From Tidjanibacter sp. (GTDB lineage Bacteria > Bacteroidota > Bacteroidia > Bacteroidales > Rikenellaceae), in contig JAFQNC010000035.1 in the NCBI GenBank assembly GCA_017396085.1, forward strand, positions 1 through 64,000: 64,000 bases of DNA, in the 5' to 3' direction. The position numbers and the translations under genes are program-made. This document shows, piece after piece, positions 1-64,000 of this stretch (within the stretch, counting starts at the first letter, position 1; the number at the start of each line of letters is the position of its first letter). Under the pieces are notes generated by a model, which was not told the origin of the DNA, did no database searches, and saw only the letters and a list, made by a program, of their open reading frames with translations.

Positions 1-165
1 AATTTTCAATTTTCAATTTTCAATTCAATCACAGACGCCCCCGCCCTTCGGGCACCCCCTCTAACTTAGAGGGGGACCTACGACCGCTCCTCCCCTAAGT
101 TAGGGGAGGTGGCCAAAGGCCGGAGGGGTTTGTCAATTTTGTATTTTGAATTTTGAATCCTCCCC
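1..165. repeat. Intergenic palindromic repeat cluster at window start
   Basis: Positions 1-30 and about 131-160 carry TTTTCAA/TTTTGAA heptamer runs. Positions 31-77 form a 47-nt GC-rich unit with two hairpins (GCCC-TTC-GGGC at 43-53 and CCCCCTCTA/TAGAGGGGG near 55-75). Positions 89-109 form another hairpin (CCTCCCCTA, loop AGT, TAGGGGAGG), followed by GGCC-AAA-GGCC at 111-121. The 47-nt unit recurs exactly, inverted, at 41392-41438. No gene is visible. The stretch lies downstream of the minus-strand helicase gene and may also act as its transcription end. Confidence 0.8.
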
Positions 166-1608
166 CTAATCCTCTGGGGTGTAGGTGGTTGGGTCGAAGA
201 AACTATCATCGAAGTTCACGAGGTAGACCTGCTCGGTGGCACGCGATATGGCGGTGTAGAGCCAGCGCATAAACTCCTTGTTCATACGCTCCTCGCCAAA
301 CAACAGGCGGTCGATGAACACCGCACTCCACTGACCGCCCTGCGACTTGTGGCACGTCACGGCATAGGCAAATTTGAGCTGCATTGCGTTGTAATAGGGG
401 TCCTCACGCACCTCCTTGTAGCGTTTGGCCTTACACTTTTGGTCGCTATAATCGCCCTCAATGGCATAGAAAAGTTCCTTCATTTGGTCGCGAGTGAGCG
501 AGGGAGTGGTGGAGTTGAGCGTGTCGAGGAGCACGTTGCACTCAATCTCGTAGTCATCGTAGTCGCCAAAGCGCAGGGTGGCCTCGGCAAAACGAAAACC
601 ATAGAGTTCCTTAATCCTTCGTATGCGGCGCAGGCAGGCCACATCTCCATTGGCAATGAAGGCGGCCTTGGCCTCCTCATCACGCTCGGTGTAGTGGTAG
701 TTGTTTTTTACCACCATTACCATATCGCCCGAGTCAATCTCCTCCTCGGCATAGAGCACCCGGGCACGGATGCCCTGATTGAAGTGGGCTGCACGCTTGT
801 TGCTGCGGGTGATGACAATGACCTCCTCCTTGCCGTAGCGAGAGTAACACTCCTCCACCTTCTCCAAAAAATCACCACCACCGATGGCTTGGAAGTCGGG
901 ATAACTCATATCGAAGAGAGGTGTTTCGTAGATGCGGTTTTCAATCATACACCTCACCATCGTGGCGTTGAAAAGTATGCCACTCTGCTGCTCCTGACGC
1001 ACCACCTCATCAAGGGTGTTGTAACTCACAGGACCATAGAGAGCCATCTTGCGGGGGTCGAGAGCGGGCGAGAGGTCGTGCCCCACGGGTGGCAACTGCG
1101 CCGAATCGCCCACAAACATTATGCGACACCGCTGGCCCTGACGAACATACTCAAAGAGGTCGTCAAGCAACGAGCCGGAGCCGAAGATGGAGCCCTCATC
1201 GGAGTAGTCGGCAATCATCGAGGCCTCGTCTACAATGAAACAAGCATCCTTTTCGCGGTTGAAGTTGAGGTCGAACTTGCTGTCGAGCGATGCACCACTG
1301 CGCTCACGATAGATGCGCTTGTGAATGGTGTAGGCTGGGGTGGAGTCGGTGTGGTTGGAGAGCACTTTGGCGGCACGGCCGGTGGGTGCGAGGAGTATAG
1401 GTTTGATTTTCAACTCCTTGAGCACTTCCACGAAGGCCGCAACGAGAGTGGTTTTACCCGTTCCGGCGTAGCCATTGAGGATGAAAATGCGCTCAAAATC
1501 GTCATCGGTAATCCACTCCGACAAAGATTCTATAATTTTTTTTTGCCCAAAAGTTGGAGTAAACGCAAATTTGGCGTAAATTTGGGTCGCAATGTGCTCG
1601 TTAAGCAT
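166..1608 (-). CDS. RecD/Dda-like superfamily 1 DNA helicase (AAA ATPase)
   Basis: 480 residues. ATP-dependent 5'-3' DNA helicase of the RecD/Dda type. Visible motifs in order: Walker A GYAGTGKTT (46-54), motif Ia APTGRAAK (74-81), Walker B DEAS (127-130), motif III VGDSAQLPPVG (166-176), a UvrD_C_2-like region with VTCHKSQGG (417-424), and the arginine-bearing motif YTAISRA (451-457). It is short and lacks an N-terminal RecB-interaction region, so it is a stand-alone enzyme and not a RecBCD subunit. The gene diverges from the DUF3822-rsmD group. A minus-strand TAAGTTTG at 1630-1637 fits a -7 box. Which repair or replication pathway it serves cannot be read from sequence. Confidence 0.9.
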   Translation of the reverse strand: MLNEHIATQIYAKFAFTPTFGQKKIIESLSEWITDDDFERIFILNGYAGTGKTTLVAAFVEVLKELKIKPILLAPTGRAAKVLSNHTDSTPAYTIHKRIYRERSGASLDSKFDLNFNREKDACFIVDEASMIADYSDEGSIFGSGSLLDDLFEYVRQGQRCRIMFVGDSAQLPPVGHDLSPALDPRKMALYGPVSYNTLDEVVRQEQQSGILFNATMVRCMIENRIYETPLFDMSYPDFQAIGGGDFLEKVEECYSRYGKEEVIVITRSNKRAAHFNQGIRARVLYAEEEIDSGDMVMVVKNNYHYTERDEEAKAAFIANGDVACLRRIRRIKELYGFRFAEATLRFGDYDDYEIECNVLLDTLNSTTPSLTRDQMKELFYAIEGDYSDQKCKAKRYKEVREDPYYNAMQLKFAYAVTCHKSQGGQWSAVFIDRLLFGEERMNKEFMRWLYTAISRATEQVYLVNFDDSFFDPTTYTPED

Positions 1609-1652
1609 AGTTGTTACATTTTTACGCTACAAACTTAATATTAAAAATAGAA

Positions 1653-2300
1653 ATGAAAAAGACTATTATTCAAATCCTTCTTGCAGTTGTTGTTGTGGCA
1701 ATGGCTTACTTGCTCTACGACAGCATTATGACACCTGTTCGTTTTGACGACACCAAGATTGCACGTGAGAAAGCAGTGATTGAGCGCATCAGCGACATCC
1801 GCTCGGCTCAGCGCGGCTACAAACAGGTGTATGGTAAGTACACCGGCTCGTTTGACACTCTGATTAACTTCGTTCTCACTGCCGAGATGGAGTTTGAGCG
1901 TCAGTTGGTATCTTCGGATGACTCCGTGGGTTTGGCAAAACTGAAAAGGGCTCGCAAGAAAAACATTGAGAAGTTCACTGTGAAGGCTATTGATACCGTG
2001 TTTGGTGCCAAGAAACTCACCCCCGCACAGATTGAGCAACTCCGCTACATCCCCTATTCGGCACAGGCCAATGGCGGTGAGGTTAAGGAGTTCATTATGG
2101 GCGCAGGTATGGTAGAGGTTGGTAACGTGAAGGTGCCCGTGTTTGAGGCAAGGGCTCCCTACAAAGCATTCCTCCTCGACCTTAATGAGCAGCTCCTCAT
2201 AAACCTCATTGACGAGCAGAAGAACGTACTCTACAGGTACCCCGGTATCAAAGTGGGCGACCTCTATCAGGCAACCAACGATGCTGGTAACTGGGAGTAA
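1653..2300 (+). CDS. Hypothetical membrane-anchored protein
   Basis: 215 residues from the ATG at 1653. An in-frame ATG at 1611 would add 14 residues, but the MKK start followed directly by a hydrophobic segment is more natural, and the leader before 1653 is A/T-rich as usual in Bacteroidetes. One transmembrane or uncleaved signal segment (residues about 5-22) is followed by a soluble, charged domain with predicted helix at 35-65 and mixed alpha/beta after. There is no lipobox or catalytic motif I recognise. The end overlaps the next gene by 20 nt if that gene starts at 2281, suggesting translational coupling with DUF3822 and rsmD. Function unknown. Confidence 0.75.
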   Translation: MKKTIIQILLAVVVVAMAYLLYDSIMTPVRFDDTKIAREKAVIERISDIRSAQRGYKQVYGKYTGSFDTLINFVLTAEMEFERQLVSSDDSVGLAKLKRARKKNIEKFTVKAIDTVFGAKKLTPAQIEQLRYIPYSAQANGGEVKEFIMGAGMVEVGNVKVPVFEARAPYKAFLLDLNEQLLINLIDEQKNVLYRYPGIKVGDLYQATNDAGNWE

Positions 2301-2949
2301 AAATAGAAATTCCGACACATCAAAAGGGTTGTCCATCAGGCTTTGGCAGGGTGGACAATCTTTTTGTGAGCCCCTACCTACGCTCACCTCGGCTCCGCAG
2401 AGTGTGCGTTTGGTGATTGAGGGCGTGGATTGTGTGGCCTTCCCCCGAGCGATTGCCGAGCAGGTGAACGTGGAGGAACTCCTGAGGAGTGAGGGTGTCG
2501 TGGTGTCCGAGGGAGAGGACGTGGTTGTCGCTTGCGACCAGAGCCCGCTGTGCTACGCCTTGAAGGTGAACTCCGGCCTGCTTGAGGAGGCCCGAGAGTG
2601 GGCCACCCAATGGGGCTTGGAACTCGCCTATGCCACACCTTTGGCCGCTTCGGTGCGTAGGGCTGTGGTTGGTGGCCGCCGCAAGAGGTCGCTGGCGTTG
2701 CAGTTTGGGCGTGGGGAGGTCTACGTTGCGCTGGCTGCCAAGGGCCAACTGCTCTTTGCCGAGGCTGTGATTGTGGAGGGTGAGGAGTCGCTGCTGCGAC
2801 TGCTGACGGTGCTCAATGGCGACTTTGATCTGCGCAAGGCAGACCTGTTTGTGTCGGGTGTGGATGGCAAGATGCGCACCAAATGGCTGGGCCGCTACTT
2901 CCGCCACTGCAAGTGGGAGAAGGAGTGGGCAGATGTATATAATAAATAG
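2281..2949 (+). CDS. DUF3822 family protein
   Basis: 222 residues from ATG 2281. The frame is open further upstream but there it is a shadow of the preceding gene. The N-terminal GLSIRLWQGGQSFC resembles the start of DUF3822 proteins, predicted to have an actin/FtsA-like fold and found only in Bacteroidetes, typically beside rsmD as here. It is somewhat short for the family and has no obvious catalytic motif. A 20-nt overlap with the upstream gene and a 20-nt gap before rsmD imply one operon. A role linked to cell envelope or division would be a guess; the function is not established. Confidence 0.72.
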   Translation: MLVTGSKNRNSDTSKGLSIRLWQGGQSFCEPLPTLTSAPQSVRLVIEGVDCVAFPRAIAEQVNVEELLRSEGVVVSEGEDVVVACDQSPLCYALKVNSGLLEEAREWATQWGLELAYATPLAASVRRAVVGGRRKRSLALQFGRGEVYVALAAKGQLLFAEAVIVEGEESLLRLLTVLNGDFDLRKADLFVSGVDGKMRTKWLGRYFRHCKWEKEWADVYNK

Positions 2950-2969
2950 GTATAGAAGAAGGGTAGAGA

Positions 2970-3503
2970 ATGAGAATTATCAGCGGAAAATATAGGGGCC
3001 GCACCATCACTCCGCCTCGCAACCTGCGAGCAAGGCCCACCACCGACTTTGCCAAGGAGAATTTGTTTAATGTGCTGGGCAACTTGGTGGACTTTGAGGA
3101 GGTGGATGTGCTGGACTTGTTTTCGGGCACGGGGTCTATCAGTTATGAGTTTTGCTCTCGTGGGGCGAGGAGCGTTACGAGTGTGGAGGTCAATGCGGTA
3201 CACAATGCTTTCATCCGCAAGACGGCACGTGAGTTGGGCTTTGCCAATCTCTACGCCACCCACGCCAATGTGTTCCTCTACCTGAAGAGTTGCAACAAAC
3301 AGTTTGATGTGATTTTCTCGGATGCGCCCTACGATTTGGAGGGTAGCGAGGAGGTTATTGACCTTGTGTTGGGGCGTGAATTGCTGCGTGAGGATGGCTT
3401 TTTGGTTTTTGAGCACTCGAAGGACAAAAATTTTTCGGAGCACCCTAATTTTTGGCAATCAAGAAGTTACGGAAGTGTTCAATTTTCGTTCTTCAAAAAA
3501 TGA
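2970..3503 (+). CDS. rsmD: 16S rRNA (guanine966-N2)-methyltransferase RsmD
   Basis: 177 residues, the usual RsmD length. Transfers a methyl group from SAM to N2 of G966 of 16S rRNA in the assembling 30S subunit. Seen: N-terminal MRIISGKYRGR, SAM-binding motif I DLFSGTGS (49-56), acidic motif II SVEVN (71-75), and motif IV at 118-121, which reads DAPY where the family usually has (D/N)PPY/F. It is the last gene of the three-gene plus-strand group. The Ala for Pro change keeps the Asp and Tyr that contact the target base, so activity is still likely. Confidence 0.93.
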   Translation: MRIISGKYRGRTITPPRNLRARPTTDFAKENLFNVLGNLVDFEEVDVLDLFSGTGSISYEFCSRGARSVTSVEVNAVHNAFIRKTARELGFANLYATHANVFLYLKSCNKQFDVIFSDAPYDLEGSEEVIDLVLGRELLREDGFLVFEHSKDKNFSEHPNFWQSRSYGSVQFSFFKK

Positions 3504-3522
3504 GAAAAAAGTTACTGAAACG

Positions 3523-3553
3523 TTTGCAAAATCAAAAATTAGTATTACTTTTG
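3523..3553 (+). promoter_or_regulatory. Bacteroidetes-type promoter for tRNA-Asp
   Basis: TTTG at 3523-3526, 19 bp spacer, TACTTTTG at 3546-3553. This fits the Bacteroides sigma-70 (sigma-ABfr) consensus TTTG / TAnnTTTG. The G of the -7 box is 21 nt before the first tRNA base, leaving a short 5' leader. Confidence 0.8.
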
Positions 3554-3573
3554 TACCGCTTTAAGCAAAACAC

Positions 3574-3647
3574 GGTGTGGTAGTTCAGCTGGTTAGAATG
3601 CCTGCCTGTCACGCAGGAGGTCGCGGGTTCGAGTCCCGTCCATACCG
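3574..3647 (+). tRNA. tRNA-Asp (anticodon GTC)
   Basis: Cloverleaf read by eye: acceptor stem GGTGTGG / CCATACC with one G-U pair, D arm with GTTCAGCTGG, anticodon stem CCTGC/GCAGG around loop CTGTCAC (anticodon GTC), and T arm CGGGTTCGAGTCCCG. Discriminator base is G. The 3' CCA is not encoded. It is followed immediately by a strong terminator. Confidence 0.97.
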
Positions 3648-3650
3648 CAG

Positions 3651-3686
3651 AAAGGCCGAAAGTCTATTGACTTTCGGCCTTTTTTG
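3651..3686 (+). terminator. Rho-independent terminator after tRNA-Asp
   Basis: 14-bp perfect stem AAAGGCCGAAAGTC (3651-3664), loop TATT, matching arm 3669-3682, then a T run. Directly downstream of the tRNA. Confidence 0.92.
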
Positions 3687-3967
3687 TTGTGAGTTATCCG
3701 CTCGAACCCGCGACCTCCGAACACCCCCTTTCAAGGGGGATGTTATTGGAATTGAAAATTGACAATTAAGGTGCCTGCGGCGCATTTTTATCTCGGGTAT
3801 GAAAAAAGATACCCAAGAGTAAGTAGGGGCCTTAAGGGCTTTAAGGACTTTAAGGACCTTAATGGCAATGGCGCAGGTATTAAAAAAGATACCCAAGGGG
3901 CAGAATGAGAAGAAAGGGCAGAAAGGGCCTTATCACTCTTATTCCTCCTTATTGCCCCTATCGCCTC
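3687..3967. repeat. Intergenic repeat region with inverted tRNA fragment
   Basis: No gene seen. Positions 3701-3718 are an exact 18-nt reverse complement of tRNA-Asp bases 3616-3633. A CCCCCTTTCAAGGGGG palindrome lies near 3724-3739. GGGTAT-GAAAAAAG-ATACCC near 3794-3813 is nearly repeated at about 3877-3896 and 43948-43968. Nonamer units of TTAAGGRCT type occupy 3832-3867. The motif AAGAAAGGGCAGAAAGG near 3911 recurs at 41441-41457. Confidence 0.75.
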
Positions 3968-5278
3968 TTAGGGGTGGAAAAGGCGCGAGATGTCGTTCCA
4001 CGTGGCGTAGAACATCAGCGCAAAGAGCAAGGCCATACCTACCATTTGGGCATACATCAGCACCTTGTCGCTCGGCTTGCGGCGAGTGATGACCTCAATG
4101 AGCAGGAACAACACGTGGCCACCGTCAAGTGCCGGTATGGGCAACACGTTCATCACCGCAAATATCACCGACAGCAGGGCCGTAATCTTCCAGAAGTACT
4201 CCCAATTCCACACGGTGGGGAATATCTGACCTATGGCAATGGGGCCACCGAGGGCCTTGTACATCTCCGTTTGGGGCTGCACAATCATTTTGAGTTGTTT
4301 CCAGTAGTCGCTCATCTCCTCGCCAACCCTCTGTGCGCCACGTGGCAGGGCCTGCCAGAAGTTGTAGGTGCGGGTGCGGATGGGGATGTAGGAGGCCGAG
4401 TTGAGCCCCACGCCAATCTTACCATCCTTGTCCACGGCAACCTCCACGTCTACAATATCTTCGCCCCTGAGCACGCTCACCCTCACGGTGTCGCCTGCGT
4501 GGGACATCAGCAGGGGGCTGTATTGGTCGAAGAACTCTGCGCTCTCGCCCTCAAAGGCAACAAACCTGTCGCCAGCCTGCAAGCCCGCTGCGGCCGCACC
4601 GCCACCCTCCACAACGCCCGCAACCTCAAAGGGCACACGGGGAGTGATGAAGTCGGTCTGCTCCACAAAGTCCATAACCGATTGGGTGGGTATCTCAATG
4701 GCCACTTGTGCGCCACCACGCTCCACAATGGTCGTCTTGTCGCTCTCAATGGCAAGTGAGGTCAAAATCTTGGCAAAGTCTTCCACGTGAGTGCCACCGA
4801 TGGAGATAATCTTGTCGCCATTGCGGAAGCCCACCTCGTGGCCGTAGTCGTTGAACACATAGCCGTAGGGCATTTCGCTGTTGGAGATGTAGGTGTCGCC
4901 CCAACGGAGGCTTATGCCTACATAGATGCCGAAGGCGAGCACCACGTTCATCAGCACACCGCCCAACATCATCAGCAGTCGCTGCCAAGCGGGCTTACTG
5001 CGGAATTCCCACTCTTTGGGCTCGCTGGCCAGTGCCTCGGTGTCCATACTCTCGTCTACCATACCCGACAACTTGGCATAGCCACCAAAGGGCAACCAAC
5101 CGATGCCGAACTCCGTCTCGCCCCAATGCCACTTCACCCACGCCTTGCCAAAGAAGATACGGAACTGCTCAACCCTCACTCCGAGGAGTTTGGCAAAGAA
5201 GAAGTGCCCGAACTCGTGTATCAACACCAGCAGGGTGAAACTCAGAATGAATTGGGCTATTTTTACTACAATATCCAT
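3968..5278 (-). CDS. rseP: RIP metalloprotease RseP (site-2 protease)
   Basis: 436 residues. Intramembrane zinc protease of the S2P/M50 family; in model bacteria it cleaves anti-sigma factors and leftover signal peptides within the inner membrane. Seen: zinc motif HEFGH at 21-25 in the first transmembrane segment, two central PDZ-like regions (about 125-200 and 215-285), and the third zinc ligand in LDGGH (384-388) within the C-terminal membrane part. Length matches the family. It lies 24 nt after dxr on the same strand, a common rseP-dxr pairing, so probably one transcript. The targeted anti-sigma factor is not in this window. Confidence 0.95.
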   Translation of the reverse strand: MDIVVKIAQFILSFTLLVLIHEFGHFFFAKLLGVRVEQFRIFFGKAWVKWHWGETEFGIGWLPFGGYAKLSGMVDESMDTEALASEPKEWEFRSKPAWQRLLMMLGGVLMNVVLAFGIYVGISLRWGDTYISNSEMPYGYVFNDYGHEVGFRNGDKIISIGGTHVEDFAKILTSLAIESDKTTIVERGGAQVAIEIPTQSVMDFVEQTDFITPRVPFEVAGVVEGGGAAAAGLQAGDRFVAFEGESAEFFDQYSPLLMSHAGDTVRVSVLRGEDIVDVEVAVDKDGKIGVGLNSASYIPIRTRTYNFWQALPRGAQRVGEEMSDYWKQLKMIVQPQTEMYKALGGPIAIGQIFPTVWNWEYFWKITALLSVIFAVMNVLPIPALDGGHVLFLLIEVITRRKPSDKVLMYAQMVGMALLFALMFYATWNDISRLFHP

Positions 5279-5302
5279 CAGTATTTCAAGCGTTTAATTT
5301 GG

Positions 5303-6457
5303 TTACAATTCTTTCACAATCTCCTGTGCAATGCGGCGCGACTCGCTGTTGGAGAGTGCGTAGTCCTCCACCGAGGGCGAGGCCACAAAGGTGGCACGGC
5401 AGAGGGTTTGTTGTATAACGTGGGCAATGTCGATATATTTTATCCTGCCTGCCAAAAAAGATGCCACAGCGACCTCGTTGGCCCCATTCATCACACAACA
5501 ACTGTTGCCACCCTTGCGCAGACACTCATAGGCGGTCTGCAACATCGGGAAACGCTCGTTGTCCACCCTCTCAAAGGTGAGCGTGGGGTGGTCGGCAAAA
5601 CTAAACCTGCTCTCGCCACACTCGCCCCTCAAGGGGAAACGCAGTGCAAACTGAATGGGCAGGTGCATATCGGGGGCACCGAGTTGTGCTTTGATGGCTC
5701 CGTCATCGAACTCCACCATTGAGTGTACGATGGACTGCGGGTGTACCAACACGTCAATCTGTTCGGGTTTCAGCCCAAAGAGCCACTTGGCCTCGATTAC
5801 CTCAAATCCCTTGTTCACGAGGGTGGAGGAGTCGATGGTAATTTTCGCACCCATAGACCAGTTCGGGTGGGCCAGAGCCTGCTCCACCGTCACATTGGCC
5901 AATTCCTCGGCGGGGGTGCGCAGGAAGGGCCCCCCGCTGGCGGTGATAATCACCCTCCTTACGGGCGACACCTCACCCAGTAGACACTGAAATATGGCCG
6001 AGTGCTCGGAGTCGATAGGCAGAATGGGCACGTTTCGCTCGGCAGCCTCGCGCATAATGTGCTCGCCGGCCACCACAAGGCTCTCCTTGTTGGCCAACGC
6101 AAGTCGCTTGCCGGCCCTCACGGCCGAGAGCGAAGGCATCATACCGGCATAGCCCACAAGGGCATTGACCACCGTGTCTACCTCGCCGGAGGTTACCACC
6201 TGCGAAAGGGCCTCATCGCCCGCATAGACCTTCACGGGCTCATTGCGAAGTGCCTCGCTCACAACCCCATAGAGGCTTTTGTCGGCGATGACCACATTGT
6301 CGGGCCCGAACTCTTTGGCCTGCTCCACGAGCCTCTCCCACGAGCGGGCGGCGGTGAGGGTTGTTACCTCAAATTCATCGGGTCGCTGTCGCACAATGTC
6401 AAGGGTCTGCTGTCCGATGCTACCTGTGGAGCCAAGAAGTGCCAATCGTTGTTTCAT
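5303..6457 (-). CDS. dxr: 1-deoxy-D-xylulose-5-phosphate reductoisomerase
   Basis: 384 residues. Converts DXP to MEP with NADPH and a divalent metal, the second step of the non-mevalonate isoprenoid pathway in the cytosol. Seen: NADPH-binding GSTGSIG (9-15), LALANKESLV, the metal/substrate segments SEHSAIFQ and ASGGPF, the flexible substrate loop with HPNWSMGAKITIDSSTLVNKG, and a C-terminal helical domain. Full length. It sits between the LytM-like gene and rseP in one minus-strand run, linking isoprenoid (undecaprenyl) supply with envelope genes. Confidence 0.97.
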   Translation of the reverse strand: MKQRLALLGSTGSIGQQTLDIVRQRPDEFEVTTLTAARSWERLVEQAKEFGPDNVVIADKSLYGVVSEALRNEPVKVYAGDEALSQVVTSGEVDTVVNALVGYAGMMPSLSAVRAGKRLALANKESLVVAGEHIMREAAERNVPILPIDSEHSAIFQCLLGEVSPVRRVIITASGGPFLRTPAEELANVTVEQALAHPNWSMGAKITIDSSTLVNKGFEVIEAKWLFGLKPEQIDVLVHPQSIVHSMVEFDDGAIKAQLGAPDMHLPIQFALRFPLRGECGESRFSFADHPTLTFERVDNERFPMLQTAYECLRKGGNSCCVMNGANEVAVASFLAGRIKYIDIAHVIQQTLCRATFVASPSVEDYALSNSESRRIAQEIVKEL

Positions 6458-6521
6458 TGCTTAATGCTCTAAAAATCTATCGTGTGTGTGAATTGATTTG
6501 TTTTCGTTTTTTTGGGGGCGT

Positions 6522-7409
6522 TTAGAACACGAGGTACTGCTCGGGGTCTACGGCTTTGCCATCATACCACAACTCCAACCCTATGGTGGTGGCACCTCCT
6601 GCGGCTGTCTCCTCGTTCCAAGTGGCACCAATGGCCTCTCCGCCCTTCACTCGGTCGCCCACCTGCTTGTGGGCCTGTCCGAGTCCTCGGTAGATGGTGA
6701 GCAGGTTGGCCGAGTGCTGGAGTTGTATGGTGTAGCCCTCGGGCTCCCAGATGCAGAGTACCACCGTGCCGTCCTGCACGGCACACACCTGCTGGATGTC
6801 GGCCACCGAGAGGGTGAGCCCATAGCGACCATCGGCGGGTGCAAATTTCTCCACCACCGTGGCTTTCACGGGCAGGAGCATCTCCATATTGGATATTTTA
6901 GCCTCTTTGTTATTGCCACTTTTACGCTCCTTTTTGAGTCCATAGCGACCGCTGCCTTCCAACTGTTTGCGCAACACGGAGTCGATGGCCGAAGGAGCCA
7001 CGACCTCTTTTTCCTCCACGATGCGCTCATCTTCTTGTGGGTTGAGGCTGCGGATAACGGGGCCTTTGCCCTCCATTACTTGGGCCACATTGTCGGTGTA
7101 GACGGTCATATAGGCGAGTTCTCTTTCGAGCGAGTCGAGTCGGATGATGTTCTCAATCATTGTTTCGCGTGAGCGTATACCCTCATATCCGGGCACAATG
7201 TCGAGCACTTTTGTGAATGCGGCCACCAGCAACGAGGCCACAAAGACCACAGCCACCCACGCTGCCACACGACCGATAATCTTCCAAGCGGTTTGGTAGG
7301 AGTACCACACCTCCCTACCTTCGGGGTCGGTCATACTGATGCGATGACGCACTTTCAGGTGGCGCAAAAAATATCTCAAATTTCCACTTCCCATATGCAA
7401 TTTTTCCAA
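6522..7409 (-). CDS. M23/LytM-like membrane protein, probably catalytically dead
   Basis: 295 residues. One transmembrane helix (about 45-66) is followed by a helical, charged region and a C-terminal LytM-like domain (about 180-295). The fold signature is clear from HSANLLTIYRGLGQAHKQVG and the end LELWYDGKAVDPEQYL, close to the usual YAHLS..VGQKVKRGQ and FEIWKDGKPVDP patterns. However the first zinc motif (HxxxD) is absent and the final HxH is missing, so it probably does not cut peptidoglycan but may activate a hydrolase as EnvC does. It precedes dxr-rseP. A minus-strand TATCTTTG at 7440-7447 is a likely -7 box. Confidence 0.8.
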   Translation of the reverse strand: MEKLHMGSGNLRYFLRHLKVRHRISMTDPEGREVWYSYQTAWKIIGRVAAWVAVVFVASLLVAAFTKVLDIVPGYEGIRSRETMIENIIRLDSLERELAYMTVYTDNVAQVMEGKGPVIRSLNPQEDERIVEEKEVVAPSAIDSVLRKQLEGSGRYGLKKERKSGNNKEAKISNMEMLLPVKATVVEKFAPADGRYGLTLSVADIQQVCAVQDGTVVLCIWEPEGYTIQLQHSANLLTIYRGLGQAHKQVGDRVKGGEAIGATWNEETAAGGATTIGLELWYDGKAVDPEQYLVF

Positions 7410-7502
7410 TTAAGGGGCGACTTTTCACCAATTAACCCACAAAGATACATTTTAGTTTGGCAAAAACGCCCTCTTATATTATGAATTTTGATTTTTAAGC
7501 GG

Positions 7503-7510
7503 TACTTTTG
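7503..7510 (+). promoter_or_regulatory. Probable -7 promoter box of nucleotidyltransferase gene
   Basis: TACTTTTG matches TAnnTTTG exactly, about 70 nt before the start codon. No TTTG lies at the optimal 19-20 bp spacing (nearest is 7487-7490), so only the -7 element is supported. Confidence 0.5.
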
Positions 7511-7579
7511 CGGCACCCAAACGAGGCAAAGCCTTGTTGGTGAGATTGAGCAAACGACTATAAAATAAATATTTACACT

Positions 7580-8497
7580 ATGAAAAAACCAACTCTTCTT
7601 GTTCTGGCAGCCGGTATGGCTTCGCGCTACGGTTCGCTCAAACAGATGGATGGCGTGGGCCCTTGCGGTGAGGCCATCCTCGATTACTCCATCTATGATG
7701 CTGCTCGTGCAGGTTTTGGCAAGGTGGTGTTTGTCATCCGCCAGACCTTTGCGGAGGCTTTCAAGGCTGCTTTTCCCGAGTCGCGCTTTGGTGGTAAAAT
7801 CAAGGTAGGCTTTGTGTTTCAGGAACTTGACAAACTCCCCGAGGGTTTTAGCGTACCTGAGGGCCGTGTTAAACCTTGGGGTACCAACCACGCTGTGATG
7901 ATGGGTGCAGAGGTTATCGACACCCCCTTTGCAGTAATCAATGCAGACGACTTCTACGGCTACGATGCCTTCAAGACTATGGCAGGCTACCTCACCTCAC
8001 TGCCCGAGGATAGCAAGGGTGCCTACTGTATGGTGGGCTACAAATTGTGCAACACTTTGAGCGACTTCGGCAGCGTGTCGAGGGGCGAGTGTGTTGTGGA
8101 CAGCGAGGGCAACCTGTGTGGTATGACCGAGAGGCTTGGTATCAAACGCCTTGCCGATGGTAGGGTTGTCTATGAGGATGCCGGTGAGCAGAAGGAGATT
8201 GCCGAGGATGCAACCGTGTCGATGAATATGTTTGGTTTCACTCCCGACTATTTCACCCACAGCGAGAGGCTCTTTGTGGACTTCCTCTCCAAGGAGGAGA
8301 CTATGACCAACCCCAAGAGCGAGTTTTTCATTCCTCTGGTGGTGAACACCCTCATCAATGGTGGTGCTGCCAAAATGAAGGTGCTCACTTGCGATGCACA
8401 ATGGTTTGGCGTAACCTACAAGGAGGACAAACCCGATGTGGAGGCCAAAATCAGAGAACTTATCCGCAAGGGCGAGTATCCTGCAAAACTCTGGTAG
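7580..8497 (+). CDS. Sugar-phosphate nucleotidyltransferase family protein
   Basis: 305 residues. Nucleotidyltransferase fold with the signature LAAGMASRYGSLKQ at 9-22 (GxGxR-like nucleotide loop plus lysine) and an INADDFYG metal-binding Asp motif near 120. Relatives activate a sugar-1-phosphate or phospho-alcohol with an NTP; the substrate is not evident here. It lacks the hexapeptide tail of GlmU-type enzymes. The gene stands alone on the plus strand, with TACTTTTG at 7503-7510 as a -7 box and a 15-bp terminator hairpin at 8641-8676. In Bacteroidetes similar proteins often neighbour a phosphotransferase; none is next to it here. Confidence 0.85.
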   Translation: MKKPTLLVLAAGMASRYGSLKQMDGVGPCGEAILDYSIYDAARAGFGKVVFVIRQTFAEAFKAAFPESRFGGKIKVGFVFQELDKLPEGFSVPEGRVKPWGTNHAVMMGAEVIDTPFAVINADDFYGYDAFKTMAGYLTSLPEDSKGAYCMVGYKLCNTLSDFGSVSRGECVVDSEGNLCGMTERLGIKRLADGRVVYEDAGEQKEIAEDATVSMNMFGFTPDYFTHSERLFVDFLSKEETMTNPKSEFFIPLVVNTLINGGAAKMKVLTCDAQWFGVTYKEDKPDVEAKIRELIRKGEYPAKLW

Positions 8498-8640
8498 AGA
8501 GCGCAAAACGAGAAGCCGTCTAACAAGGTGATTTCTGCGTTACGCTCGCCCTCAAAATCCTCATTTACGCCGAGTAAACTGCGGTTTTTCGGGCCACGCA
8601 AGCCTTGAAATCCCTCTTGTTATACAACTTCTAATAAAAT

Positions 8641-8676
8641 ACAAAGGTGTGTCTAATGTTTTAGACACACCTTTGT
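8641..8676. terminator. Bidirectional terminator hairpin
   Basis: Perfect 15-bp stem ACAAAGGTGTGTCTA (8641-8655), 6-nt loop ATGTTT, complementary arm 8662-8676. It lies between the converging nucleotidyltransferase gene (+) and kdsC (-), so it can serve both. Confidence 0.85.
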
Positions 8677-8718
8677 TATTGTGTGTGGGGGTAGTATGTG
8701 TGGTGCCCCGCCCTAAGC

Positions 8719-9264
8719 CTAAGCCGACACCACGTCTTTGCTGCAAGTTACTCCCTCGGAGTCTTTGGCCCACACCCCGTGGGCACGCAAGACCTGCTCG
8801 ATGATGTCCCTCACGCAACCCTTGCCACCGGCAAACTCCGACACGTAGCGCGAAGCCTCAATGCACTCCCACGCAGCATCGGCAGGGGCTACGGGTAGGC
8901 CCACGGCACGCATACACTCCAAATCGGGAATATCATCGCCCATAAAGAGCACGTTCTCTCTGTTCCACCCATTGCGCTCGATGACCTCGTTGAGGCAACC
9001 GAGTTTGTCGCTGATGTCGATGTGTAGTTCGCTCACATTGAGGTGCTTGAAGCGCTTGGCGAGGGTTTCGCCACGGCCTCCGCTGATGATTACCACCTTG
9101 TAGCCGTGTTTGACGGCATAGGCCACGGCGTAGCCATCTTTGGCGTTGTACTTGCGGATGAAGTCGCCATTGGCCAAGGGGATGATGCCACCATCGGTAA
9201 AGACGCCATCCACGTCAAACACAAAGGCCTCCACCTTTGCAATATCTTCTTTGAAATTTCCCAT
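8719..9264 (-). CDS. kdsC: 3-deoxy-D-manno-octulosonate 8-phosphate phosphatase (KdsC-type HAD)
   Basis: 181 residues. HAD-superfamily phosphatase that removes phosphate from KDO-8-phosphate in the cytosol during lipid A-core synthesis. Seen: catalytic motif I DVDGVFTDG (17-25), motif II Ser/Gly in IISGG near 60, and motif III GDDIPDL near 109. Length is typical of KdsC. It has its own promoter (9322-9353) inside the 3' end of the upstream methyltransferase gene, and no kdsA or kdsB is adjacent. A related HAD phosphatase of other specificity cannot be fully excluded. Confidence 0.88.
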   Translation of the reverse strand: MGNFKEDIAKVEAFVFDVDGVFTDGGIIPLANGDFIRKYNAKDGYAVAYAVKHGYKVVIISGGRGETLAKRFKHLNVSELHIDISDKLGCLNEVIERNGWNRENVLFMGDDIPDLECMRAVGLPVAPADAAWECIEASRYVSEFAGGKGCVRDIIEQVLRAHGVWAKDSEGVTCSKDVVSA

Positions 9265-9321
9265 ATACCTAAATTATAATATAATCCTAAATTGTTGAGT
9301 GAGTCGTCTGCCCACGTTCCA

Positions 9322-9353
9322 CAAAGGTACTCATTTTAGGCGAATTGCCCAAA
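9322..9353 (-). promoter_or_regulatory. Promoter of kdsC
   Basis: On the minus strand TTTG (9350-9353), 20 bp spacer, TACCTTTG (9322-9329). Both boxes match consensus. The promoter overlaps the last codons of the upstream methyltransferase gene. Confidence 0.72.
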
Positions 9354-10491
9354 GCGAGTGCCCAATTTCGGCAAAAGCCCACCTCTGACCTGCGCCCTCC
9401 CTCACACCGAGTGCCTTGCAGATGGCGGCCGAGGAGTGGGGGAAGCCGTGGCGTATGAGTTCAATCTTTTTGGACACAAGGCGTTTGAGTTCTTTGGGGC
9501 GGTAGGGGACAATTTGCGCCACCTCGTAGGTGCGCCCTATGGTGGGGCCTGACGGCTCGGTGGTCGCAAAACCATAACCCCCATAGCAGGCAAGGCCGCA
9601 ACTGTAGCACCACTCCGTCACAAGGCCCGCCTTGCGTAGTGCCGCATCGGGCACCACAAGGTAGCGGTAGGACTCCTTTGCGCTCTCAAATGGGGCCGTG
9701 GCGGTTGTTGTGGCAGTGCGATTGTCGGTAGGGGCGGCAAAGGTGCCCACGCCGAGTGCTGTGGCCCTAACGACTCTCTCCGTGCGCCCACACTCCCAAT
9801 CAACCAACACCTCCTTGCACTCTCCACCGAGCGACACGACCTCCACGCTCGCACCCTCACCAAAGGCACGCAGGGCCTCGGTGGTGTCGAACATTGGCGA
9901 TAGTTTCACACACAAGCGGTCGCACTTCTGCTTGAGCAGAGGGAGTAGGTCGGCAATGTTGGGCGAGCAGTCCTCCAAGCAAACCATCTTCTTGCCCTCG
10001 GCACCTCGGCGGTCGGGGTCGGCATAGATGAGGTCGGCGTGGGGTAGGGTGGCGATGTACTCCTCCGAGGAGCCCACAACCACCTCCACGTTCTCTGCAC
10101 CCATAAGGGCGAGGTTGTAGCGGGTGATTTCGGCCAACTCGGGGTTGCGCTCAATGGCTACCACACGCTCAAAGCGGCGTGAGAGATAGAGAGTATCCAC
10201 CCCCAACCCGCAGGTCATATCCACAGCCAAGTGGCCCCCATACTCCTTGTGGGCGGCACACTCCTCACTGCTCGACTGCTCAAAGGCGAGCGAGGGCAGA
10301 ATGGCCCTTGCGGTATAGTAGGAGGGGAGTTTGCGGCGAGCCCTTTGGAGGTACTTCACTTGCGAGGCCACCTCACGTGGGTAGCGCAGGCGTTTGTCGA
10401 GTGCAATTTCCGTTGGGTTGCGCTCGATGTTGGCCTCAATTTCTTCTCTTAGGGGAGTGCTTTGGAGCAACTCTATCTCTTGTTTTTCCAT
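9331..10491 (-). CDS. Class I SAM-dependent methyltransferase, THUMP-like / PG_1098 type
   Basis: 386 residues from the ATG at 10489-10491. The frame stays open far upstream, but that part is a shadow of comEC. Seen: helical N-terminal domain (1-80), SAM motif I DMTCGLG (91-97), acidic motif II AIERN, a conserved ADPDRR at 157-162, and a C-terminal region like the ferredoxin-like and THUMP-like domains known from Porphyromonas PG_1098 proteins. The family is widespread in Bacteroidetes; an RNA substrate is likely but unproven. It overlaps the comEC 3' end by 19 nt, indicating coupled translation. Confidence 0.83.
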   Translation of the reverse strand: MEKQEIELLQSTPLREEIEANIERNPTEIALDKRLRYPREVASQVKYLQRARRKLPSYYTARAILPSLAFEQSSSEECAAHKEYGGHLAVDMTCGLGVDTLYLSRRFERVVAIERNPELAEITRYNLALMGAENVEVVVGSSEEYIATLPHADLIYADPDRRGAEGKKMVCLEDCSPNIADLLPLLKQKCDRLCVKLSPMFDTTEALRAFGEGASVEVVSLGGECKEVLVDWECGRTERVVRATALGVGTFAAPTDNRTATTTATAPFESAKESYRYLVVPDAALRKAGLVTEWCYSCGLACYGGYGFATTEPSGPTIGRTYEVAQIVPYRPKELKRLVSKKIELIRHGFPHSSAAICKALGVREGAGQRWAFAEIGHSLWAIRLK

Positions 10492-11945
10492 AGTCGTTTG
10501 TCGTTTTTGAGTGTGGGTAGTGTGGCGAGCAGGGCGGCAGCGAGTAGGTAACAGCCAATGGTTAGCCACGTGGGTACCTCCACCTGCGCAGCACTCCACG
10601 GCCAGCCTGCCACAACCTCCACACACCTGTTCTGCAATTCGGCAGCCCCACCAACAATGGCTCCCACCACTCCGTGGAGAGCCCCCACGGGTAGGAGTAC
10701 CCACACAATGGAGCCCAGCACAATCACGTTGGCAGTGAGCATCACAATGGGGTTGAGCACCACGCCCACAAGGCTCACCACCCCGAATGTGTTGGCCACA
10801 AGGGGAAGCGTGGCTAACGTGGAGCAAAGGCCCACGATAACCACTCCGAGCACCCAATTTGCCACTCTCCACCGCGTGCGCATCCGTTCCATCAGGGGCC
10901 CATAGCCCACCAATATGCCCGCTACGGCCACGGCCGAGAGTTGGAAACTTATGTCGTAGAGATTGTTGGGGTTGGCAATCAACATCACCGCAAGTGCCCC
11001 ACACAACGCATTGACCGCCGAGCGACCTCCGCCACCCTCGGCCAGAGCCAACTGGGCGATGCAGAACATCAGGGTTGCCCTCACCACCGATGGAGAGGCT
11101 CCCGTGGTGAGCGCATAGACAATCATCACGACCGCACACACCACGTTGCGCCAAATGTGTCCTCTGCGCCCCGCAAGCGGTAGGAGCGCACAAAAGGCCC
11201 ACGCCAACATAGCCACAATACCCACGTGCAAGCCCGATATGGCCAGCAGGTGGGAGGCTCCTGCGCGGGAGTAGGCCGTGCGTAGGGTGCGACTCATCTC
11301 GCCCCTGTGCCCAAAGGCCATAGCCTTGCACACCGCTGCGGTGTCGCCGTCAAGCCCAAGCCTGTCGAAGCGACCGAGTAACCACGCCTGAGCCCTTGCA
11401 AAGGCTATCTGCGGAGTGGTTTGTGCCCTGCCGATAAGAGCCCAGTCGTTCTCATTGTCCACCCAACAGCGACCACTCACACCCCTGCGCAACATAAGTT
11501 GGCCATAACTACCTTCGGGCCACTGGCGCACCACCGTGCGTAGGGCTACTCGGCTACCGAGGGTGGCGTGTAGGGCAGTGTCGGCATTGATTTCCACCGT
11601 GCGCACCTTGCCCTCCACCTCAATGCGCCCTTCGCACCTGTGGCGATGGCCTTGCAGAGTGGGGTGGGAGGTTATGGTGGCGGTGGCGATGATGGGTTTG
11701 TCGTAGGGGAGGTCGGTTGGGGTTGTGCGCATAGCGGTGGTGCTCATTGCCGCAAAGACAATGGCAAAGGCGGCATAGGCTGCTGCAATGGCCTTGGTGC
11801 GCCCACTGAGTAGACTTCCCACGATGCACACAGCCGAGGCGATGGCCGTAACCCACCAAGGTACGCCCTCGGCTACACCAGCCAACAACACACCCACCAC
11901 TACGAGTGGCAAAATCTTTACGAAGGGTGGAAGCACGGGGCGCAT
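10473..11945 (-). CDS. comEC: ComEC/Rec2-family membrane protein
   Basis: 490 residues from the ATG at 11943-11945. An ATG at 11975 would add ten residues encoded by an intergenic TTTTGAA repeat, so the inner start is preferred. Polytopic inner-membrane protein related to the DNA-uptake channel ComEC. Seen: N-terminal hydrophobic helices, DUF4131-like soluble part (about 75-190), and the competence domain beginning GASHLLAISGLHVGIVAML followed by multiple membrane helices. The C-terminal metallo-beta-lactamase domain of long ComEC proteins is absent, as in many Bacteroidetes. It overlaps the methyltransferase gene. No other competence genes except comM are nearby. Confidence 0.88.
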   Translation of the reverse strand: MRPVLPPFVKILPLVVVGVLLAGVAEGVPWWVTAIASAVCIVGSLLSGRTKAIAAAYAAFAIVFAAMSTTAMRTTPTDLPYDKPIIATATITSHPTLQGHRHRCEGRIEVEGKVRTVEINADTALHATLGSRVALRTVVRQWPEGSYGQLMLRRGVSGRCWVDNENDWALIGRAQTTPQIAFARAQAWLLGRFDRLGLDGDTAAVCKAMAFGHRGEMSRTLRTAYSRAGASHLLAISGLHVGIVAMLAWAFCALLPLAGRRGHIWRNVVCAVVMIVYALTTGASPSVVRATLMFCIAQLALAEGGGGRSAVNALCGALAVMLIANPNNLYDISFQLSAVAVAGILVGYGPLMERMRTRWRVANWVLGVVIVGLCSTLATLPLVANTFGVVSLVGVVLNPIVMLTANVIVLGSIVWVLLPVGALHGVVGAIVGGAAELQNRCVEVVAGWPWSAAQVEVPTWLTIGCYLLAAALLATLPTLKNDKRLWKNKR

Positions 11946-12055
11946 AGGGTGGTAGGGGGAAAATTCAAAATTCAAAATTCAAACTTCAACATTCAACATT
12001 AACATACCCCTTAAGAAGGAAAAAATATTTACTAATTACTCTTTACTCTTTTGCT
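11946..12055. repeat. Heptamer repeats between comM and comEC
   Basis: TTCAAAA heptamer run at about 11959-11985, followed by diverged copies (CTTCAACATTCAACATT), then ATATTTACTAATTACTCTTTACTC near 12027-12050, the same sequence family found at 36.0-36.4 kb and 41.3 kb. No gene. Confidence 0.7.
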
Positions 12056-13597
12056 CTAAGCATTCCCCCAAGTATCTCTGTCGAGGTTGCGGTAGCCGAT
12101 GGCCTCGGCAATGTGGGTGGCTTGGATTTGCTCCGAGCCCTCGAGGTCGGCAATGGTGCGGGCCACCTTCACGATGCGATTGTAGGCCCTTGCAGAGAGC
12201 GACAAACGCTCCATAGCCCTCGCCAGTAGGGCGGTGCAAGCCTCGTCAAGGGGGCAGAACTCGCTGAGCATTGCGTTGTTCATCATTGCGTTGGTGAAGA
12301 CTCCCTCAATGCCCTCAAACCTTCGGTTCTGTATCTCTCTGGCCCTCACAACCCTCTGACGAATGGCACTGCTCGGCTCGGCAGGGGTGGTGTCGGTCAT
12401 CTCGCCGAGTTCCACGGGAGTAACCTCAATTTGTATGTCGATGCGGTCCATCAGCGGGCCCGAAATCTTGTTGAAGTAGCGACTAATGGCGTGGCGTGAG
12501 CAACTGCACTCCTTGGTGGGGTGATTGTAGTAGCCACACGGACAAGGGTTCATCGCTGCCACGAGCATAAAATTCGTGGGGTAGCAGATACGATACTTTG
12601 CCCTCGCAATGGTTACCTGCTTGTCCTCCAAAGGCTGACGCATAACTTCCAATATGGAGCCGCTGAATTCGGGGAGTTCGTCAAGGAAAAGGATGCCGTT
12701 GTGGGCGAGCGAAATCTCACCCGGCTGTGGGTTGGTGCCGCCACCCACCATCGCCACGGCCGAAGCCATATGGTGGGGTGAGCGGAAAGGACGCTGGGTA
12801 AGGAGCCCCTTCTCGGTGCCGAGTTTACCCGCTACGGAGTGTATCTTGGTTGTTTCGAGTGCCTCTTCAAGCGTGAGAGGTGGCATAATCGTGGGCATAC
12901 GCCTTGCGAGCATAGTCTTACCCGAGCCGGGTGCGCCCACCATAATGATGTTGTGCCCACCTGCGGCAGCCACCTCCAAGGCCCTTTTGACATAGGCTTG
13001 GCCCTTCACATCGGCAAAATCTTCGGCATAACGGTTGGCCTTTTGGTCGAACAACTCCTGTGCTACCACCTTGGTGGGGGCTATGGGCTTGCTGCCCGAA
13101 AGAAAATCTATGGCCTCGCGCAACGACTCCACACCGATAACTTCCAACTCCTCCACCACGGCAGCCTCCTCGGCATTTTCGCGTGGGAGCAGAAGCCCTT
13201 TGAAGCCCTTTTCCATAGCCTCCACAGCCATAGGTAAGGCACCCTTGATGGGCTTCACGGTGCCGTCTAACGAGAGTTCGCCCGCCATCACGTAGCCCCG
13301 AGTGCTCTCGGCATCCAACTGCTCCGTGGCAGCCAATATGGCAATGGCGATGGGCAGGTCAAGCGATGAGCCCTCCTTCTTGAGGTCGGCAGGGGCCAGA
13401 TTGACCACAATCTTCTTGCCCACCATCCTCTGACCGCTGTTCTCAAAGGCCGAGCGGATGCGCTCCTGACTCTCCCTCACGGCATTGTCGGGCAAGCCCA
13501 CCATATACATACCCAATCCGGGCGATACGTTTACTTCGACCTCCACGGTCATTGCGTTGATACCGATAACGGTGCTTGTGTAGACCCTTGTGAACAT
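12056..13597 (-). CDS. comM: YifB/ComM family Mg-chelatase-like AAA+ ATPase
   Basis: 513 residues. AAA+ ATPase; ComM acts as a branch-migration helicase aiding integration of incoming DNA in transformable bacteria. Seen: N-terminal Lon-substrate-like (ChlI) domain (1-165), Walker A GAPGSGKT (221-228), FRSPHHMAS and ILFLDELPEF (Walker B), a Cys cluster PCPCGYY..CSCS that can bind zinc, and a C-terminal helical Mg_chelatase_C domain. It lies between dnaB and comEC. The 97-nt gap to dnaB makes an unusually C/A-rich 5' leader for this gene's neighbour (see 13598-13694). Confidence 0.95.
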   Translation of the reverse strand: MFTRVYTSTVIGINAMTVEVEVNVSPGLGMYMVGLPDNAVRESQERIRSAFENSGQRMVGKKIVVNLAPADLKKEGSSLDLPIAIAILAATEQLDAESTRGYVMAGELSLDGTVKPIKGALPMAVEAMEKGFKGLLLPRENAEEAAVVEELEVIGVESLREAIDFLSGSKPIAPTKVVAQELFDQKANRYAEDFADVKGQAYVKRALEVAAAGGHNIIMVGAPGSGKTMLARRMPTIMPPLTLEEALETTKIHSVAGKLGTEKGLLTQRPFRSPHHMASAVAMVGGGTNPQPGEISLAHNGILFLDELPEFSGSILEVMRQPLEDKQVTIARAKYRICYPTNFMLVAAMNPCPCGYYNHPTKECSCSRHAISRYFNKISGPLMDRIDIQIEVTPVELGEMTDTTPAEPSSAIRQRVVRAREIQNRRFEGIEGVFTNAMMNNAMLSEFCPLDEACTALLARAMERLSLSARAYNRIVKVARTIADLEGSEQIQATHIAEAIGYRNLDRDTWGNA

Positions 13598-13694
13598 TAT
13601 GTGCGTGCGTGTATACGGGGGTTAGTCTTGTGTTTGTATGTACAGGGCAGTGTGGTTTTGTGTTTGTGTGTGCGGGGCGGAGGTGCTGTGTGGG
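13598..13694. other. Strand-biased GT/CA-rich spacer between dnaB and comM
   Basis: The plus strand is almost pure G/T with TGTGTTTG and GTGTGTGCGGG runs; the minus-strand transcript is therefore C/A-rich and poorly structured. It follows the dnaB stop and precedes the comM start. No terminator hairpin is evident, so read-through from dnaB into comM is plausible. Confidence 0.55.
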
Positions 13695-15278
13695 TTAGAA
13701 CGGGCTCTCCTCGTAGGTGCTCCTTGCGGTGCCACGAGCCTGCGAGCCATCGGCACCCATAGAGGTGGGAGGCAGGGCCTCAAATGCGCTGCCGTCCATA
13801 CCGCCAAAGCCACCATCGCCATCCAACGAACTGCCAAACTCACGGTCGCCATTGTAGAGTGTGCCATCCAACGGGTCGAAGTCGCTGAACTGGGCAAACT
13901 CCTTGCGGAACTTCATCTTGATGACATCCGTGGCACCATTACGGTGCTTGGCCACAATCAGCTCGGCCAAGTTCTCGGTGGATGTTCCGTCTTCCATCTC
14001 CTTCAAACCATAGTATTCGGGGCGGTGGATGAAGGCCACAATGTCGGCATCCTGCTCAATGGCACCCGACTCACGCAGGTTGGATAGTTGGGGGCGTTTG
14101 CTACCACCCAAAGCCTCTGCCGAGCGATTGAGCTGCGAGAGGGCAATGATGGGGATGTTGAGCTCCTTGGCCACCGCTTTGAGCGTGCGGGATATGTAGG
14201 CCACCTCCTGCTCACGGTTACCCTTGGTGTCCTTCGGGCCGGTCATCAGCTGGAGGTAGTCGATGATGACGAGTTGGATGTCGTGCTGCGCTTTGAGTTT
14301 GCGCACCTTCGAGCGGAACTCCGACACAGGCAGTGCGGGGGTGTCGTCAATGTAGATTGGTGCCTCGGCAAGTGGTTTGGCCGAGAGTTCGAGGTGATTC
14401 CACTGCTCGGTCGTCAGCCTACCACTGCGCACATCGGCACTGGAGAGTTGCGACTCGGCCACCAGCAGACGCATCATCAGCTGGGCCGAACTCATCTCCA
14501 ACGAGAAGAAGGCCACACCCTTGCCCTCGTTCACCGCAATGTTGCGGGCCATAGAGAGCACAAAGGCGGTCTTACCCATCGAAGGCCTTGCGGCGATGAT
14601 AATCATATCCGAGGGCTGCCAACCGAGGGTGAGTTTGTCGAGGTCCCTGAAACCTGTGGGCACACCGTTAATCTTGCCACCCTTCTTGATGGCCTCCTGA
14701 ATCATCTCCAGCGTCTTACCGATGATGCTCTTGGAACTCTGCACCTCCTTGGAGATGTGTCCCTCCGACACCTTGAAAATCTCCTGCTCGGCAAAGTTGA
14801 GCAGGTCGGTCAGCTCCTCACTCTCATCGTAGGAACGAGCGAGGATTTCGCCTGCGGCCCTAATGAGCTCCCTCTGCACATACTTCTGCGCCACAATGGT
14901 GGAGTGGAACTCGAGGTTGGAGGCCGAAGCCACCTTTTGTGTGAGGTTGGTGAGATATTGTGCTCCACCCACTGCTTTGAGTTGTCGCTGCTGTTTGAGT
15001 TTTTCCGTTACGGTCAGCAGGTCAATGGGTTTGAGTTCGGTGGAGAGTTCTTCGATGGCCTTGAAGATAATGCGGTGTTGCTCGCTGTAGAAGGCATCGG
15101 CGGTGAGGTACTCCTGCACTGTGATGATACCATCCTTCTCCAACATCAGCGCACCGAGCACAGCCTCCTCAAGGTCGAGTGCTTGGGGTGGAATGTGCCC
15201 ACCGGAGCCCTCGCCCACAAGGTTGTTGTAGGCTGCTCGGTTGTTATCTCTGCGGTTGTTCTTATAGTCGTTTGCCAT
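13695..15278 (-). CDS. dnaB: Replicative DNA helicase DnaB
   Basis: 527 residues. Hexameric 5'-3' helicase that opens the replication fork and recruits primase. Seen: N-terminal DnaB_N domain (about 30-135), linker helix, RecA-like C-terminal domain with Walker A ARPSMGKTA (230-238), Walker B VIIDYLQLM, and the conserved ISRTLKAVAKELN and GAIEQDAD segments. The last 45 residues are a glycine-rich tail. The gene follows the radical-SAM gene by 8 nt on the same strand. No intein is present. Full length. Confidence 0.97.
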   Translation of the reverse strand: MANDYKNNRRDNNRAAYNNLVGEGSGGHIPPQALDLEEAVLGALMLEKDGIITVQEYLTADAFYSEQHRIIFKAIEELSTELKPIDLLTVTEKLKQQRQLKAVGGAQYLTNLTQKVASASNLEFHSTIVAQKYVQRELIRAAGEILARSYDESEELTDLLNFAEQEIFKVSEGHISKEVQSSKSIIGKTLEMIQEAIKKGGKINGVPTGFRDLDKLTLGWQPSDMIIIAARPSMGKTAFVLSMARNIAVNEGKGVAFFSLEMSSAQLMMRLLVAESQLSSADVRSGRLTTEQWNHLELSAKPLAEAPIYIDDTPALPVSEFRSKVRKLKAQHDIQLVIIDYLQLMTGPKDTKGNREQEVAYISRTLKAVAKELNIPIIALSQLNRSAEALGGSKRPQLSNLRESGAIEQDADIVAFIHRPEYYGLKEMEDGTSTENLAELIVAKHRNGATDVIKMKFRKEFAQFSDFDPLDGTLYNGDREFGSSLDGDGGFGGMDGSAFEALPPTSMGADGSQARGTARSTYEESPF

Positions 15279-15286
15279 TGTGTGGG

Positions 15287-17050
15287 TTATTTATGTTTTC
15301 TTCTTTCGGTCAAATGTACGGCTTTTTCTCCACTCCTGCCACTTTTGGGGCCGCCAAAAAAGTAACTTTTTTGCTGACACTTTGCCTCATAGGTGTTAGC
15401 AACATAGAGTTTGTCGCCCGTGTAGGGGTTTTCGCCCGTGTAGAACATCACCGAGGATAGCGTCATAGGGGTTGGAGTGAGGTCCTGCACTTGGTCGGTC
15501 ATCAGTCGCAGGGCACGGACCTTTGTTGATAACTTTTTCATATCCTCCTCCCTGCACCCCGGGTGTGAGGAGATAAAGTAGGGGATGAGTTGGTACTTGA
15601 GCCCATTATCCCTGCACACCTTGTAGAACTCCCTGTGCAACTTTTCAAACTCCTCAAAGGGGGGCTTACGCATCAGTCGGAGCACGTGGGGCTCGGTGTG
15701 CTCGGGGGCAACCTTAAGCCTACCCGAGGTGTGGTGTAGGATAACCTCTCGCATATAGCGGCCCCCATCATCGGGTATGTCGTAGCGAATGCCACTGCCG
15801 ATGAAGGCCTTTTTTACTCCCTTGACCTCGCGCACCTTGCGGTAGAGGTTGAGTAGGGGTGTGAGGTTGCGGTCCAGATTGGGACACACCCTCGGAGTGA
15901 GGCACGAGGGCCTGATGCACTTGCGGCACAACTCCAAGTTCTTGCCACCGAGGCGGTACATATCGGCCGAAGGACCACCAATGTCGCTCAGGTAGCCCTT
16001 GAAGTCGGGCAACTGCTTGATTTTCTCCACCTCGGCCAACACACTGCGCTCGCTCCTCGAGGTGATGAACTTGCCCTGATGGGCCGAGATGGTGCAGAAC
16101 GAGCACCCTCCGAAGCACCCTCTGTGGATGTTCACCGAGTGCTTAATCATCTCATAGGCGGGTATGGTCTTACCCTTGTAGCGGGGGTGGGGTAGGCGTG
16201 TGTAGGGTAGGTCAAAACTCCTGTCGAGGCTCTCGGTGGAGATTTGGGCATAGGGTGGGTTCACCACCACATACCTCTCGCCAACCCTCTCCACGATGGT
16301 CTTGTTTTGCTCCATACGGTTGCTCTCCACCTCAATGCGGGTGAAGTTCTCTCCAAAGGCGTGTTTGTTGCGGGCGCACTCCTCAAAGCTATGTAGCACA
16401 ATGGTCTGCTCGGCGGGAAGTTTGCGCACGTAGTCCTCGCCCTCCACGAAGGCCACCTGTCGCAACTTGCGCAACAACTTGGCGTTGAACCCATTTTTCA
16501 TCGCCTTTGCCACCTCCACAATGCTCTCATCGCCCATACCATACATCAGCAGGTCGGCTCCGCTCTCAATGAGCACCGAGGGCTTGAGCGAGTCGCTCCA
16601 GTAGTCGTAGTGGGTGAGCCTACGCAGCGAGGCCTCAATACCACCAATCACCACGGGGGTGTGGGGGTAGAGCCTTTTGAGTATGCGGGTGTAGGTGCTC
16701 ACAGCGTAGTCGGGGCGGAAGCCCGACACTCCACCCGGGGTGTAGGCGTCATCGTGGCGCAGTCGCTTGGCGGCGGTGTAGTGATTGACCATTGAGTCCA
16801 TCGAGCCGGCCGACACACCAAAGAATAGTCGCGGGGCACCCAACTTCTTGAAATCCCTTAAATCGTCCCTCCAGTTGGGTTGGGGCACGATGGCAACCCT
16901 GTAACCCTCGGCCTCCAACAGGCGACCAATAACGGCCACGCCAAACGAGGGGTGGTCTATGTAGGCATCGCCACTAAAAAGAATTACGTCAATGTAGTCC
17001 CAACCGAGGGCTTCAACCTCTTTGACCGATGTGGGAAGAAAGTGGGGCAT
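15287..17050 (-). CDS. YgiQ family radical SAM protein (UPF0313)
   Basis: 587 residues. Radical SAM enzyme with an N-terminal B12-binding-like region and the [4Fe-4S] motif C312-x3-C316-x2-C319 (in RGCFGGCSFCT), plus further cysteines in LCRKCIRPSC and PRVCPN. The C-terminal part carries the DUF3362-like region typical of YgiQ. Substrate and product are unknown for the family. It is 8 nt upstream of dnaB and starts 8 nt after the queA stop codon, so queA-ygiQ-dnaB are probably co-transcribed. The tail (last 30 residues) is basic and likely disordered. Confidence 0.93.
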   Translation of the reverse strand: MPHFLPTSVKEVEALGWDYIDVILFSGDAYIDHPSFGVAVIGRLLEAEGYRVAIVPQPNWRDDLRDFKKLGAPRLFFGVSAGSMDSMVNHYTAAKRLRHDDAYTPGGVSGFRPDYAVSTYTRILKRLYPHTPVVIGGIEASLRRLTHYDYWSDSLKPSVLIESGADLLMYGMGDESIVEVAKAMKNGFNAKLLRKLRQVAFVEGEDYVRKLPAEQTIVLHSFEECARNKHAFGENFTRIEVESNRMEQNKTIVERVGERYVVVNPPYAQISTESLDRSFDLPYTRLPHPRYKGKTIPAYEMIKHSVNIHRGCFGGCSFCTISAHQGKFITSRSERSVLAEVEKIKQLPDFKGYLSDIGGPSADMYRLGGKNLELCRKCIRPSCLTPRVCPNLDRNLTPLLNLYRKVREVKGVKKAFIGSGIRYDIPDDGGRYMREVILHHTSGRLKVAPEHTEPHVLRLMRKPPFEEFEKLHREFYKVCRDNGLKYQLIPYFISSHPGCREEDMKKLSTKVRALRLMTDQVQDLTPTPMTLSSVMFYTGENPYTGDKLYVANTYEAKCQQKSYFFGGPKSGRSGEKAVHLTERRKHK

Positions 17051-17058
17051 AAGGGAAT

Positions 17059-18279
17059 TTATTTATTTTTTGGCACAAAGAGCAATGAACTATCGCCGTA
17101 GGAGAGGAAGCGGAAGCCGTTGTCCATAGCGTAGGCATACATCCTGCGCCAATCCTCGCCCACCACTGCCGAGATGAGCAACAATAGTGTGCTCTTCGGC
17201 TGGTGGAAGTTGGTAACAAGGCCCTCGATGATGCGAAAGCGGTAGTGGGGAGTAATCATAATCTGCGTGGCAGCCGAGAGTTCTTCTACCCCCTCATGCT
17301 CCATCCACCCGATGAGTGCATCCAAGAGGGCGGCACTCTCCACCTCCTGCGGTATGTCGTAAATCTCCCACTGCCCAACGGTACGCTCCACCACGGGCGA
17401 GCCCTCCTGCAACACCCTCCAACCCAGAGCCGCCACCGACTCAATGGTGCGGGTGCTGGTGGTACCCACCGAGATGATGCGCCCCAAGTGGTTGCGCAGG
17501 TTACGTAGGGCAGCAAGTGTGATGATGAAATGCTCCGTGTGCATCGTGTGGTTGGTGGCATCGGCCTCCTTTACGGGCAGGAAGGTGCCTGCTCCCACGT
17601 GGAGCGTAACCTCCTCGGTGCCAACTCCTTTGTGGTGTAGTTCATCAATGAGTCTTGTGGTGAAGTGGAGCCCTGCAGTGGGTGCCGCCACCGAGCCCTC
17701 CACACGGGAGTAGACCGTTTGGTAGCGGGTGTTGTCAATCTCCTCACTCTCACGACCAAGGTAGGGGGGAATTGGTATGCGCCCAAGGTGCTCGATGACC
17801 TGACCAAAGGTCGCATCGGCATCCCAACGGAAGGTGATGACGTGGGCTTTGTCCACCTGTTCGCCCCTTGTGGCTTCAAGGCGACAGGCCTTGCCGCCCA
17901 TCTCAAACTCCACTACCAGTGGGCCCTCCTTCCACTTCTTCAAACCTCCCACCAAGCACCTCCACCGGCTCTCGCCACGGGCTGCAAAGGCCCTCTCATA
18001 GTCGGCAGGGTCGTGGGGCTCAAGGCAAAAGACCTCCAACAGTGCTCCCGTGGGCTTATGCATCAGCAGGCGTGCACGGAACACGCGCGTGTTGTTGAAC
18101 ACCAGTAGCGCACCCTCGGGCAACTCTTCGGGCAGGTTGTGGAACTTGCGGTGGGTGATGTTACCCTCGCGCCACACCAGCAGATTGGAGTGGTCCCTCT
18201 CGGAGAGAGGAAACTTGGCTATCCTCTCATCGGGCAGATTGTAATCAAAATCTGCGATATTTAGAGTATGAAGAATCAA
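17059..18279 (-). CDS. queA: S-adenosylmethionine:tRNA ribosyltransferase-isomerase
   Basis: 406 residues if translation starts at the TTG at 18277-18279. The only upstream in-frame ATGs (around 18402-18417) fall inside the RNase P RNA gene, so they are rejected. QueA transfers the ribosyl part of SAM to preQ1 at tRNA position 34, making epoxyqueuosine. Seen: DFDYNLPDERIAKFPL near the N-terminus, VFNNTRVFRARL, SVAAPTAGLHFT, HVGAGTFLPVKE, VGTTSTRTIES, and NFHQPKSTLLLLISA near the C-terminus, all QueA hallmarks. Full length. It heads the queA-ygiQ-dnaB run, directly after the rnpB terminator zone. Confidence 0.92.
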   Translation of the reverse strand: MILHTLNIADFDYNLPDERIAKFPLSERDHSNLLVWREGNITHRKFHNLPEELPEGALLVFNNTRVFRARLLMHKPTGALLEVFCLEPHDPADYERAFAARGESRWRCLVGGLKKWKEGPLVVEFEMGGKACRLEATRGEQVDKAHVITFRWDADATFGQVIEHLGRIPIPPYLGRESEEIDNTRYQTVYSRVEGSVAAPTAGLHFTTRLIDELHHKGVGTEEVTLHVGAGTFLPVKEADATNHTMHTEHFIITLAALRNLRNHLGRIISVGTTSTRTIESVAALGWRVLQEGSPVVERTVGQWEIYDIPQEVESAALLDALIGWMEHEGVEELSAATQIMITPHYRFRIIEGLVTNFHQPKSTLLLLISAVVGEDWRRMYAYAMDNGFRFLSYGDSSLLFVPKNK

Positions 18280-18305
18280 TTTTGAATTTTGAATTTTGAA
18301 TTGCA

Positions 18306-18747
18306 AAAAAAGTGTTTGGTGTGGGGTATAAGCCGAGTTCTGTACTGCTTGGTCCCCCTTGGGAGCGTTGCACGCAACCTCCCTCGGCGGAGCAGCCTTC
18401 ATCATTAATCTATGCACTGCGGTCGCCCGCAGGCTACGTTAGCGTTCTACCCCTCGGCATCGGGCGAGCAACCCTACATACTGCCGATATACTTGAACTT
18501 GCAACCCGCCGGTGGTACTGTCCCCGGAGTATCGCTACCCGAGCGGTGGGCTCTTACCCCGCCTTTTCACCCTTACCTGCCGAGTGAGAGAACGTGCCCC
18601 TCACCACACAAGGGCAGGCGGTTGTTTTCTGTTACCTTGAACCTTGCCGTTGCCAACAACTTCCCGTTAGGAAGCGCGGTGCTCTGTGTTGCCCGGACTT
18701 TCCTCTCCCTCCCAAAGGGAGGCAGCGATGAAACCCCCACGCCAAAC
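18306..18747 (-). ncRNA. rnpB: RNase P RNA (class A)
   Basis: The catalytic RNA of RNase P, which trims tRNA 5' leaders. Read on the minus strand, the 5' half contains the universal GAGGAAAGTCCGGGC (P4 region, near 18687-18713) and the 3' part ends with ACAGAACTCGGCTTATA (near 18326-18342). The extreme ends pair as helix P1: GTTTGGCGTGGGG with CCCCACACCAAAC, one mismatch. The -7 box TATCTTTG (18754-18761) sets the 5' end near 18747. A T run follows P1 at about 18303-18310. Exact ends are uncertain by several nt. Confidence 0.93.
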
Positions 18748-18753
18748 AGCCCA

Positions 18754-18761
18754 CAAAGATA
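18754..18761 (-). promoter_or_regulatory. -7 box of rnpB promoter
   Basis: Minus-strand TATCTTTG matches TAnnTTTG. At the 19-bp position upstream is TTTC (18781-18784), one mismatch to TTTG. Distance to the inferred RNA start is about 7 nt. Confidence 0.65.
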
Positions 18762-18823
18762 CCTATTATAGTTGAAATTTGAAAATTGAAAATGGAGAAT
18801 TGAAATTTCTCAATACTATTTTG

Positions 18824-18831
18824 TATCTTTG
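18824..18831 (+). promoter_or_regulatory. -7 box of Sel1-repeat gene promoter
   Basis: TATCTTTG on the plus strand, 28 nt before the start codon at 18860. No clear TTTG at 19-20 bp spacing. It diverges from the rnpB promoter. Confidence 0.5.
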
Positions 18832-18859
18832 TGGAAATTAACCAATACCCCCTACTGCT

Positions 18860-19993
18860 ATGAGATTTTTTTCACTGGCAAGCAATATGTTCCACCTCTC
18901 TGCCGAGCAGGTGCAGGAACTCGAAACGCAGGCCGCTGCGGATGATGCCGTGGCAGCCTACAAGTTGGGCCGCTATCTCTACTGTGTCCGCCCACAATCC
19001 GACTCCGTGCAGAGGGCAGCAGTGCTCTTTATGAAGGCCAAAGCCGAGGGGGTGGTGGAGGCCGGTGTGGCCATTGCCCAAATGTGGTTCAGGGGCGATT
19101 TTGGACTCGTGGACCGCTCCAAGGGTAGGCACTTCCTGATGGAGGCTCTTGAGAAGGAGAACGAGTTTGCAGCCGAGGTCCACTTGAAGAAGATTATCTA
19201 TGGTCAAGACGGCTTTGAGGTCGATTTGGACAAGGCGGTGGAAACTCTCAAACTGCTTGTGAAACAGAGTGATAACCCCAATTTCTACTACTTGCTGGGC
19301 CTTGCCTACGAAAGGCAAGACAACTTTGCCGAGGCTCTGCCTTGGTTTGAAAAGGCCTATGATGGTGGGGTTAAGGAGGCAACCTTTGACTTGGCTTTGG
19401 CAAGGTCGGGTGGCTTCACGGAGGATGGCTATTTTGCCGATTCCGACACCTACCTTGAAGAGTTGGCCCACCTTGGCGAAGAGTCTGAGGATGGACTTGC
19501 TACCTACCTCTTTGCCGACTATGTGGCGGGTGGGTATGATGATTTTGACAGCGAAGAAGAGAAGGCCGCTGCTCACCAAGCAATCAAGGAGGCAATGGAG
19601 AGCGCACTCGCTTGGGGTGCCTCGGAGGCGGCACTGTTCTTGGGCGATGCCTACTACAACGCCAGCCACGGCTTTGAGCAGAACAACAAGGGGGCCTTAT
19701 CCTACTACGCAAAGGGCGCAATTTTGGGCTCGGCCGAGTGCTACGAGCGTATGTATGAGATGGTTACAGCAGAGGAGGTTGAGGGCTACAGCGATGGTTT
19801 TGCAGCCAGTTGTGCCATCGAGGGTGCTCGCTTGGGCTCGGAGTTCCTTATGCATCAGGTGGTTGGGCGTTACAAGTCGGGCCAACTGACCGACTGGGCT
19901 GCCGAGATTGAGCAGTACTACCTCCCCGTGGTGGCAGCAATGGACGATGAGGACCTTCCCGATGATGATGGCCGCTACGATGCCTACGCATAG
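18860..19993 (+). CDS. Sel1/TPR-repeat protein
   Basis: 377 residues. Composed of helical Sel1/TPR-type repeats, recognisable from AAYKLGRYLY, GVAIAQMWFRGDFG, NFYYLLGLAYERQDNFAEALPWFEKAYDGG, and AALFLGDAYY..NKGALSYYAKGAILG, where Gly/Ala and Tyr recur at repeat spacing. No signal peptide is visible, so it is probably cytosolic and mediates protein-protein contacts. The C-terminus is very acidic. A second ATG at residue 10 (MFHLSAEQ) is an alternative start. The partner is unknown. The gene stands between divergent rnpB and a DUF3078 gene. Confidence 0.8.
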   Translation: MRFFSLASNMFHLSAEQVQELETQAAADDAVAAYKLGRYLYCVRPQSDSVQRAAVLFMKAKAEGVVEAGVAIAQMWFRGDFGLVDRSKGRHFLMEALEKENEFAAEVHLKKIIYGQDGFEVDLDKAVETLKLLVKQSDNPNFYYLLGLAYERQDNFAEALPWFEKAYDGGVKEATFDLALARSGGFTEDGYFADSDTYLEELAHLGEESEDGLATYLFADYVAGGYDDFDSEEEKAAAHQAIKEAMESALAWGASEAALFLGDAYYNASHGFEQNNKGALSYYAKGAILGSAECYERMYEMVTAEEVEGYSDGFAASCAIEGARLGSEFLMHQVVGRYKSGQLTDWAAEIEQYYLPVVAAMDDEDLPDDDGRYDAYA

Positions 19994-20063
19994 GGGCGTG
20001 TGGTGTGGGCCGATTTGGAGCGACAACGAACAATAAACACATAAAAAACAAACACAACGAACA

Positions 20064-20945
20064 ATGAAAAAAATTCTTCTTTCGGCGGCAGCACTCTTGG
20101 CGTGTGTGTCGCTGTGGGCCGAGGAGCCCCAAGCCGAGCCTTCGCCTTGGAAAATGGCAGGTAGCGCAGGTATCACAGGCTCGCAAATGACTTTGACAAA
20201 TTGGGCTGCGGGTGGCGACCCCAGCGTGGCAGCCGACTTTCAATTCAACTATTCGATTGACTATCAGAAGGACAACTCGCTGTGGCAAAACCGCTTGGAG
20301 TTGGCCTATGGTCTGAACCGCACCGAGAGTAACGGCACCCGCAAGACCAACGACAAGATTTACTTCTCCTCGTCTTATGGTCAAAAGGTGCACGATGGGC
20401 TCTATGTGTCGGCTCTTGTGAAGTTCAACACCCAGTTTGCCAATGGCTTCGACTATGCTGTCAAGAACGACAACGGCTCCTACAAGCAGACCTCGGGCTT
20501 TATGGCTCCTGCCTACTTCAGTGGTGGTCTTGGTGTGGAGTGGAAACCCAAAGGGTGGCTCTCGGTCAATGCTTCGCCTGCTACTTGGAAGGCTACCATT
20601 GTGAATAACGAAGGGTTGCGTCCCTTCTATGGCTTGGAGGCCGACCAGATGATGCGCCACGAGTTTGGTGGCAACGTGAAGATTGAGGTGCAGGGTAAGA
20701 TTGTGGGCGACCTTTCGGGCTACACTCGTTTGAACCTCTTCTCCAACTTCTTGGATAATCCGCAGAATGTGGATGTTGATTGGACAATGAGGCTCGACCT
20801 GAAGATTAACAAGTGGCTCTCGGCCAACGTGAACCTCCACGCCATCTACGATGACGACATCAAGATTCCCCAACCCGATGGCACACTGGGCCGCCGCTTG
20901 CAGTTGCAGGAGGTTGCGGGCGTGGGCCTGTTGGTCAAGTTCTAA
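20064..20945 (+). CDS. DUF3078 family outer-membrane beta-barrel protein
   Basis: 293 residues. Signal peptide MKKILLSAAALLACVSLWA (cleavage near 19). The mature part begins with WKMAGSAGITGSQMTLTNWAAGG, the pattern seen at the start of DUF3078 proteins, and continues as alternating amphipathic strands ending in a C-terminal aromatic (LLVKF), as expected for an outer-membrane barrel. Family function is unknown. It is followed by a strong terminator at 20967-21008. The 70-nt gap from the Sel1 gene allows co-transcription. Confidence 0.86.
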   Translation: MKKILLSAAALLACVSLWAEEPQAEPSPWKMAGSAGITGSQMTLTNWAAGGDPSVAADFQFNYSIDYQKDNSLWQNRLELAYGLNRTESNGTRKTNDKIYFSSSYGQKVHDGLYVSALVKFNTQFANGFDYAVKNDNGSYKQTSGFMAPAYFSGGLGVEWKPKGWLSVNASPATWKATIVNNEGLRPFYGLEADQMMRHEFGGNVKIEVQGKIVGDLSGYTRLNLFSNFLDNPQNVDVDWTMRLDLKINKWLSANVNLHAIYDDDIKIPQPDGTLGRRLQLQEVAGVGLLVKF

Positions 20946-20966
20946 CCGACAACACAGAATACGAAC

Positions 20967-21008
20967 AAAAAACTCTCGGGTAACAAAATCGTTACCCGAG
21001 AGTTTTTT
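20967..21008. terminator. Terminator, stem CTCTCGGGTAAC, copy 1
   Basis: 18-bp perfect stem (20967-20984 with 20991-21008), 6-nt loop AAAATC, flanked by A and T runs, so it can act for both the DUF3078 gene (+) and the converging LRR gene (-). The stem core is shared with the hairpin at 22624-22661. Confidence 0.92.
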
Positions 21009-21055
21009 GCTGTCAGTCGTCAGTTGTTAGCTGAAAACAGAAAACTGATAACTAC

Positions 21056-22534
21056 TTAAAATTGGTGGCCAACGATAGCCAACTCGTAGTCGCTCCACAC
21101 GGGGGCCGACTTGTAGGCACCGACACTCTCCGTGGGAACGTAGATGGTGCGGTTGGTGCCATTGTAGTCGAAACCATCGGGTCCCAGCAGCGGGGGCTCC
21201 ACAGCAGGGCACCACACGTTTACAAGCCCCGAGCAGTCCTCAAAGGCCCAGCCGCCAATCTCCTTCACACTCTTGGGAATGGTGATGGATGTCAGCGAGG
21301 TGCAGTTCTTGAATGAGTAGTCGCCAATGGTGTTCAAACCATCGGGGAGAACAATCTCTGCAAGGGCGGTGCAGTTGCGGAAGGCGTAGTCGTCCAGAGT
21401 AACCACGCTTGCAGGCAACTCAATGTTCTTCAGGCTCTCGCAGTTGTAGAAGGTGCTGTTGGCGATGGTGGTCAGTCCTGCGGGTAGGGTTATGGTTTCC
21501 AGAGCCTTGCAGAAGTAGAAGGCGTAGGTGCCAATGGTCGCCACCGTGTTGGGAATTGCAATCTCTTTCAGTGCATAGCAACTCTGGAAAGTCCTCTCGC
21601 CCACGGCTTTGAGCCCCTCGTGGAGGACCACATCGGTGAGCGCCTCGCAGGAGTAGAAGAGGTAGGTGGGCAGAGCCTGCACCGAGGCGGGAATCTCAAT
21701 TTGTTTGAGGCTCGTGCAGTTCTGAAAAGCCCTCTCACCAATGCTCTCCAACCCCTCGGGTAGGGCAATCTCGGTGAGTGCCGAGCAGTTGCGGAAGGCT
21801 TCGTTACCAATGGTTTTGATGCTCTGTGGCAGGGTGATAGCGATGAGCAAGTCGCACCCATAGAAAGCATCCGCCCCTATGGCACTAACGCCCGTGAAGT
21901 ATTTGAACTCTCGGAAGGCTTTGATATCGTGGCCGGAGAAGGTGGTGCCTATGTCGCTCACGGCGGCAGCCTCTTTGTAGGAGAGTTGCTGGTCGCCATT
22001 GGTGTCCCACGCTAATACGCAGAGCACTTTGGTGTCGTTGTCGAGGAAGTTTATGGGGGCATTTTGCTGGTCGTAGTATCCCTCCAAGGGGATAATCACG
22101 GTCTGCCCGCTGGTGAGCACAAAGGTAACATCCTCGGTGCCAATTGTGATGGACTCAATGAGCGTTTCGCCATCTTTGCCGTCTTTGCCATCCTTACCAT
22201 CTTCACCATTTTTACCATTCTCTCCATCCTTACCATCTTCGCCATTTTTACCATTCTCTCCATTCTTGCCGTGGCGAATGCTGATGGATGAGTTGTCGGA
22301 GAAGTGGATGGTGTAGCCCTCGGCACTCTCCTCTATTGAGGTGATAGTCAGCCGATTGGCGTAGGCTTCGAGGAGTGTTTGCACATCGGCAAGAGCCTCT
22401 TCCAACTGCTTTTGTTCCTCCTCGAGTTTGTCCATTCGGTTGGTAAGGTCGCTGTCATCGTAGGAGCACCCAACGCTCAACACAATGAGCAGGGTGGCTA
22501 TGAAGGGGAAAAGTTTTTTCATAATTCTAATCAA
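21056..22534 (-). CDS. BspA-type leucine-rich-repeat surface lipoprotein with collagen-like stretch
   Basis: 492 residues from ATG 22534; an ATG at residue 5 (MKKLF) is the more usual start. Lipoprotein signal with lipobox LSVGC (Cys23), followed by acidic SYDDSD, a likely surface-export signal. Then a coiled coil (about 28-58, DUF4988-like), twelve Gly-X-Y triplets (89-124, X/Y mainly Lys, Glu, Asp, Asn), an EF-hand-like DTNGDQQLSYKEA, and about nine LRR_5 (BspA) repeats with IGxxAFxxCxxLxxIxLP (about 210-440). Such proteins usually mediate adhesion. It is flanked by two near-identical terminators and has its own transcription unit. Confidence 0.88.
   Translation of the reverse strand: MIRIMKKLFPFIATLLIVLSVGCSYDDSDLTNRMDKLEEEQKQLEEALADVQTLLEAYANRLTITSIEESAEGYTIHFSDNSSISIRHGKNGENGKNGEDGKDGENGKNGEDGKDGKDGKDGETLIESITIGTEDVTFVLTSGQTVIIPLEGYYDQQNAPINFLDNDTKVLCVLAWDTNGDQQLSYKEAAAVSDIGTTFSGHDIKAFREFKYFTGVSAIGADAFYGCDLLIAITLPQSIKTIGNEAFRNCSALTEIALPEGLESIGERAFQNCTSLKQIEIPASVQALPTYLFYSCEALTDVVLHEGLKAVGERTFQSCYALKEIAIPNTVATIGTYAFYFCKALETITLPAGLTTIANSTFYNCESLKNIELPASVVTLDDYAFRNCTALAEIVLPDGLNTIGDYSFKNCTSLTSITIPKSVKEIGGWAFEDCSGLVNVWCPAVEPPLLGPDGFDYNGTNRTIYVPTESVGAYKSAPVWSDYELAIVGHQF
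22163..22270 (-). repeat. Gly-X-Y coding repeats with 36-bp tandem unit
   Basis: Encodes residues 89-124 of the LRR lipoprotein. Two adjacent 36-bp copies (22188-22223 and 22224-22259) differ at a single base, so 12-codon units appear recently duplicated and could change in number without frameshift. Confidence 0.85.
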
Positions 22535-22623
22535 TAAGTTTTCACAAAGTTATGAAAGATTTATCAACCCACCAAACATATTGTGCACGTGGTCGCTCTC
22601 CACACCCACAGGCACACACAAAA

Positions 22624-22661
22624 AGACTCTCGGGTAACATTTTCGTTACCCGAGAGTCTTC
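22624..22661. terminator. Terminator, stem CTCTCGGGTAAC, copy 2
   Basis: Perfect 16-bp stem AAGACTCTCGGGTAAC (22624-22639), loop ATTTTC, complementary arm 22646-22661. It lies after the C1 peptidase gene (-) and upstream of the LRR gene start. Nearly identical to the hairpin at 20967-21008. Confidence 0.85.
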
Positions 22662-22694
22662 TTAGTTAATTTTGAATTTTGAATTCTCAATTCC

Positions 22695-23900
22695 TTATTT
22701 GATGCCCAATTTCTTTTTGATGGGTTTGGGGAGGGCGTCTTTGTGAACGATGATGTTCATTGTTTTGTAGCGCACAAAGGCCTTCGAGGCATACCAAATG
22801 CCATCATACTTGCCACTCTTGCCCCACGAGTTCTTGACCATATAGTACTCGGTACCCTCTTGGTCCACAGCCTTACCATAAATCAGCATACCGTGGTCAT
22901 CGGTGGTTTCCCAGTTGTCGTAGGCTTGCTGACGCTCCTCTTGGGTGCACCACTTCTGGGGCTGGGGTTTGGTGGTGAGTTTGCGCTCGGCGGGCGAGAG
23001 TTTCAGCCAGCGGGCCATATCCGAGCCGCTGAGTTCCTGCACCTTCTCCACATCGGGCATAACGGCAATACCATCGCGGGTGAAGCCGCTCTCGCTCACA
23101 TCGCTACCCCAAGCAATGGTGTAGCCTTTGTCGATGGCGTTGTCAAAAACCTCCATAAGTTCGTCAATGGGAAGGTTGTAGGACTTGGCCCAACGCCAGT
23201 TGTCGGGAATCTCCAACACAAACGACTCGTAGAAGGGGTAGTGGGTGTAGGAGGTGAGCGAAATGTAGTCGGCAGCGTTCAGACCGGTGGACTCATAGAA
23301 CGATGCGGGGGTGTACTCCTTGCCCTCGTAGGTGAAGGTCTCGGGGCACTCGCCGAGGTAGATGTCGTGCACTGCCTTGATAGCCTTCTTCCAGAGGGGT
23401 TGGCCATTGGCATCGAGTTGCAGGCTGCGGTGTTTGCCCTTGGCGATGGCGGCAACAACTGCATCGCTCACTGCGGAGAGTTCGTTGTGGTTGCTGAGGG
23501 TGTCGCCATACATCACACCGGGGCGCATCTCTGCCTCGGGAACGAGGCCGTAGTGCTCCATACCGTAGATTACGTCATAGAACGAGCCACCCTGCGCAAA
23601 CGACACATCGCCGTGGGTGCGCACTGCACGGTCGGCCCTGTCGAGGTAGGTGTGGTGCACGAGGTACATCTCCGAGAAGTCATACTCGCCCTTGCCCATA
23701 CGCAACAACTCCGACTCAATGAACGAGAGAGCCGAGTAGCACCAGCAGGTGCCTGCGCGGTTTTGGTTCTTGATGCTGGTGATGGGGTTCTCCTTCACCA
23801 CGGTAAACTGGAAGCCATCCTCCTGCTTGGGGGCTTGCTCCTGTGCGGCGGCACCATAGACGGCTGCGGCTGCGCACATTGCGATGATAAGTTTTTTCAT
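22695..23900 (-). CDS. C1-family cysteine aminopeptidase (PepC/bleomycin hydrolase-like), secreted
   Basis: 401 residues from ATG 23900; the frame extends 21 codons further but MKKLIIAMCAAAAVYGAAAQ is a clean signal peptide. Papain-fold peptidase of the bleomycin hydrolase/PepC group. Catalytic residues seen: Cys52 in RAGTCW, His336 in DDHGMLIYG, Asn357 in VKNSWG, and the oxyanion Gln in KNQNR (46). Exported to periplasm or beyond, it would trim N-termini of peptides. The DUF4923 gene lies upstream (-), with pepT and an OPT transporter further on, a peptide-use neighbourhood. Terminated by the hairpin at 22624-22661. Confidence 0.92.
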   Translation of the reverse strand: MKKLIIAMCAAAAVYGAAAQEQAPKQEDGFQFTVVKENPITSIKNQNRAGTCWCYSALSFIESELLRMGKGEYDFSEMYLVHHTYLDRADRAVRTHGDVSFAQGGSFYDVIYGMEHYGLVPEAEMRPGVMYGDTLSNHNELSAVSDAVVAAIAKGKHRSLQLDANGQPLWKKAIKAVHDIYLGECPETFTYEGKEYTPASFYESTGLNAADYISLTSYTHYPFYESFVLEIPDNWRWAKSYNLPIDELMEVFDNAIDKGYTIAWGSDVSESGFTRDGIAVMPDVEKVQELSGSDMARWLKLSPAERKLTTKPQPQKWCTQEERQQAYDNWETTDDHGMLIYGKAVDQEGTEYYMVKNSWGKSGKYDGIWYASKAFVRYKTMNIIVHKDALPKPIKKKLGIK

Positions 23901-23969
23901 TTTGATTTGGTGTTTTTCTCTATTTTCTTGTTCGTAAATCTTTCCTTTTGGGTCATTTGTCATTGAGCC

Positions 23970-24602
23970 CTACAACTTCTTGCACTCGAAGCCGATGTTC
24001 ATACCATCGTAACCCTTCACCACTGCGCCAATGGCAGCGATGGTGGTATTAGACGACTTGCTGCTGACACTCTTAAGCAACTCCAACAAGCCATCGGCCT
24101 TGAAGAGGATGTTGATGTTTTGCTCGCTTACGACCATACGTGTGGTGAAACTCTTGCCGCCCTCTTTGAGCGAGAGGCTCACGGTCTCGGCCTTTTTGTC
24201 GTAGGCCCACTTGCCCTTGACCTCCTTGCTACCCAACTTGGTGGAGAAGGTGCCGTCTTCGCCAAAGGTGAATGAGAATGCGCCCTCTTTGATACCAATC
24301 TTGGCCAACATAGGCTCAATCTTTGTCTCCACGGTCTCGGCTGCCACTGTGCCACCTGCGGCTGTGAGTGCGTTCTCCGACTCAAACTCCACTGCGGCTT
24401 TCACGTAGGTCCACGTGCCGGGAATGTCGGCTTCCTTTACGGCAATGCCGAGCAGTTGCTGTACGCTCTCGGGCACCACCTCGTCAATCTTGTCGCCGGC
24501 CACCTGCTTGGCAATGTTTTTCAGGCTGCCGAGGTTGAATTGTGCGCTGGCGGTAGCGGCCATTGCCACCACCATCACCACGCTGATAATCAGTTTCTTC
24601 AT
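23970..24602 (-). CDS. DUF4923 family exported protein
   Basis: 210 residues. Signal peptide MKKLIISVVMVVAMAATASA, cleaved before QFNLG. Contains IPGTWTYVKAAVEFESENAL and FGEDGTFSTKLGSKEVKGKWAYD, a lipocalin-like pattern typical of DUF4923, a Bacteroidales family of unknown function. It has no lipobox, so is probably periplasmic or secreted. The 69-nt gap to the C1 peptidase start suggests they share a transcript. No catalytic residues are recognisable. Confidence 0.8.
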   Translation of the reverse strand: MKKLIISVVMVVAMAATASAQFNLGSLKNIAKQVAGDKIDEVVPESVQQLLGIAVKEADIPGTWTYVKAAVEFESENALTAAGGTVAAETVETKIEPMLAKIGIKEGAFSFTFGEDGTFSTKLGSKEVKGKWAYDKKAETVSLSLKEGGKSFTTRMVVSEQNINILFKADGLLELLKSVSSKSSNTTIAAIGAVVKGYDGMNIGFECKKL

Positions 24603-24681
24603 AAGGATATTTTTGTCTATTTGTTTGTGTTTATTTACTAATTACTATTTACTAATTACTAATTAGTAATCAGTTTGACCG

Positions 24682-25899
24682 CTACTCAGCCCACAACCTC
24701 ACGAGGTTTACCAGAGTCTGCACCGAGCGGTACATCGTGTCGAGCGACACATACTCAAACTTGCCGTGGAAGTTCATACCACCCGTGTAGAGGTTGGGGC
24801 AGGGAAGGCCCATATAGGAGAGCCTGCTGCCATCGGTACCGCCACGAATGGGTTTGACGATGGGCACAACGCCAGCCTGCTCCATAGCCTGCATAGCCTT
24901 CTCGATAATCTCGGGATGGGGCTCCACCATCTCCCTCATATTGTAATATTGGTCTTTGAGGGTGAGCCTCACGGTGCCCTCGCCATACTTGCCATTGACG
25001 TAGGCGGTGATTTGCTCCATCAAGGCCTTTTTCTGCTCGAAGAGTTCGCGGTTGTGGTCCCTGACGATGTAGCTCAGCTCGGCGTGCTCCACCTCGCCAC
25101 GCATACCCACCAAGTGGTAGAACCCATCGTAGCCCTCGGTGTGCTCGGGCCTCTGGTGGGCGGGTAGTAGCGAGTTGAGTTCCATTGCTATCTGCATAGC
25201 ATTGACCATCTTGTCTTTGGCCATACCGGGGTGGATGTTGCGACCGCTCACCTCCCACTTGGCGCTTGCGGCGTTGAAGTTCTCATACTCCAACTCGCCC
25301 TCCATACCTCCGTCTACGGTGTAGCCCACCTGTGCGCCAAAGGCCTCCACATCGAAGTAGTCCACCCCTCGACCAATCTCCTCATCGGGAGTGAAACCGA
25401 TGCGTACTTTGCCGTGCTGCACCTCGGGGTGCGCAAGCAGATACTCGGCCATAGTCATAATCTCGGCCACGCCGGCCTTGTCATCGGCACCGAGTAGGGT
25501 GGTGCCATCGGTGGTAATGAGGGTGTGGCCCACAAAGAATTTCAGTTCGGGGAACTCCTTGACGGTCATTGTGAGCGAGGGGTTTAGTGCGATGTCGCCA
25601 CCATCGTAGTCATTCACAAATTGAGGTTTGACGGCTGCGCCACTCATATCGGGCGAGGTGTCCACGTGGCTGATGAAGCCCACCACGGGGGCGTTCTCGT
25701 AACCCTCCGAAGCGGGAATGGTGCCCATAACGTAGCCGTGTTGGTCCATCACCACCTCGGTAAGTCCGAGTCCAATCATCTCCTCCTTGAGCGCACGGAG
25801 CAACACGAGTTGCTTGTCGGTGGAGGGAAATGTTATGCTGTTTTCATCGCTCTGCGTGTCGTAGGCGACATATTTCAGAAATCTCTCTTTCAGTTCCAT
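24682..25899 (-). CDS. pepT: Peptidase T (tripeptide aminopeptidase)
   Basis: 405 residues, the usual PepT length. Cytosolic dinuclear zinc M20B enzyme that removes N-terminal residues from tripeptides. Seen: zinc ligand His78 and Asp80 in SHVDTSPD, bridging Asp in LGADDKAG (about 141), catalytic/ligand Glu pair in TPDEEIG (about 173-175), and the C-terminal His in a GGTDGSRLSYMGLPCPN context. The oligopeptide transporter gene lies directly upstream on the same strand, so import and cytosolic cleavage of peptides are probably coupled. A TAATTA-rich repeat and no strong hairpin follow the gene. Confidence 0.96.
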   Translation of the reverse strand: MELKERFLKYVAYDTQSDENSITFPSTDKQLVLLRALKEEMIGLGLTEVVMDQHGYVMGTIPASEGYENAPVVGFISHVDTSPDMSGAAVKPQFVNDYDGGDIALNPSLTMTVKEFPELKFFVGHTLITTDGTTLLGADDKAGVAEIMTMAEYLLAHPEVQHGKVRIGFTPDEEIGRGVDYFDVEAFGAQVGYTVDGGMEGELEYENFNAASAKWEVSGRNIHPGMAKDKMVNAMQIAMELNSLLPAHQRPEHTEGYDGFYHLVGMRGEVEHAELSYIVRDHNRELFEQKKALMEQITAYVNGKYGEGTVRLTLKDQYYNMREMVEPHPEIIEKAMQAMEQAGVVPIVKPIRGGTDGSRLSYMGLPCPNLYTGGMNFHGKFEYVSLDTMYRSVQTLVNLVRLWAE

Positions 25900-25914
25900 A
25901 GTTATTAGTCTACT

Positions 25915-25940
25915 GTCGACCGTCTACCGTCGACCGTCTA
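25915..25940. repeat. 12-bp direct repeat between OPT gene and pepT
   Basis: GTCGACCGTCTA occurs at 25915-25926 and 25929-25940, two bp apart, upstream of pepT. It could be a regulatory site for pepT or a short slippage repeat. Confidence 0.5.
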
Positions 25941-25966
25941 TTAAATCGGTGAATAGTTTTCCTCTC

Positions 25967-27961
25967 TTAATTCTTCACTCTCTTCGAGTCCCAGATGAAG
26001 TATGCAATCAGGGCTGCGTAGGTGGCAAGGCCAACCCACTGTGCGCCATTCGAGGCGAACCACTCACCCATAAATGGGTCTACGCCAACGTACTTCAGCA
26101 CGGCACTAACCACGCCCATCAGAGCACCACCGGCAATGAAGCCCGAAGCGATAAGGGTACCCCTGTCGCCCCTCTTCTTATTGACCTCTGCATCCTTCGA
26201 GCGAGTGGTAACAAACCAACTGATAAGACCACCCACCAACAGCGGTGCGTTGAGTTCCAACGGGATGAACATACCCAGCGCAAAGGCCAATGCGGGCACG
26301 CCAATCATAGTGAGGATGAGCGAGAGAGCCGCACCTGCAAAGTAGAGCATCCAAGGAGTTACGCCACCTGTCATCAGGGGCTTAATCACAGCGGCCATAG
26401 CGTTGGCCTGAGGTGCAACGAGCGCACCCTCGCCGGTGAAGCCATAGGTCTTGTTGAGCACCATCATCACACCTGCCACAGTGGCTGCCGACACCAGAGT
26501 ACCGAGGAATTTCCAACTCTCCTGCTTCTTGGGGGTTGTGCCCACCCAGTAGCCAATTTTCAGGTCGGTAACAAAGCCGCCCGCCATACTCAATGCGGTG
26601 CAGACCACACCACCGATAATCATCGCTGCGGTCATACCGCTCTCGCCCTCCAAGCCGATGCTCACAAGTACAAGCGAGGCCAAAATGAGGGTCATCAGAG
26701 TCATACCACTCACGGGGTTGCTACCCACAATGGCAATGGCGTTGGCGGCAACGGTGGTGAAGAGGAAGGCAATCACAAAGACCACCAACAGCGCAATGGC
26801 CGACATCCACCAGTTGCCCAACACACCGATGCGGAAGAATACAAGGGTGGTGATGAGCACGGCAATGAGCACAGCCAAGATGGTGCGCATCGAGATGTCC
26901 TTGTCGGTACGCTTCTCCTCTGCGCCACTCTTCTTGCCTTTGAGTTCGCTCACGGCCATACCGAGCGAGTTCTTGATTATGCCCGCCTGCTTGACGATGC
27001 CGATGATACCTGCCATAGCGATACCACCAATACCGAGGGGCTTACCAATGTAGGCAAAGAGGTTCTCGGGGGTGAAAATCTGCTGTGGGTTGGCCAGCAG
27101 ACTCTCGTTGGTGATACCGAGCAGCGCCACGAGCCTTGCGGCATCGAAACTACCCTCCAACGAGCCCACCATAGGTACCACCACAAACCACACAAGGAAC
27201 GAGCCTGCGCAGATGAAGGCAGCATATTTGAGGCCCACGATGTAGCCCAAGCCGAGCACAGCGGCCGAGGTGTTAATCTTGAAGACGGTCTTGAACTGCT
27301 CGGCAGCGTGTGCGCCCCAAGCGGTGATGCGGGTGGTGAGGGTGTCGGCCCACAAGCCGAAGGTGCTCACCACAAAGTCATACAAACCACCAATCAGACC
27401 ACTCACGGCCAACAGTTTGGCCTGTCCCTTCTGTCCCTCGCCACTGACGAGCACCTCGGTGGTGGCAGTAGCCTCGGGGAATGGATATTTGCCGTGCATC
27501 TCCTTCACAAAGTACTTGCGGAAGGGAATGAGCAGCACAATGCCCAGCAGGCCACCCAACAGCGAGGAGAGGAAAATCTGGTAGAATTGGGCCTCCAAGC
27601 CGAGAATGTAGAGTGCCGGCAGGGTGAAGATGGCACCTGCCACAATCACACCACTCGATGCGCCAATGCTCTGGATGATGACGTTCTGACCGAGCATATT
27701 CTTCTTGCCTGCCACGGTGCCCACGCCCACGGCGATGATGGCGATGGGGATGGCGGCCTCAAAGACTTGGCCCACCTTCAGTCCGAGGTAGGCTGCTGCT
27801 GCCGAGAAGATTATGGCCATCAGCACACCCATACCCACCGAGTAGGGGGTAACCTCTTTGGGCTTGTCCGAGGCCTTCATAATGGGCACATACTCCTCGC
27901 CCTCGGCAAGGGGGCGATAGGCGTTTTCGGCCAACTTTTTGATTTGTTTTTGTTCCGACAT
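25967..27961 (-). CDS. OPT family oligopeptide transporter
   Basis: 664 residues from ATG 27961 (MSEQKQ). An ATG 33 nt upstream would add a poorly conserved leader. Polytopic inner-membrane protein with about fourteen hydrophobic helices; seen are VTPYSVGMGVLMAIIFSAAAAY, the OPT motif region KYPFPEATATTEVL, and further glycine-rich helices. Bacterial OPT members are proton-coupled importers of oligopeptides or, in some branches, metal chelates. With pepT downstream, peptide import is the better guess. A minus-strand TATATTTG at 27999-28006 provides a -7 box. Confidence 0.92.
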   Translation of the reverse strand: MSEQKQIKKLAENAYRPLAEGEEYVPIMKASDKPKEVTPYSVGMGVLMAIIFSAAAAYLGLKVGQVFEAAIPIAIIAVGVGTVAGKKNMLGQNVIIQSIGASSGVIVAGAIFTLPALYILGLEAQFYQIFLSSLLGGLLGIVLLIPFRKYFVKEMHGKYPFPEATATTEVLVSGEGQKGQAKLLAVSGLIGGLYDFVVSTFGLWADTLTTRITAWGAHAAEQFKTVFKINTSAAVLGLGYIVGLKYAAFICAGSFLVWFVVVPMVGSLEGSFDAARLVALLGITNESLLANPQQIFTPENLFAYIGKPLGIGGIAMAGIIGIVKQAGIIKNSLGMAVSELKGKKSGAEEKRTDKDISMRTILAVLIAVLITTLVFFRIGVLGNWWMSAIALLVVFVIAFLFTTVAANAIAIVGSNPVSGMTLMTLILASLVLVSIGLEGESGMTAAMIIGGVVCTALSMAGGFVTDLKIGYWVGTTPKKQESWKFLGTLVSAATVAGVMMVLNKTYGFTGEGALVAPQANAMAAVIKPLMTGGVTPWMLYFAGAALSLILTMIGVPALAFALGMFIPLELNAPLLVGGLISWFVTTRSKDAEVNKKRGDRGTLIASGFIAGGALMGVVSAVLKYVGVDPFMGEWFASNGAQWVGLATYAALIAYFIWDSKRVKN

Positions 27962-27998
27962 AGTTCTATTTTGTTTTAACGTAAAAATCTTCAACCTA

Positions 27999-28006
27999 CA
28001 AATATA
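27999..28006 (-). promoter_or_regulatory. -7 box of OPT transporter promoter
   Basis: Minus-strand TATATTTG, exact TAnnTTTG match, 38 nt before the start codon. No TTTG at ideal spacing. Confidence 0.5.
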
Positions 28007-28008
28007 GA

Positions 28009-28045
28009 AAAATAAGTTGAGAATTTCACATTCCCAACTTATTTT
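28009..28045 (-). terminator. Terminator after ACT-like gene
   Basis: 11-bp stem AAAATAAGTTG (28009-28019) with CAACTTATTTT (28035-28045), loop about 15 nt, followed on the minus strand by a T-rich stretch. It lies 3' of the ACT-like gene and just before the OPT promoter box. Confidence 0.65.
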
Positions 28046-28088
28046 CTCTGCGCAATGTTCCTCTGTTTGCGCTATGTCCGGTTTGCCC

Positions 28089-28748
28089 CTATGCTCTCTT
28101 GGCGCTCATCAGCACTGCAAAGGCTTGCTGTATGTCGCTGTCGTTCACCACGATGGTAAACTCGTTGGTGGTGCTGATGACCTCCACGATGTTGATGTTT
28201 TCCCACGCCAACTCCTTGAACAGGTAGTAGTAGACTCCGGGGCAGGAGGTGTTGTCGGAGGGTAGTTTTACGGTAATGAGCGAGAGGTGATTGTTCTTGC
28301 AGGTGAGTTGCTCCTCCTCAAAAAGCTCCTCCACCAGTGGAGAAAGCGAGTCGCTCACCACGAGGGTTGTTTCGTAGATACCCTGCGTGAAGGTGCAGAA
28401 GATGTTTTTCATCTGATTGACCCTGCCGAGCAGTTCGGCCTGCTTGTGGTGGAGCGAGGCGGAGTTGGCAAAGGTGTAGTCGGCAAGGTTGGACCTCACG
28501 GTGATGTCGCCGAGGTTGTCCACTACGCTCCCGATGTGGGTGGGCGAGATGCTCCCCAAGCGGGGAACAAGGCGGTTGAGCGCCATAATCACTGCACTGT
28601 CGTTCACCTCCTTACCCACCTGCTGCTCAATCTCCGATTTGAGCGAGCGGGCCAGAGCCGAAAGATTGATGAGCCCCTCCACGAGGGCACCCTCCAAGAA
28701 AGGTCTTTTCTTTATGGCTGCCTCCACGGCAGCGGGAATAGAAATCAT
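28089..28748 (-). CDS. Unrecognised protein with C-terminal ACT-like domain
   Basis: 219 residues. The first half is helical (AAIKKRPFLEGALVEGLINLSALARSL), suggesting a winged-helix or dimer region. The C-terminal 65 residues, LSLITVKLPSDN..PGVYYYLFKELAWENINIVEV, then EFTIVVNDSDIQQAFAVL, follow the beta-alpha-beta-beta pattern of aspartokinase-type ACT domains, with PGV at the ligand-loop position. No kinase domain is present. It could be a small-molecule-sensing regulator. No signal peptide. A single-gene unit with its own terminator. Confidence 0.6.
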   Translation of the reverse strand: MISIPAAVEAAIKKRPFLEGALVEGLINLSALARSLKSEIEQQVGKEVNDSAVIMALNRLVPRLGSISPTHIGSVVDNLGDITVRSNLADYTFANSASLHHKQAELLGRVNQMKNIFCTFTQGIYETTLVVSDSLSPLVEELFEEEQLTCKNNHLSLITVKLPSDNTSCPGVYYYLFKELAWENINIVEVISTTNEFTIVVNDSDIQQAFAVLMSAKRA

Positions 28749-28950
28749 TTTGTGTGTAACTAATTTGTGGTTTGTGGTTGTGTTAAATTGAACGCAGGGG
28801 TGGTTGAAAAATTACCCCCTATGTGCAAATTCACTACAAATATATGCAATTATTCTCAATAATAGCCCACAGAACCGATTTTTTATTCATCCGTTTTGCA
28901 ATTATTTTTCCGCTCGGAACCTAAAATGGTGTGCGAGAGGGGAGGAGGGG

Positions 28951-28981
28951 TTTGAAACTCCGCAAAAAAAATGTACCTTTG
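28951..28981 (+). promoter_or_regulatory. Promoter of lepA
   Basis: TTTG (28951-28954), 19 bp spacer, TACCTTTG (28974-28981), both consensus; start codon follows 27 nt later. Confidence 0.82.
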
Positions 28982-29007
28982 CGTGATATTATGTTCAATA
29001 GAAAGAG

Positions 29008-30795
29008 ATGAAAAACATTCGCAACTTTTGTATAATCGCCCACATTGACCACGGTAAGAGTACCTTGGCCGACCGACTGCTCGAGCAAACCGCAACCCTC
29101 ACCGAGAGGGAACTGCAAAATCAGGTGCTCGATGATATGGACCTTGAGAGGGAGAAGGGTATCACCATCAAGAGCCACGCCATTCAGATGCAGTACGTCA
29201 AGGGGAGTGAGACCTACACCCTCAACCTCATCGACACCCCCGGACACGTGGACTTCTCCTATGAGGTATCGCGTGCCATAGCCTCGTGCGAGGGCGCACT
29301 GCTGGTGGTGGATGCCTCGCAGGGTATTCAGGCTCAGACTATTTCCAACCTCTACCTCGCATTGGAGCACGATTTGGAGATTATCCCCGTAATCAACAAG
29401 ATTGATATGGAGTCGGCTATGGTGGACGAGGTGAAGGACCAGATTGTGGAACTGCTCGGTTGCGATGAGAGTGAGATATTGTGTGCCTCGGCCCGCACGG
29501 GTGTGGGTATTGAGGAGATTTTGGACGCCATTGTGGAGCGAGTGCCTGCCCCCAAGGGAGATGAAAATGCCCCCTTGCAGGCTCTGATTTTCGACTCCGT
29601 GTTCAACTCCTACCGTGGCATCATCGGCTACTTCCGCGTGATGAACGGCACCATCCGCAAGGGCGACCGAGTGAAGTTCTTCAACACGGGCTCGGAGTAT
29701 GACGCCGATGAGATTGGCGTGCTGAAACTCAAGTTTGTGCAGCAGGATGAGATTAAGGCCGGCAACGTGGGCTACATTATGTCGGGCATCAAGGCCTCCA
29801 AGGATGTGAAGGTGGGCGACACCATCACCCACGTGGAACGTCCCTGCACGGAGGGCGTGGAGGGCTTTGAGGATGTCAAGCCTATGGTCTTTGCGGGTGT
29901 CTACCCCGTGGATGCAAGCGAGTATGAGGACCTTCGTGCCTCGCTTGAGAAACTCCAACTCAACGATGCTTCGCTGACCTTTGAGCCGGAGAGTTCGTTG
30001 GCTCTGGGCTTCGGTTTTAGGTGCGGTTTTTTGGGACTGCTCCATATGGAGATTGTGCAGGAGAGGCTTTATAGGGAGTTTGATATGGATGTGATTACCA
30101 CCGTGCCCAACGTATCCTTCAAGGTAACGACCAAGAGGGGCGAGGTGGTGGATGTACACAACCCCTCGGGCCTGCCCGACCTCACGCTGGTGGAGAAGAT
30201 TGAGGAGCCCTACATCCGTGCCCAGATTATCACCAAGACCGACTACCTCGGTGCTGTCATCAAACTCTGCATCGACAAGCGTGGTACGCTGGTAAATCAG
30301 GTGTTCCTCGGCCCCGAGAGGGTGGAGATTAACTTCGATATGCCCCTTTCGGAGATTGTGTTCGACTTCTACGACAAACTCAAGAGTATCTCGCGCGGTT
30401 ATGCCTCGTTTGACTACCACCAGATTGGCTACCGAGAGAGCAAACTCTCCAAACTCGACATACTGCTCAACGGCGAGCCTGTGGATGCGCTCTCTTCGCT
30501 CATCTACACCGACCACGCCTACGATTTTGGTCGCAAGATGTGTGAGAAACTCAAGGAACTCATCCCCCGCCAGCAGTTCGACATTGCCATTCAGGCGGCC
30601 ATTGGTGCGAAGATTATTGCTCGTGAGACGGTGCGTCAGGTGCGTAAGGATGTTACGGCCAAGTGCTATGGTGGCGACATCAGCCGTAAGCGCAAACTGC
30701 TGGAGAAGCAGAAGAAGGGTAAGAAACGTATGCGTCAGATTGGCAACGTGCAGGTGCCCCAATCGGCCTTCCTTGCCGTGCTGAAGATGGACTAA
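29008..30795 (+). CDS. lepA: Elongation factor 4 (LepA), ribosome back-translocating GTPase
   Basis: 595 residues, full length. Translational GTPase that binds ribosomes and helps initiation/recovery under stress. Seen: G1 AHIDHGKST (11-19), the switch region with [10 protein letters not shown]3 DTPGHVDF, G4 NKID, EF-G-like domains II, III and V, and the LepA-specific C-terminal domain ending [20 protein letters not shown]. It has a consensus promoter. The sugar acyltransferase gene follows 66 nt later and may be read through. Confidence 0.98.
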
Positions 30796-30861
30796 AACCC
30801 CACAAGTGAGGCTTTGGCTGCCCGCTAAAATACCCAAACGAAAGCCCCCATAAAAGAGAGA

Positions 30862-31413
30862 ATGAACAAACTGAAGAAACTGCTGTGGCGCAGAGCGTGG
30901 AAAAGGCAACATCCCACCGTTGAACTATGTGCCCCACACAATATCACTAACCCACAAAACCTCATCCTCGGCGAGCACATCTACATTGGTCCCGAGGCGT
31001 GGTTTAGTCTGCGTGGCAAGTGCCGCATCGGCTCCGGAACAATCTTCGGTCCGCGTTGCCGCATCCACACCTCCAACCATCGCTACGAGGGTGATATGTT
31101 GCCCTACGACCACGTCTATGTGGTCAAAGATGTCTGCATTGGGGAGAATGTGTGGATTGGTGCCGATGTGTCGATTATGCCCGGCGTGAGCATTGGTGAG
31201 GGTGCTGTGGTGGCAGCGTGCAGTTGTGTTACGAAGGATGTGCCACCGCTGGCTGTGGTGGGAGGCAACCCCGCACGTGTCATCAAGTACCGCAATGCCG
31301 ACACCTACTACCAACTCAAAGCCGAGGGACAAATCTATATGGCCCTCAAGGCGCAAGGCAAAACCATAACGAATGAAGAACAAAGGTGTGAATACCACTC
31401 GCAAGAGGAGTAG
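30862..31413 (+). CDS. Acyltransferase, left-handed beta-helix (CatB/Maa type)
   Basis: 183 residues. Hexapeptide repeats ([61 protein letters not shown]) form a left-handed beta-helix as in O-acetyltransferases acting on sugars or antibiotics. The probable catalytic His is in SNHRYEGD. The end motif [11 protein letters not shown] is characteristic. It overlaps the next gene by 41 nt, starting a tight three-gene cassette for surface-polysaccharide decoration. It likely works in the cytosol on a nucleotide- or lipid-linked sugar. Acceptor unknown. Confidence 0.9.
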
Positions 31414-32521
31414 ACCCCGGGTGTTGGTCTATGCCTACCTCTACGTCAATCTTGGGGATGACCTCTTGGTGAGAATTCTGACCGAGCGATACCCCGATGT
31501 TGATTTCTATCTCTTTACCTCCACCGACTATGGTCGCATTGTGGACCGCCCCAACCTGCACCTTATTCGCCGCAACCGCCTAAATCGCATCTTTGCCGCA
31601 CACCTTCCATATCAATATAGGTGCTACAAGTTTGATGCGGTGGTCTACATCGGAGGCTCCATATTTATGGAGAGGGGAGAGAGTGGAATGTGTACCACCA
31701 CCCGCAACTTGCGCCTGCTGCGCAAGGCATTTCCGAAGTTGCCCCTGCACATCGTAGGGTGCAACTATGGCCCTGAGCAAACGCCCCAATTCAGGCGTGA
31801 GGTGGAGAGCGTGTTGGGGTTTGTGGAGTCGGTATGTATGCGCGATACCTACTCCTACAACCTCTTTGCCTCCAACCCCGTGGTGTCGTGTGCGCCCGAT
31901 GTGGTGTTCAACCTCGGACTCTCGCCCGCTGTGAAGGAACACAAGGAGTTGGGGAGTGCTGTGGGGAGAGAAAAAGCGCAAGTGGCTGTGGCCCTCTCGG
32001 TCATTGACCTTGCCACTCGCCCAATGCTTGACCGCTATACGGCTCGCTATGAGGAGATGATGGCCCAGATTGTGCGCCGCTATGTGGCCCAAGGCCACTC
32101 CGTGAGGTTGCTTTCGTTTTGCAGTGCCGAGGGAGATGTGGCTGCTTGTGAGCGCATTGTGGCAATGCTCGGAGAGGAGTGTGGCACAAAGGTTGAGGTG
32201 GCCCGCTACGAGGGCGACATCGACAGTTTTCTTGCCACGATTCGTTCCTCCTCGGTGCTCTATGCCACCCGCTTCCACGCAACCATACTCGGTGCCCTCT
32301 TTGGGATACCCACCATCCCCATAATCTACAGCGACAAGACTCAACACGTGCTTGACGACATAGGGTGGTTGGGCGACACGCTTGACTTGCGCAATCCGTG
32401 TACCGACATTGAGGAGTTGCAACCGCATAGGCTCGATGAGGGCACACTTGCACGACTTCGCACCGAGGCTGCCGGGCAGTTTGCATCGTTGGATAAAATG
32501 TTTGAACAATGCCCCAAATAA
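31373..32521 (+). CDS. Polysaccharide pyruvyl transferase family protein
   Basis: 382 residues. GT-B-like family that adds ketal pyruvate from PEP to sugars of exopolysaccharides or secondary cell-wall polymers. Seen: N-terminal [53 protein letters not shown], and the C-terminal [27 protein letters not shown], all family landmarks. It overlaps the acyltransferase by 41 nt and the GT2 gene by 13 nt, so expression is coupled. Sugar acceptor unknown. Confidence 0.88.
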
Positions 32522-33441
32522 GTATCATAATCCCCGTCTACAATGCCGAGGCACACTTGGCGCAGACCATTGAGAGCGTGCTCGCCCAGAGGGGTGTGGC
32601 CGACTTTGAGTTGCTGTTGGTCAATGATGGCAGCCGAGATGGTAGCCTTGCCGTGTGTGGCGCCTTTGCGGCAAAGGATGCACGCATCAAGGTGATTGAC
32701 AAGGAGAATGGGGGAGTGAGTTCGGCCCGCAATGCGGGACTTGATGCCGCCACGGGCGAGTGGGTGATGTTTGTGGATGCCGATGACTCGCTCACGCCCG
32801 ATGCTTTGGAGGTGTGCCTGCCACACTTGCAAAATAGTGATATTGTGCGCTTTGCGGTGGTGGACCTCTTTGCCGATGGCTCCACCCGCCCACGCAAATT
32901 GCGCAGGGCTTGTTCGCAACAACAACTTCTTCGCCAGACACTTGGCCACGCCACTATGGTGTCGGTGTGCGCTTCGCTCTTTCGCCGTTCACTCTTTCAG
33001 CACCACCACATACGCTTTGACGAGGGGGTGCGCTATGGCGAAGACTGGCTTGTGTTTGCCCGCCTTGTGGCCCACAGCCATAGGGTAAAACTACTGCCCC
33101 ACAAGCGTTGCTACGTCTACAACCGCTCCAACGAGCAGAGTTGCTCCAACACCATCAACATTGCGGGCCACATTGAGGCGCTGGAAGTGGTTGAGGTGTT
33201 GCGCAAGGAGTTTGGCCCCCGCTATGAGAGGGACTACTGTCGTGCCCGCTGCCGCTTGGGGTATGCTTTTTTGAAGGAGTGTGGACCCGAGGAGTGTGCC
33301 CGCCTGTGGGCCACCCACAGCCACAGGGTTGCTCCCATCACCCTCCACGACACTCTCTGCGCCCGCCGTGTGCGCCTTCGCCGCCGTGTGCGCCTCTCCA
33401 AACTCGCAAGGCGAATTGAGCAGTTGAGGAGTGAACGGTAG
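32509..33441 (+). CDS. Glycosyltransferase family 2
   Basis: 310 residues. GT-A fold inverting transferase: [10 protein letters not shown] at the start, LVNDGSRDGS, KENGGVSSARNAGL, and the metal-binding DxD as VDADDS (90-93). No transmembrane helix, so cytosolic or membrane-peripheral. The C-terminal 40 residues are very Arg-rich, perhaps a membrane-binding tail. It is the last gene of the acyltransferase-pyruvyltransferase-GT2 cassette and is closed by a terminator at 33475-33512. Donor and acceptor sugars cannot be told. Confidence 0.92.
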   Translation: MPQISIIIPVYNAEAHLAQTIESVLAQRGVADFELLLVNDGSRDGSLAVCGAFAAKDARIKVIDKENGGVSSARNAGLDAATGEWVMFVDADDSLTPDALEVCLPHLQNSDIVRFAVVDLFADGSTRPRKLRRACSQQQLLRQTLGHATMVSVCASLFRRSLFQHHHIRFDEGVRYGEDWLVFARLVAHSHRVKLLPHKRCYVYNRSNEQSCSNTINIAGHIEALEVVEVLRKEFGPRYERDYCRARCRLGYAFLKECGPEECARLWATHSHRVAPITLHDTLCARRVRLRRRVRLSKLARRIEQLRSER

Positions 33442-33474
33442 GAATGATAGGAGTAATAGAAGATGTATTATAGC

Positions 33475-33512
33475 ACAAGGGCACAGCCTTAATAGGTTGT
33501 GCCCTTGTACTT
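33475..33512. terminator. Terminator between GT2 gene and DGK-like gene
   Basis: 15-bp stem ACAAGGGCACAGCCT (33475-33489), loop TAAT, arm 33494-33508 with one G-T pair. Converging genes on both sides. Confidence 0.85.
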
Positions 33513-33532
33513 TATGTGGGTATTCGCCCCTC

Positions 33533-34471
33533 TTATGGTACGATAATCGTGAGCCTCTTGTCCTCAATCTCGTAGCGCACGGGAGTGGTGCCGAGTGGTT
33601 CGCCATCGACCTCCACCTCACGCACATCCTCACTCGCAACCTCAATCAAGCGGCCCTGATAGCGGTGTACTTTCTTGACGCTGTAAATCTTACCATCGTA
33701 GAGCCTGCCAACCACCGTAACAATCTTCGGTAGCGACATTCGGTCAATCACAGTGCAGTCCAACAGCCCATCATCGGCCAGCGAGAGGGGCAACTGTTGC
33801 ATACCGCCACCATTGTACTGGCCAATGCCTATTGAAGAACTCATAATCAGCCCCTCCTGCACCTGCGCTCCGTCTACCTTGATGGACATCTTGCACGAGC
33901 GGTAGCCGAGCACCGACTTGGCCAACTGCAACATATAGGCCATCTTGCCATTCTTGCCCTTGTCCTTCATCTTGCACACCTCGAGGTTTACGGCAGCGTC
34001 AAGACCTGTGCCCGCCACGTTTACACAGTAGCGGCTCTCCTCCTCCCCACTGCGGCCAACGAAGGTTGCTTTGGCAACGTCTTGCGTGAAGCTCTTGCCC
34101 GCAACAATCACATCCACAGCCTTCTCATACTCGGTGGGAATTCCATAGGAGCGTATCCAGTCGTTGCCCGTACCAACGGCAATCACACTCATACGTACCT
34201 CCGTGGAGGGCACACTCTGCTGGGTGAGGATACCATTGGCTACCTCGTGAACGGTGCCATCACCACCCACGGCAATAAGGTTTCTATATCCATCTTCCTC
34301 AATACCCCTCTGGGCGAGTTCTATGGCGTGGAAACGGTGGCCCGTAAACACGGTGTCGAACTCGATGCCTTTGGAGTAGAGCATTTGGGCTATTTTGTCC
34401 CAATCACGGCCGCACTTGCCACTGCCCGAGAGCAGATTGACAATGGCGAGCCATCGGTTGTTCTTACTCAT
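33533..34471 (-). CDS. Diacylglycerol kinase-like lipid kinase (YegS/DagK family)
   Basis: 312 residues. ATP-dependent phosphorylation of diacylglycerol or a related lipid (sphingoid base or ceramide is possible in sphingolipid-making Bacteroidetes). Seen: nucleotide loop AVGGDGTVHEV (GGDGT at 69-73), VNLLSGSGKCGRD at the start, SVIAVGTGNDWIRS, and the C-terminal beta-sandwich with DDGLLDC. It starts 5 nt after the pepD stop codon on the same strand. Substrate uncertain. Confidence 0.9.
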   Translation of the reverse strand: MSKNNRWLAIVNLLSGSGKCGRDWDKIAQMLYSKGIEFDTVFTGHRFHAIELAQRGIEEDGYRNLIAVGGDGTVHEVANGILTQQSVPSTEVRMSVIAVGTGNDWIRSYGIPTEYEKAVDVIVAGKSFTQDVAKATFVGRSGEEESRYCVNVAGTGLDAAVNLEVCKMKDKGKNGKMAYMLQLAKSVLGYRSCKMSIKVDGAQVQEGLIMSSSIGIGQYNGGGMQQLPLSLADDGLLDCTVIDRMSLPKIVTVVGRLYDGKIYSVKKVHRYQGRLIEVASEDVREVEVDGEPLGTTPVRYEIEDKRLTIIVP

Positions 34472-34476
34472 CTATC

Positions 34477-35940
34477 CTATTTTTCGGGTGCGTGTTCAAG
34501 TGTGTAGCAGAGGTAGTTCCAGAACTTCTCTACCGAGGCGATGTTCACCTTCTCATCGGGCGAGTGGGGGTAGCAAATGGTGGGACCAAACGAAATCATA
34601 TCCATCTTGGGATAGACACCACCGATGATACCGCACTCCAAACCTGCGTGGATGGCCATCACTGCGGGCTCCTTGCCATAGAGAGCCTTGTAGCCCTCCT
34701 TCATTGTGTGCAGGATGGGCGAGTCGGGGTTGGGGTTCCAACCATCGTAGCCACCCGTGAGTTTCACGCTTGCACCGGCCATCTCAAAGATGGTTTTCAT
34801 CTGCAATGCGAGGTCCTCCTTCTCGGAGCGCACCGAACTGCGCAACAGGCTCATAACGGTGAACTTACCCTTCTCCGACACAACCCTTGCAAGGTTGTTG
34901 GAGGTCTGCACGAGGCCTGCCATCGAGGGGCTCATCTTGGCTACACCATTGGGGCAACCAACCACAGCGTCTATGAGGTCTTGTGTGTCGAAGATGTCGA
35001 TGCACTTGCCGGGGCACTTCACAGCCACAGCCTTGAACGAAATGCTATCCTCAATGCCCTTGTACTCCTCTTTGTAAATCTTCTCAAACTTCCTCACAGC
35101 CGAGAGGAATTTCTTTTCGTACTGCTTCAGCACAGCCACCGTGGCGAAGGCTTCCCTTGGGATGGCATTGCGCAGGCCACCACCGTCAATGTTGCACAGC
35201 AGCACGCCATACTTGTCCATAGTGTTCTTTAAGAAACGGCAGAGGAGTTTGTTGGCGTTGGCCCTTTGGAGGATAATCTCCATACCCGAGTGGCCACCTT
35301 TAAGGCCCTTAACCTCAAGCCTATAACCACTGAAATCGCTCTTGAGGATGCGACCGGTGCCATAGCGAAGTGTGGCGTTGAAGTCCAAACCACCGGCGCA
35401 ACCAACGTAGAGTTCGCCCTCGGTCTCGGAGTCGAGGTTGAGCATAATCTCGCCTTTGAGTTCGCCTGCTTTCAGACCCATAGCACCATCCATACCGGTC
35501 TCCTCGGTGGCGGTGAAGAGGGCTTCAATGGGACCGTGAACGAGGTCGGTGGCCTCCAATACTGCCATAATTGCGGCCAAACCGATACCATTGTCGGCAC
35601 CGAGGGTGGTACCATCGGCAGTTACCCAATCGCCATCAACGTAGGCTTGGATGGCATCGGTGTCGAAGTTGAACACCTTGTCGGAGTTCTTCTGGGGCAC
35701 CATATCCACGTGGGCCTGCAAAACGATGGTTTTGCGGTTCTCCATACCTGCGGTGGCGGGTTTGCGCACGATGATGTTCAGGGCCTCGTCTACGGTGTAG
35801 TCCAAGCCCAAGCCCTTCACGAAGTTGATGATGAAGTTTCGTGCGGCCTCCTCGTTGTGGGAGGGGCGGGGACACTGTGTGAGTCCTGCAAAGTTTTTCC
35901 ACACTCGCTGCGGAGCGAGTTCTGCAATGTTCTTATTCAT
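34477..35940 (-). CDS. pepD: Aminoacyl-histidine dipeptidase (PepD, beta-Ala-His dipeptidase)
   Basis: 487 residues. Cytosolic M20C dipeptidase that hydrolyses Xaa-His and other dipeptides. Seen: zinc ligands His77 and Asp79 in QAHVDMVPQK, TTLGADNGIGLA with bridging Asp, catalytic Glu in FTATEETGMDGA, GLKGGHSGMEI (lid-domain His), and the C-terminal AIHAGLECGIIGG. Full length. It sits upstream of the lipid kinase gene with a 5-nt gap, so co-transcription is likely. It adds to the peptide-degrading set in this window (pepT, M20, C1). Confidence 0.96.
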   Translation of the reverse strand: MNKNIAELAPQRVWKNFAGLTQCPRPSHNEEAARNFIINFVKGLGLDYTVDEALNIIVRKPATAGMENRKTIVLQAHVDMVPQKNSDKVFNFDTDAIQAYVDGDWVTADGTTLGADNGIGLAAIMAVLEATDLVHGPIEALFTATEETGMDGAMGLKAGELKGEIMLNLDSETEGELYVGCAGGLDFNATLRYGTGRILKSDFSGYRLEVKGLKGGHSGMEIILQRANANKLLCRFLKNTMDKYGVLLCNIDGGGLRNAIPREAFATVAVLKQYEKKFLSAVRKFEKIYKEEYKGIEDSISFKAVAVKCPGKCIDIFDTQDLIDAVVGCPNGVAKMSPSMAGLVQTSNNLARVVSEKGKFTVMSLLRSSVRSEKEDLALQMKTIFEMAGASVKLTGGYDGWNPNPDSPILHTMKEGYKALYGKEPAVMAIHAGLECGIIGGVYPKMDMISFGPTICYPHSPDEKVNIASVEKFWNYLCYTLEHAPEK

Positions 35941-36365
35941 AGGTCTTTTTTATGTTTTTTAGTCTGATTTGTCTGCTGTCTAACGCTGTGTGGGCGTTTT
36001 TATTATTCTGAGGGAGCGATGTAGCCAACAAGAAAATATTTACTAATTACTCTTTACTCTTTTTCTGCGACAAAGTCGCTGTTTGCAATTTCGACCACCC
36101 CTCCCAGCCTCCTGCTCGGCGAGGCCGCCGAGCGCAATTTCGACCACCCCTCCCGACCTCCCCTATCGTAGGGGAGGGGTACTTGGTGGTGCTATCAAAT
36201 GCAGTAGAAATATTTACTAATTACTCTTTACTCATTTTCTGCGGCAAAGCCGCTGATTGCAATTTCGACCACCCCTCCCGACCTCCCCTTTCGTAGGGGA
36301 GGAGTACTTGGTGGTGCTATCAAGCGTAGCGAAATATTTACTAATTACTCTTTACTAATTACTCT
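35941..36365. repeat. Tandem intergenic repeat block with covarying hairpins
   Basis: 425 nt without a gene. Units start with AAATATTTACTAATTACTCT near 36034, 36208 and 36331 (last truncated). Units 1 and 2 share a small hairpin (GCGAC-AAA-GTCGC at 36067-36079; GCGGC-AAA-GCCGC at 36241-36253), CAATTTCGACCACCCCTCCC, a larger hairpin (CCTCCCCT...AGGGGAGG near 36157-36177 and 36282-36302) and TACTTGGTGGTGCTATCAA. Unit 1 holds an extra GC hairpin (36114-36133) and a second GACCACCCC copy. The block lies between phoH and pepD, both minus strand. Confidence 0.85.
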
Positions 36366-37313
36366 TTACTCTTTGTTCTCGGCTCCTTCAAAGGCCTTCA
36401 CTATGCGGCTCACCAAAGCGTGGCGGATGATGTCCTTCTTGCCGAACTCAACAATCCCTATGCCATCCACCCCGCGGAGCATCTCCAACGTGCGCCCCAA
36501 GCCCGAATCGCTCTTGTGCGGAAGGTCAATCTGAGTCATATCGCCCGTAACGATGAACTTCGCATTGCGGCCCATACGTGTGAGGAACATCTTGATTTGG
36601 GGTAGGGTGGTGTTCTGCGCCTCGTCCAAAATCACAAAGGCATTGTCGAGCGTGCGGCCCCTCATATAGGCCAGCGGTGCAATCTGTACCACGCCCTCCT
36701 CCAAGAATTTCTGCAACTTGGCGGGCGGAATCATATCGTTCAGCGCATCGTAGAGGGGTTGCAGGTAGGGGTCCAGTTTCTCCTTGAGGTCGCCGGGCAG
36801 AAAACCCAAACGCTCGCCTGCCTCCACGGCGGGGCGAGTGAGGATGATGCGTTTGACCTCTCGGTTTTTGAGAGCCCCCACAGCGAGTGCTATGGCGGTG
36901 TAGGTCTTGCCACTACCTGCGGGGCCCACGGCAAACAGCAGGTCGTTGCTCCCGTAGAGTTCCACCATCTTACGCTGGTTTTCGGTGCGGGCTTTGACGA
37001 TGAGTCCGTTGTTGCCGTAGACAATCACATCTTTGGGCAAGATGGAGCCCTCCTCGGGCAATCCTCCGCTGAAAATCTGCTGAATTACGCTGGGCGAGAT
37101 GTGGCCATACTTGCCATAATACTCCCCAAGCGCACCCATTCTTCCCTCCAATCGGGCAATCTCCTCATCGGTGCCAATGGCCTTGATGGCGTTGCCTCGG
37201 GCTACAAGTTTCAGTTTAGGAAAGAGGTCGCAAACTCTATTGAAGTTAGAGTTTGCGACCCCATAAAAGTCGAGAAGTTCAATACCTTCGATGGATATAA
37301 TCTTCTCTGCCAT
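36366..37313 (-). CDS. PhoH-like ATPase
   Basis: 315 residues. Cytosolic P-loop ATPase of the PhoH/PhoL family, often tied to RNA metabolism near ybeY in other bacteria; ybeY is not here. Seen: N-terminal KH-like region (about 10-90), Walker A GPAGSGKT (130-137), ILTRPAVEAGERLGFLPGD, Walker B FVILDEAQN, and VTGDMTQIDLP. Full length. It begins 18 nt downstream of a small outer-membrane barrel gene on the same strand and may share its transcript. The tandem repeat block at 35941-36365 follows. Confidence 0.93.
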   Translation of the reverse strand: MAEKIISIEGIELLDFYGVANSNFNRVCDLFPKLKLVARGNAIKAIGTDEEIARLEGRMGALGEYYGKYGHISPSVIQQIFSGGLPEEGSILPKDVIVYGNNGLIVKARTENQRKMVELYGSNDLLFAVGPAGSGKTYTAIALAVGALKNREVKRIILTRPAVEAGERLGFLPGDLKEKLDPYLQPLYDALNDMIPPAKLQKFLEEGVVQIAPLAYMRGRTLDNAFVILDEAQNTTLPQIKMFLTRMGRNAKFIVTGDMTQIDLPHKSDSGLGRTLEMLRGVDGIGIVEFGKKDIIRHALVSRIVKAFEGAENKE

Positions 37314-37331
37314 AAATTCTTACGGCACAGA

Positions 37332-37979
37332 TTAGAACATTACACCCAAAGATACGTACCAAGTGTTGGTCTCTTTGTTGATGTTGTCGAAGTTGAACAA
37401 TTCACCAAAGTTCTTGGGCTCCATACCCTGCTGCCAGCCACCGAGGTAGCGGAAGTCGAGCATAATGAAGTTGAACAGGTCGATACCCACGCCTGCTGCC
37501 CAAGTGTAGGAAACATCTTTCCAGTCGATGCCTGCGGTGTCGGCATTCTCACCGGAGATTACTGCGTTGGAGTTGAACACAACAACGGGACCTGCCTGAA
37601 CGCGAGCGTTAAACAAACCGAGGTCCATACCAACACCTGCCAAAATGGGCACGCTGAACTCGTTGAGGGTAACATCCTTAATCTCTACTTTGCCGGTTTC
37701 GGGGTTTTTCAAATCACCCTTGTGCCAGTTGTACATCAACTCGGGCTGCAAGTGCAACGAGAAGATGGAGATGGGCACGTTCAAACGGAACATCAGACCG
37801 GCATTGTAGCTGGCGGCACCGTCCAGAACACTCTGCATACCGTCACCTTCCATAGTAACTTCGGCTGCGGTGGAGGTCAAACCGGCCTTGGGACCAAACC
37901 AAAACCACTTGTGGCTCTGTGCGCTAACGGTAGCAACGCTCATTACCAACACTGCCATTGCGAGAAGAATCTTTTTCAT
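37332..37979 (-). CDS. Small outer-membrane beta-barrel protein (porin-like)
   Basis: 215 residues. Signal peptide MKKILLAMAVLVMSVATVSA, then eight or so amphipathic strands: FGPKAGLTS, YNAGLMFRLNVP, LHLQPELMYNW, FSVPILAGVGMDLG, VQAGPVVVF, WAAGVGIDLF, LDFRYLGGW and WYVSLGVMF with a terminal Phe. This is the OmpX/PorT-like outer_beta-barrel layout. It resembles the next gene (38240-38896), including the identical SLGVMF end. A minus-strand TATCTTTG at 38077-38084 is a plausible -7 box. Role unknown. Confidence 0.85.
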   Translation of the reverse strand: MKKILLAMAVLVMSVATVSAQSHKWFWFGPKAGLTSTAAEVTMEGDGMQSVLDGAASYNAGLMFRLNVPISIFSLHLQPELMYNWHKGDLKNPETGKVEIKDVTLNEFSVPILAGVGMDLGLFNARVQAGPVVVFNSNAVISGENADTAGIDWKDVSYTWAAGVGIDLFNFIMLDFRYLGGWQQGMEPKNFGELFNFDNINKETNTWYVSLGVMF

Positions 37980-38076
37980 AACTCAAAAAATATTTTTTTA
38001 GTTGAACTTAATTTAACGTTTCGTTGTGTGGCAATTTTTGCGCAGGGTGGCGCAACGACACACCCCTTGCTGTGGG

Positions 38077-38084
38077 CAAAGATA
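38077..38084 (-). promoter_or_regulatory. -7 box before barrel gene 37332-37979
   Basis: Minus-strand TATCTTTG, about 98 nt before the start codon. No clear TTTG at ideal spacing. Confidence 0.45.
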
Positions 38085-38154
38085 GAAAACTTTTTCTCAA
38101 TTATGCACTCAATGTCTAACTTTTTTTTGCTCAACAGGTTAAAAAATATAAAAA

Positions 38155-38197
38155 AATCCCTCCAAAGGAGTGTTTTTTTTGCTCCTTTGGAGGGATT
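38155..38197 (-). terminator. Terminator after second barrel gene
   Basis: 16-bp stem AATCCCTCCAAAGGAG (38155-38170) with CTCCTTTGGAGGGATT (38182-38197); on the minus strand a T-rich tract follows. It ends the 38240-38896 gene. Confidence 0.88.
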
Positions 38198-38239
38198 ATT
38201 GCACATTTTCTGCGCCACTTGCAAGGGCGGAGCAGAGGT

Positions 38240-38896
38240 TTAGAACATCACGCCGAGGCTCAAATTCCAACTGGTGCGCTCGGTGTTCACGCTCACGTTG
38301 TCCACACTCACTGTGTCGCCATTGAAGTTACCATTGTAGCGAATCTCGGCAATAAGGCTCAACACCTTCACACCCAAACCTGCGGTCCAAGTCATCTTGG
38401 GGTCGGTTTTGAGGCTGTTCCACGCATCCTCAAAATCCTCCTTGCCGAGGTCCTTGAAACCCTTTTCGGAGGCGATGGGGAACACGGGGCCCACATTTAT
38501 CCTCACGCTCACCAAACTACCCAAGCCAAACTCGGCACCAACCAACAGCGGCAGGTCGATGTACTTGTGGCTCTCGGTGGTCTGCTCCTTGCCGCCACCG
38601 ACAATATCGTCAATGGAGGGGATGTTGATGGTGGTGTTGGTGTACTGCAACTCGGGCTGGATGTAGAGAGGCAGTTTGGGGATATTGATGCGTGCAAAGA
38701 CGTTGCCGGTCCAGCCTGTGCCTTCGGCTTTGATTGCATCCTTCACACCATCGGAGGTGGTGGGGATACCCTCGCTGGAGGAGATGATGCCGATGCGGCC
38801 ACCCACGTTGAAGAGGCCGAGCAAGTTGTTTCCTGCCACTGCACTACCCACGGAGAGGGTGGTGATGGCTACGATTGCGAGCAAAAATTTTTTCAT
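38240..38896 (-). CDS. Small outer-membrane beta-barrel protein (paralogue)
   Basis: 218 residues. Signal peptide [21 protein letters not shown], then strands [76 protein letters not shown] and WNLSLGVMF. Layout and ending match the neighbouring 37332-37979 gene, so the two are probably an old tandem duplication. It has its own -7 box (TACCTTTG, minus strand, 38938-38945) and terminator. Function unknown. Confidence 0.85.
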
Positions 38897-38937
38897 AATC
38901 TATGGATTTTTCTGATTAAATGTTCTATTCCACGCTC

Positions 38938-38945
38938 CAAAGGTA
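38938..38945 (-). promoter_or_regulatory. -7 box before barrel gene 38240-38896
   Basis: Minus-strand TACCTTTG, exact TAnnTTTG match, 42 nt before the start codon. Confidence 0.5.
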
Positions 38946-38998
38946 GCACAAATAATGCAAAAATGTTCTCCCCTCGACCATTTTTTAACAAAGTTGGT

Positions 38999-39006
38999 TA
39001 TCTTTG
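38999..39006 (+). promoter_or_regulatory. -7 box of der promoter
   Basis: TATCTTTG, exact TAnnTTTG match, 23 nt before the der start codon. No TTTG at 19-20 bp upstream. Confidence 0.55.
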
Positions 39007-39028
39007 CACCGAATTTAATGGAAAGATT

Positions 39029-40330
39029 ATGAGTTTAGTAGCAATAGTAGGCCGCCCCAACGTGGGCAAAAGCACCTTCTTTAACCGCCTTGTGGGTATG
39101 CGTCAGGCGATTGTGGACTCCACGGCGGGTACCACACGCGACCGACACTATGGTAAGACCGATTGGAATGGTCGCGAGTTTTCGCTCATCGACACCGGTG
39201 GCTACTCGGTAGGTAGCGATGACGCCTTTGAGGAGGAAATCCGCAAGCAGGTACACCTTGCCATTGACGAGGCCGACATCATCCTCTTTATGGTGGAGGT
39301 CTCCACGGGTATCACCGACCTCGACCAAATGGTGGCAGATGTGTTGCGCCGCAGTGGCAAAAAGACTCTGTTGGTGGTAAACAAGGTGGACAACTACGAC
39401 CTCATCTACGGCTCCAACGAGTTCTACGCACTCGGCCTTGGCGACCCCTTCTGCATCAGCTCAATGAGTGGTAGCGGCACGGGCGACCTGATGGACAAGA
39501 TTGTGGAACTCCTGCCCGAGGATAGGCCTGAGGTTGTGGATGAACTGCCCCGCATTACCATTGTGGGCCGCCCCAACGTGGGTAAATCATCGCTCACCAA
39601 CGCCTTGCTCGGCACCGAGCGCAACATCGTTACCAACATCGCAGGCACCACACGCGACAGTATCAACACTCGCTATAATAAATATGGTCTTGACTTCTAC
39701 CTCGTGGACACCGCCGGTCTGCGCAAGAAGGGTAAGGTTACCGAGGACCTTGAGTTCTACTCCGTGATGCGCTCCATCAGGGCCATTGAGAACAGCGATG
39801 TGTGTGTGCTGATGTTGGATGCTCGTCAGGGCATTGAGTCGCAGGATATGAACATCTTTTCGCTCATCGTGCGCAACAAGAAGGGCTGTGTGATTGTGGT
39901 CAATAAGTGGGACCTCATTGAGAAGGGCAACAACACTATGAAGGAGTGGAAGGAGGCCCTGCAAGCCAAACTCGCTCCCTTCAACGATGTGCCCATCATC
40001 TTCACATCCGTAATCAACAAGCAGCGCATTATGGAGGTGTTGCAGACGGCCATTCAGGTCTATGAGGCCCGCAACCGCCGCATCTCCACCAGCGAACTCA
40101 ACGAGTTCCTGCTGCCGATTATTGAGGAGACACCTCCCCCAATGACCAAGGGTAAGTACATCCGCATCAAGTATGTAACCCAGTTGCCCACCGTGTCGCC
40201 CTCGTTTGCGTTCTTTGTGAACCTGCCGCAGTACATCCGCGACCACTACCGCCGCTTCTTGGAGAACAAGATTAGGGAGCATTGGGATTTCTGCGGTGTG
40301 CCGATGCAGATTTACTTCCGCCAAAAGTAG
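39029..40330 (+). CDS. der: Ribosome-assembly GTPase Der (EngA)
   Basis: 433 residues from ATG 39029; the frame is open for 270 more codons upstream but only as a shadow of the barrel gene. Der carries two tandem GTPase domains and helps 50S subunit maturation. Seen: first G1 GRPNVGKST (8-16), DTGGY, NKVD; second G1 [21 protein letters not shown]; and a C-terminal KH-like domain ending [22 protein letters not shown]. Full length. Own -7 box at 38999. The BASS-type transporter gene follows at 39 nt. Confidence 0.98.
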
Positions 40331-40368
40331 TATTATACTCTTATTGAGTTTGACAACAAGACTACACT

Positions 40369-41271
40369 ATGAGTCCAAAGTTTAGAACATACGCAATGCC
40401 GGTGGCTATGGTCATCGGCATTTTGCTTCACGATTGGGTGGGGGAACTGAAATTTCTCTCGCCGTGGCTGATTGCCGCAATGCTTTTTGTTACCTTCACG
40501 AGGGTTAAGGTCAAGGAGTTGCGCCTGCGCAAGATACACGCAGGGCAGTTGGGCTTCCAACTGCTTGTGAGCGTGGGGCTCTATTTTTTGCTTGTGGCTC
40601 TTGGCGTGGGCGAGGTGGTGAGTCAGGGTGTGATGATATGCATCTTTATGCCCACGGCTATGGCCTCGGTGGTTATTGGTGCAATGCTGGGGGCCAACGT
40701 GGGCACGATGACCACCTTCACGCTGTTGAGCAATATGGCTGTGGCGGTTACGGCTCCTGTGCTCTTTTCGTTTGTGGGCACCCACACCGACCTTCCCTTC
40801 CTCACATCATTTTGGATGGTCTTGCGCCGTTTGTTGCTGCTTGTGGTGGCACCCTTTGCGCTGGTGGCACTGATGGAGAAGTTTGCCCCGAAGGCATATG
40901 ATTATGTCCACCGCCACCAGCAGTGGTCGTTCTACCTTTGGGTGGTGTCGTTGGTGATACTTATGGGCTCCACCACCAACTTCATCCTTGAACAGCCCTC
41001 GGAGGCCATCCTCACGGAGGTGGTGCTTGCGCTGTCGGCGGGTGTGATATGTGTGGCCCAATTCCGCATAGGTCGCTGGTGGGGAGGCAAGTGTGGCGAC
41101 AAGGTGTCGGGAGGACAATCGCTTGGCCAGAAGAACACCCTGCTGGCCATACTGCTTGCTCAGAGTTACCTCAATCCGCTCTCTTCGGTTGCCCCTGCGG
41201 CCTACATTGTGTGGCAAAACCTTTTCAACAGTTGGCAACTATCAAGGTATAAGGAAAACAAAAAGGAGTAA
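40369..41271 (+). CDS. Bile acid:sodium symporter-family transporter
   Basis: 300 residues, about nine or ten transmembrane helices in the inner membrane. The arrangement and motifs such as FMPTAMASVVIGAMLGANVGTM and the late NPLSSVAPAAYIVWQNLFNSW resemble the BASS/SBF superfamily (Na+-coupled organic-anion transporters). The substrate is not evident; bile acid import should not be assumed. The stop codon (41269-41271) lies inside the stem of its terminator, so transcription ends right at the reading-frame end. Confidence 0.75.
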   Translation: MSPKFRTYAMPVAMVIGILLHDWVGELKFLSPWLIAAMLFVTFTRVKVKELRLRKIHAGQLGFQLLVSVGLYFLLVALGVGEVVSQGVMICIFMPTAMASVVIGAMLGANVGTMTTFTLLSNMAVAVTAPVLFSFVGTHTDLPFLTSFWMVLRRLLLLVVAPFALVALMEKFAPKAYDYVHRHQQWSFYLWVVSLVILMGSTTNFILEQPSEAILTEVVLALSAGVICVAQFRIGRWWGGKCGDKVSGGQSLGQKNTLLAILLAQSYLNPLSSVAPAAYIVWQNLFNSWQLSRYKENKKE

Positions 41272-41292
41272 CGAACCGTTACTCCTTTTTGT
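41261..41292 (+). terminator. Terminator overlapping the stop codon of the transporter
   Basis: Stem AAAAGGAGTAACG (41261-41273), loop AAC, arm CGTTACTCCTTTT (41277-41289) and T run. The TAA stop is within the 5' arm. Confidence 0.88.
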
Positions 41293-41309
41293 TTTTGTCA
41301 ACGTCTTTT

Positions 41310-41457
41310 TAATTAGTAATTAGTAAAGAGTAATTAGTAAATATTTTTCCTTCGTTTGGGTGGTCGAAATTGTGTGCACGGCCCCGTGCACGTCCCCCTC
41401 TAAGTTAGAGGGGGTGCCCGAAGGGCGGGGGCGTCTGTTTAAGAAAGGGCAGAAAGG
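41310..41457. repeat. Intergenic repeat cluster incl. second copy of 47-nt palindromic unit
   Basis: AATTAGTAATTAGTAAAGAGTAATTAGTAAATATTTTT (about 41311-41347) is the reverse complement of the units at 36.0-36.4 kb. GTGCACG-GCCC-CGTGCAC hairpin at 41374-41391. 41392-41438 is an exact inverted copy of 31-77. AAGAAAGGGCAGAAAGG at 41441-41457 repeats a motif near 3911. No gene. Confidence 0.88.
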
Positions 41458-41467
41458 TAAGGCCCTC

Positions 41468-41530
41468 TTTACTCTTTACTCTTTACTCTTTACTCTTTAC
41501 TCTTTACTCTTTACTCTTTACTCTTTACTC
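41468..41530. repeat. Nine perfect tandem copies of TTTACTC
   Basis: 63 nt of uninterrupted 7-bp repeat, ending 3 nt before the stop codon of the nucleoside phosphorylase gene (minus strand). Shorter runs of the same heptamer occur near 12040, 36050, 36225, 36350 and 43980. Confidence 0.97.
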
Positions 41531-41533
41531 TCT

Positions 41534-42409
41534 CTACAGTGCGGCTAACTTGTTGAGTGCCATCTCAATCATTTGGCGCACGAAGGGCTTGTAGTCGGTG
41601 TTCATATCCTTCACGGCCCTTTGGGCAATGATTGTGCAGATGGTGCCCGCACGGTGGCCCATCAGCGCACCGAGGCCCGAGAGGGCACTACTCTCCATCT
41701 CAAAGTTGGTGATGCGGCGCTCGCCGAAACGGAAACTCTCAATCTTGTTGTTCAGTTCGGGGTCGGCAGGTTGCAGGCGCACCCAACGGCCCTGCGGACC
41801 ATAGAAACCATTGGCGGCGATGGTGATACCCTCCACCACCGAGTCGGCAAAGTGGTCGTAGAGCTCCTTGTCGGCATCCACAAAGTAGGGTGCAGGGCAC
41901 TGCTTGTTCCAGCCCGTGTGGGCCACAAAGGCCTCTTCGATTGCGAGGTCGCACACCTCATTGCGGCCTGCGTAGTAGTTGAGCAGACCATCAAAGCCCA
42001 CCGAAGTGCGTGCAAACACAAACGAGCCCAGAGGTATGTCGGGCTGAATGGCTCCCGAGGTGCCGAGTCGGAGCAGCGTGAGGCGGCGTTTTTCGGCCTT
42101 TTCGGTGCGTGTGGCGAAGTCGATGTTGGCCAGTGCGTCTAACTCGGTTACCACGATGTCGATGTTGTCGGTACCGATGCCGGTGGAGATTACGGTCATA
42201 CGCTTGCCCTTGTAGGTGCCCGTGATGGTGCGGAATTCTCGGCTCTCAATGGTACACTCTTTGCTCTCAAAATAGCTTGCCACCAAATCAACCCTGCCGG
42301 GGTCGCCAACCAAGATTACGGTGTCGGCCAACTGCTCGGGCTTGACGTGGAGGTGGAAGATGGAACCATCACCATTGATGATGAGTTCGGATGTTGGAAT
42401 AACTCTCAT
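41534..42409 (-). CDS. Nucleoside phosphorylase (uridine phosphorylase-like)
   Basis: 291 residues from ATG 42409; the open frame continues 102 codons upstream across the promoter region and is not used. PNP/UDP superfamily: reversible phosphorolysis of a nucleoside to base and ribose-1-phosphate. Seen: phosphate-binding VGDPGR (34-39), GTSGAIQPDIPLGS, FEMESSALSGLG (ribose-binding Glu) and a C-terminal helix. Base specificity (uridine versus purine) is uncertain. A minus-strand TATATTTG at 42491-42498 is a -7 candidate. The 3' end abuts the nine-copy TTTACTC tract. Confidence 0.88.
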   Translation of the reverse strand: MRVIPTSELIINGDGSIFHLHVKPEQLADTVILVGDPGRVDLVASYFESKECTIESREFRTITGTYKGKRMTVISTGIGTDNIDIVVTELDALANIDFATRTEKAEKRRLTLLRLGTSGAIQPDIPLGSFVFARTSVGFDGLLNYYAGRNEVCDLAIEEAFVAHTGWNKQCPAPYFVDADKELYDHFADSVVEGITIAANGFYGPQGRWVRLQPADPELNNKIESFRFGERRITNFEMESSALSGLGALMGHRAGTICTIIAQRAVKDMNTDYKPFVRQMIEMALNKLAAL

Positions 42410-42431
42410 TGCAAAAATATTGTTGTTAAAT

Positions 42432-42462
42432 TTTGTTTCTCGTGCGGGAATTTGTAAATTTG
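42432..42462 (+). promoter_or_regulatory. Promoter of M20 dipeptidase gene
   Basis: TTTG (42432-42435), 19 bp spacer, TAAATTTG (42455-42462). Both match consensus; start codon is 68 nt after the -7 box. Confidence 0.7.
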
Positions 42463-42490
42463 TAAACCATCCACTTGGGGATGCTAACCA

Positions 42491-42498
42491 CAAATATA
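42491..42498 (-). promoter_or_regulatory. -7 box of nucleoside phosphorylase promoter
   Basis: Minus-strand TATATTTG, exact TAnnTTTG match, giving a leader of about 75 nt. It diverges from and overlaps the leader of the M20 gene. Confidence 0.5.
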
Positions 42499-42530
42499 GT
42501 GAAAATATTATAATATTGAACCGATAGACT

Positions 42531-43904
42531 ATGAAAAAGAGCCAAGAATTTGTACAGCAACACAAGGAACGCTTCCTTGACGAACTTTTCGACCTTCTGC
42601 GTATTCCCTCCATTAGTGCCCAAAGCGAACATCGTGCCGATATGGTGCGCACGGCGGAGTGGTTGCGCAATTCTCTGCTGAAGGCGGGTGCCGACCGTGC
42701 GGAGGTTATGCCCACGGAGGGTAACCCTGTGGTCTACGCCGAGAAGATTGTGGACCCTGCGAAGCCCACGGTGGTGGTCTATGGCCACTACGATGTTATG
42801 CCCGAGGACCCACGTGGTGAGTGGCGCACCGAGCCCTTTGAGCCGGTGATTAAGGATGGGCGCATTTGGTGCCGTGGTGCCGATGACGACAAGGGACAAC
42901 TCTATATGCACGCCAAGGCCTTTGAGGCTATGGTGGCCACGGGCGAACTACCCTGCAACGTGAAGTTTATGCTTGAGGGCGAGGAGGAGATTGGCTCGCC
43001 GAGCCTCTATGGGTGGTGTGAGCAGCACAAGGACCTCGTGCAGGGCGACATCATTCTGGTGTCGGACACGAGTATGGTGTCGTGGCAACAACCCTCCATC
43101 ACCTGTGGTCTGCGTGGCCTGTGCTATATGCAGGTGGAGGTGACGGGTCCCGACCACGACCTCCATTCGGGCCTCTTTGGGGGTGCTGTGGCCAACCCTG
43201 CCAACGTGCTGTGCGACCTTGTGAATAGACTGGTGGATGAGCGTGGGCGCATCACCATCCCCGGTTTCTATGATGACGTGAGGGAACTAACCCCCGAGGA
43301 GAGGGAGAATTTCAACAAGGCCCCCTACAACAAGGAGAACTATATGCGTGGCATTGGCGTGGAGGAACTCGCCGGCGAGAGCGGCTACACCACCCTTGAA
43401 CGCACCGGCGTGCGCCCCAGCCTTGATGTGAATGGCATTTGGGGTGGCTACACCTTGGAGGGTACCAAGACTATCATTCCCTCGAAAGCCTCGGCCAAGA
43501 TTTCTATGCGCCTTGTGCCCAACCAGAACTGGGAAAAGATTGCGGTGCTCTTTGAGGACTATTTCCGTAGCATTGCACCCAAGACGGTGAAGGTAGAGGT
43601 GCGCTCGCTCCACGGAGGCCAACCCTACGTGTCGCCCACCGATATGACTGCCTACCGTGCGGCCGAGAGGGCTGTGGAGGAGAGCTTTGGAGTGCGCCCG
43701 CTGCCCTTCTTCTCGGGCGGTAGTATTCCCATTGTGAGTGGCTTTGAGAGCATCTTGGGTATGAAGTCCATCCTCATTGGCTTTGGCCTCTCGCAGGATG
43801 CCATCCACTCGCCCAACGAGAGCTTCGGCTTGGAGCAGTTCTACACGGGTATCCAAACGATTATCCGCTTCTACAAACACTTTGCTGCCCTCGCGGCAGA
43901 ATAG
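42531..43904 (+). CDS. M20 family dipeptidase
   Basis: 457 residues, cytosolic (no signal peptide). Dinuclear zinc peptidase similar to CNDP-type dipeptidases. Seen: His86 and Asp88 in YGHYDVMPEDP, bridging Asp in RGADDDKGQ (about 117-123), catalytic and ligand Glu in EGEEEIGSPS (about 150-158), SDTSMVS, a dimerisation lid containing GPDHDLHSG, and GGSIPIV near the end. Full length. It has a consensus promoter and no co-directional neighbour. Substrate is probably dipeptides. Confidence 0.94.
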   Translation: MKKSQEFVQQHKERFLDELFDLLRIPSISAQSEHRADMVRTAEWLRNSLLKAGADRAEVMPTEGNPVVYAEKIVDPAKPTVVVYGHYDVMPEDPRGEWRTEPFEPVIKDGRIWCRGADDDKGQLYMHAKAFEAMVATGELPCNVKFMLEGEEEIGSPSLYGWCEQHKDLVQGDIILVSDTSMVSWQQPSITCGLRGLCYMQVEVTGPDHDLHSGLFGGAVANPANVLCDLVNRLVDERGRITIPGFYDDVRELTPEERENFNKAPYNKENYMRGIGVEELAGESGYTTLERTGVRPSLDVNGIWGGYTLEGTKTIIPSKASAKISMRLVPNQNWEKIAVLFEDYFRSIAPKTVKVEVRSLHGGQPYVSPTDMTAYRAAERAVEESFGVRPLPFFSGGSIPIVSGFESILGMKSILIGFGLSQDAIHSPNESFGLEQFYTGIQTIIRFYKHFAALAAE

Positions 43905-44022
43905 GAATTCAAAATTCAAAATTCAAAATTGTGGTGTGCCTCCGGCACGGGTATTAAAAAAAATACCCAAGCTCAACAACTCTTTACTCTTTACTCTTTA
44001 GTGTAGCTGTCAGGCCGACCAC
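43905..44022. repeat. Short repeats 3' of M20 gene
   Basis: TTCAAAA heptamers at 43909-43931, GTGCCTCCGGCAC hairpin near 43935-43947, GGGTATTAAAAAAAATACCC near 43948-43968 (same family as 3794-3813) and TTTACTC heptamers near 43981-44000. Confidence 0.75.
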
Positions 44023-44070
44023 AACAACAAGAGAGGCTCCCCGAAAAAACGGGGAGCCTCTCTTGTTGTT
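44023..44070. terminator. Perfect 21-bp terminator hairpin
   Basis: AACAACAAGAGAGGCTCCCCG (44023-44043), loop AAAAAA, exact complement 44050-44070. It lies between converging M20 (+) and the last gene of the Sus-type unit (-). Confidence 0.93.
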
Positions 44071-44144
44071 CTCTGCCCAAAGCGGAGGTATTGTTGCTTT
44101 TTGTGCCTTGTGTTTTTGTACCTGTTGGGCACAATCTATTGCGC

Positions 44145-44618
44145 CTACTTGCCAATTCCTTCGGGCAGGGAGTCGCACTTCTTGTAGACAAAACTCTCTG
44201 CACCCGCAGTGGAAGTTGCGCCCTCGGTGTAGACCTTCAACACCATTGTGGTGGCCGTAAGGCTGCTCACTACATAGCGGTTGGACCACTCGGTGCTGTC
44301 GGAGTAGTCGTAGAGCCCGGTGAGGATACTCTGGCCCGACTTGTTGGTGTAGAGGTTGTAGGTGCCGGTGATGGCGTCAATCACCGAGCTGTCCACGTTC
44401 TGATAGAGGGTGTAGGTGCGCCCCACATTGACGAAATCAATGTAGACAACCATATCCTCCGACACAGCCTCGCCCTGCCACTCGGTCAGCTGCCACACGC
44501 CGGCAATGTTTGCCGAGGTGATAGGCAACTGAGGCTCTGCGGGCTTCTCGGGCTCGCCACAACTCCAAGCGGCCAATGCGAGGGTGGCGGCTACCATAAT
44601 CTTAAACCATTTTTTCAT
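44145..44618 (-). CDS. Small lipocalin-like lipoprotein
   Basis: 157 residues. Lipoprotein signal with Cys20 (LAAWSC), then Pro/Glu-rich EPEKPAEPQLP linker and a beta-rich domain: IAGVWQLTEWQGEAV, VYIDFVNVGRTYTLYQ, GTYNLYTNKSGQSILTGLYDYSD, MVLKVYTEG. This resembles the lipocalin-like lipoproteins common in Bacteroidales. Last gene of the nine-gene Sus-type unit, 38 nt after the DUF1573 gene, and followed by a strong terminator. It may be a surface accessory or a cargo-binding protein; function unknown. Confidence 0.78.
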   Translation of the reverse strand: MKKWFKIMVAATLALAAWSCGEPEKPAEPQLPITSANIAGVWQLTEWQGEAVSEDMVVYIDFVNVGRTYTLYQNVDSSVIDAITGTYNLYTNKSGQSILTGLYDYSDSTEWSNRYVVSSLTATTMVLKVYTEGATSTAGAESFVYKKCDSLPEGIGK

Positions 44619-44656
44619 ACGCTCTTGTTTGTTTATATATTTATATTCGTTTCTAT

Positions 44657-45448
44657 CTATTTGACAATCAATTCAATCTTGCGTTCCCTCGGAGGTGCGT
44701 TCACACCCTCAATGTAGAACATCAAGGGCTTGTCGGTGTCTGCTGCGGGTGGTAACTCCACCACCAAATCTCCCTCCTGCGAGGGTGCCAACACCTTGGG
44801 CTCGGTGTGGGCAGCGATGCCCTGCGAGGAGAGTCTGCGGTCGTGGCGCACCACAAGTGGGGTGGAGCCATCGTTGCGCACGGCAATCCTCACGATGCGT
44901 TCTTCGCTCCCAATAGCCACGCTCCCAGTGCGCATCCGCAGTGTGCCAATGGAGTGGGGCCACAGAGGGTTTGCATCTCCACTGCTACGAACTTCTCCCA
45001 CCACCTCAATCACAGCCGAGGGGGCTTCGTCCGAGAGGGTAGTGTAGAGGTAGACCTTGTGGTTTACCTTGCCACTGCGCCCTTTGGGGCTGAAAACTAA
45101 CCCTATGGTGCCACTCTCGCCACTGCCGATGGGCTTGGTGTCGTGGTTGGCTACCAGACATCCGCATCCACTGCGAATGTGGGTTATGGCTGCCTTGCGA
45201 CCGCTGTGGTTGAGCCACCTCACGGTGAGATGCTTGGGTTGGTCGCTCTCGTTGAGCACTCCGAGTTGTACCACACTGCCCCCTTCAATCTCAACCCCTA
45301 CGTGTGCGGTGAGGGTGGGGGCTGCGGCCTCTTGGAGAGTGGCCTGAGGAATGATTTTGATTTGCGCACGCCCCTGTGCGGGCAGTGCCACCACCGCCCC
45401 AAAGGCCACCACGCCAATCAACATATTTCTCACTCCACAAGTCATCAT
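44657..45448 (-). CDS. DUF1573 domain protein, exported
   Basis: 263 residues. Signal-like N-terminus (hydrophobic about 9-24, cleavage near AQGRA). The start could also be ATG at residue 2 or 9. The DUF1573 hallmark SGCGCLVANHDTKPIGSGESG begins at 93, followed by FSPKGRSGKVNHKVYLYT; a second immunoglobulin-like half runs about 160-263 and lacks the CGC motif. DUF1573 proteins are common in Bacteroidetes with unknown role and an Ig-like fold. It is the eighth gene of the Sus-type unit, after a 19-bp hairpin. Confidence 0.82.
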   Translation of the reverse strand: MMTCGVRNMLIGVVAFGAVVALPAQGRAQIKIIPQATLQEAAAPTLTAHVGVEIEGGSVVQLGVLNESDQPKHLTVRWLNHSGRKAAITHIRSGCGCLVANHDTKPIGSGESGTIGLVFSPKGRSGKVNHKVYLYTTLSDEAPSAVIEVVGEVRSSGDANPLWPHSIGTLRMRTGSVAIGSEERIVRIAVRNDGSTPLVVRHDRRLSSQGIAAHTEPKVLAPSQEGDLVVELPPAADTDKPLMFYIEGVNAPPRERKIELIVK

Positions 45449-45461
45449 CCTGCAAATTCAA

Positions 45462-45502
45462 AATTCAAAATTGACAAAACATTGTTTTGTCAATTTTGAA
45501 TT
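45462..45502. repeat. 19-bp perfect inverted repeat made of heptamer sequence
   Basis: AATTCAAAATTGACAAAAC (45462-45480), loop ATT, exact complement 45484-45502. It lies 5 nt after the subtilisin stop codon and 14 nt before the DUF1573 start. It could attenuate transcription inside the operon or protect an mRNA 3' end. A partial copy (TTCAAAATTGACAAAACGTTGTTTTGTC) occurs near 60970-61000. Confidence 0.85.
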
Positions 45503-45506
45503 CTCC

Positions 45507-47591
45507 CTACATCCATCCGAGGTCGCCTGCGCCCTGCCTTACGGTGATGAGGAACTTCTGCGTGGTGCCACCACTCGTGGTGATGGCGGCCGAGGTGCTA
45601 CCCGATTTGAGGCCCTCAAAGGTGAGTTTTCCATTGGCCGAGGTGCAGGTTGCAATAGCCTCGTTCTCAATGCTCACGCTGAAGGTCATCTTCTCGCCAC
45701 CCACAAAGTAGCGAGCAGGCAACACTGTCGATTTCTCGCCCACGCCCACGTAGATGTTGGGGAAGGTCATCGGGGTGCCCACACCGTCCAACTTGTTGAG
45801 GAGTGCGGTGGCGTTCACAAGGCCCGAGCCCATACCGCCCTTGTACTTGTTGAGCGGCATAGAGTCGGCCATATAGTTCTTAATCTCTTGCAGGTAGACG
45901 TAGAACATCTTTTTGGCGGGCCAGAAACTCTCAATGGGGGTTGCGGTGGTGTGGAGCAACTGCTGGAGTTCGGAGGCCTTTACGATGCGGCGCTGGTCGG
46001 CAATGTGGGAGGCAGCCAAAGCCAACACACCCGACACGTGGGGACAAGCCATTGAGGTGCCGTCCATATAGCCGTAGCCAACATTCTCGGAAAACTCCAT
46101 AGGCATAGTGGAGAGGATACCGCCCAACGAGCCGATTGCGGCATTGAGGTTGCCGGCACCGGGCACTTGGATGATGCTCTCGTCATACTCCCAGCAGTAC
46201 TCTTGGTCGCCACCGGGGGCGGAGATGGTTACGCCTGTGGAGTAGTTGGTGTAACTTGCGGGAGTGTAGTCGGCTGCGATTGCGGCCACCGACACTGCGA
46301 TGTCGGCAGCGCCGGGGAAGCCCGCCATCGGAGCAAACTCGTTGCCTGCTGCCCACACGGTGATACCACCATCAATGGGGCCGCTGGGCGAGCCTGCTTG
46401 GTGAATGAAGTACTCCATAGCCTCCTTTTGAAGGGGGTTGGCCTGCTCCCACATCTCCTGCGAGGTGTAGCCACTCTGGCCATAGTCGTAGGGGTTGCTT
46501 GCGCCGGAGTTGTAGCCCCAGCTGCACTGCAAGATTACGGCTCCGTTGTCGGCGGCATACTTCATTGCCCTGACAATCTGAATGGCGGTGGAGCCATTGT
46601 AGCCCGAGAATACCTGACAGGGCATAATCTTCACGCCTCCGGTGCCGTTGTTGCCACCGGCTATGGAACTGATACCCACACCGTTGTTGTTCACAGCAGC
46701 GATGACACCTGCAACGTGGGTACCGTGGCCTGTGTCGCCACTACGGGCCCAGTTAATCTTGCCCGTTTGGTCCACAAAGTTGTAGCCAAAGCGGTCGTTG
46801 GAGTAGCCATTGCCATCGTTGTCGGCTTTCTCATCCTCGTTGGTGTAGGCTTTTTCGTTCTCGTTCACCCAGATGTTGTTCTTCAGGTCGGGGTGCTCAA
46901 TCCACACACCCTCGTCAAGCACTGCCACGATGATTTCGGGGCTGCCAACCGTCTTGTCCCAAGCCTTCTCCACCTGCACATCGGCATCTTTAACCGATTT
47001 GGAGATACCATCCTTAACGAGCAGGGTGCCATCGTTGATGATGTCCCACTGGTAGCGCAGCAGGGGGTCGTTCCACTTGCTACCCGCTTTGGCTGTGGAG
47101 CGCGAGAGGCTCTCGGCCGAGAGAGGAGTGGACTTACCGGAGTAGTTGCGCGAGATGGTGTAGTTGAGTCCCACGCTCTGCACCTCTCCGAGTCGGGAGA
47201 GTTTCTTGGCAACTTCTGCTGCACTCTCGCCCTTGAACTTGACGATGTGCCACAGGTGCAGGCCACTGTTGCGAGTACGCTGCTCGTGGCGGCTGTCCAC
47301 AGGGAATACTCGCTCAATGTGGTAGCCCTCCACGATGTCGAGCACCTCATCCACCGAGGGCACACCGCTTCGGGAAGCACCGCTGCGACCGATGTTTCCC
47401 AACATAGCCTCCACCTCCGGACTGAATTTCACAAACAATTCGCCCTCGACATACTCGAAGGCCTCATTAACCACCGTGTCTTTACCCTCCTCGGGGCGAG
47501 CACCCTGCTCCACTTCCAAGTCGTTCAGACACCCGCTCAGTCCGAACATCATCGCCAGAGCCACGGTCATAACCAATCCTTTACGTTTCAT
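45507..47591 (-). CDS. Subtilisin-like (S8) serine protease lipoprotein
   Basis: 694 residues from ATG 47591; a further ATG 30 nt upstream is unlikely. Lipobox GLSGC with Cys21 and acidic LNDLEVEQG after it, suggesting surface display. Propeptide-like domain (about 45-150), then the S8 domain with catalytic Asp226 (VLDEGV), His289 (GHGTHVAG), oxyanion Asn417 (AAGNE) and Ser513 (DGTSMACPH), all present. C-terminal domain (about 600-694) is Ig/BIG2-like. It is the only hydrolase in the nine-gene unit, so it probably produces peptides for the SusCD pair from host, diet or bacterial protein. Confidence 0.95.
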   Translation of the reverse strand: MKRKGLVMTVALAMMFGLSGCLNDLEVEQGARPEEGKDTVVNEAFEYVEGELFVKFSPEVEAMLGNIGRSGASRSGVPSVDEVLDIVEGYHIERVFPVDSRHEQRTRNSGLHLWHIVKFKGESAAEVAKKLSRLGEVQSVGLNYTISRNYSGKSTPLSAESLSRSTAKAGSKWNDPLLRYQWDIINDGTLLVKDGISKSVKDADVQVEKAWDKTVGSPEIIVAVLDEGVWIEHPDLKNNIWVNENEKAYTNEDEKADNDGNGYSNDRFGYNFVDQTGKINWARSGDTGHGTHVAGVIAAVNNNGVGISSIAGGNNGTGGVKIMPCQVFSGYNGSTAIQIVRAMKYAADNGAVILQCSWGYNSGASNPYDYGQSGYTSQEMWEQANPLQKEAMEYFIHQAGSPSGPIDGGITVWAAGNEFAPMAGFPGAADIAVSVAAIAADYTPASYTNYSTGVTISAPGGDQEYCWEYDESIIQVPGAGNLNAAIGSLGGILSTMPMEFSENVGYGYMDGTSMACPHVSGVLALAASHIADQRRIVKASELQQLLHTTATPIESFWPAKKMFYVYLQEIKNYMADSMPLNKYKGGMGSGLVNATALLNKLDGVGTPMTFPNIYVGVGEKSTVLPARYFVGGEKMTFSVSIENEAIATCTSANGKLTFEGLKSGSTSAAITTSGGTTQKFLITVRQGAGDLGWM

Positions 47592-47650
47592 AATATACAT
47601 TAGAGTTGTTTTTGTTGTCAATGTTTTTTCTTCTTCTGCTGCTTCTCCCC

Positions 47651-47713
47651 TTAAGGACCTTAAGGTCTTTAAGGTCTTTAAGGTCTTTAGTGCTCTTAGT
47701 GCCTTTAGAGCCC
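47651..47713. repeat. Seven nonamer units (TTAAGGTCT type)
   Basis: TTAAGGACC, three times TTAAGGTCT, TTAGTGCTC, TTAGTGCCT, TTAGAGCCC in register, between the BACON-LRR stop and the subtilisin start. Related units occur at 3832-3867. Confidence 0.85.
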
Positions 47714-47720
47714 CTTATTA

Positions 47721-49391
47721 TTACTCCTCGGCACCCTCTTCTTCGCCATCGGTGGGCTGCTTCTTGAAGGGGTAGAGTTTGTAGTAGTAGTCGAGGTTGG
47801 GCGGCTCGTTGTTGAACTTGGCCAGCTGGCCCGCCTGATTGCGTCCCTCTTGCGGGAACACAAGGCTGTAGGGCAACCACAAGTCCAACGAGGGGTGGTA
47901 GAGCAACCAATCGGGCAGGTCGCCCGTGAGGCGGTTGAAGTTGATGCTGAACCTCTTGGCGTGGGGCATCACCTTCTTGATTTTGTTCTGCACAAGGAAC
48001 TCCGGCAGACTATCGCCCTTGATGCGGTCCTCCTCGGTGTAGCACGGAACGCTGTCGTCATCGAGGAAGTCGGGCAACTCGCCTTGCAGGTAGTTCACCG
48101 ACAGCACCAAAGTGTCCAACCCCCACAGCAAAAGTTCTTTGGGGAACTCCTTTTCCTCAATGAAACCACCCAAGTTGGTCTTTGTGGTGTTGCTCAAATC
48201 ATTGATTGTGCTACGCTGGTTGGCATTGAGTATAAGGGTACGCAACTTGGGGAAATTCTCCTTGGTGAGCACCTCGGGAACAGTGGCAAAGTTGTTGGCA
48301 CAAAGGTCGAGATACTCCAAGTTGTGCAGGCGGGCCAACTTCTCATCCACACTGATAAGGCCGTGGGCACCGATGGTAAGTCGTTTGAGCTGAGTGAGTG
48401 TGGTGATTTCCTCGCCTATGGTTAGGTCTTTGAGGAAGGTGTTGGTGTTGCCAAAGATGTAGATTTCCTCGGCAGCGGTGAGGTACTTGAACTCATAGGG
48501 CAGGGGCTCGTTGGTGTTGTACATATAGAATTGCACCCTCTTTACACGGCCCTTATACTCCTCTTTGTAGCCCTCGTGCTTCTCCTCCCAGAGCACCACA
48601 TTTTCCCACCTCTCCATCGGGATTGAGGTGTCCCACATTGAGAGTGTGCGCAGGGCACGCTGGATGCTGATGAGGGCTACCGAATCGCCCGCACGAGTGC
48701 CCTCCTCAATGGGCTCTGCGGCTTTCTGTACCACCTCCAACACATCCTGACGGGCCAACTCCACACCGCTCTTCTTGGGCACAAACTCCACCCTTGCAAT
48801 GCGCTCCTCGGCTTTGGTGTTGATGTCCCATTCAAACTCAATCTCCACCATTCTCGGACGCTCACCGCGGTTTAGGTTGAGCGTGTGGTTCTTGTTGCTG
48901 AGCCAGTTGATACCCTCCGGAATTTTCACGTCAAAGTCGATGTTACTCTTCACCATAACACTGAACTTGCGATTTTCCAGCATATCATAGTTGGCCAATT
49001 TCTGAACATTCTCTTCCAACTCAATGGCATAGTCGAAGCCCTTTTGGTTCACCACAATCTCTTCGGTCTTGCCACTGGCGAGGTTTTCGATGTAGATTTT
49101 GCAGTTGCGCCCCTCGGTGGTGAGTGCCGAGTCGATGACTAGTTGGCACTCGGTGCTGCCATTGCCATTGGCGGGCGAGATGGTGAGCCAAGGCACATTG
49201 GTCGAGGCGGTCCACTTCTCGGCGGAGTAGACTCTCACTCTCTCTACGCCACCCACAGCCTCCACGCTGAGAGGCTCCTTCACATCAAGGCCAAACTCCA
49301 CATTGGGGTCCTGCTGGCAGCCAACGAGGCCACCTACAAGAGCCGCCATAGTTGCTATGCTCGCCACTATATGTTTGTTCCTCATTTTCAT
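47721..49391 (-). CDS. BACON-domain leucine-rich-repeat lipoprotein
   Basis: 556 residues. Lipobox LVGC with Cys25. Two BACON-like beta domains (about 35-115 and 116-225; VEAVGGVERVRVYSAEKWTAS with WLTISPANGNGS, then VKSNIDFDVKIPEGINWL), domains thought to bind glycan, mucin or protein. A leucine-rich-repeat region follows (about 290-440: LTQLKRLTIGAHGLISVDEKL, LHNLEYLDLCANN) and the C-terminus ends acidic. It sits between the DUF4458-LRR gene and the subtilisin gene. It likely lies on the outer surface and captures ligand for the SusCD pair. No enzyme motif. Confidence 0.85.
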   Translation of the reverse strand: MKMRNKHIVASIATMAALVGGLVGCQQDPNVEFGLDVKEPLSVEAVGGVERVRVYSAEKWTASTNVPWLTISPANGNGSTECQLVIDSALTTEGRNCKIYIENLASGKTEEIVVNQKGFDYAIELEENVQKLANYDMLENRKFSVMVKSNIDFDVKIPEGINWLSNKNHTLNLNRGERPRMVEIEFEWDINTKAEERIARVEFVPKKSGVELARQDVLEVVQKAAEPIEEGTRAGDSVALISIQRALRTLSMWDTSIPMERWENVVLWEEKHEGYKEEYKGRVKRVQFYMYNTNEPLPYEFKYLTAAEEIYIFGNTNTFLKDLTIGEEITTLTQLKRLTIGAHGLISVDEKLARLHNLEYLDLCANNFATVPEVLTKENFPKLRTLILNANQRSTINDLSNTTKTNLGGFIEEKEFPKELLLWGLDTLVLSVNYLQGELPDFLDDDSVPCYTEEDRIKGDSLPEFLVQNKIKKVMPHAKRFSINFNRLTGDLPDWLLYHPSLDLWLPYSLVFPQEGRNQAGQLAKFNNEPPNLDYYYKLYPFKKQPTDGEEEGAEE

Positions 49392-49475
49392 TCTTCTTCT
49401 ATTCGCTATATATAAATATATGTATATCTCTTCGTTCTTACGCTCTCTCTTTTCTCTACTATGTCATTAGCGCAC

Positions 49476-52163
49476 CTACTCCAACATTATCGGGCAGTTG
49501 AGAATATTCTGCGACTTGTCGTAGAGCAGTATGTAGGCTCCCACTTGCCAAGCATAGCAGATGTCCTTTGCATCAAAGATGATGTTGGGGTTGTCGCTGA
49601 TGTCGAGATAGTAGCACAGCGTGGATATGGTGTCATCAACCACACGCAGGTCGTTGGAGCCGAGGTAGAGGCCCCTCAAACCAAAGTGTTGATAGATACC
49701 TGTGGGCCACTCGCTAAGGGTGCGCTCGCCCTTGCTGTTACGCTGACTACGCAGAGCAAACACCGTGAGGCTGGCGCAATCCAGCGGCTCGTAGGGGAAC
49801 TCGCTGAAAGCGTTGTAGGAGAGGTCAATACCGTAGAGGTAGGGGAGGTTGCCTGCGTGCAACTCCCTCGGAAGGTCCGTAAGGTAGTTGTACGACAAGT
49901 CCATAGAGGTCAGATTGACCATATCTTTGAACGCCGTTTTGGGTATCTCGGTCAGTTGGCAGAGGCTGGCATTGATGAAGTCTACGGTAGACTTACTCTC
50001 GGCCAAGCAGGTGGGGAACTTCTTGAGGGGGTTCATCCTCAATGAGAGAGTACCCACTTTGAGGCCCTGAAATGTTCCGTCATCCTCGCCCTCAAAGCCG
50101 GTGATTTGGTTGTCCACAAAACTAACCGAAGCCATTGTGTACAAACTCTTGGCGCTGAATATGTTGGGGACCTTGGTGAGCAGGTTGCTATTGACCGAGA
50201 AGGTCTCCACATCGTCATAGCCACAGAAGTAGTTGAGTCCGCTTTCGGGGTCTTTTTCGTGAGGTATGGTCGTCAGGCGGTTGTTGTCCAAGTAGAGTTG
50301 CACGGGTGCAACATCCTTACCCCACGGGTGCAACACCTCAATCTCGTTGTAGGCGAGGTCCACAAGGCCAATCTTCTTGAAGTTTTTGAAATCTTCGGGC
50401 ACCTCACGCAGACGGTTTTCGCGTGCATAGAGGATTTGAATCTTCTCCTTGCTGGGGCCATTGGCCAGAGCCACAATGCCCTTGTAGCACTCCTCGGGCG
50501 ACCATTGACGGTTGTTGGAGATGTTGATGGAGACCAACTCGGGCATCTGACCGATGACCACGGGGAACTCCTTCATATTGGGGCAGTTGTAGATTTCAAG
50601 GTCCGTACACGATACAAGGTTTGCTACCTCGGCGGGCAGGCTCGCAAGGGTGCTGTTGGCGATGTAGAGATACTGCAACTTGGTCAGGTTGCCAATGGTG
50701 CCGGGCAGCGAGCGAAGTCCGTTGCAGATGGTGCCGTGGATGGTGTCCATAGGCTTCACACTCTTGGGCTTACCACTCTTGGTGTCGAAGATTTCGCTCT
50801 CTTTCATAGTCTTGTAGAGGCTCACTTCGGGAATTTCTATGTTGTGCTCGGCCAGTGCCCTTGCAATGGGCTCCGACATCTGCACCGGCACGTGGATGGT
50901 GCGCAACCACTCTCCGTGGAGGTCCAATCGCTGTGCGCTCTTCTCGGCCACCGAGCGGCTCTTGTCGAGCGTGGGGTCGTAGTAGTCGTTGTGGTCGTTG
51001 TGCGTACCGAGGTAGAGTTCCACGAGTTCCGTAAGCCTGCCGATTTCGGGCGACATATCGCCCGAGAAGCCGAAGTTGCTCAAATCAATGCGAGCCACAC
51101 GACCATTGGAATGAATCATCACGCCCGGCTGGTCGCCCCACAAATCAATATCTCTATTTTCAAAATTCCAGTTGGCACCGGTGGCGTAGTCCTCGCCAAA
51201 GTAACTCCAATTGGGGCCGTCAAGGCTCTCCCAAATGGCTTTCAGGGCGTAGTAGTCCTGAATATAGAGGTCGGCCTCGTGGAGTGTTACGTTCACATCC
51301 ACTTTGGAGATTTGGTTATCCTTTACCCTGATGGAGTTCTGCTTGTTACCCGAGGTGCTCTCCAAGAGAATACCGTTTTTGGTGAATGTCTCATACTTCG
51401 ACACCACATAGTCGCCGGCCGGCAACCACACCAAACTGTCGCACACCACGTGGGAGGTCTTGTTGCCATCCTCCGTGTAGTCAATCTCAAACTCGCAAGG
51501 CAGGTTGCGGATGATGACACTCTCGTTGCTCAGTTGGTTCTTCAGCGTAATATTCGCCTTCTCAATCTCATCGAAGGTATACTCCCTATCCTTTTCGGTG
51601 GTTGCAGCCTTGCCCACCTGCTCAAAGGCTTTCACGAGTCTGAACGACACCAAGCCACGCTGGGGCACATCCACCGTGATGTCCTGCACGGTGAGTCCTC
51701 CCTCCACCACCTCAAAGGTGTTCTCAATGGTGGGGGCATAGGAGCCCAACGAGTTGTCCTCGGCATCGTAGAGCACAAAACCGTGGAGTTTGTAGGCACC
51801 CACGAGGAGTTTGATTTTGTCGCTCCTAAGGCCCCATTCGCCAACCTCCGAGCCATCGTTTGCCAGAGTGAGTGTTTGGATGATGGTACGCTCATAGTTC
51901 TCGTCATAGCCGAGCGTTACCTGCACCTTGTAGGCCTCACGCAGGTAGTCGAGCCTGCCGTCTGTTGCCCTCGTTGGGGTGCTTTGCTTCTCCATCTGCT
52001 CCTCGGCAGGGGTGTAGGAGGCGTGCTTGTAGAGCTTGAACTGCGCATAGCCATAGCCGCTTTCCACAAGGAGTTCATCTCCCGAGTCGGCCGTACAACC
52101 CACCGAGAGGAGTCCCAATGTGGCAATGGATAGCGCCCAAATCAAAATGTTTCTCAATTTCAT
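49476..52163 (-). CDS. Large leucine-rich-repeat lipoprotein (DUF4458-like N-terminus)
   Basis: 895 residues. Lipobox LLSVGC, Cys23, followed by TADSGDE (surface-export-like acidic signal). The N-terminal half (about 35-310) has beta-sandwich character resembling DUF4458 found with LRRs in Bacteroidales. From about 320 there is ALKAIWESLDGPNW, typical of plant-like LRR N-caps, then LRR units with LxxLxxLxLxxN spacing up to the end (for example LTSMDLSYNYLTDLP and GLRGLYLGSNDLR). It is a large surface adhesin or binding protein, between the DUF5003-like and BACON-LRR genes, with gaps of 43 and 84 nt. Confidence 0.84.
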   Translation of the reverse strand: MKLRNILIWALSIATLGLLSVGCTADSGDELLVESGYGYAQFKLYKHASYTPAEEQMEKQSTPTRATDGRLDYLREAYKVQVTLGYDENYERTIIQTLTLANDGSEVGEWGLRSDKIKLLVGAYKLHGFVLYDAEDNSLGSYAPTIENTFEVVEGGLTVQDITVDVPQRGLVSFRLVKAFEQVGKAATTEKDREYTFDEIEKANITLKNQLSNESVIIRNLPCEFEIDYTEDGNKTSHVVCDSLVWLPAGDYVVSKYETFTKNGILLESTSGNKQNSIRVKDNQISKVDVNVTLHEADLYIQDYYALKAIWESLDGPNWSYFGEDYATGANWNFENRDIDLWGDQPGVMIHSNGRVARIDLSNFGFSGDMSPEIGRLTELVELYLGTHNDHNDYYDPTLDKSRSVAEKSAQRLDLHGEWLRTIHVPVQMSEPIARALAEHNIEIPEVSLYKTMKESEIFDTKSGKPKSVKPMDTIHGTICNGLRSLPGTIGNLTKLQYLYIANSTLASLPAEVANLVSCTDLEIYNCPNMKEFPVVIGQMPELVSINISNNRQWSPEECYKGIVALANGPSKEKIQILYARENRLREVPEDFKNFKKIGLVDLAYNEIEVLHPWGKDVAPVQLYLDNNRLTTIPHEKDPESGLNYFCGYDDVETFSVNSNLLTKVPNIFSAKSLYTMASVSFVDNQITGFEGEDDGTFQGLKVGTLSLRMNPLKKFPTCLAESKSTVDFINASLCQLTEIPKTAFKDMVNLTSMDLSYNYLTDLPRELHAGNLPYLYGIDLSYNAFSEFPYEPLDCASLTVFALRSQRNSKGERTLSEWPTGIYQHFGLRGLYLGSNDLRVVDDTISTLCYYLDISDNPNIIFDAKDICYAWQVGAYILLYDKSQNILNCPIMLE

Positions 52164-52206
52164 ATATACACGTTTCTATTGCTTCTCTTGTGTGTTTGCG
52201 GTCTGC

Positions 52207-54264
52207 TTAGTTGGCGTTGTAGTAGATTACAATCTGTGCCACATCGGTACTTCCGTTGTAGAGGGTTACTCGACCGCCCTTGATATTCTCCTGTGAGTTG
52301 ATGCTGATGCGCACTCGCTTGTTGGACACTTGGGTGGCTGAGATGTAGCCCTTGTTTTGCTGATAGGTGTCCCAAATGGAGTTGTAGGAGGGCACTTTGA
52401 GTTCCATCTCCTTGTAGTTGGGACCACAGGTGATGCGGTAGAGGGCCACGCCACGCGACACCGTGTCGCTATCGTAGTTATCCTCGCCCGCTTGGATGCG
52501 CTCCAATGTTGCTCCTGCTGTAAATGCCTCGGTGGGATTAGCAAACTGGATGGGGTCTTCCAAGTTGGCATAGGGGTCCAGAGCAGGGTCCAATACGCAG
52601 TGCACGAGCGCAAAGGCGGTGCCTGCCGAGTTGTAGAAGATGAAGGTGGCCTCGTTGCCGCCATCGGCTGTGGGCTGGCTGTTGGGCACAAGTCCTGCCT
52701 CCTTGTCCTCCTCGGAGTCGCTACCGAGCCTCATCGTGATGCGGTAGAGCACTCCATCGGCCGATGTGCGGTCGCAGGGGGCAATTCCAATCCAGCAGCT
52801 CTCCACATCGTACTGTCCCTTGGGACCGTAGATTTCGTAACGTGCAAACTCATCGGCAAAGAGCAGTTCGGAGCCCGCCTCGTTGTTCTTGTAGGTCAGG
52901 CGGTAGCCATTGGGCACCTCGGCCCACTGCCCATTCCAAGGGGCGGTGCCTTGTGTGAGTTCCTCCCACAGACCACCGGTGGCCATCATTGCGTTCTCGT
53001 TCTCGACAGCCACAGCCTTCTTCTCCTCGTCAGCGGTGCCTGCCTGCACAAGGCGGCAGAGCACATACTCTTCATACTCCTCCACCATTGCGCTGTTGTC
53101 GGCCTTCACGAGCTGTGTTATGCTGCTCACCTTGTCGGCCACGTTTGCGGGCAGGGCCACAATGTAGCACTCCCTTGCGGTAGCATAAGTGGTGGGTTGT
53201 GCGGAGATGGTTAGCGTGCGCTCCCACACGCCCACCTTGTCGTTTGCACCCTCGGCATAGTCGCCAACCACAACATTGGCCCATTCGGAATAGTCCACGC
53301 TGTCGGAGGCCCAGAAGCGGTTATTATAATAGGTGAGTTTGTAGAGTTTCATTCCATAGGGGGCCACAAGCACTCCCAACACGTCTTCGGAGTAGGAGTA
53401 ACTACTGGGTTGGTAGTAGAGGCCCTCGGAGTTGAACTTGAGTTCCTCACCGAGCGACCAGCCCATAAAGTCCTTGCAACCCTCCAACGAGAAAGTTAGT
53501 TGGCTCACCACCACAATGTCATCGGTGTTGATTGTGCCATCACCATTGTTGTCGCTTGAGATGTCGCACAATTCCATTTGGTACTCGCCCGACTCCAAGG
53601 GCCACAACTCGTTGTGTACCTTGAGAAGTATGTGGGTGCTGCCAGCCTCGCCACCATAGATGTCGTTGCTGTCCATCCACTCGGGCGCACCCCTCAGAGT
53701 CCACTTGAAGTTGGCCTCCACTTTGATGTGGTGTATCCACTGCGACTGGGAGTTGTCCCAAATCATTGCCACCTGTTGTGTGGGCTCGCTCTCGTATATC
53801 CACGAGCCGTCTTCTTCCTGCTCAAAGACCTCTTCGCTCTGATTGTAGCGCACGGTGTAGACCTTGGCACTGCGCTCCATCTTACCCTTGGTGAGCCTTG
53901 CCACCACCTCGGTGCGGTTGCCCATAGTGAGGCTTATTTCGCACACCTGCGACTTGTTGAAGTCGGTTTGGTCTACCACCACCACACTAATTTCGTGGGT
54001 GCCTGCGCTTCCCCTCTGCATCAGGTCCTCCTTGCCGTTGTCAAGCAGGAGTTTGAAGTATGCGAATTGCTCGGATGGGATGTTGAGTTTCCAATCCATA
54101 TTGGGGTTGATGGTGAACTTGAAGGTTTCACCGGCCACCACATTGGCTTCGATGAGGGTGGGGAAGTTGGGCTCCACCACCTCGGGCTCGGGGGTTTGGC
54201 AAGCGGACAGTGCGAGTGCCACTACTGCCACGCTCCATTTGAGTATGCTGCTAAAGTATTTCAT
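52207..54264 (-). CDS. Large surface lipoprotein (DUF5003-like)
   Basis: 685 residues. Lipoprotein signal with Cys22 (ALSAC), then TPEPEVVEP. Beta-rich throughout; ANVVAGETFKFTINPNMDWKLNIP near the start is BACON-like, DNNGDGTINTDDIVVVS (about 230-246) is a dockerin-type EF-hand calcium loop, and the middle contains DVLGVLVAPYGMKLYKLTYYN. The end is a compact beta domain (RVRISINSQENIKGGRVTLYNG). I recognise DUF5003 only tentatively. No catalytic motif. Expressed between the DUF4984-like gene and the large LRR gene, it is probably a surface binding partner of the SusCD complex. Confidence 0.72.
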   Translation of the reverse strand: MKYFSSILKWSVAVVALALSACQTPEPEVVEPNFPTLIEANVVAGETFKFTINPNMDWKLNIPSEQFAYFKLLLDNGKEDLMQRGSAGTHEISVVVVDQTDFNKSQVCEISLTMGNRTEVVARLTKGKMERSAKVYTVRYNQSEEVFEQEEDGSWIYESEPTQQVAMIWDNSQSQWIHHIKVEANFKWTLRGAPEWMDSNDIYGGEAGSTHILLKVHNELWPLESGEYQMELCDISSDNNGDGTINTDDIVVVSQLTFSLEGCKDFMGWSLGEELKFNSEGLYYQPSSYSYSEDVLGVLVAPYGMKLYKLTYYNNRFWASDSVDYSEWANVVVGDYAEGANDKVGVWERTLTISAQPTTYATARECYIVALPANVADKVSSITQLVKADNSAMVEEYEEYVLCRLVQAGTADEEKKAVAVENENAMMATGGLWEELTQGTAPWNGQWAEVPNGYRLTYKNNEAGSELLFADEFARYEIYGPKGQYDVESCWIGIAPCDRTSADGVLYRITMRLGSDSEEDKEAGLVPNSQPTADGGNEATFIFYNSAGTAFALVHCVLDPALDPYANLEDPIQFANPTEAFTAGATLERIQAGEDNYDSDTVSRGVALYRITCGPNYKEMELKVPSYNSIWDTYQQNKGYISATQVSNKRVRISINSQENIKGGRVTLYNGSTDVAQIVIYYNAN

Positions 54265-54316
54265 AACTTGTCTATGTTTTTTGGCTGTTAGCCATTAGTG
54301 CTTTCTTTGTCGTTGG

Positions 54317-54357
54317 GGAGTCTGTAATTCAATTTTGAATTTTGAATTTTGAATTCT
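54317..54357. repeat. TTTTGAA heptamer run inside the Sus-type unit
   Basis: AATTTTGAATTTTGAATTTTGAATTC lies in the 95-nt gap between the DUF4984-like and DUF5003-like genes. No hairpin terminator, so the operon can continue across. Confidence 0.75.
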
Positions 54358-54359
54358 CT

Positions 54360-55268
54360 CTACATATTTGCCTTGATGTCCTCGGCTTCGGCATCACTAA
54401 TCCACTCCACCACGTTGTAGTAGTCGCCCACGGTGCCCACAGGGGTGCCGAGGTCCTCAATGTAGGCGTTGAGCCAGATGGCCGCAAAACGCTGGCACGA
54501 GTTGAAGTAGGACTCTGCATTGCGGCTGTGCTTGATGCGCAACTTGTTGTCGCCCCAAGCGATACCAAAGACGCTCTTCTCATCGCTAACCACTTGTGGC
54601 TCAATTGTTATGAATGACTTGGCAGGGTCCTCCGTTTGGAAGTCCACGGCAACATCATAACCATCATAGAGGAAACTGCGGAACACCACCGAGTTCTCAC
54701 GAGTGGGGTGTGCCTCTGCCCTCACGAGTCGCTGGTAGGAGCGGTTTTCGCCCGGGTAGTCGTAGATGAGCAGAGAGGTTACAAGGCACCAACCGGTGAA
54801 ATCCTCCCTCACAAAGGGACAGCTCTTGTAGATGGTAATCTTGCTGGTGAGGCTCTCCTCGTAGAGGTCCCACTCCAACTCCTCGGGCACCACCAGACGG
54901 AGGATGAAGCCGAGCGAATCGGAGGGTTGAATGTTGTCGTAGTAGCCTTTGATTTTCACCTCGGTGCTCATTTTGCCCGCAGGGATGGTTATGGTGTTGG
55001 ACAACAGGCGGTAGTGCACACCCTCAATGGCGTTGCTACCCTTGTCAATCACCTCCACACCGAAGGTGCGGTCCTTGGAGGCGGCTTTGGTGGCTGCCAC
55101 CACCACCGAGAAGTATTCTTGGTCTTGAAGAACAAGTTTCTGCTGTGCGGGCTCGGAGAACATCACATACGACCTATCGTCATAGGTGGTGTAGTGCTCC
55201 TCGCAACCGATGAGCCCCACGGCGAGTGTGGCTGCTGCGATAAGTATGTTTATTGTGCGTTTCATCAT
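54360..55268 (-). CDS. DUF4984/DUF4843-like lipoprotein
   Basis: 302 residues. Lipobox GLIGC, Cys22 (Cys21 if the second Met is used). The mature start CEEHYTTYDDRSYVMFSEP and the segment RTFGVEVIDKGSNAIEGVHYRLLSNTITIPAGKMSTEVKIKGY fit the Calx-beta-like first domain of DUF4984/DUF4843 lipoproteins, which accompany SusC/SusD pairs. The second half ends with SDAEAEDIKANM. It lies 24 nt after susD. Probably an outer-surface accessory of the uptake complex. Confidence 0.8.
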   Translation of the reverse strand: MMKRTINILIAAATLAVGLIGCEEHYTTYDDRSYVMFSEPAQQKLVLQDQEYFSVVVAATKAASKDRTFGVEVIDKGSNAIEGVHYRLLSNTITIPAGKMSTEVKIKGYYDNIQPSDSLGFILRLVVPEELEWDLYEESLTSKITIYKSCPFVREDFTGWCLVTSLLIYDYPGENRSYQRLVRAEAHPTRENSVVFRSFLYDGYDVAVDFQTEDPAKSFITIEPQVVSDEKSVFGIAWGDNKLRIKHSRNAESYFNSCQRFAAIWLNAYIEDLGTPVGTVGDYYNVVEWISDAEAEDIKANM

Positions 55269-55292
55269 AATTCCTTTCTCTCTCTCCTGCCA

Positions 55293-56846
55293 TTACAATT
55301 TGTTTTGTTCCACTTCGGAGCCCGGGGCCTCAATCTCGTGCTGAGGTATGGGCCACACAAACAAGGGGTGGTCGGCCCTCACGGAGAGCGAACTTCCCTC
55401 CTCGAGTGAGTTAGCCTGCGGGGTGCGTGTGAAGCCCTCGCCACCACGGTAGAGGTCGCCCCAACGCTTGATGTCTTGCAGGCGGTGGCCCTCCATATAG
55501 AGTTCCCTAACCCTCTCCTCGGCAATCTGCTCAATGCAGTTGTCGGCGGTGAGCGAGATGCCGCCACCACTCACAAAGCGTGTGCTGCGAAGTGCCACAA
55601 GGTCCTTCGATGCGAGCGAGTAGTTGGGCGTGGTGCTACGGCAGTAGGCTTCGGCCCTGATGAGATACTGCTCGGCAAGGCGGAAGGGCTTGGGCATCGA
55701 CACGTGGTAGATGAAGCCGTTGTTTATGAAGTTCTGGTTGCCGTAGTACTTCACCAGCAGAGGCCACGAGAGACCGTGTGCATAGCCCGTTGGCAGGGTT
55801 GCAAAGTAGCTGTCGTAGCGCAGGTCGCTACCCGAATAGAGGTCAAGCACCCACTGGGCCGGCACATAATCGGGGTAGTAATATTGGTAGTCGGTGGTGA
55901 AGTTCAGAAAACTCTGACCGAGCGCACCCCCGTAGGAGGTCTGCGTGAAGCCCACCTGCCAGATGGTCTCGGTGGCCACATCGTTGGTCCACATATAGTC
56001 GAAGTAACTCATCGTGTTGGTGTAGGCCTCGTTGGCGGCCGAGAGACGATAGTATTTGCTCTCAATCACCTCGGTGGAGTGCTCAATGGCACTCTGCCAA
56101 TCCTGCATATAGAGAGCCACCCTTGCGTGGAGTGCGTGGGCCACGTAGCTGGTCATATAGTAGCTACTGTAGAGGGTGAGATTGCCCTGCTTGCTGTAGA
56201 GTTCCTCAATGCGGGCGAGAATTTCCTCGGCCTGCTGGAGGTCTTTGACCACAAAGTCGTAGGACTCCTTCATCGAGGCCCTGCGTGCGGGCTCGGGCTT
56301 GGAGAACGACTTGCGCAACACCACTCCGAGGTCGCTCTCGGCGGTGGCGGGGTTGTAGGCCTTGCAGTAGAGTTTGAGCAACTCCGAGTAGCAGAGAGCC
56401 CTGATGGCATAGACTTCGCCGGTGTATTGCTCCAGCGTGGTGATGCTGTCGTCATCGGTCTGCTTACTCATCACGCTATCAATACGTTCAAGGTAGAGGT
56501 TGCAGTTGGCGATGATACCATAGAGAGCGGCATAGACCGACTCCACCTCGGAGGTTGTGGGGCGGATGTTCCACTGCCAAAATTGGCCCATAGCGTTGCT
56601 GTAGCCCTCCACGGCATAGACCAAGTCGGTCTGTACATCGGGCAGCAGTGTGAGGTAGCCACTCCATAGTGCACTACTCTTCATCAGTGCGTAGATACCC
56701 GTAACGGTCTGCTCTGCATCGTTGAAACTCTGCATAGCCTCATCGGTGGGTATGGCCGAGCCGGGCTCTTTGTCGAGGCAGGAGGTGGCAGTGAAGGCCA
56801 CCACGAGGGCCACTATCAGGTGTTTTATGTGTGTTGTCATCTTCAT
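55293..56846 (-). CDS. SusD/RagB family nutrient-binding lipoprotein
   Basis: 517 residues. Lipobox TATSC with Cys23, then the SusD N-terminal CLDKEPGSAIPTDEAMQSFNDAEQ and YALMKSS pattern, TPR-helix region (QTDLVYAVEGYSNAMGQFWQWNIRP, LYLERIDSV), RALCYSELLKLY and the C-terminal RVRELYMEGHRLQDIKRWGDL, all landmarks of SusD. It caps the SusC barrel, which starts 15 nt upstream on the same strand. Substrate cannot be told from sequence; the neighbouring protease suggests peptides. Confidence 0.96.
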   Translation of the reverse strand: MKMTTHIKHLIVALVVAFTATSCLDKEPGSAIPTDEAMQSFNDAEQTVTGIYALMKSSALWSGYLTLLPDVQTDLVYAVEGYSNAMGQFWQWNIRPTTSEVESVYAALYGIIANCNLYLERIDSVMSKQTDDDSITTLEQYTGEVYAIRALCYSELLKLYCKAYNPATAESDLGVVLRKSFSKPEPARRASMKESYDFVVKDLQQAEEILARIEELYSKQGNLTLYSSYYMTSYVAHALHARVALYMQDWQSAIEHSTEVIESKYYRLSAANEAYTNTMSYFDYMWTNDVATETIWQVGFTQTSYGGALGQSFLNFTTDYQYYYPDYVPAQWVLDLYSGSDLRYDSYFATLPTGYAHGLSWPLLVKYYGNQNFINNGFIYHVSMPKPFRLAEQYLIRAEAYCRSTTPNYSLASKDLVALRSTRFVSGGGISLTADNCIEQIAEERVRELYMEGHRLQDIKRWGDLYRGGEGFTRTPQANSLEEGSSLSVRADHPLFVWPIPQHEIEAPGSEVEQNKL

Positions 56847-56861
56847 AGTCGTTGCATCGGT

Positions 56862-59801
56862 TTAGAAAGTGAGGTCCAGTCCAAAGGTGTACTGACGAGC
56901 CATTGGGTACTGCGCCGCATAGATGTTGGCCGTACCCTCGGGGTCAAGGCCCGAGAAGTGGGTGAAGGTGAGCAGGTTTTGGGCCTGCACATAGACCCTT
57001 GCGCTACGGAACACCTCACTATTAGTGGGGATTTGGTAGGCGAGCATAAGGTTTTTGAGCCTCAAGAAGGAGGCGTCTTCCAGCAACCTGCTGTCAAACT
57101 CGGTGTAGACTCCGTGGCGGGGAATATCCTTCACATCGCCCGGGGCTTTCCACCTGTCGGTGAGCAGACGGCGCGACTGGTTGTAGGTGGCAAAGCGACC
57201 GTTGGACTCGTCAAAGTAGCGGTCGTTGTTGAGCATCCACCTGTCGGCCACCCAGCTGAACTGTGCGCTGAGCGAAAGGCCTTTGTAGGAGAGCGAGGTG
57301 CCAAAACCACCCTGCCACGGTGCGTGGTAACTCTTGCCCACCAGCACCTTATCTTCATCTCTCAACACGGTGGTCAGCTTGCCCTCCTTGTCGTACCACA
57401 GCGCATCGCCATTGATGGGGTTCACGCCCGCATAGCGGTTGATGTAGAACTCGCCGAGGGGGTGTCCTTTGACGAGTTTGGTGTTGGTGCCGGAGAGTTC
57501 ATACTCCTCCACGTCGCCATAGAGTTCGGTAATCTCGTTGTGGTTGTACGACACGTTGGCGTTCACGTTCCAGAGGAATTCATCGGTGGCCACGAGGGTG
57601 TAGTTGGCATTGAGTTCAACACCTGCATTGACCATCTCGCCCACGTTGTCCCAGTAGTAGCCATAGCCACTTGTGGAGTAGGGCAGGGGCACCTGCATAA
57701 GCATATCGGAGGTGCGCTTGTAGTAGAGTTCGAGGTCCACATTGAGCCTATTCCACAGACCCACGTGGAAAGCGAGGTTGGTGGTCCAAGGCTTCTCCCA
57801 ACTGAGGTTGTCATTACCCGGTTGCATCAGGCCCACACCTGCATCGCCCACATAGTCGAGTCCGCCACCCACCAGAGCCATATGCTCATAGTTGGGGATG
57901 GAGGAGTTGCCACTCGTACCGGTGGAGAAGGCAATCTGACCATTGGTGAGCCAATCGAGTGTGCCGGCCATAAAGTTTTCCCTGCGGATGTTCCACATCA
58001 AGCCCACCGACCAAAAACCTGCCCAGCGGCTGTTGCGACCAAACCTTGAGGAGCCATCGGCACGCAGAGCCACCTCGGCGAAGTATTTGTTGTCGTAGTT
58101 GTATTCTCCACGCGAGAAGAACGACACAAAGCCGTAGTCGGAGTCGGTGGTGTCGTCCCACGAAGTTGCCCTCGTACCTGTGGAGATGTTGGTCAGGCGG
58201 TCGTTGTTCTGACCTTGGGTGAGCAGGCTGAAAGCCTCGTAGTGGTAGTCCACGCCCTCTTGACCGAGTAACACGGTGAATTCGTGCAGGTCGTCTACCT
58301 TGAAGTTGTAGTTGGCGGTGTTGGTTATGCTCAATGTGTAGCCATCGGTCGAACTACGCGATGCCGAGCCTTGGCCCTGATTGGGGGCGTAACTCGGATA
58401 GGACACTCCAAAGCCCGTGGTGTGGGAGTAGTCCACACCCATCTGCGAGCGAAGGGTGAGCCCTTTGAGCGGGGTGGCCTCCACAAACACGGTAGACATC
58501 AGTTTGTATTTCTTGAAACTCACGGGGTTGTTCTCCAACCACTCCAGCGGGTTTTGTCCGTTACCCCTCCACGAGCCATCGGCTATGGAGGCCAACGAGC
58601 CGTCTTCCCTGCGGGGATTCCAATAGGGGAGCATAAACCTTGCGGCCGAAATGGGCGTTACAAGGGTGTAGGCACCCTCATCGGCCTGCTCAATGCGCTG
58701 GAAGTTGAGCATAGTGTTGGTGCCCAATTTGAGCCAATCGGCGGCCTTGCGCTCCACGTTGGCCCTCATTGAGAAACGCTCAAACATCGAGCCCACGGCC
58801 GTACCGTCCTGCGAGTAGAAACCGCCCGAGAGGTAGTAGTTGGTCTTTTCGTCAGCACCCGACACTGCAATCTCGTAGTTCTGCAACGGTGCGGTGCTGT
58901 TGAACACCTCGTTCATCCAGTTCACATCGGTCTGCGACAGGAAGGCGTAGTCCTGCCCATCGGTCATACCCACCTCCTGCTCATAGCGGATGCGCTCGGC
59001 GGTGGTCATCAGGTCCCACTTGCTGCCATCGGCCTGCGAGAAGCCGAGTTGCATACGGTAGTCAATGCGTGGGCGGTCGGCAATGCGGCCCCTCTTGGTG
59101 GTGATAACAATCACGCCATTGGCTGCCCTTGCACCATAGATGGAGGTGGAAGATGCATCTTTCAGCACCGAGAGCGACTCGATGTCGGCAGGGTTGATGG
59201 TGTTGAAGTCGCTTGCCGAGATGGGCACACCGTCAAGGATGTAGAGCGGTGCAGTGCCCGAGTTTATGGAGTTGGTACCACGAATGGTCATCACCGCCGA
59301 TGCACTGGGCTCGCCAGTGTTGGACAACACGCTCAGACCTGCCACCTGTCCTTGCAGGGCTTGGTCAAAGGCTGCTGTGGGTGTATTCTCAATTTTCTCC
59401 GACTTCACGGTCGATACGGAGCCTGCCACGGTGCCCTTCTTACGCACACCATAGGCAATCACCACCACATCTTCCAGCACCTCGCTGTCGGTGTGCATCT
59501 GCACGTTGTGGATGGCTTCGGATGCATCGGTGGGCACACTCCACACCACATCTTTGTAGCCCATATAGGAGTAGGTGAGGCTTGTGCCAGCCTCTGCCTC
59601 AATGTTGTAGGAGCCGTCAATGTAGGTGGTAACACCACTGAAAGTTTCGGTCAGCACGGTAACGCCGATGAGTGGCTCGCCACTCTCTCCGTCTACTACC
59701 GTACCGCTCACTTTTACCTTCGGACCTTGCTGTCCGAAGAGGTTGCTTGGGGCGAGTGCCAGAAGCACTGCCAATAGTAATTGGGTTATTGTTCTATTCA
59801 T
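56862..59801 (-). CDS. SusC/RagA family TonB-linked outer-membrane transporter
   Basis: 979 residues from ATG 59801; the upstream open frame covers promoter DNA. Signal peptide MNRTITQLLLAVLLALAPSNLFG (1-23). CarboxypepD_reg-like domain (about 29-105: VSGTVVDGESGEPLIGVTV), TonB-box-like VVVIAYG, plug (about 115-240: VMTIRGTNSIN, PLYILDGVP, SLSVLKDASSTSIYGARAANG) and a large beta-barrel to a C-terminal Phe (QYTFGLDLTF). No N-terminal signalling domain, so an ECF/anti-sigma partner is not indicated. First gene of the nine-gene unit. TACATTTG lies 7 nt before the start codon (59808-59815). Confidence 0.97.
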   Translation of the reverse strand: MNRTITQLLLAVLLALAPSNLFGQQGPKVKVSGTVVDGESGEPLIGVTVLTETFSGVTTYIDGSYNIEAEAGTSLTYSYMGYKDVVWSVPTDASEAIHNVQMHTDSEVLEDVVVIAYGVRKKGTVAGSVSTVKSEKIENTPTAAFDQALQGQVAGLSVLSNTGEPSASAVMTIRGTNSINSGTAPLYILDGVPISASDFNTINPADIESLSVLKDASSTSIYGARAANGVIVITTKRGRIADRPRIDYRMQLGFSQADGSKWDLMTTAERIRYEQEVGMTDGQDYAFLSQTDVNWMNEVFNSTAPLQNYEIAVSGADEKTNYYLSGGFYSQDGTAVGSMFERFSMRANVERKAADWLKLGTNTMLNFQRIEQADEGAYTLVTPISAARFMLPYWNPRREDGSLASIADGSWRGNGQNPLEWLENNPVSFKKYKLMSTVFVEATPLKGLTLRSQMGVDYSHTTGFGVSYPSYAPNQGQGSASRSSTDGYTLSITNTANYNFKVDDLHEFTVLLGQEGVDYHYEAFSLLTQGQNNDRLTNISTGTRATSWDDTTDSDYGFVSFFSRGEYNYDNKYFAEVALRADGSSRFGRNSRWAGFWSVGLMWNIRRENFMAGTLDWLTNGQIAFSTGTSGNSSIPNYEHMALVGGGLDYVGDAGVGLMQPGNDNLSWEKPWTTNLAFHVGLWNRLNVDLELYYKRTSDMLMQVPLPYSTSGYGYYWDNVGEMVNAGVELNANYTLVATDEFLWNVNANVSYNHNEITELYGDVEEYELSGTNTKLVKGHPLGEFYINRYAGVNPINGDALWYDKEGKLTTVLRDEDKVLVGKSYHAPWQGGFGTSLSYKGLSLSAQFSWVADRWMLNNDRYFDESNGRFATYNQSRRLLTDRWKAPGDVKDIPRHGVYTEFDSRLLEDASFLRLKNLMLAYQIPTNSEVFRSARVYVQAQNLLTFTHFSGLDPEGTANIYAAQYPMARQYTFGLDLTF

Positions 59802-59807
59802 AGCGCG

Positions 59808-59815
59808 CAAATGTA
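59808..59815 (-). promoter_or_regulatory. -7 box immediately before SusC gene
   Basis: Minus-strand TACATTTG, exact TAnnTTTG match. Its last base is 7 nt from the start codon, so a transcript from it would be leaderless or nearly so. No TTTG at 19-20 bp upstream. A second possibility further upstream cannot be excluded. Confidence 0.4.
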
Positions 59816-59914
59816 CAACATTTTTTCGGTTTCCCACATAAATATAAATGTATAATTGGCCTCGGGGCACAATTTTTCTTTTCCCTTTGGTGTCCACTTC
59901 CAACAAAAAAACTA

Positions 59915-59922
59915 TACATTTG
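59915..59922 (+). promoter_or_regulatory. -7 box of hydrolase gene
   Basis: TACATTTG, exact match, 20 nt before the hydrolase start codon. Nearest TTTG (59886-59889) is 25 bp upstream, longer than ideal. Confidence 0.5.
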
Positions 59923-59941
59923 TGCAAAATAGTATACACCT

Positions 59942-60925
59942 ATGCGAAGACTATCCCTCCTACTGTTCGCCCTGCTCACCCTTTTCCCCTCAGTGTGTGG
60001 ACAAAAGGTGGAGCGAAAAACCTACACTTTTACACACCGTGGCGACACTCCGTTGCAACTTGACCTCTACACCACCTCGCCCGAGCAGGTGCAACCCTGC
60101 TTGGTCTATGTGTTCGGTGGAGCCTTCATTGCGGGCTCGCGTGATAGTGAGGGGCTGTTGGAGGTCTACGAATATTTCGCCCGCCGTGGGTGGAAGGTGG
60201 TGGCCATTGACTACCGCCTTGGGCTCCGACCACTCATCGAAGAGCCCACGGTCAAACGCTCCGTGTTCGACTTCCGCTCTATGCTTATGAGTGCGGTTGA
60301 TATGGCTGCCGAGGACCTTCTGGAAGCCACAGCCTACCTTGTTGCCAATGCCCCGCAACTTGCCATAAATCCCGAGAAGATTGTAACGATGGGCTCCAGT
60401 GCAGGAGGTATTGCAGTGTGCCAAGCCGAGTGGGCCATTTGTAGTGGCGATGTGGCTGCGGCGGTGCTGCCTGCCGATTTCAACTATGCGGGCGTAATCT
60501 CAATGGCGGGTGCCATTATGGAACGCGGGCGCAGGCTCCGCTGGGAACGCACTCCCTGCCCGATGTTGCTCTGCCACGGCAATGCCGACCGCAATGTGCC
60601 CTATGGTCGCCAATCGCTCTTTGGGGTGTCGCTCTTCGGCTCGGAGGCCATCTCGAAGTCGCTCAAAAAGGCGGGCGTATCGCACTGGTTCTATGATGTT
60701 TGCAAACGAGGCCACAGTCTTTCGTGGCGACCTATGTATGAGCAGAGGGACCTCATTGAGAGTTTTCTTACAAGGGAGGCTTTGGGCTGCGAGGGCAAGA
60801 GTGTACACCTTCGTGTGGACAACCCTGCACTGCCCAATGTGAGGACCAACTTCGGCCTGATGACCTACATCAAATCCAACTTCGGTGGGCGCACCTCTTC
60901 CGAGTTGGAGATTGTGGTGGATTAG
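59942..60925 (+). CDS. Secreted alpha/beta hydrolase (esterase/peptidase-like)
   Basis: 327 residues. Signal peptide MRRLSLLLFALLTLFPSVCG cleaved before QKVERK. Alpha/beta-hydrolase fold: oxyanion loop VFGGAF (57-62), nucleophile elbow GSSAG with Ser153, acidic residue in HGNADRNVPYG, and His in KRGHSLS. Similar to HSL/carboxylesterase (BD-FAE) and acetylxylan-type enzymes; a peptidase is less likely. It diverges from the SusC gene with a 140-nt shared upstream region, so it may be co-regulated with that unit. Terminated at 60937-60960. Substrate unknown. Confidence 0.87.
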   Translation: MRRLSLLLFALLTLFPSVCGQKVERKTYTFTHRGDTPLQLDLYTTSPEQVQPCLVYVFGGAFIAGSRDSEGLLEVYEYFARRGWKVVAIDYRLGLRPLIEEPTVKRSVFDFRSMLMSAVDMAAEDLLEATAYLVANAPQLAINPEKIVTMGSSAGGIAVCQAEWAICSGDVAAAVLPADFNYAGVISMAGAIMERGRRLRWERTPCPMLLCHGNADRNVPYGRQSLFGVSLFGSEAISKSLKKAGVSHWFYDVCKRGHSLSWRPMYEQRDLIESFLTREALGCEGKSVHLRVDNPALPNVRTNFGLMTYIKSNFGGRTSSELEIVVD

Positions 60926-60936
60926 GCCTGTCAAAG

Positions 60937-60960
60937 AGCCCTCGGACCCGAGGGCTTTTT
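60937..60960 (+). terminator. Terminator after hydrolase gene
   Basis: 9-bp GC-rich stem AGCCCTCGG (60937-60945) with CCGAGGGCT (60948-60956), then T run. Confidence 0.88.
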
Positions 60961-61141
60961 GTAATTCAAAATTCAAAATTGACAAAACGTTGTTTTGTCT
61001 AAAATGCTCCCGCTCGGCAGAGTCTGCAAGCAGCCTTTGCGCTCGCTTACTCGCATTTGCCAAAATTCAAAATTATGGGTGTTGCCTGCAAGTTATTTCA
61101 ACCACTTGCGCATTGTGATGAAGGCCGAGCCTGCCGTTTTC
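60961..61141. repeat. Repeat-derived spacer before ROK gene
   Basis: TTCAAAA heptamers at 60963-60980 and 61061-61071, GACAAAAC-GTT-GTTTTGTC hairpin near 60981-61000, and AGAGTCTGCAAGCAGCC-type sequence. No gene. Confidence 0.65.
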
Positions 61142-62356
61142 CTATATCGGGAAGAGTCTTTGGCGGGCAGCCATACAGGCTCCAATCATACCCGAACTCA
61201 GGGGCATAGCCGAAAGCATAATATCAATGTCGCGGCTCATCAGTTTGAGCGAATATTTGCGTATTGACGACTTTATGGGCGATAGGAAACTCTCGCCTGC
61301 GAGTGCCAACGTGCCCCCAATAATCACCGCTTCGGGGTTGAAGATGTTAATCATATTGGCCAGCAATCGCCCAAGTTCGGAGCCGGTCTGCTCAATGAGT
61401 TCAATGCAGAGCGTATCTTCTTGATGGTTAGCGGCATCCACAATGTCGGCTATGGATATGGTGCGCCCGTGGTGTACCTGCTCCGAGAGGACCGAACTCT
61501 GGCCGTTGCGGATGCGCTCGCAGAGTTTGCGGTATATGGCACTACCCGACACCTCGGTTTCCAGACATCCCTTCTTGCCGCAATGGCACATAATCTCGTT
61601 TTGGTAGACGTTGATGTGCCCAAACTCGCCCGAATAGCCGTGCTTACCATAGTAGAGTTCCCCGCCGATGATGATGCCCAAACCGAGGCCCCAACTGGCA
61701 TTCACAAAGAGCGCATTGCGGTAGCGGCGGGCATTACCGCTGGCAAGTTCACCATAGGTCATTGCACGTGTATCATTCTCAATCTGAACGGGGTAGCCAA
61801 TTTTATCGGAGAGGATTTGGGCCAGCGGTGCATCGTTCTCCTCGAAGTTGAATATGGAGTAACTGTAGCCCGTTTCGGCATTCACGCGGCCCGAAATATT
61901 TACGTTGATGTTGGCAATTTTGGAGGTGTCGATGGCGACCTCTCCAATCACTCTGCGCACTTGTGCGCACACCTCGTCAAGCGTTGCGGGGGTGTTCTCA
62001 AAACGGAAGGTATCAACCGTGTCGGAGTGGATAATCTCGCCCACGAGGTTCATTATGCCGATGTTGAGCGCAAAACGGCCGATGTCCACCCCCACGAAGA
62101 AGCACGAGGAGGGATTGACGCCATAGACCACGGGTTTGCGACCTCGCTGTGAGGCCACTTTGCCATACTCCATAAAGTACCCTTCGGCCATCAGTTCGCC
62201 GATGTATTTGGTGATTGTCGGCACGCTGTAACCGAGAGCCTCGGCGAGCGAGGGAATCATATGGTTGCCTTCGTAGATGCAGTAACGCAGAATGGTCTGC
62301 TTGATGGCCTCGGCATCGGTCAGAGCCTTGGGGCGGATGTGTGTGTTTTGGGCCAT
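61142..62356 (-). CDS. ROK family transcriptional repressor (NagC/Mlc-like)
   Basis: 404 residues. N-terminal winged-helix DNA-binding domain (about 10-75: NHMIPSLAEALGYSVPTITKYI), then the ROK sugar-binding/kinase-like fold with VDIGRFALNIG, INISGRVN, NDTRAMTYGEL, and the ROK zinc motif GHINV..CHCGKKGCLE. The wing-helix domain marks it as a regulator and not a kinase. It diverges from a Tat-exported DUF4434 protein and an MFS sugar transporter and probably represses them, releasing DNA when the sugar or its phosphate binds. Promoter at 62405-62436. Confidence 0.94.
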   Translation of the reverse strand: MAQNTHIRPKALTDAEAIKQTILRYCIYEGNHMIPSLAEALGYSVPTITKYIGELMAEGYFMEYGKVASQRGRKPVVYGVNPSSCFFVGVDIGRFALNIGIMNLVGEIIHSDTVDTFRFENTPATLDEVCAQVRRVIGEVAIDTSKIANINVNISGRVNAETGYSYSIFNFEENDAPLAQILSDKIGYPVQIENDTRAMTYGELASGNARRYRNALFVNASWGLGLGIIIGGELYYGKHGYSGEFGHINVYQNEIMCHCGKKGCLETEVSGSAIYRKLCERIRNGQSSVLSEQVHHGRTISIADIVDAANHQEDTLCIELIEQTGSELGRLLANMINIFNPEAVIIGGTLALAGESFLSPIKSSIRKYSLKLMSRDIDIMLSAMPLSSGMIGACMAARQRLFPI

Positions 62357-62675
62357 AGGGGTAGGCTTTTGGGGATGTTTGTGAATGTGTTTGCTTGTCG
62401 CTCACAAAGTTACAACTTTTATTTTATATATCCAAAAACCCTCTCTATTTAATAAAATGATTTAGTAAGTGTATGGGGTGGTGCGGTTTGCAAGGTCTTG
62501 TGTTGTAGTGTGTTATAAAAGGTTTTGGGGAAGAATAAATAAAATAAATTGTTTTGTCTTATTGTTGTTGTTTTATTAAATCATAAGTTTTATTTTTGGT
62601 GCGAGTATCTGTTATTATAAATAGGTCTGCTCCGAAAGACGATAAATAAAACATAAAGAAAACCTAAACGCCACT
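62357..62675. promoter_or_regulatory. Divergent AT-rich control region with two 11-bp inverted sites
   Basis: Holds both promoters and candidate ROK operators. Site A ATTTAATAAAA (62447-62457) is followed by ATTTAGTAA (62460-62468). Site B is the exact reverse complement TTTTATTAAAT (62571-62581). The ROK promoter (minus) is TTTG 62433-62436 / TAACTTTG 62405-62412, spacing 20. The plus-strand -7 box TATTTTTG (62591-62598) for the DUF4434 gene lies 9 nt after site B, so binding there would block it. No gene in this stretch. Confidence 0.65.
62405..62436 (-). promoter_or_regulatory. Promoter of ROK repressor gene
   Basis: Minus strand TTTG (62433-62436), 20 bp spacer, TAACTTTG (62405-62412). 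Site A lies just upstream (62447-62457), so autoregulation is possible. Confidence 0.68.
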
Positions 62676-63776
62676 ATGAAAAACTTTTCCAGACGAGATT
62701 TTCTCAAAACCACGGCCGCAGTTGGTGCAGCAGCGTTGGTGCCCGGTGCAGTTGCAAGGGGCGCAGAGAGGGTGGGCGCCGAACTTCCCACCGATGACTA
62801 CTGCCGCACGGAGGGTGGTCTGCTCGTGCCCAAGGGCAATGCGCTCAAGATTACCGGTACATTCCTCGATGAGATTTCCCACGATATTCCTCACCAGAAT
62901 TGGGGCGAGAAGGAGTGGGATGCCGACTTTGCCAATATGAAGGCCATCGGCATCGACACCGTGATTATGATTCGCTCCGGCTACCGCAAGTTCATCACCT
63001 ACCCTTCCAAGTATCTGCTCGGCAAGGGGTGCTATATGCCTTCGGTGGACTTGGTGGATATGTTCCTCCGCTTGGCCCGCAAGCACGGAATGAAGTTTTG
63101 GTTTGGCCTCTACGACTCGGGCAAGTATTGGGATACGGGCGACCTGAGTTGGGAGATTGAGGACAACCGCTATGTGATTGACGAGGTGTGGGAACGCTAT
63201 GGCGAGAAGTACAAAGATGTCTTTGGCGGATGGTACATATCGGGCGAAATCAGCCGCAAGACCAAAGGTGCCATTGGTGCCTTCCACGCAATGGGCAAGC
63301 AGTGTAAGGATGTGTCGGGTGGACTTCCCACCTTCATCTCGCCTTGGATTGACGGCAAGAAGGCCATTATGGGTACCAACAATCTCACCAATGCCGATGC
63401 GGTTAGTGTGGCCGAGCACGAGAGGGAGTGGAACGAGATTTTTGACGGCATACACGATGTGGTGGATGCCTGTGCATTCCAAGACGGCCACATCGACTAC
63501 AACGAACTGGACGCCTTCTTTGAGGTTAATAAGAAACTCGCCGACCGCTATGGTATGCAGTGCTGGACCAATGCCGAGACCTTTGATAGGGATATGCCCA
63601 TCAGGTTCCTGCCCATCAAGTTCGACAAGTTGCGTATGAAGTTGGAGGCTGCCCAGAGGGCCGGCTACGACAAGGCTATCACCTTTGAGTTCTCCCACTT
63701 CCTCTCGCCCCAATCCTCTTACCTGCAAGCGGGCCACCTCTACAATCGCTACAAAGAGTACTTCAACATCAAGTAG
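62676..63776 (+). CDS. DUF4434 family TIM-barrel protein, Tat-exported
   Basis: 366 residues. Twin-arginine signal: SRRDFLKTTAAVGAAALVPG (RR at 6-7). The mature protein resembles DUF4434 glycoside-hydrolase-like TIM barrels: ITGTFLDEISHDIPHQNWGEKEWDADFANMKAIGIDTVI, FWFGLYDSGKYW, FGGWYISGEI (candidate Glu), DGIHDVVDACAFQDG and MQCWTNAETF (another Glu). It probably cleaves or binds a sugar in the periplasm. It shares its promoter region with the ROK repressor and is 65 nt ahead of an MFS sugar importer, so it likely belongs to that sugar's pathway. Confidence 0.86.
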   Translation: MKNFSRRDFLKTTAAVGAAALVPGAVARGAERVGAELPTDDYCRTEGGLLVPKGNALKITGTFLDEISHDIPHQNWGEKEWDADFANMKAIGIDTVIMIRSGYRKFITYPSKYLLGKGCYMPSVDLVDMFLRLARKHGMKFWFGLYDSGKYWDTGDLSWEIEDNRYVIDEVWERYGEKYKDVFGGWYISGEISRKTKGAIGAFHAMGKQCKDVSGGLPTFISPWIDGKKAIMGTNNLTNADAVSVAEHEREWNEIFDGIHDVVDACAFQDGHIDYNELDAFFEVNKKLADRYGMQCWTNAETFDRDMPIRFLPIKFDKLRMKLEAAQRAGYDKAITFEFSHFLSPQSSYLQAGHLYNRYKEYFNIK

Positions 63777-63841
63777 AAGGAGGGTGTGGCTTTTCGGACA
63801 CTACCAAAGAGATTACAAATACGGACAAAAGAGAAGTAACG

Positions 63842-64000
63842 ATGACAACGAAACAAACAACAAACAATATGAATATGGGCTACGTGGTCTTTATGGCCAT
63901 TGTGGCGGCCATTGGTGGCATACTCTTCGGCTACGACACGGCTGTGATTTCGGGTACCACCGAGATGGTCAAGGGCCAGTTTGCGCTCACGGATATGCGT
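63842..64000 (+). CDS. MFS sugar transporter, start only (cut by window edge)
   Basis: 53 codons seen from ATG 63842 (alternative ATG at 63869, MNMGYV). The first transmembrane helix contains GYVVFMAIVAAIGGILFGYD followed by TAVISGT, the hallmark of the sugar-porter branch (XylE/GalP/inositol permease). The rest lies outside. It follows the DUF4434 gene by 65 nt and is probably regulated by the ROK repressor. Substrate unknown. Confidence 0.85.
   Translation, partial: MTTKQTTNNMNMGYVVFMAIVAAIGGILFGYDTAVISGTTEMVKGQFALTDMR

Follow-up and report, generated by a model that had tools for sequence, protein, structure and literature searches.

The gap between an M20-type peptidase gene and phoH in the analysed window (a stretch of 64,000 nucleotides of Tidjanibacter sp. 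DNA) is probably one site of a genome-wide set of non-autonomous, intergenic composite hairpin elements which resemble REP/BIME/REPIN sequences or MITEs and have no RAYT. The copies are extragenic and modular, occur in both orientations and are gained and reshuffled between close relatives. Their hairpin stems vary freely, with compensation on both arms, within a constant frame. The window belongs to the genome of a ruminant-gut bacterium (2.02 Mb, 40 contigs, 95% complete).

A mosaic of repeats fills positions 36034-36370 between the two housekeeping genes (Table 1). The first-pass annotation had described a tandem intergenic repeat at 35941-36365; the site was correct, whereas the start had been set about 90 bases too early. 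The description as tandem holds in the sense of direct repeats, the corresponding parts lying 125 and 174 bases apart. The copies form direct-repeat families of 82 and 79 nt with 91-92% identity, themselves direct repeats with nested arms. The main features reported there were read again directly from the letters: the adjacent copies carry a compensated pair in the small hairpin, the larger hairpin is kept in both, and one copy has an additional GC hairpin. The arm GCAATTTCGACCACCCCTCCCAGCCTCC, which is duplicated here without its 3' partner, forms together with the next hairpin a unit of 49 bases that is repeated in three successive steps at another site (C37) of the same genome.

Table 1 Features of the phoH/peptidase gap and other copies in the window
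Feature	Position	Strand	Basis and remarks
Complete composite of the same class, inverted ends	1..160	+	Read from letters
M20-type peptidase gene	34477-35940	-	Start at 35940; gene family by profile search
Heptamer tract 1 (TTTACTA ATTACTC TTTACTC), peptidase-side edge of the mosaic	36034..36061	+	Direct-repeat families D2/D3; exact match at 36039
Small hairpin copy 1, GCGAC-AAA-GTCGC = GCGACAAAGTCGC	36067..36079	+	Read from letters; compensating pair A36070-T36076
Duplicated arm GCAATTTCGACCACCCCTCCCAGCCTCC without 3' partner	36085..36112	+	Direct reading
Extra GC hairpin GCTCGGCG-AGGC-CGCCGAGC	36114..36133	+	Letters and folding; commonest occupant of the slot genome-wide
Core module copy 1, conserved GCAATTTCGACCACCCCTCCCGA; outer arms ACCACC 36143-36148 / GGTGGT 36185-36190	36134..36199	+	
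Core hairpin copy 1, CCTCCCCT-ATCGT-AGGGGAGG = CCTCCCCTATCGTAGGGGAGG	36157-36177	+	Direct repeats, folding, letters
Heptamer tract 2	36208..36233	+	Direct-repeat families D2, D3; exact match
Small hairpin copy 2, GCGGC-AAA-GCCGC = GCGGCAAAGCCGC	36241..36253	+	Compensating pair G36244-C36250
Core module copy 2; outer arms 36268-36273 / 36310-36315	36259..36323	+	Direct repeats, folding, letters
Core hairpin copy 2, CCTCCCCT-TTCGT-AGGGGAGG = CCTCCCCTTTCGTAGGGGAGG	36282-36302	+	
Heptamer tract 3, extending into the final codons of phoH	36337..36370	+	TRF; ORF end 36366
phoH	36366-37313	-	Stop at 36366-36368; gene family by profile search
Further copy, alternative slot hairpin GTGCACGG..CCGTGCAC	41290..41531	-	TRF and letters

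The repeat is not confined to the two copies first noticed. A query of 337 bases gave 55 DNA matches in the window's genome, where the word GCAATTTCGACCACCCCTCC (up to three mismatches) was found at 51 places versus 1 for the reversed pattern and the exact core CTCCCCT-N5-AGGGGAG occurred 81 times versus 0 for the reversed pattern. Within the genus, 10 of 23 genomes were matched, and ruminant-gut MAGs labelled 'Tidjanibacter sp.' or Rikenellaceae make up nearly all the named database matches.

For the module alignment, the records were reduced to distinct sequences in which the core hairpin could be recognised (80 of 110). The copies proved to be sets of interchangeable hairpin modules edged by tandem tracts of 7- and 9-base units. 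The order of the modules is constant: tandem tract, slot 1, slot 2 just before AATTTCGACCACC, core hairpin and 3' arm, the last being one of several kinds in each copy. Slot 1 is occupied by GCCC-TTC-GGGC, GCCAC-TCC-GTGGC, GCTGC-TNC-GCAGC and other hairpins. Slot 2 holds most commonly GCTCGGCG/CGCCGAGC, otherwise GTGCACGG/CCGTGCAC or the small hairpin GCGNC/GNCGC; other named genomes have CTCTGCGCG/CGCGCAGA, GTGCGTG/CACGCAC or TCGCC/GGCGA in this place. Stems in slot 2 are thus exchanged wholesale, while the loop and the flanks stay constant. Six of the 54 contigs from the named database matches (L091, L122, L128, L130, L134 and L137), which judging by taxon and sequence are likely to be chance word matches, were left out of the slot-1 hairpin counts together with L123 and L124 (without a recognisable upstream module) and L118, the last being retained in the slot-2 module tally and in the 80-record alignment. 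L118 is a contig of a 'Clostridia' MAG which carries the Tidjanibacter repeat. Cross-phylum transfer was rejected for it and the contig was taken as chimeric, on account of a fused ORF resembling SecG/NusA close to the repeat and of Clostridia-like genes beside an IF2 gene (judged by eye). In one copy of the window's genome (L016, at C17), two slot hairpins form a chimera, GTGCACGGGGCCGAGC, with arms of mismatched types and pairing abolished, which suggests recombination within the loop common to the slot hairpins.

The 89-nt hairpin pairs fold better than dinucleotide shuffles on the + strand, both as DNA (z -4.7 and -4.5) and as RNA (z -3.9 and -3.7); the small hairpin alone is unexceptional (z -1.8 as DNA, -0.8 as RNA). 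The single compensatory pair of the window would on its own prove little. Covariation was followed across further copies. When 13 distinct copies of the genus were aligned (13 of 16 'S' rows), the variable pair of the small hairpin was G-C ten times, C-G twice and A-T once, and a one-sided state was seen in none of the 13. The covariation score of these copies was reached by 0 of 500 shuffles, a comparison uncorrected for kinship; such shuffle figures are indications rather than probabilities. In the GTGCAC-type slot, represented by eight distinct copies (the remaining three 'S' rows and 5 of the 22 'B' rows), three pairs are altered on both sides. Among 14 distinct hairpins of a related frame from phage contigs, one pair is found as all four Watson-Crick types. 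Compensated pairs in three independent alignments, together with the wholesale swapping of stems between constant loops and flanks, support the earlier proposal that the folded form matters. A different pair of the small hairpin is broken in one of the 13 copies and several other single-copy variants have a broken stem, which indicates that selection is not strict on every copy.

The same site was compared in relatives. The phoH gene of genome G086 is 99% identical to that of the window, and the neighbouring site carries a different set of modules. It includes an 82-base module inserted within the loop of the core hairpin (L117:1914-1995), a 76% relative of which lies in another mosaic of the window's genome (L007:1339-1408). 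Among the 22 orthologous loci, the proper side of phoH was covered at 17 (L149, L150, L153, L154 and L155, read on the wrong side, were excluded): two, the window's own and that of G086, contain repeats and 15 do not. Four of these 15 (G083, G090, G096 and G109) come from genomes which have the family elsewhere. Among the named Tidjanibacter/Rikenellaceae matches, the orthologous site was recovered in one. Same-site differences from named close relatives were also found at C11 (compared with L139) and C17 (compared with L114).

The main rival explanation, and a substantial one even if we judge it unlikely, is purely mutational: template switching and slippage during replication would make and perfect quasi-palindromes and short tandem repeats, and recombination would spread them between sites, with neither an enzyme nor selection on the fold. 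Compensated states without one-sided intermediates are also expected from template switching inside a palindrome, and module chimeras, singletons that break a stem and the ragged edges of insertions point the same way. So do the tandem tracts beside the hairpins. In 124.7 kb around copies of the window's genome, TRF detected 131 arrays, dominated by those whose period is divisible by 7 (66) or by 9 (42), the other 23 having other periods; as a loose control, 38.8 kb covering ten phoH loci from genomes of the genus in which the repeat had no match, and in which the intergenic content was not matched to that of the repeat loci, contained one array. The period-7 and period-9 arrays comprise several unrelated motifs. 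The copy near 41290 is flanked by heptamer tracts of AGTAATT and of CTCTTTA (9.6 perfect copies), and the composite at the beginning of the window is edged by AATTTTC/AATTTTG heptamers. The latter composite begins with a heptamer tract and ACAGACGCCCCCG-[GCCCTTCGGGC]-CACCCCCTC..GAGGGGG; after a spacer come TCCTCCCC..GGGGAGG-TGGCCAAAGGCC-GGAGGGGTTTGT and again a heptamer tract. What mutation alone leaves unexplained is the constancy of flanks and loop around free stems, the recurrence of one architecture in distant genomes and the presence of whole composites at sites which are empty in relatives.

A functional RNA, in which transcribed hairpins serve as terminators, attenuators or mRNA stabilisers and the fold is under selection, would agree with the compensated pairs, the intergenic placement and the RNA folds beating shuffles on the + strand. 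The gene context makes this improbable. With genes predicted from codon usage, for which eight genes from the window served as the training set, all 50 mapped copies in the window's genome lie outside genes, in both orientations. At 34 sites with both neighbours present, 24 neighbour pairs are co-directional (the copy running against the genes in 14 and with them in 10), seven convergent and three divergent, and these orientations indicate no single working strand. No Rfam covariance model matched at gathering score in the region or in ten further loci, and the copies read in context have no T-run directly after the core hairpin. A strand-specific role as RNA, RNA being one of the options raised at first pass, is therefore not favoured, the more so as copies are present or absent between close relatives.

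The other option, a REP/RAYT-like system, fits the elements in part. They are extragenic, numerous (the matches and mapped copies counted above) and composite, and inverted pairs of palindromes which form a larger hairpin were found at window positions 1-160, in the pairs of L214 and in the composite of L248. The transposase is missing. A profile search for the Y1 transposase (PF01797), suggested together with the proposal, gave no match in the window's genome and none in any of the ten repeat-bearing genomes of the genus. One of the 23 genus genomes has a match; it showed no match to the repeat, and the matching gene adjoins a transposase-B-like gene in the IS200/IS605 style (judged by eye). 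CTCCCCT-N5-AGGGGAG cores also occur in Bacteroidota outside the family; of ten such genomes, Y1 genes are present in seven and absent from three, among them the single-contig genomes G298 and G149. These two contain 46 and 19 oriented copies, respectively, of CCCTCCG-N-CACCTCCCC and no PF01797 match, so that a RAYT is not required for the abundance of such repeats. The RAYT/IS200 hypothesis was thus left unsupported for this family after PF01797 searches of 23 genus genomes and ten others. That these are classical REPs/REPINs moved by a RAYT which was lost or remained unassembled is very improbable, in spite of the REP-like anatomy. Immediately outside the outer stem, 13 of 42 modules have the tetramer CTAC, which is GTAG on the opposite strand; it is not a constant tag. 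The combination of a CGTC-type tag, a stem of 8-9 bp and a loop of 4-5 nt was not seen in the module alignments. As to MITE-like ends, complete composites have the matching ends ACAAACCCCTC..GAGGGGTTTGT, one of which is absent in many copies.

Elements of similar build occur outside the genus, and a broader class may stand behind those of Tidjanibacter. Of 395 Bacteroidota genomes sampled, 26 contain the core palindrome; the order ACCCCTC-hairpin-CTCCCC-loop-GGGGAG is present at some of these sites (L176, L179 and L188), and elsewhere there is the frame without the hairpin, or other repeats. In IMG/VR viral contigs, 92 stretches match the frame pattern, and the elements are often inverted pairs. 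Three frame-bearing contigs encode portal, capsid, terminase and tail proteins according to family searches, which places the elements between phage structural genes. Sixteen of 32 candidate contig pairs were read for empty sites. Related viral contigs differ at six positions, one having a composite that the other lacks; the insertion edges are ragged, without a clean target duplication at any of the six, and at some of them a ribosome-binding stretch was apparently replaced. Five sequences (L195, L226, L261, L200 and L236:6870) represent other repeat types or coding stretches and were not counted. L242, L248, L257, L264 and L236 are viral contigs in which the presence of a composite hairpin element between phage genes varies among relatives. 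A different palindromic insert, of the GTGTCATCCCGG type, was observed in L261 (8094-8257) in comparison with L205 and L231; it fits precisely between a stop codon and the following start codon, which abut in the empty L205 and L231.

Of the 62 hairpins of at least 4 bp in the phage set, 46 have a three-base loop; this is TNC in 35 of the 46 and is closed by C-G in 45, on 24 different stems. In the first slot of the Tidjanibacter copies, the loop is TNC in all five intact A1 variants and in many of the A2 type; TTT and TTG are among the exceptions. The Tidjanibacter elements resemble those from other phyla in architecture and loop, and any common ancestry is putative. Spread of the exact Tidjanibacter module by plasmids or phages found no support: a blastn search with 91 bases gave nothing in either. 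A scan of viral contigs with a 16-base word gave six matches, which is about the chance level by estimate, and a scan of viral contigs for PhoH found nothing.

The reading we prefer, composite elements multiplying without a RAYT, can be given a mechanism. The unit would spread as a fold of single-stranded DNA recognised by its shape, with any stem accepted and the loop and flanks set. The shape might be read by a trans-acting enzyme or in the course of replication or repair by the host. Modules would be swapped through recombination between copies and template switching, the 7- and 9-base edge tracts may arise by slippage, and effects on neighbouring genes (mRNA 3' ends, supercoiling) would be secondary. 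A fixed frame and loop with a stem that is free but paired is the trace expected of a shape-reading process. Against this explanation, the searches recovered neither an enzyme (Y1, PF01797) nor a transposition intermediate. More tentatively, and with a doubtful chance of being right, the elements may represent an undescribed repeat class, present in several bacterial lineages and in phages, whose RAYT-less spread reads the shape of single-stranded DNA and not its sequence. Its frame is CCCTC - hairpin - CTCCCC - loop - GGGGAG, often in inverted pairs; the stem is free but paired, and the triloop, TNC/GNA, has a closing C-G pair. The complement of the C-TNC-G loop, C-GNA-G, is the motif of unusually stable DNA mini-hairpins, which would point to single-stranded DNA, not RNA, as the folded form. 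PMC10527192 deals more generally with hairpins of extraordinary stability.

Among intergenic repeats, the BOX elements of Streptococcus pneumoniae are likewise built of separable modules, their sequence being unrelated; we know of no multi-slot exchange of hairpins in them. REPINs (PMC3116915) and REPs (PMC3733652) are defined by the GTAG tag and the RAYT. The present elements share with these REPIN/REP/BIME sequences the build of short palindromes outside genes, in many copies, with inverted pairs that form larger hairpins, mosaics and tandem clusters, and differ in having no RAYT in the repeat-bearing genomes searched, GTAG in a minority of modules, and several different hairpins per element with interchangeable stems. 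The CGTC-tagged REPs, as outlined in PMC3733652, are REP-like palindromes without a dedicated transposase, Bacteroidetes being among the phyla concerned; their stems measure 8-9 bp and their loops 4-5, and CGTC, TGTC or CCTC stands as an unpaired tag. They are similar in the missing dedicated transposase, whereas the elements found here are multi-hairpin composites framed by CCCTC/CTCCCC/GGGGAG. The nearest parallel in Bacteroidota is the BrickBuilt MITE of Porphyromonas gingivalis, which according to PMC4596501 is strictly intergenic and non-autonomous and joins a minisatellite to inverted-repeat ends. In BrickBuilt, one 23-nt minisatellite lies in a defined MITE, whereas the variable hairpin mosaic of the present elements is bordered by tracts of 7- and 9-base units. 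The heptanucleotide direct repeats of Beggiatoaceae (PMC4679880) are intergenic as well and have one motif (TAACTGA), in contrast to the several 7- and 9-base motifs tied to hairpin elements here. The literature searched, figure and supplement sequences and subscription papers aside, contained no description of the composite class. For the CGTC repeats, the discussion in PMC3733652 leaves open how transposase-less REP-like repeats originate and persist. A single genus with carriers, non-carriers and same-site mosaics, together with phage contigs with empty sites, makes this question testable, and the sequence rule of fixed frame, free stem and fixed loop does the same for a search for a shape-reading protein or repair process.

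A bias with respect to the replication strand is a prediction of a lagging-strand mechanism. Assigned by hand with dnaA taken as the origin, 15 of the 19 copies in G149 are oriented one way relative to replication. In G298, 28 of the 46 are oriented one way by the same procedure, many of the copies lying in tandem arrays, and the two genomes together do not establish such a bias. Two such arrays of hairpin elements in G298, a genome with no Y1 (C1:1457540-1458567 and 461613-461971), advance in steps of about 166 bases.
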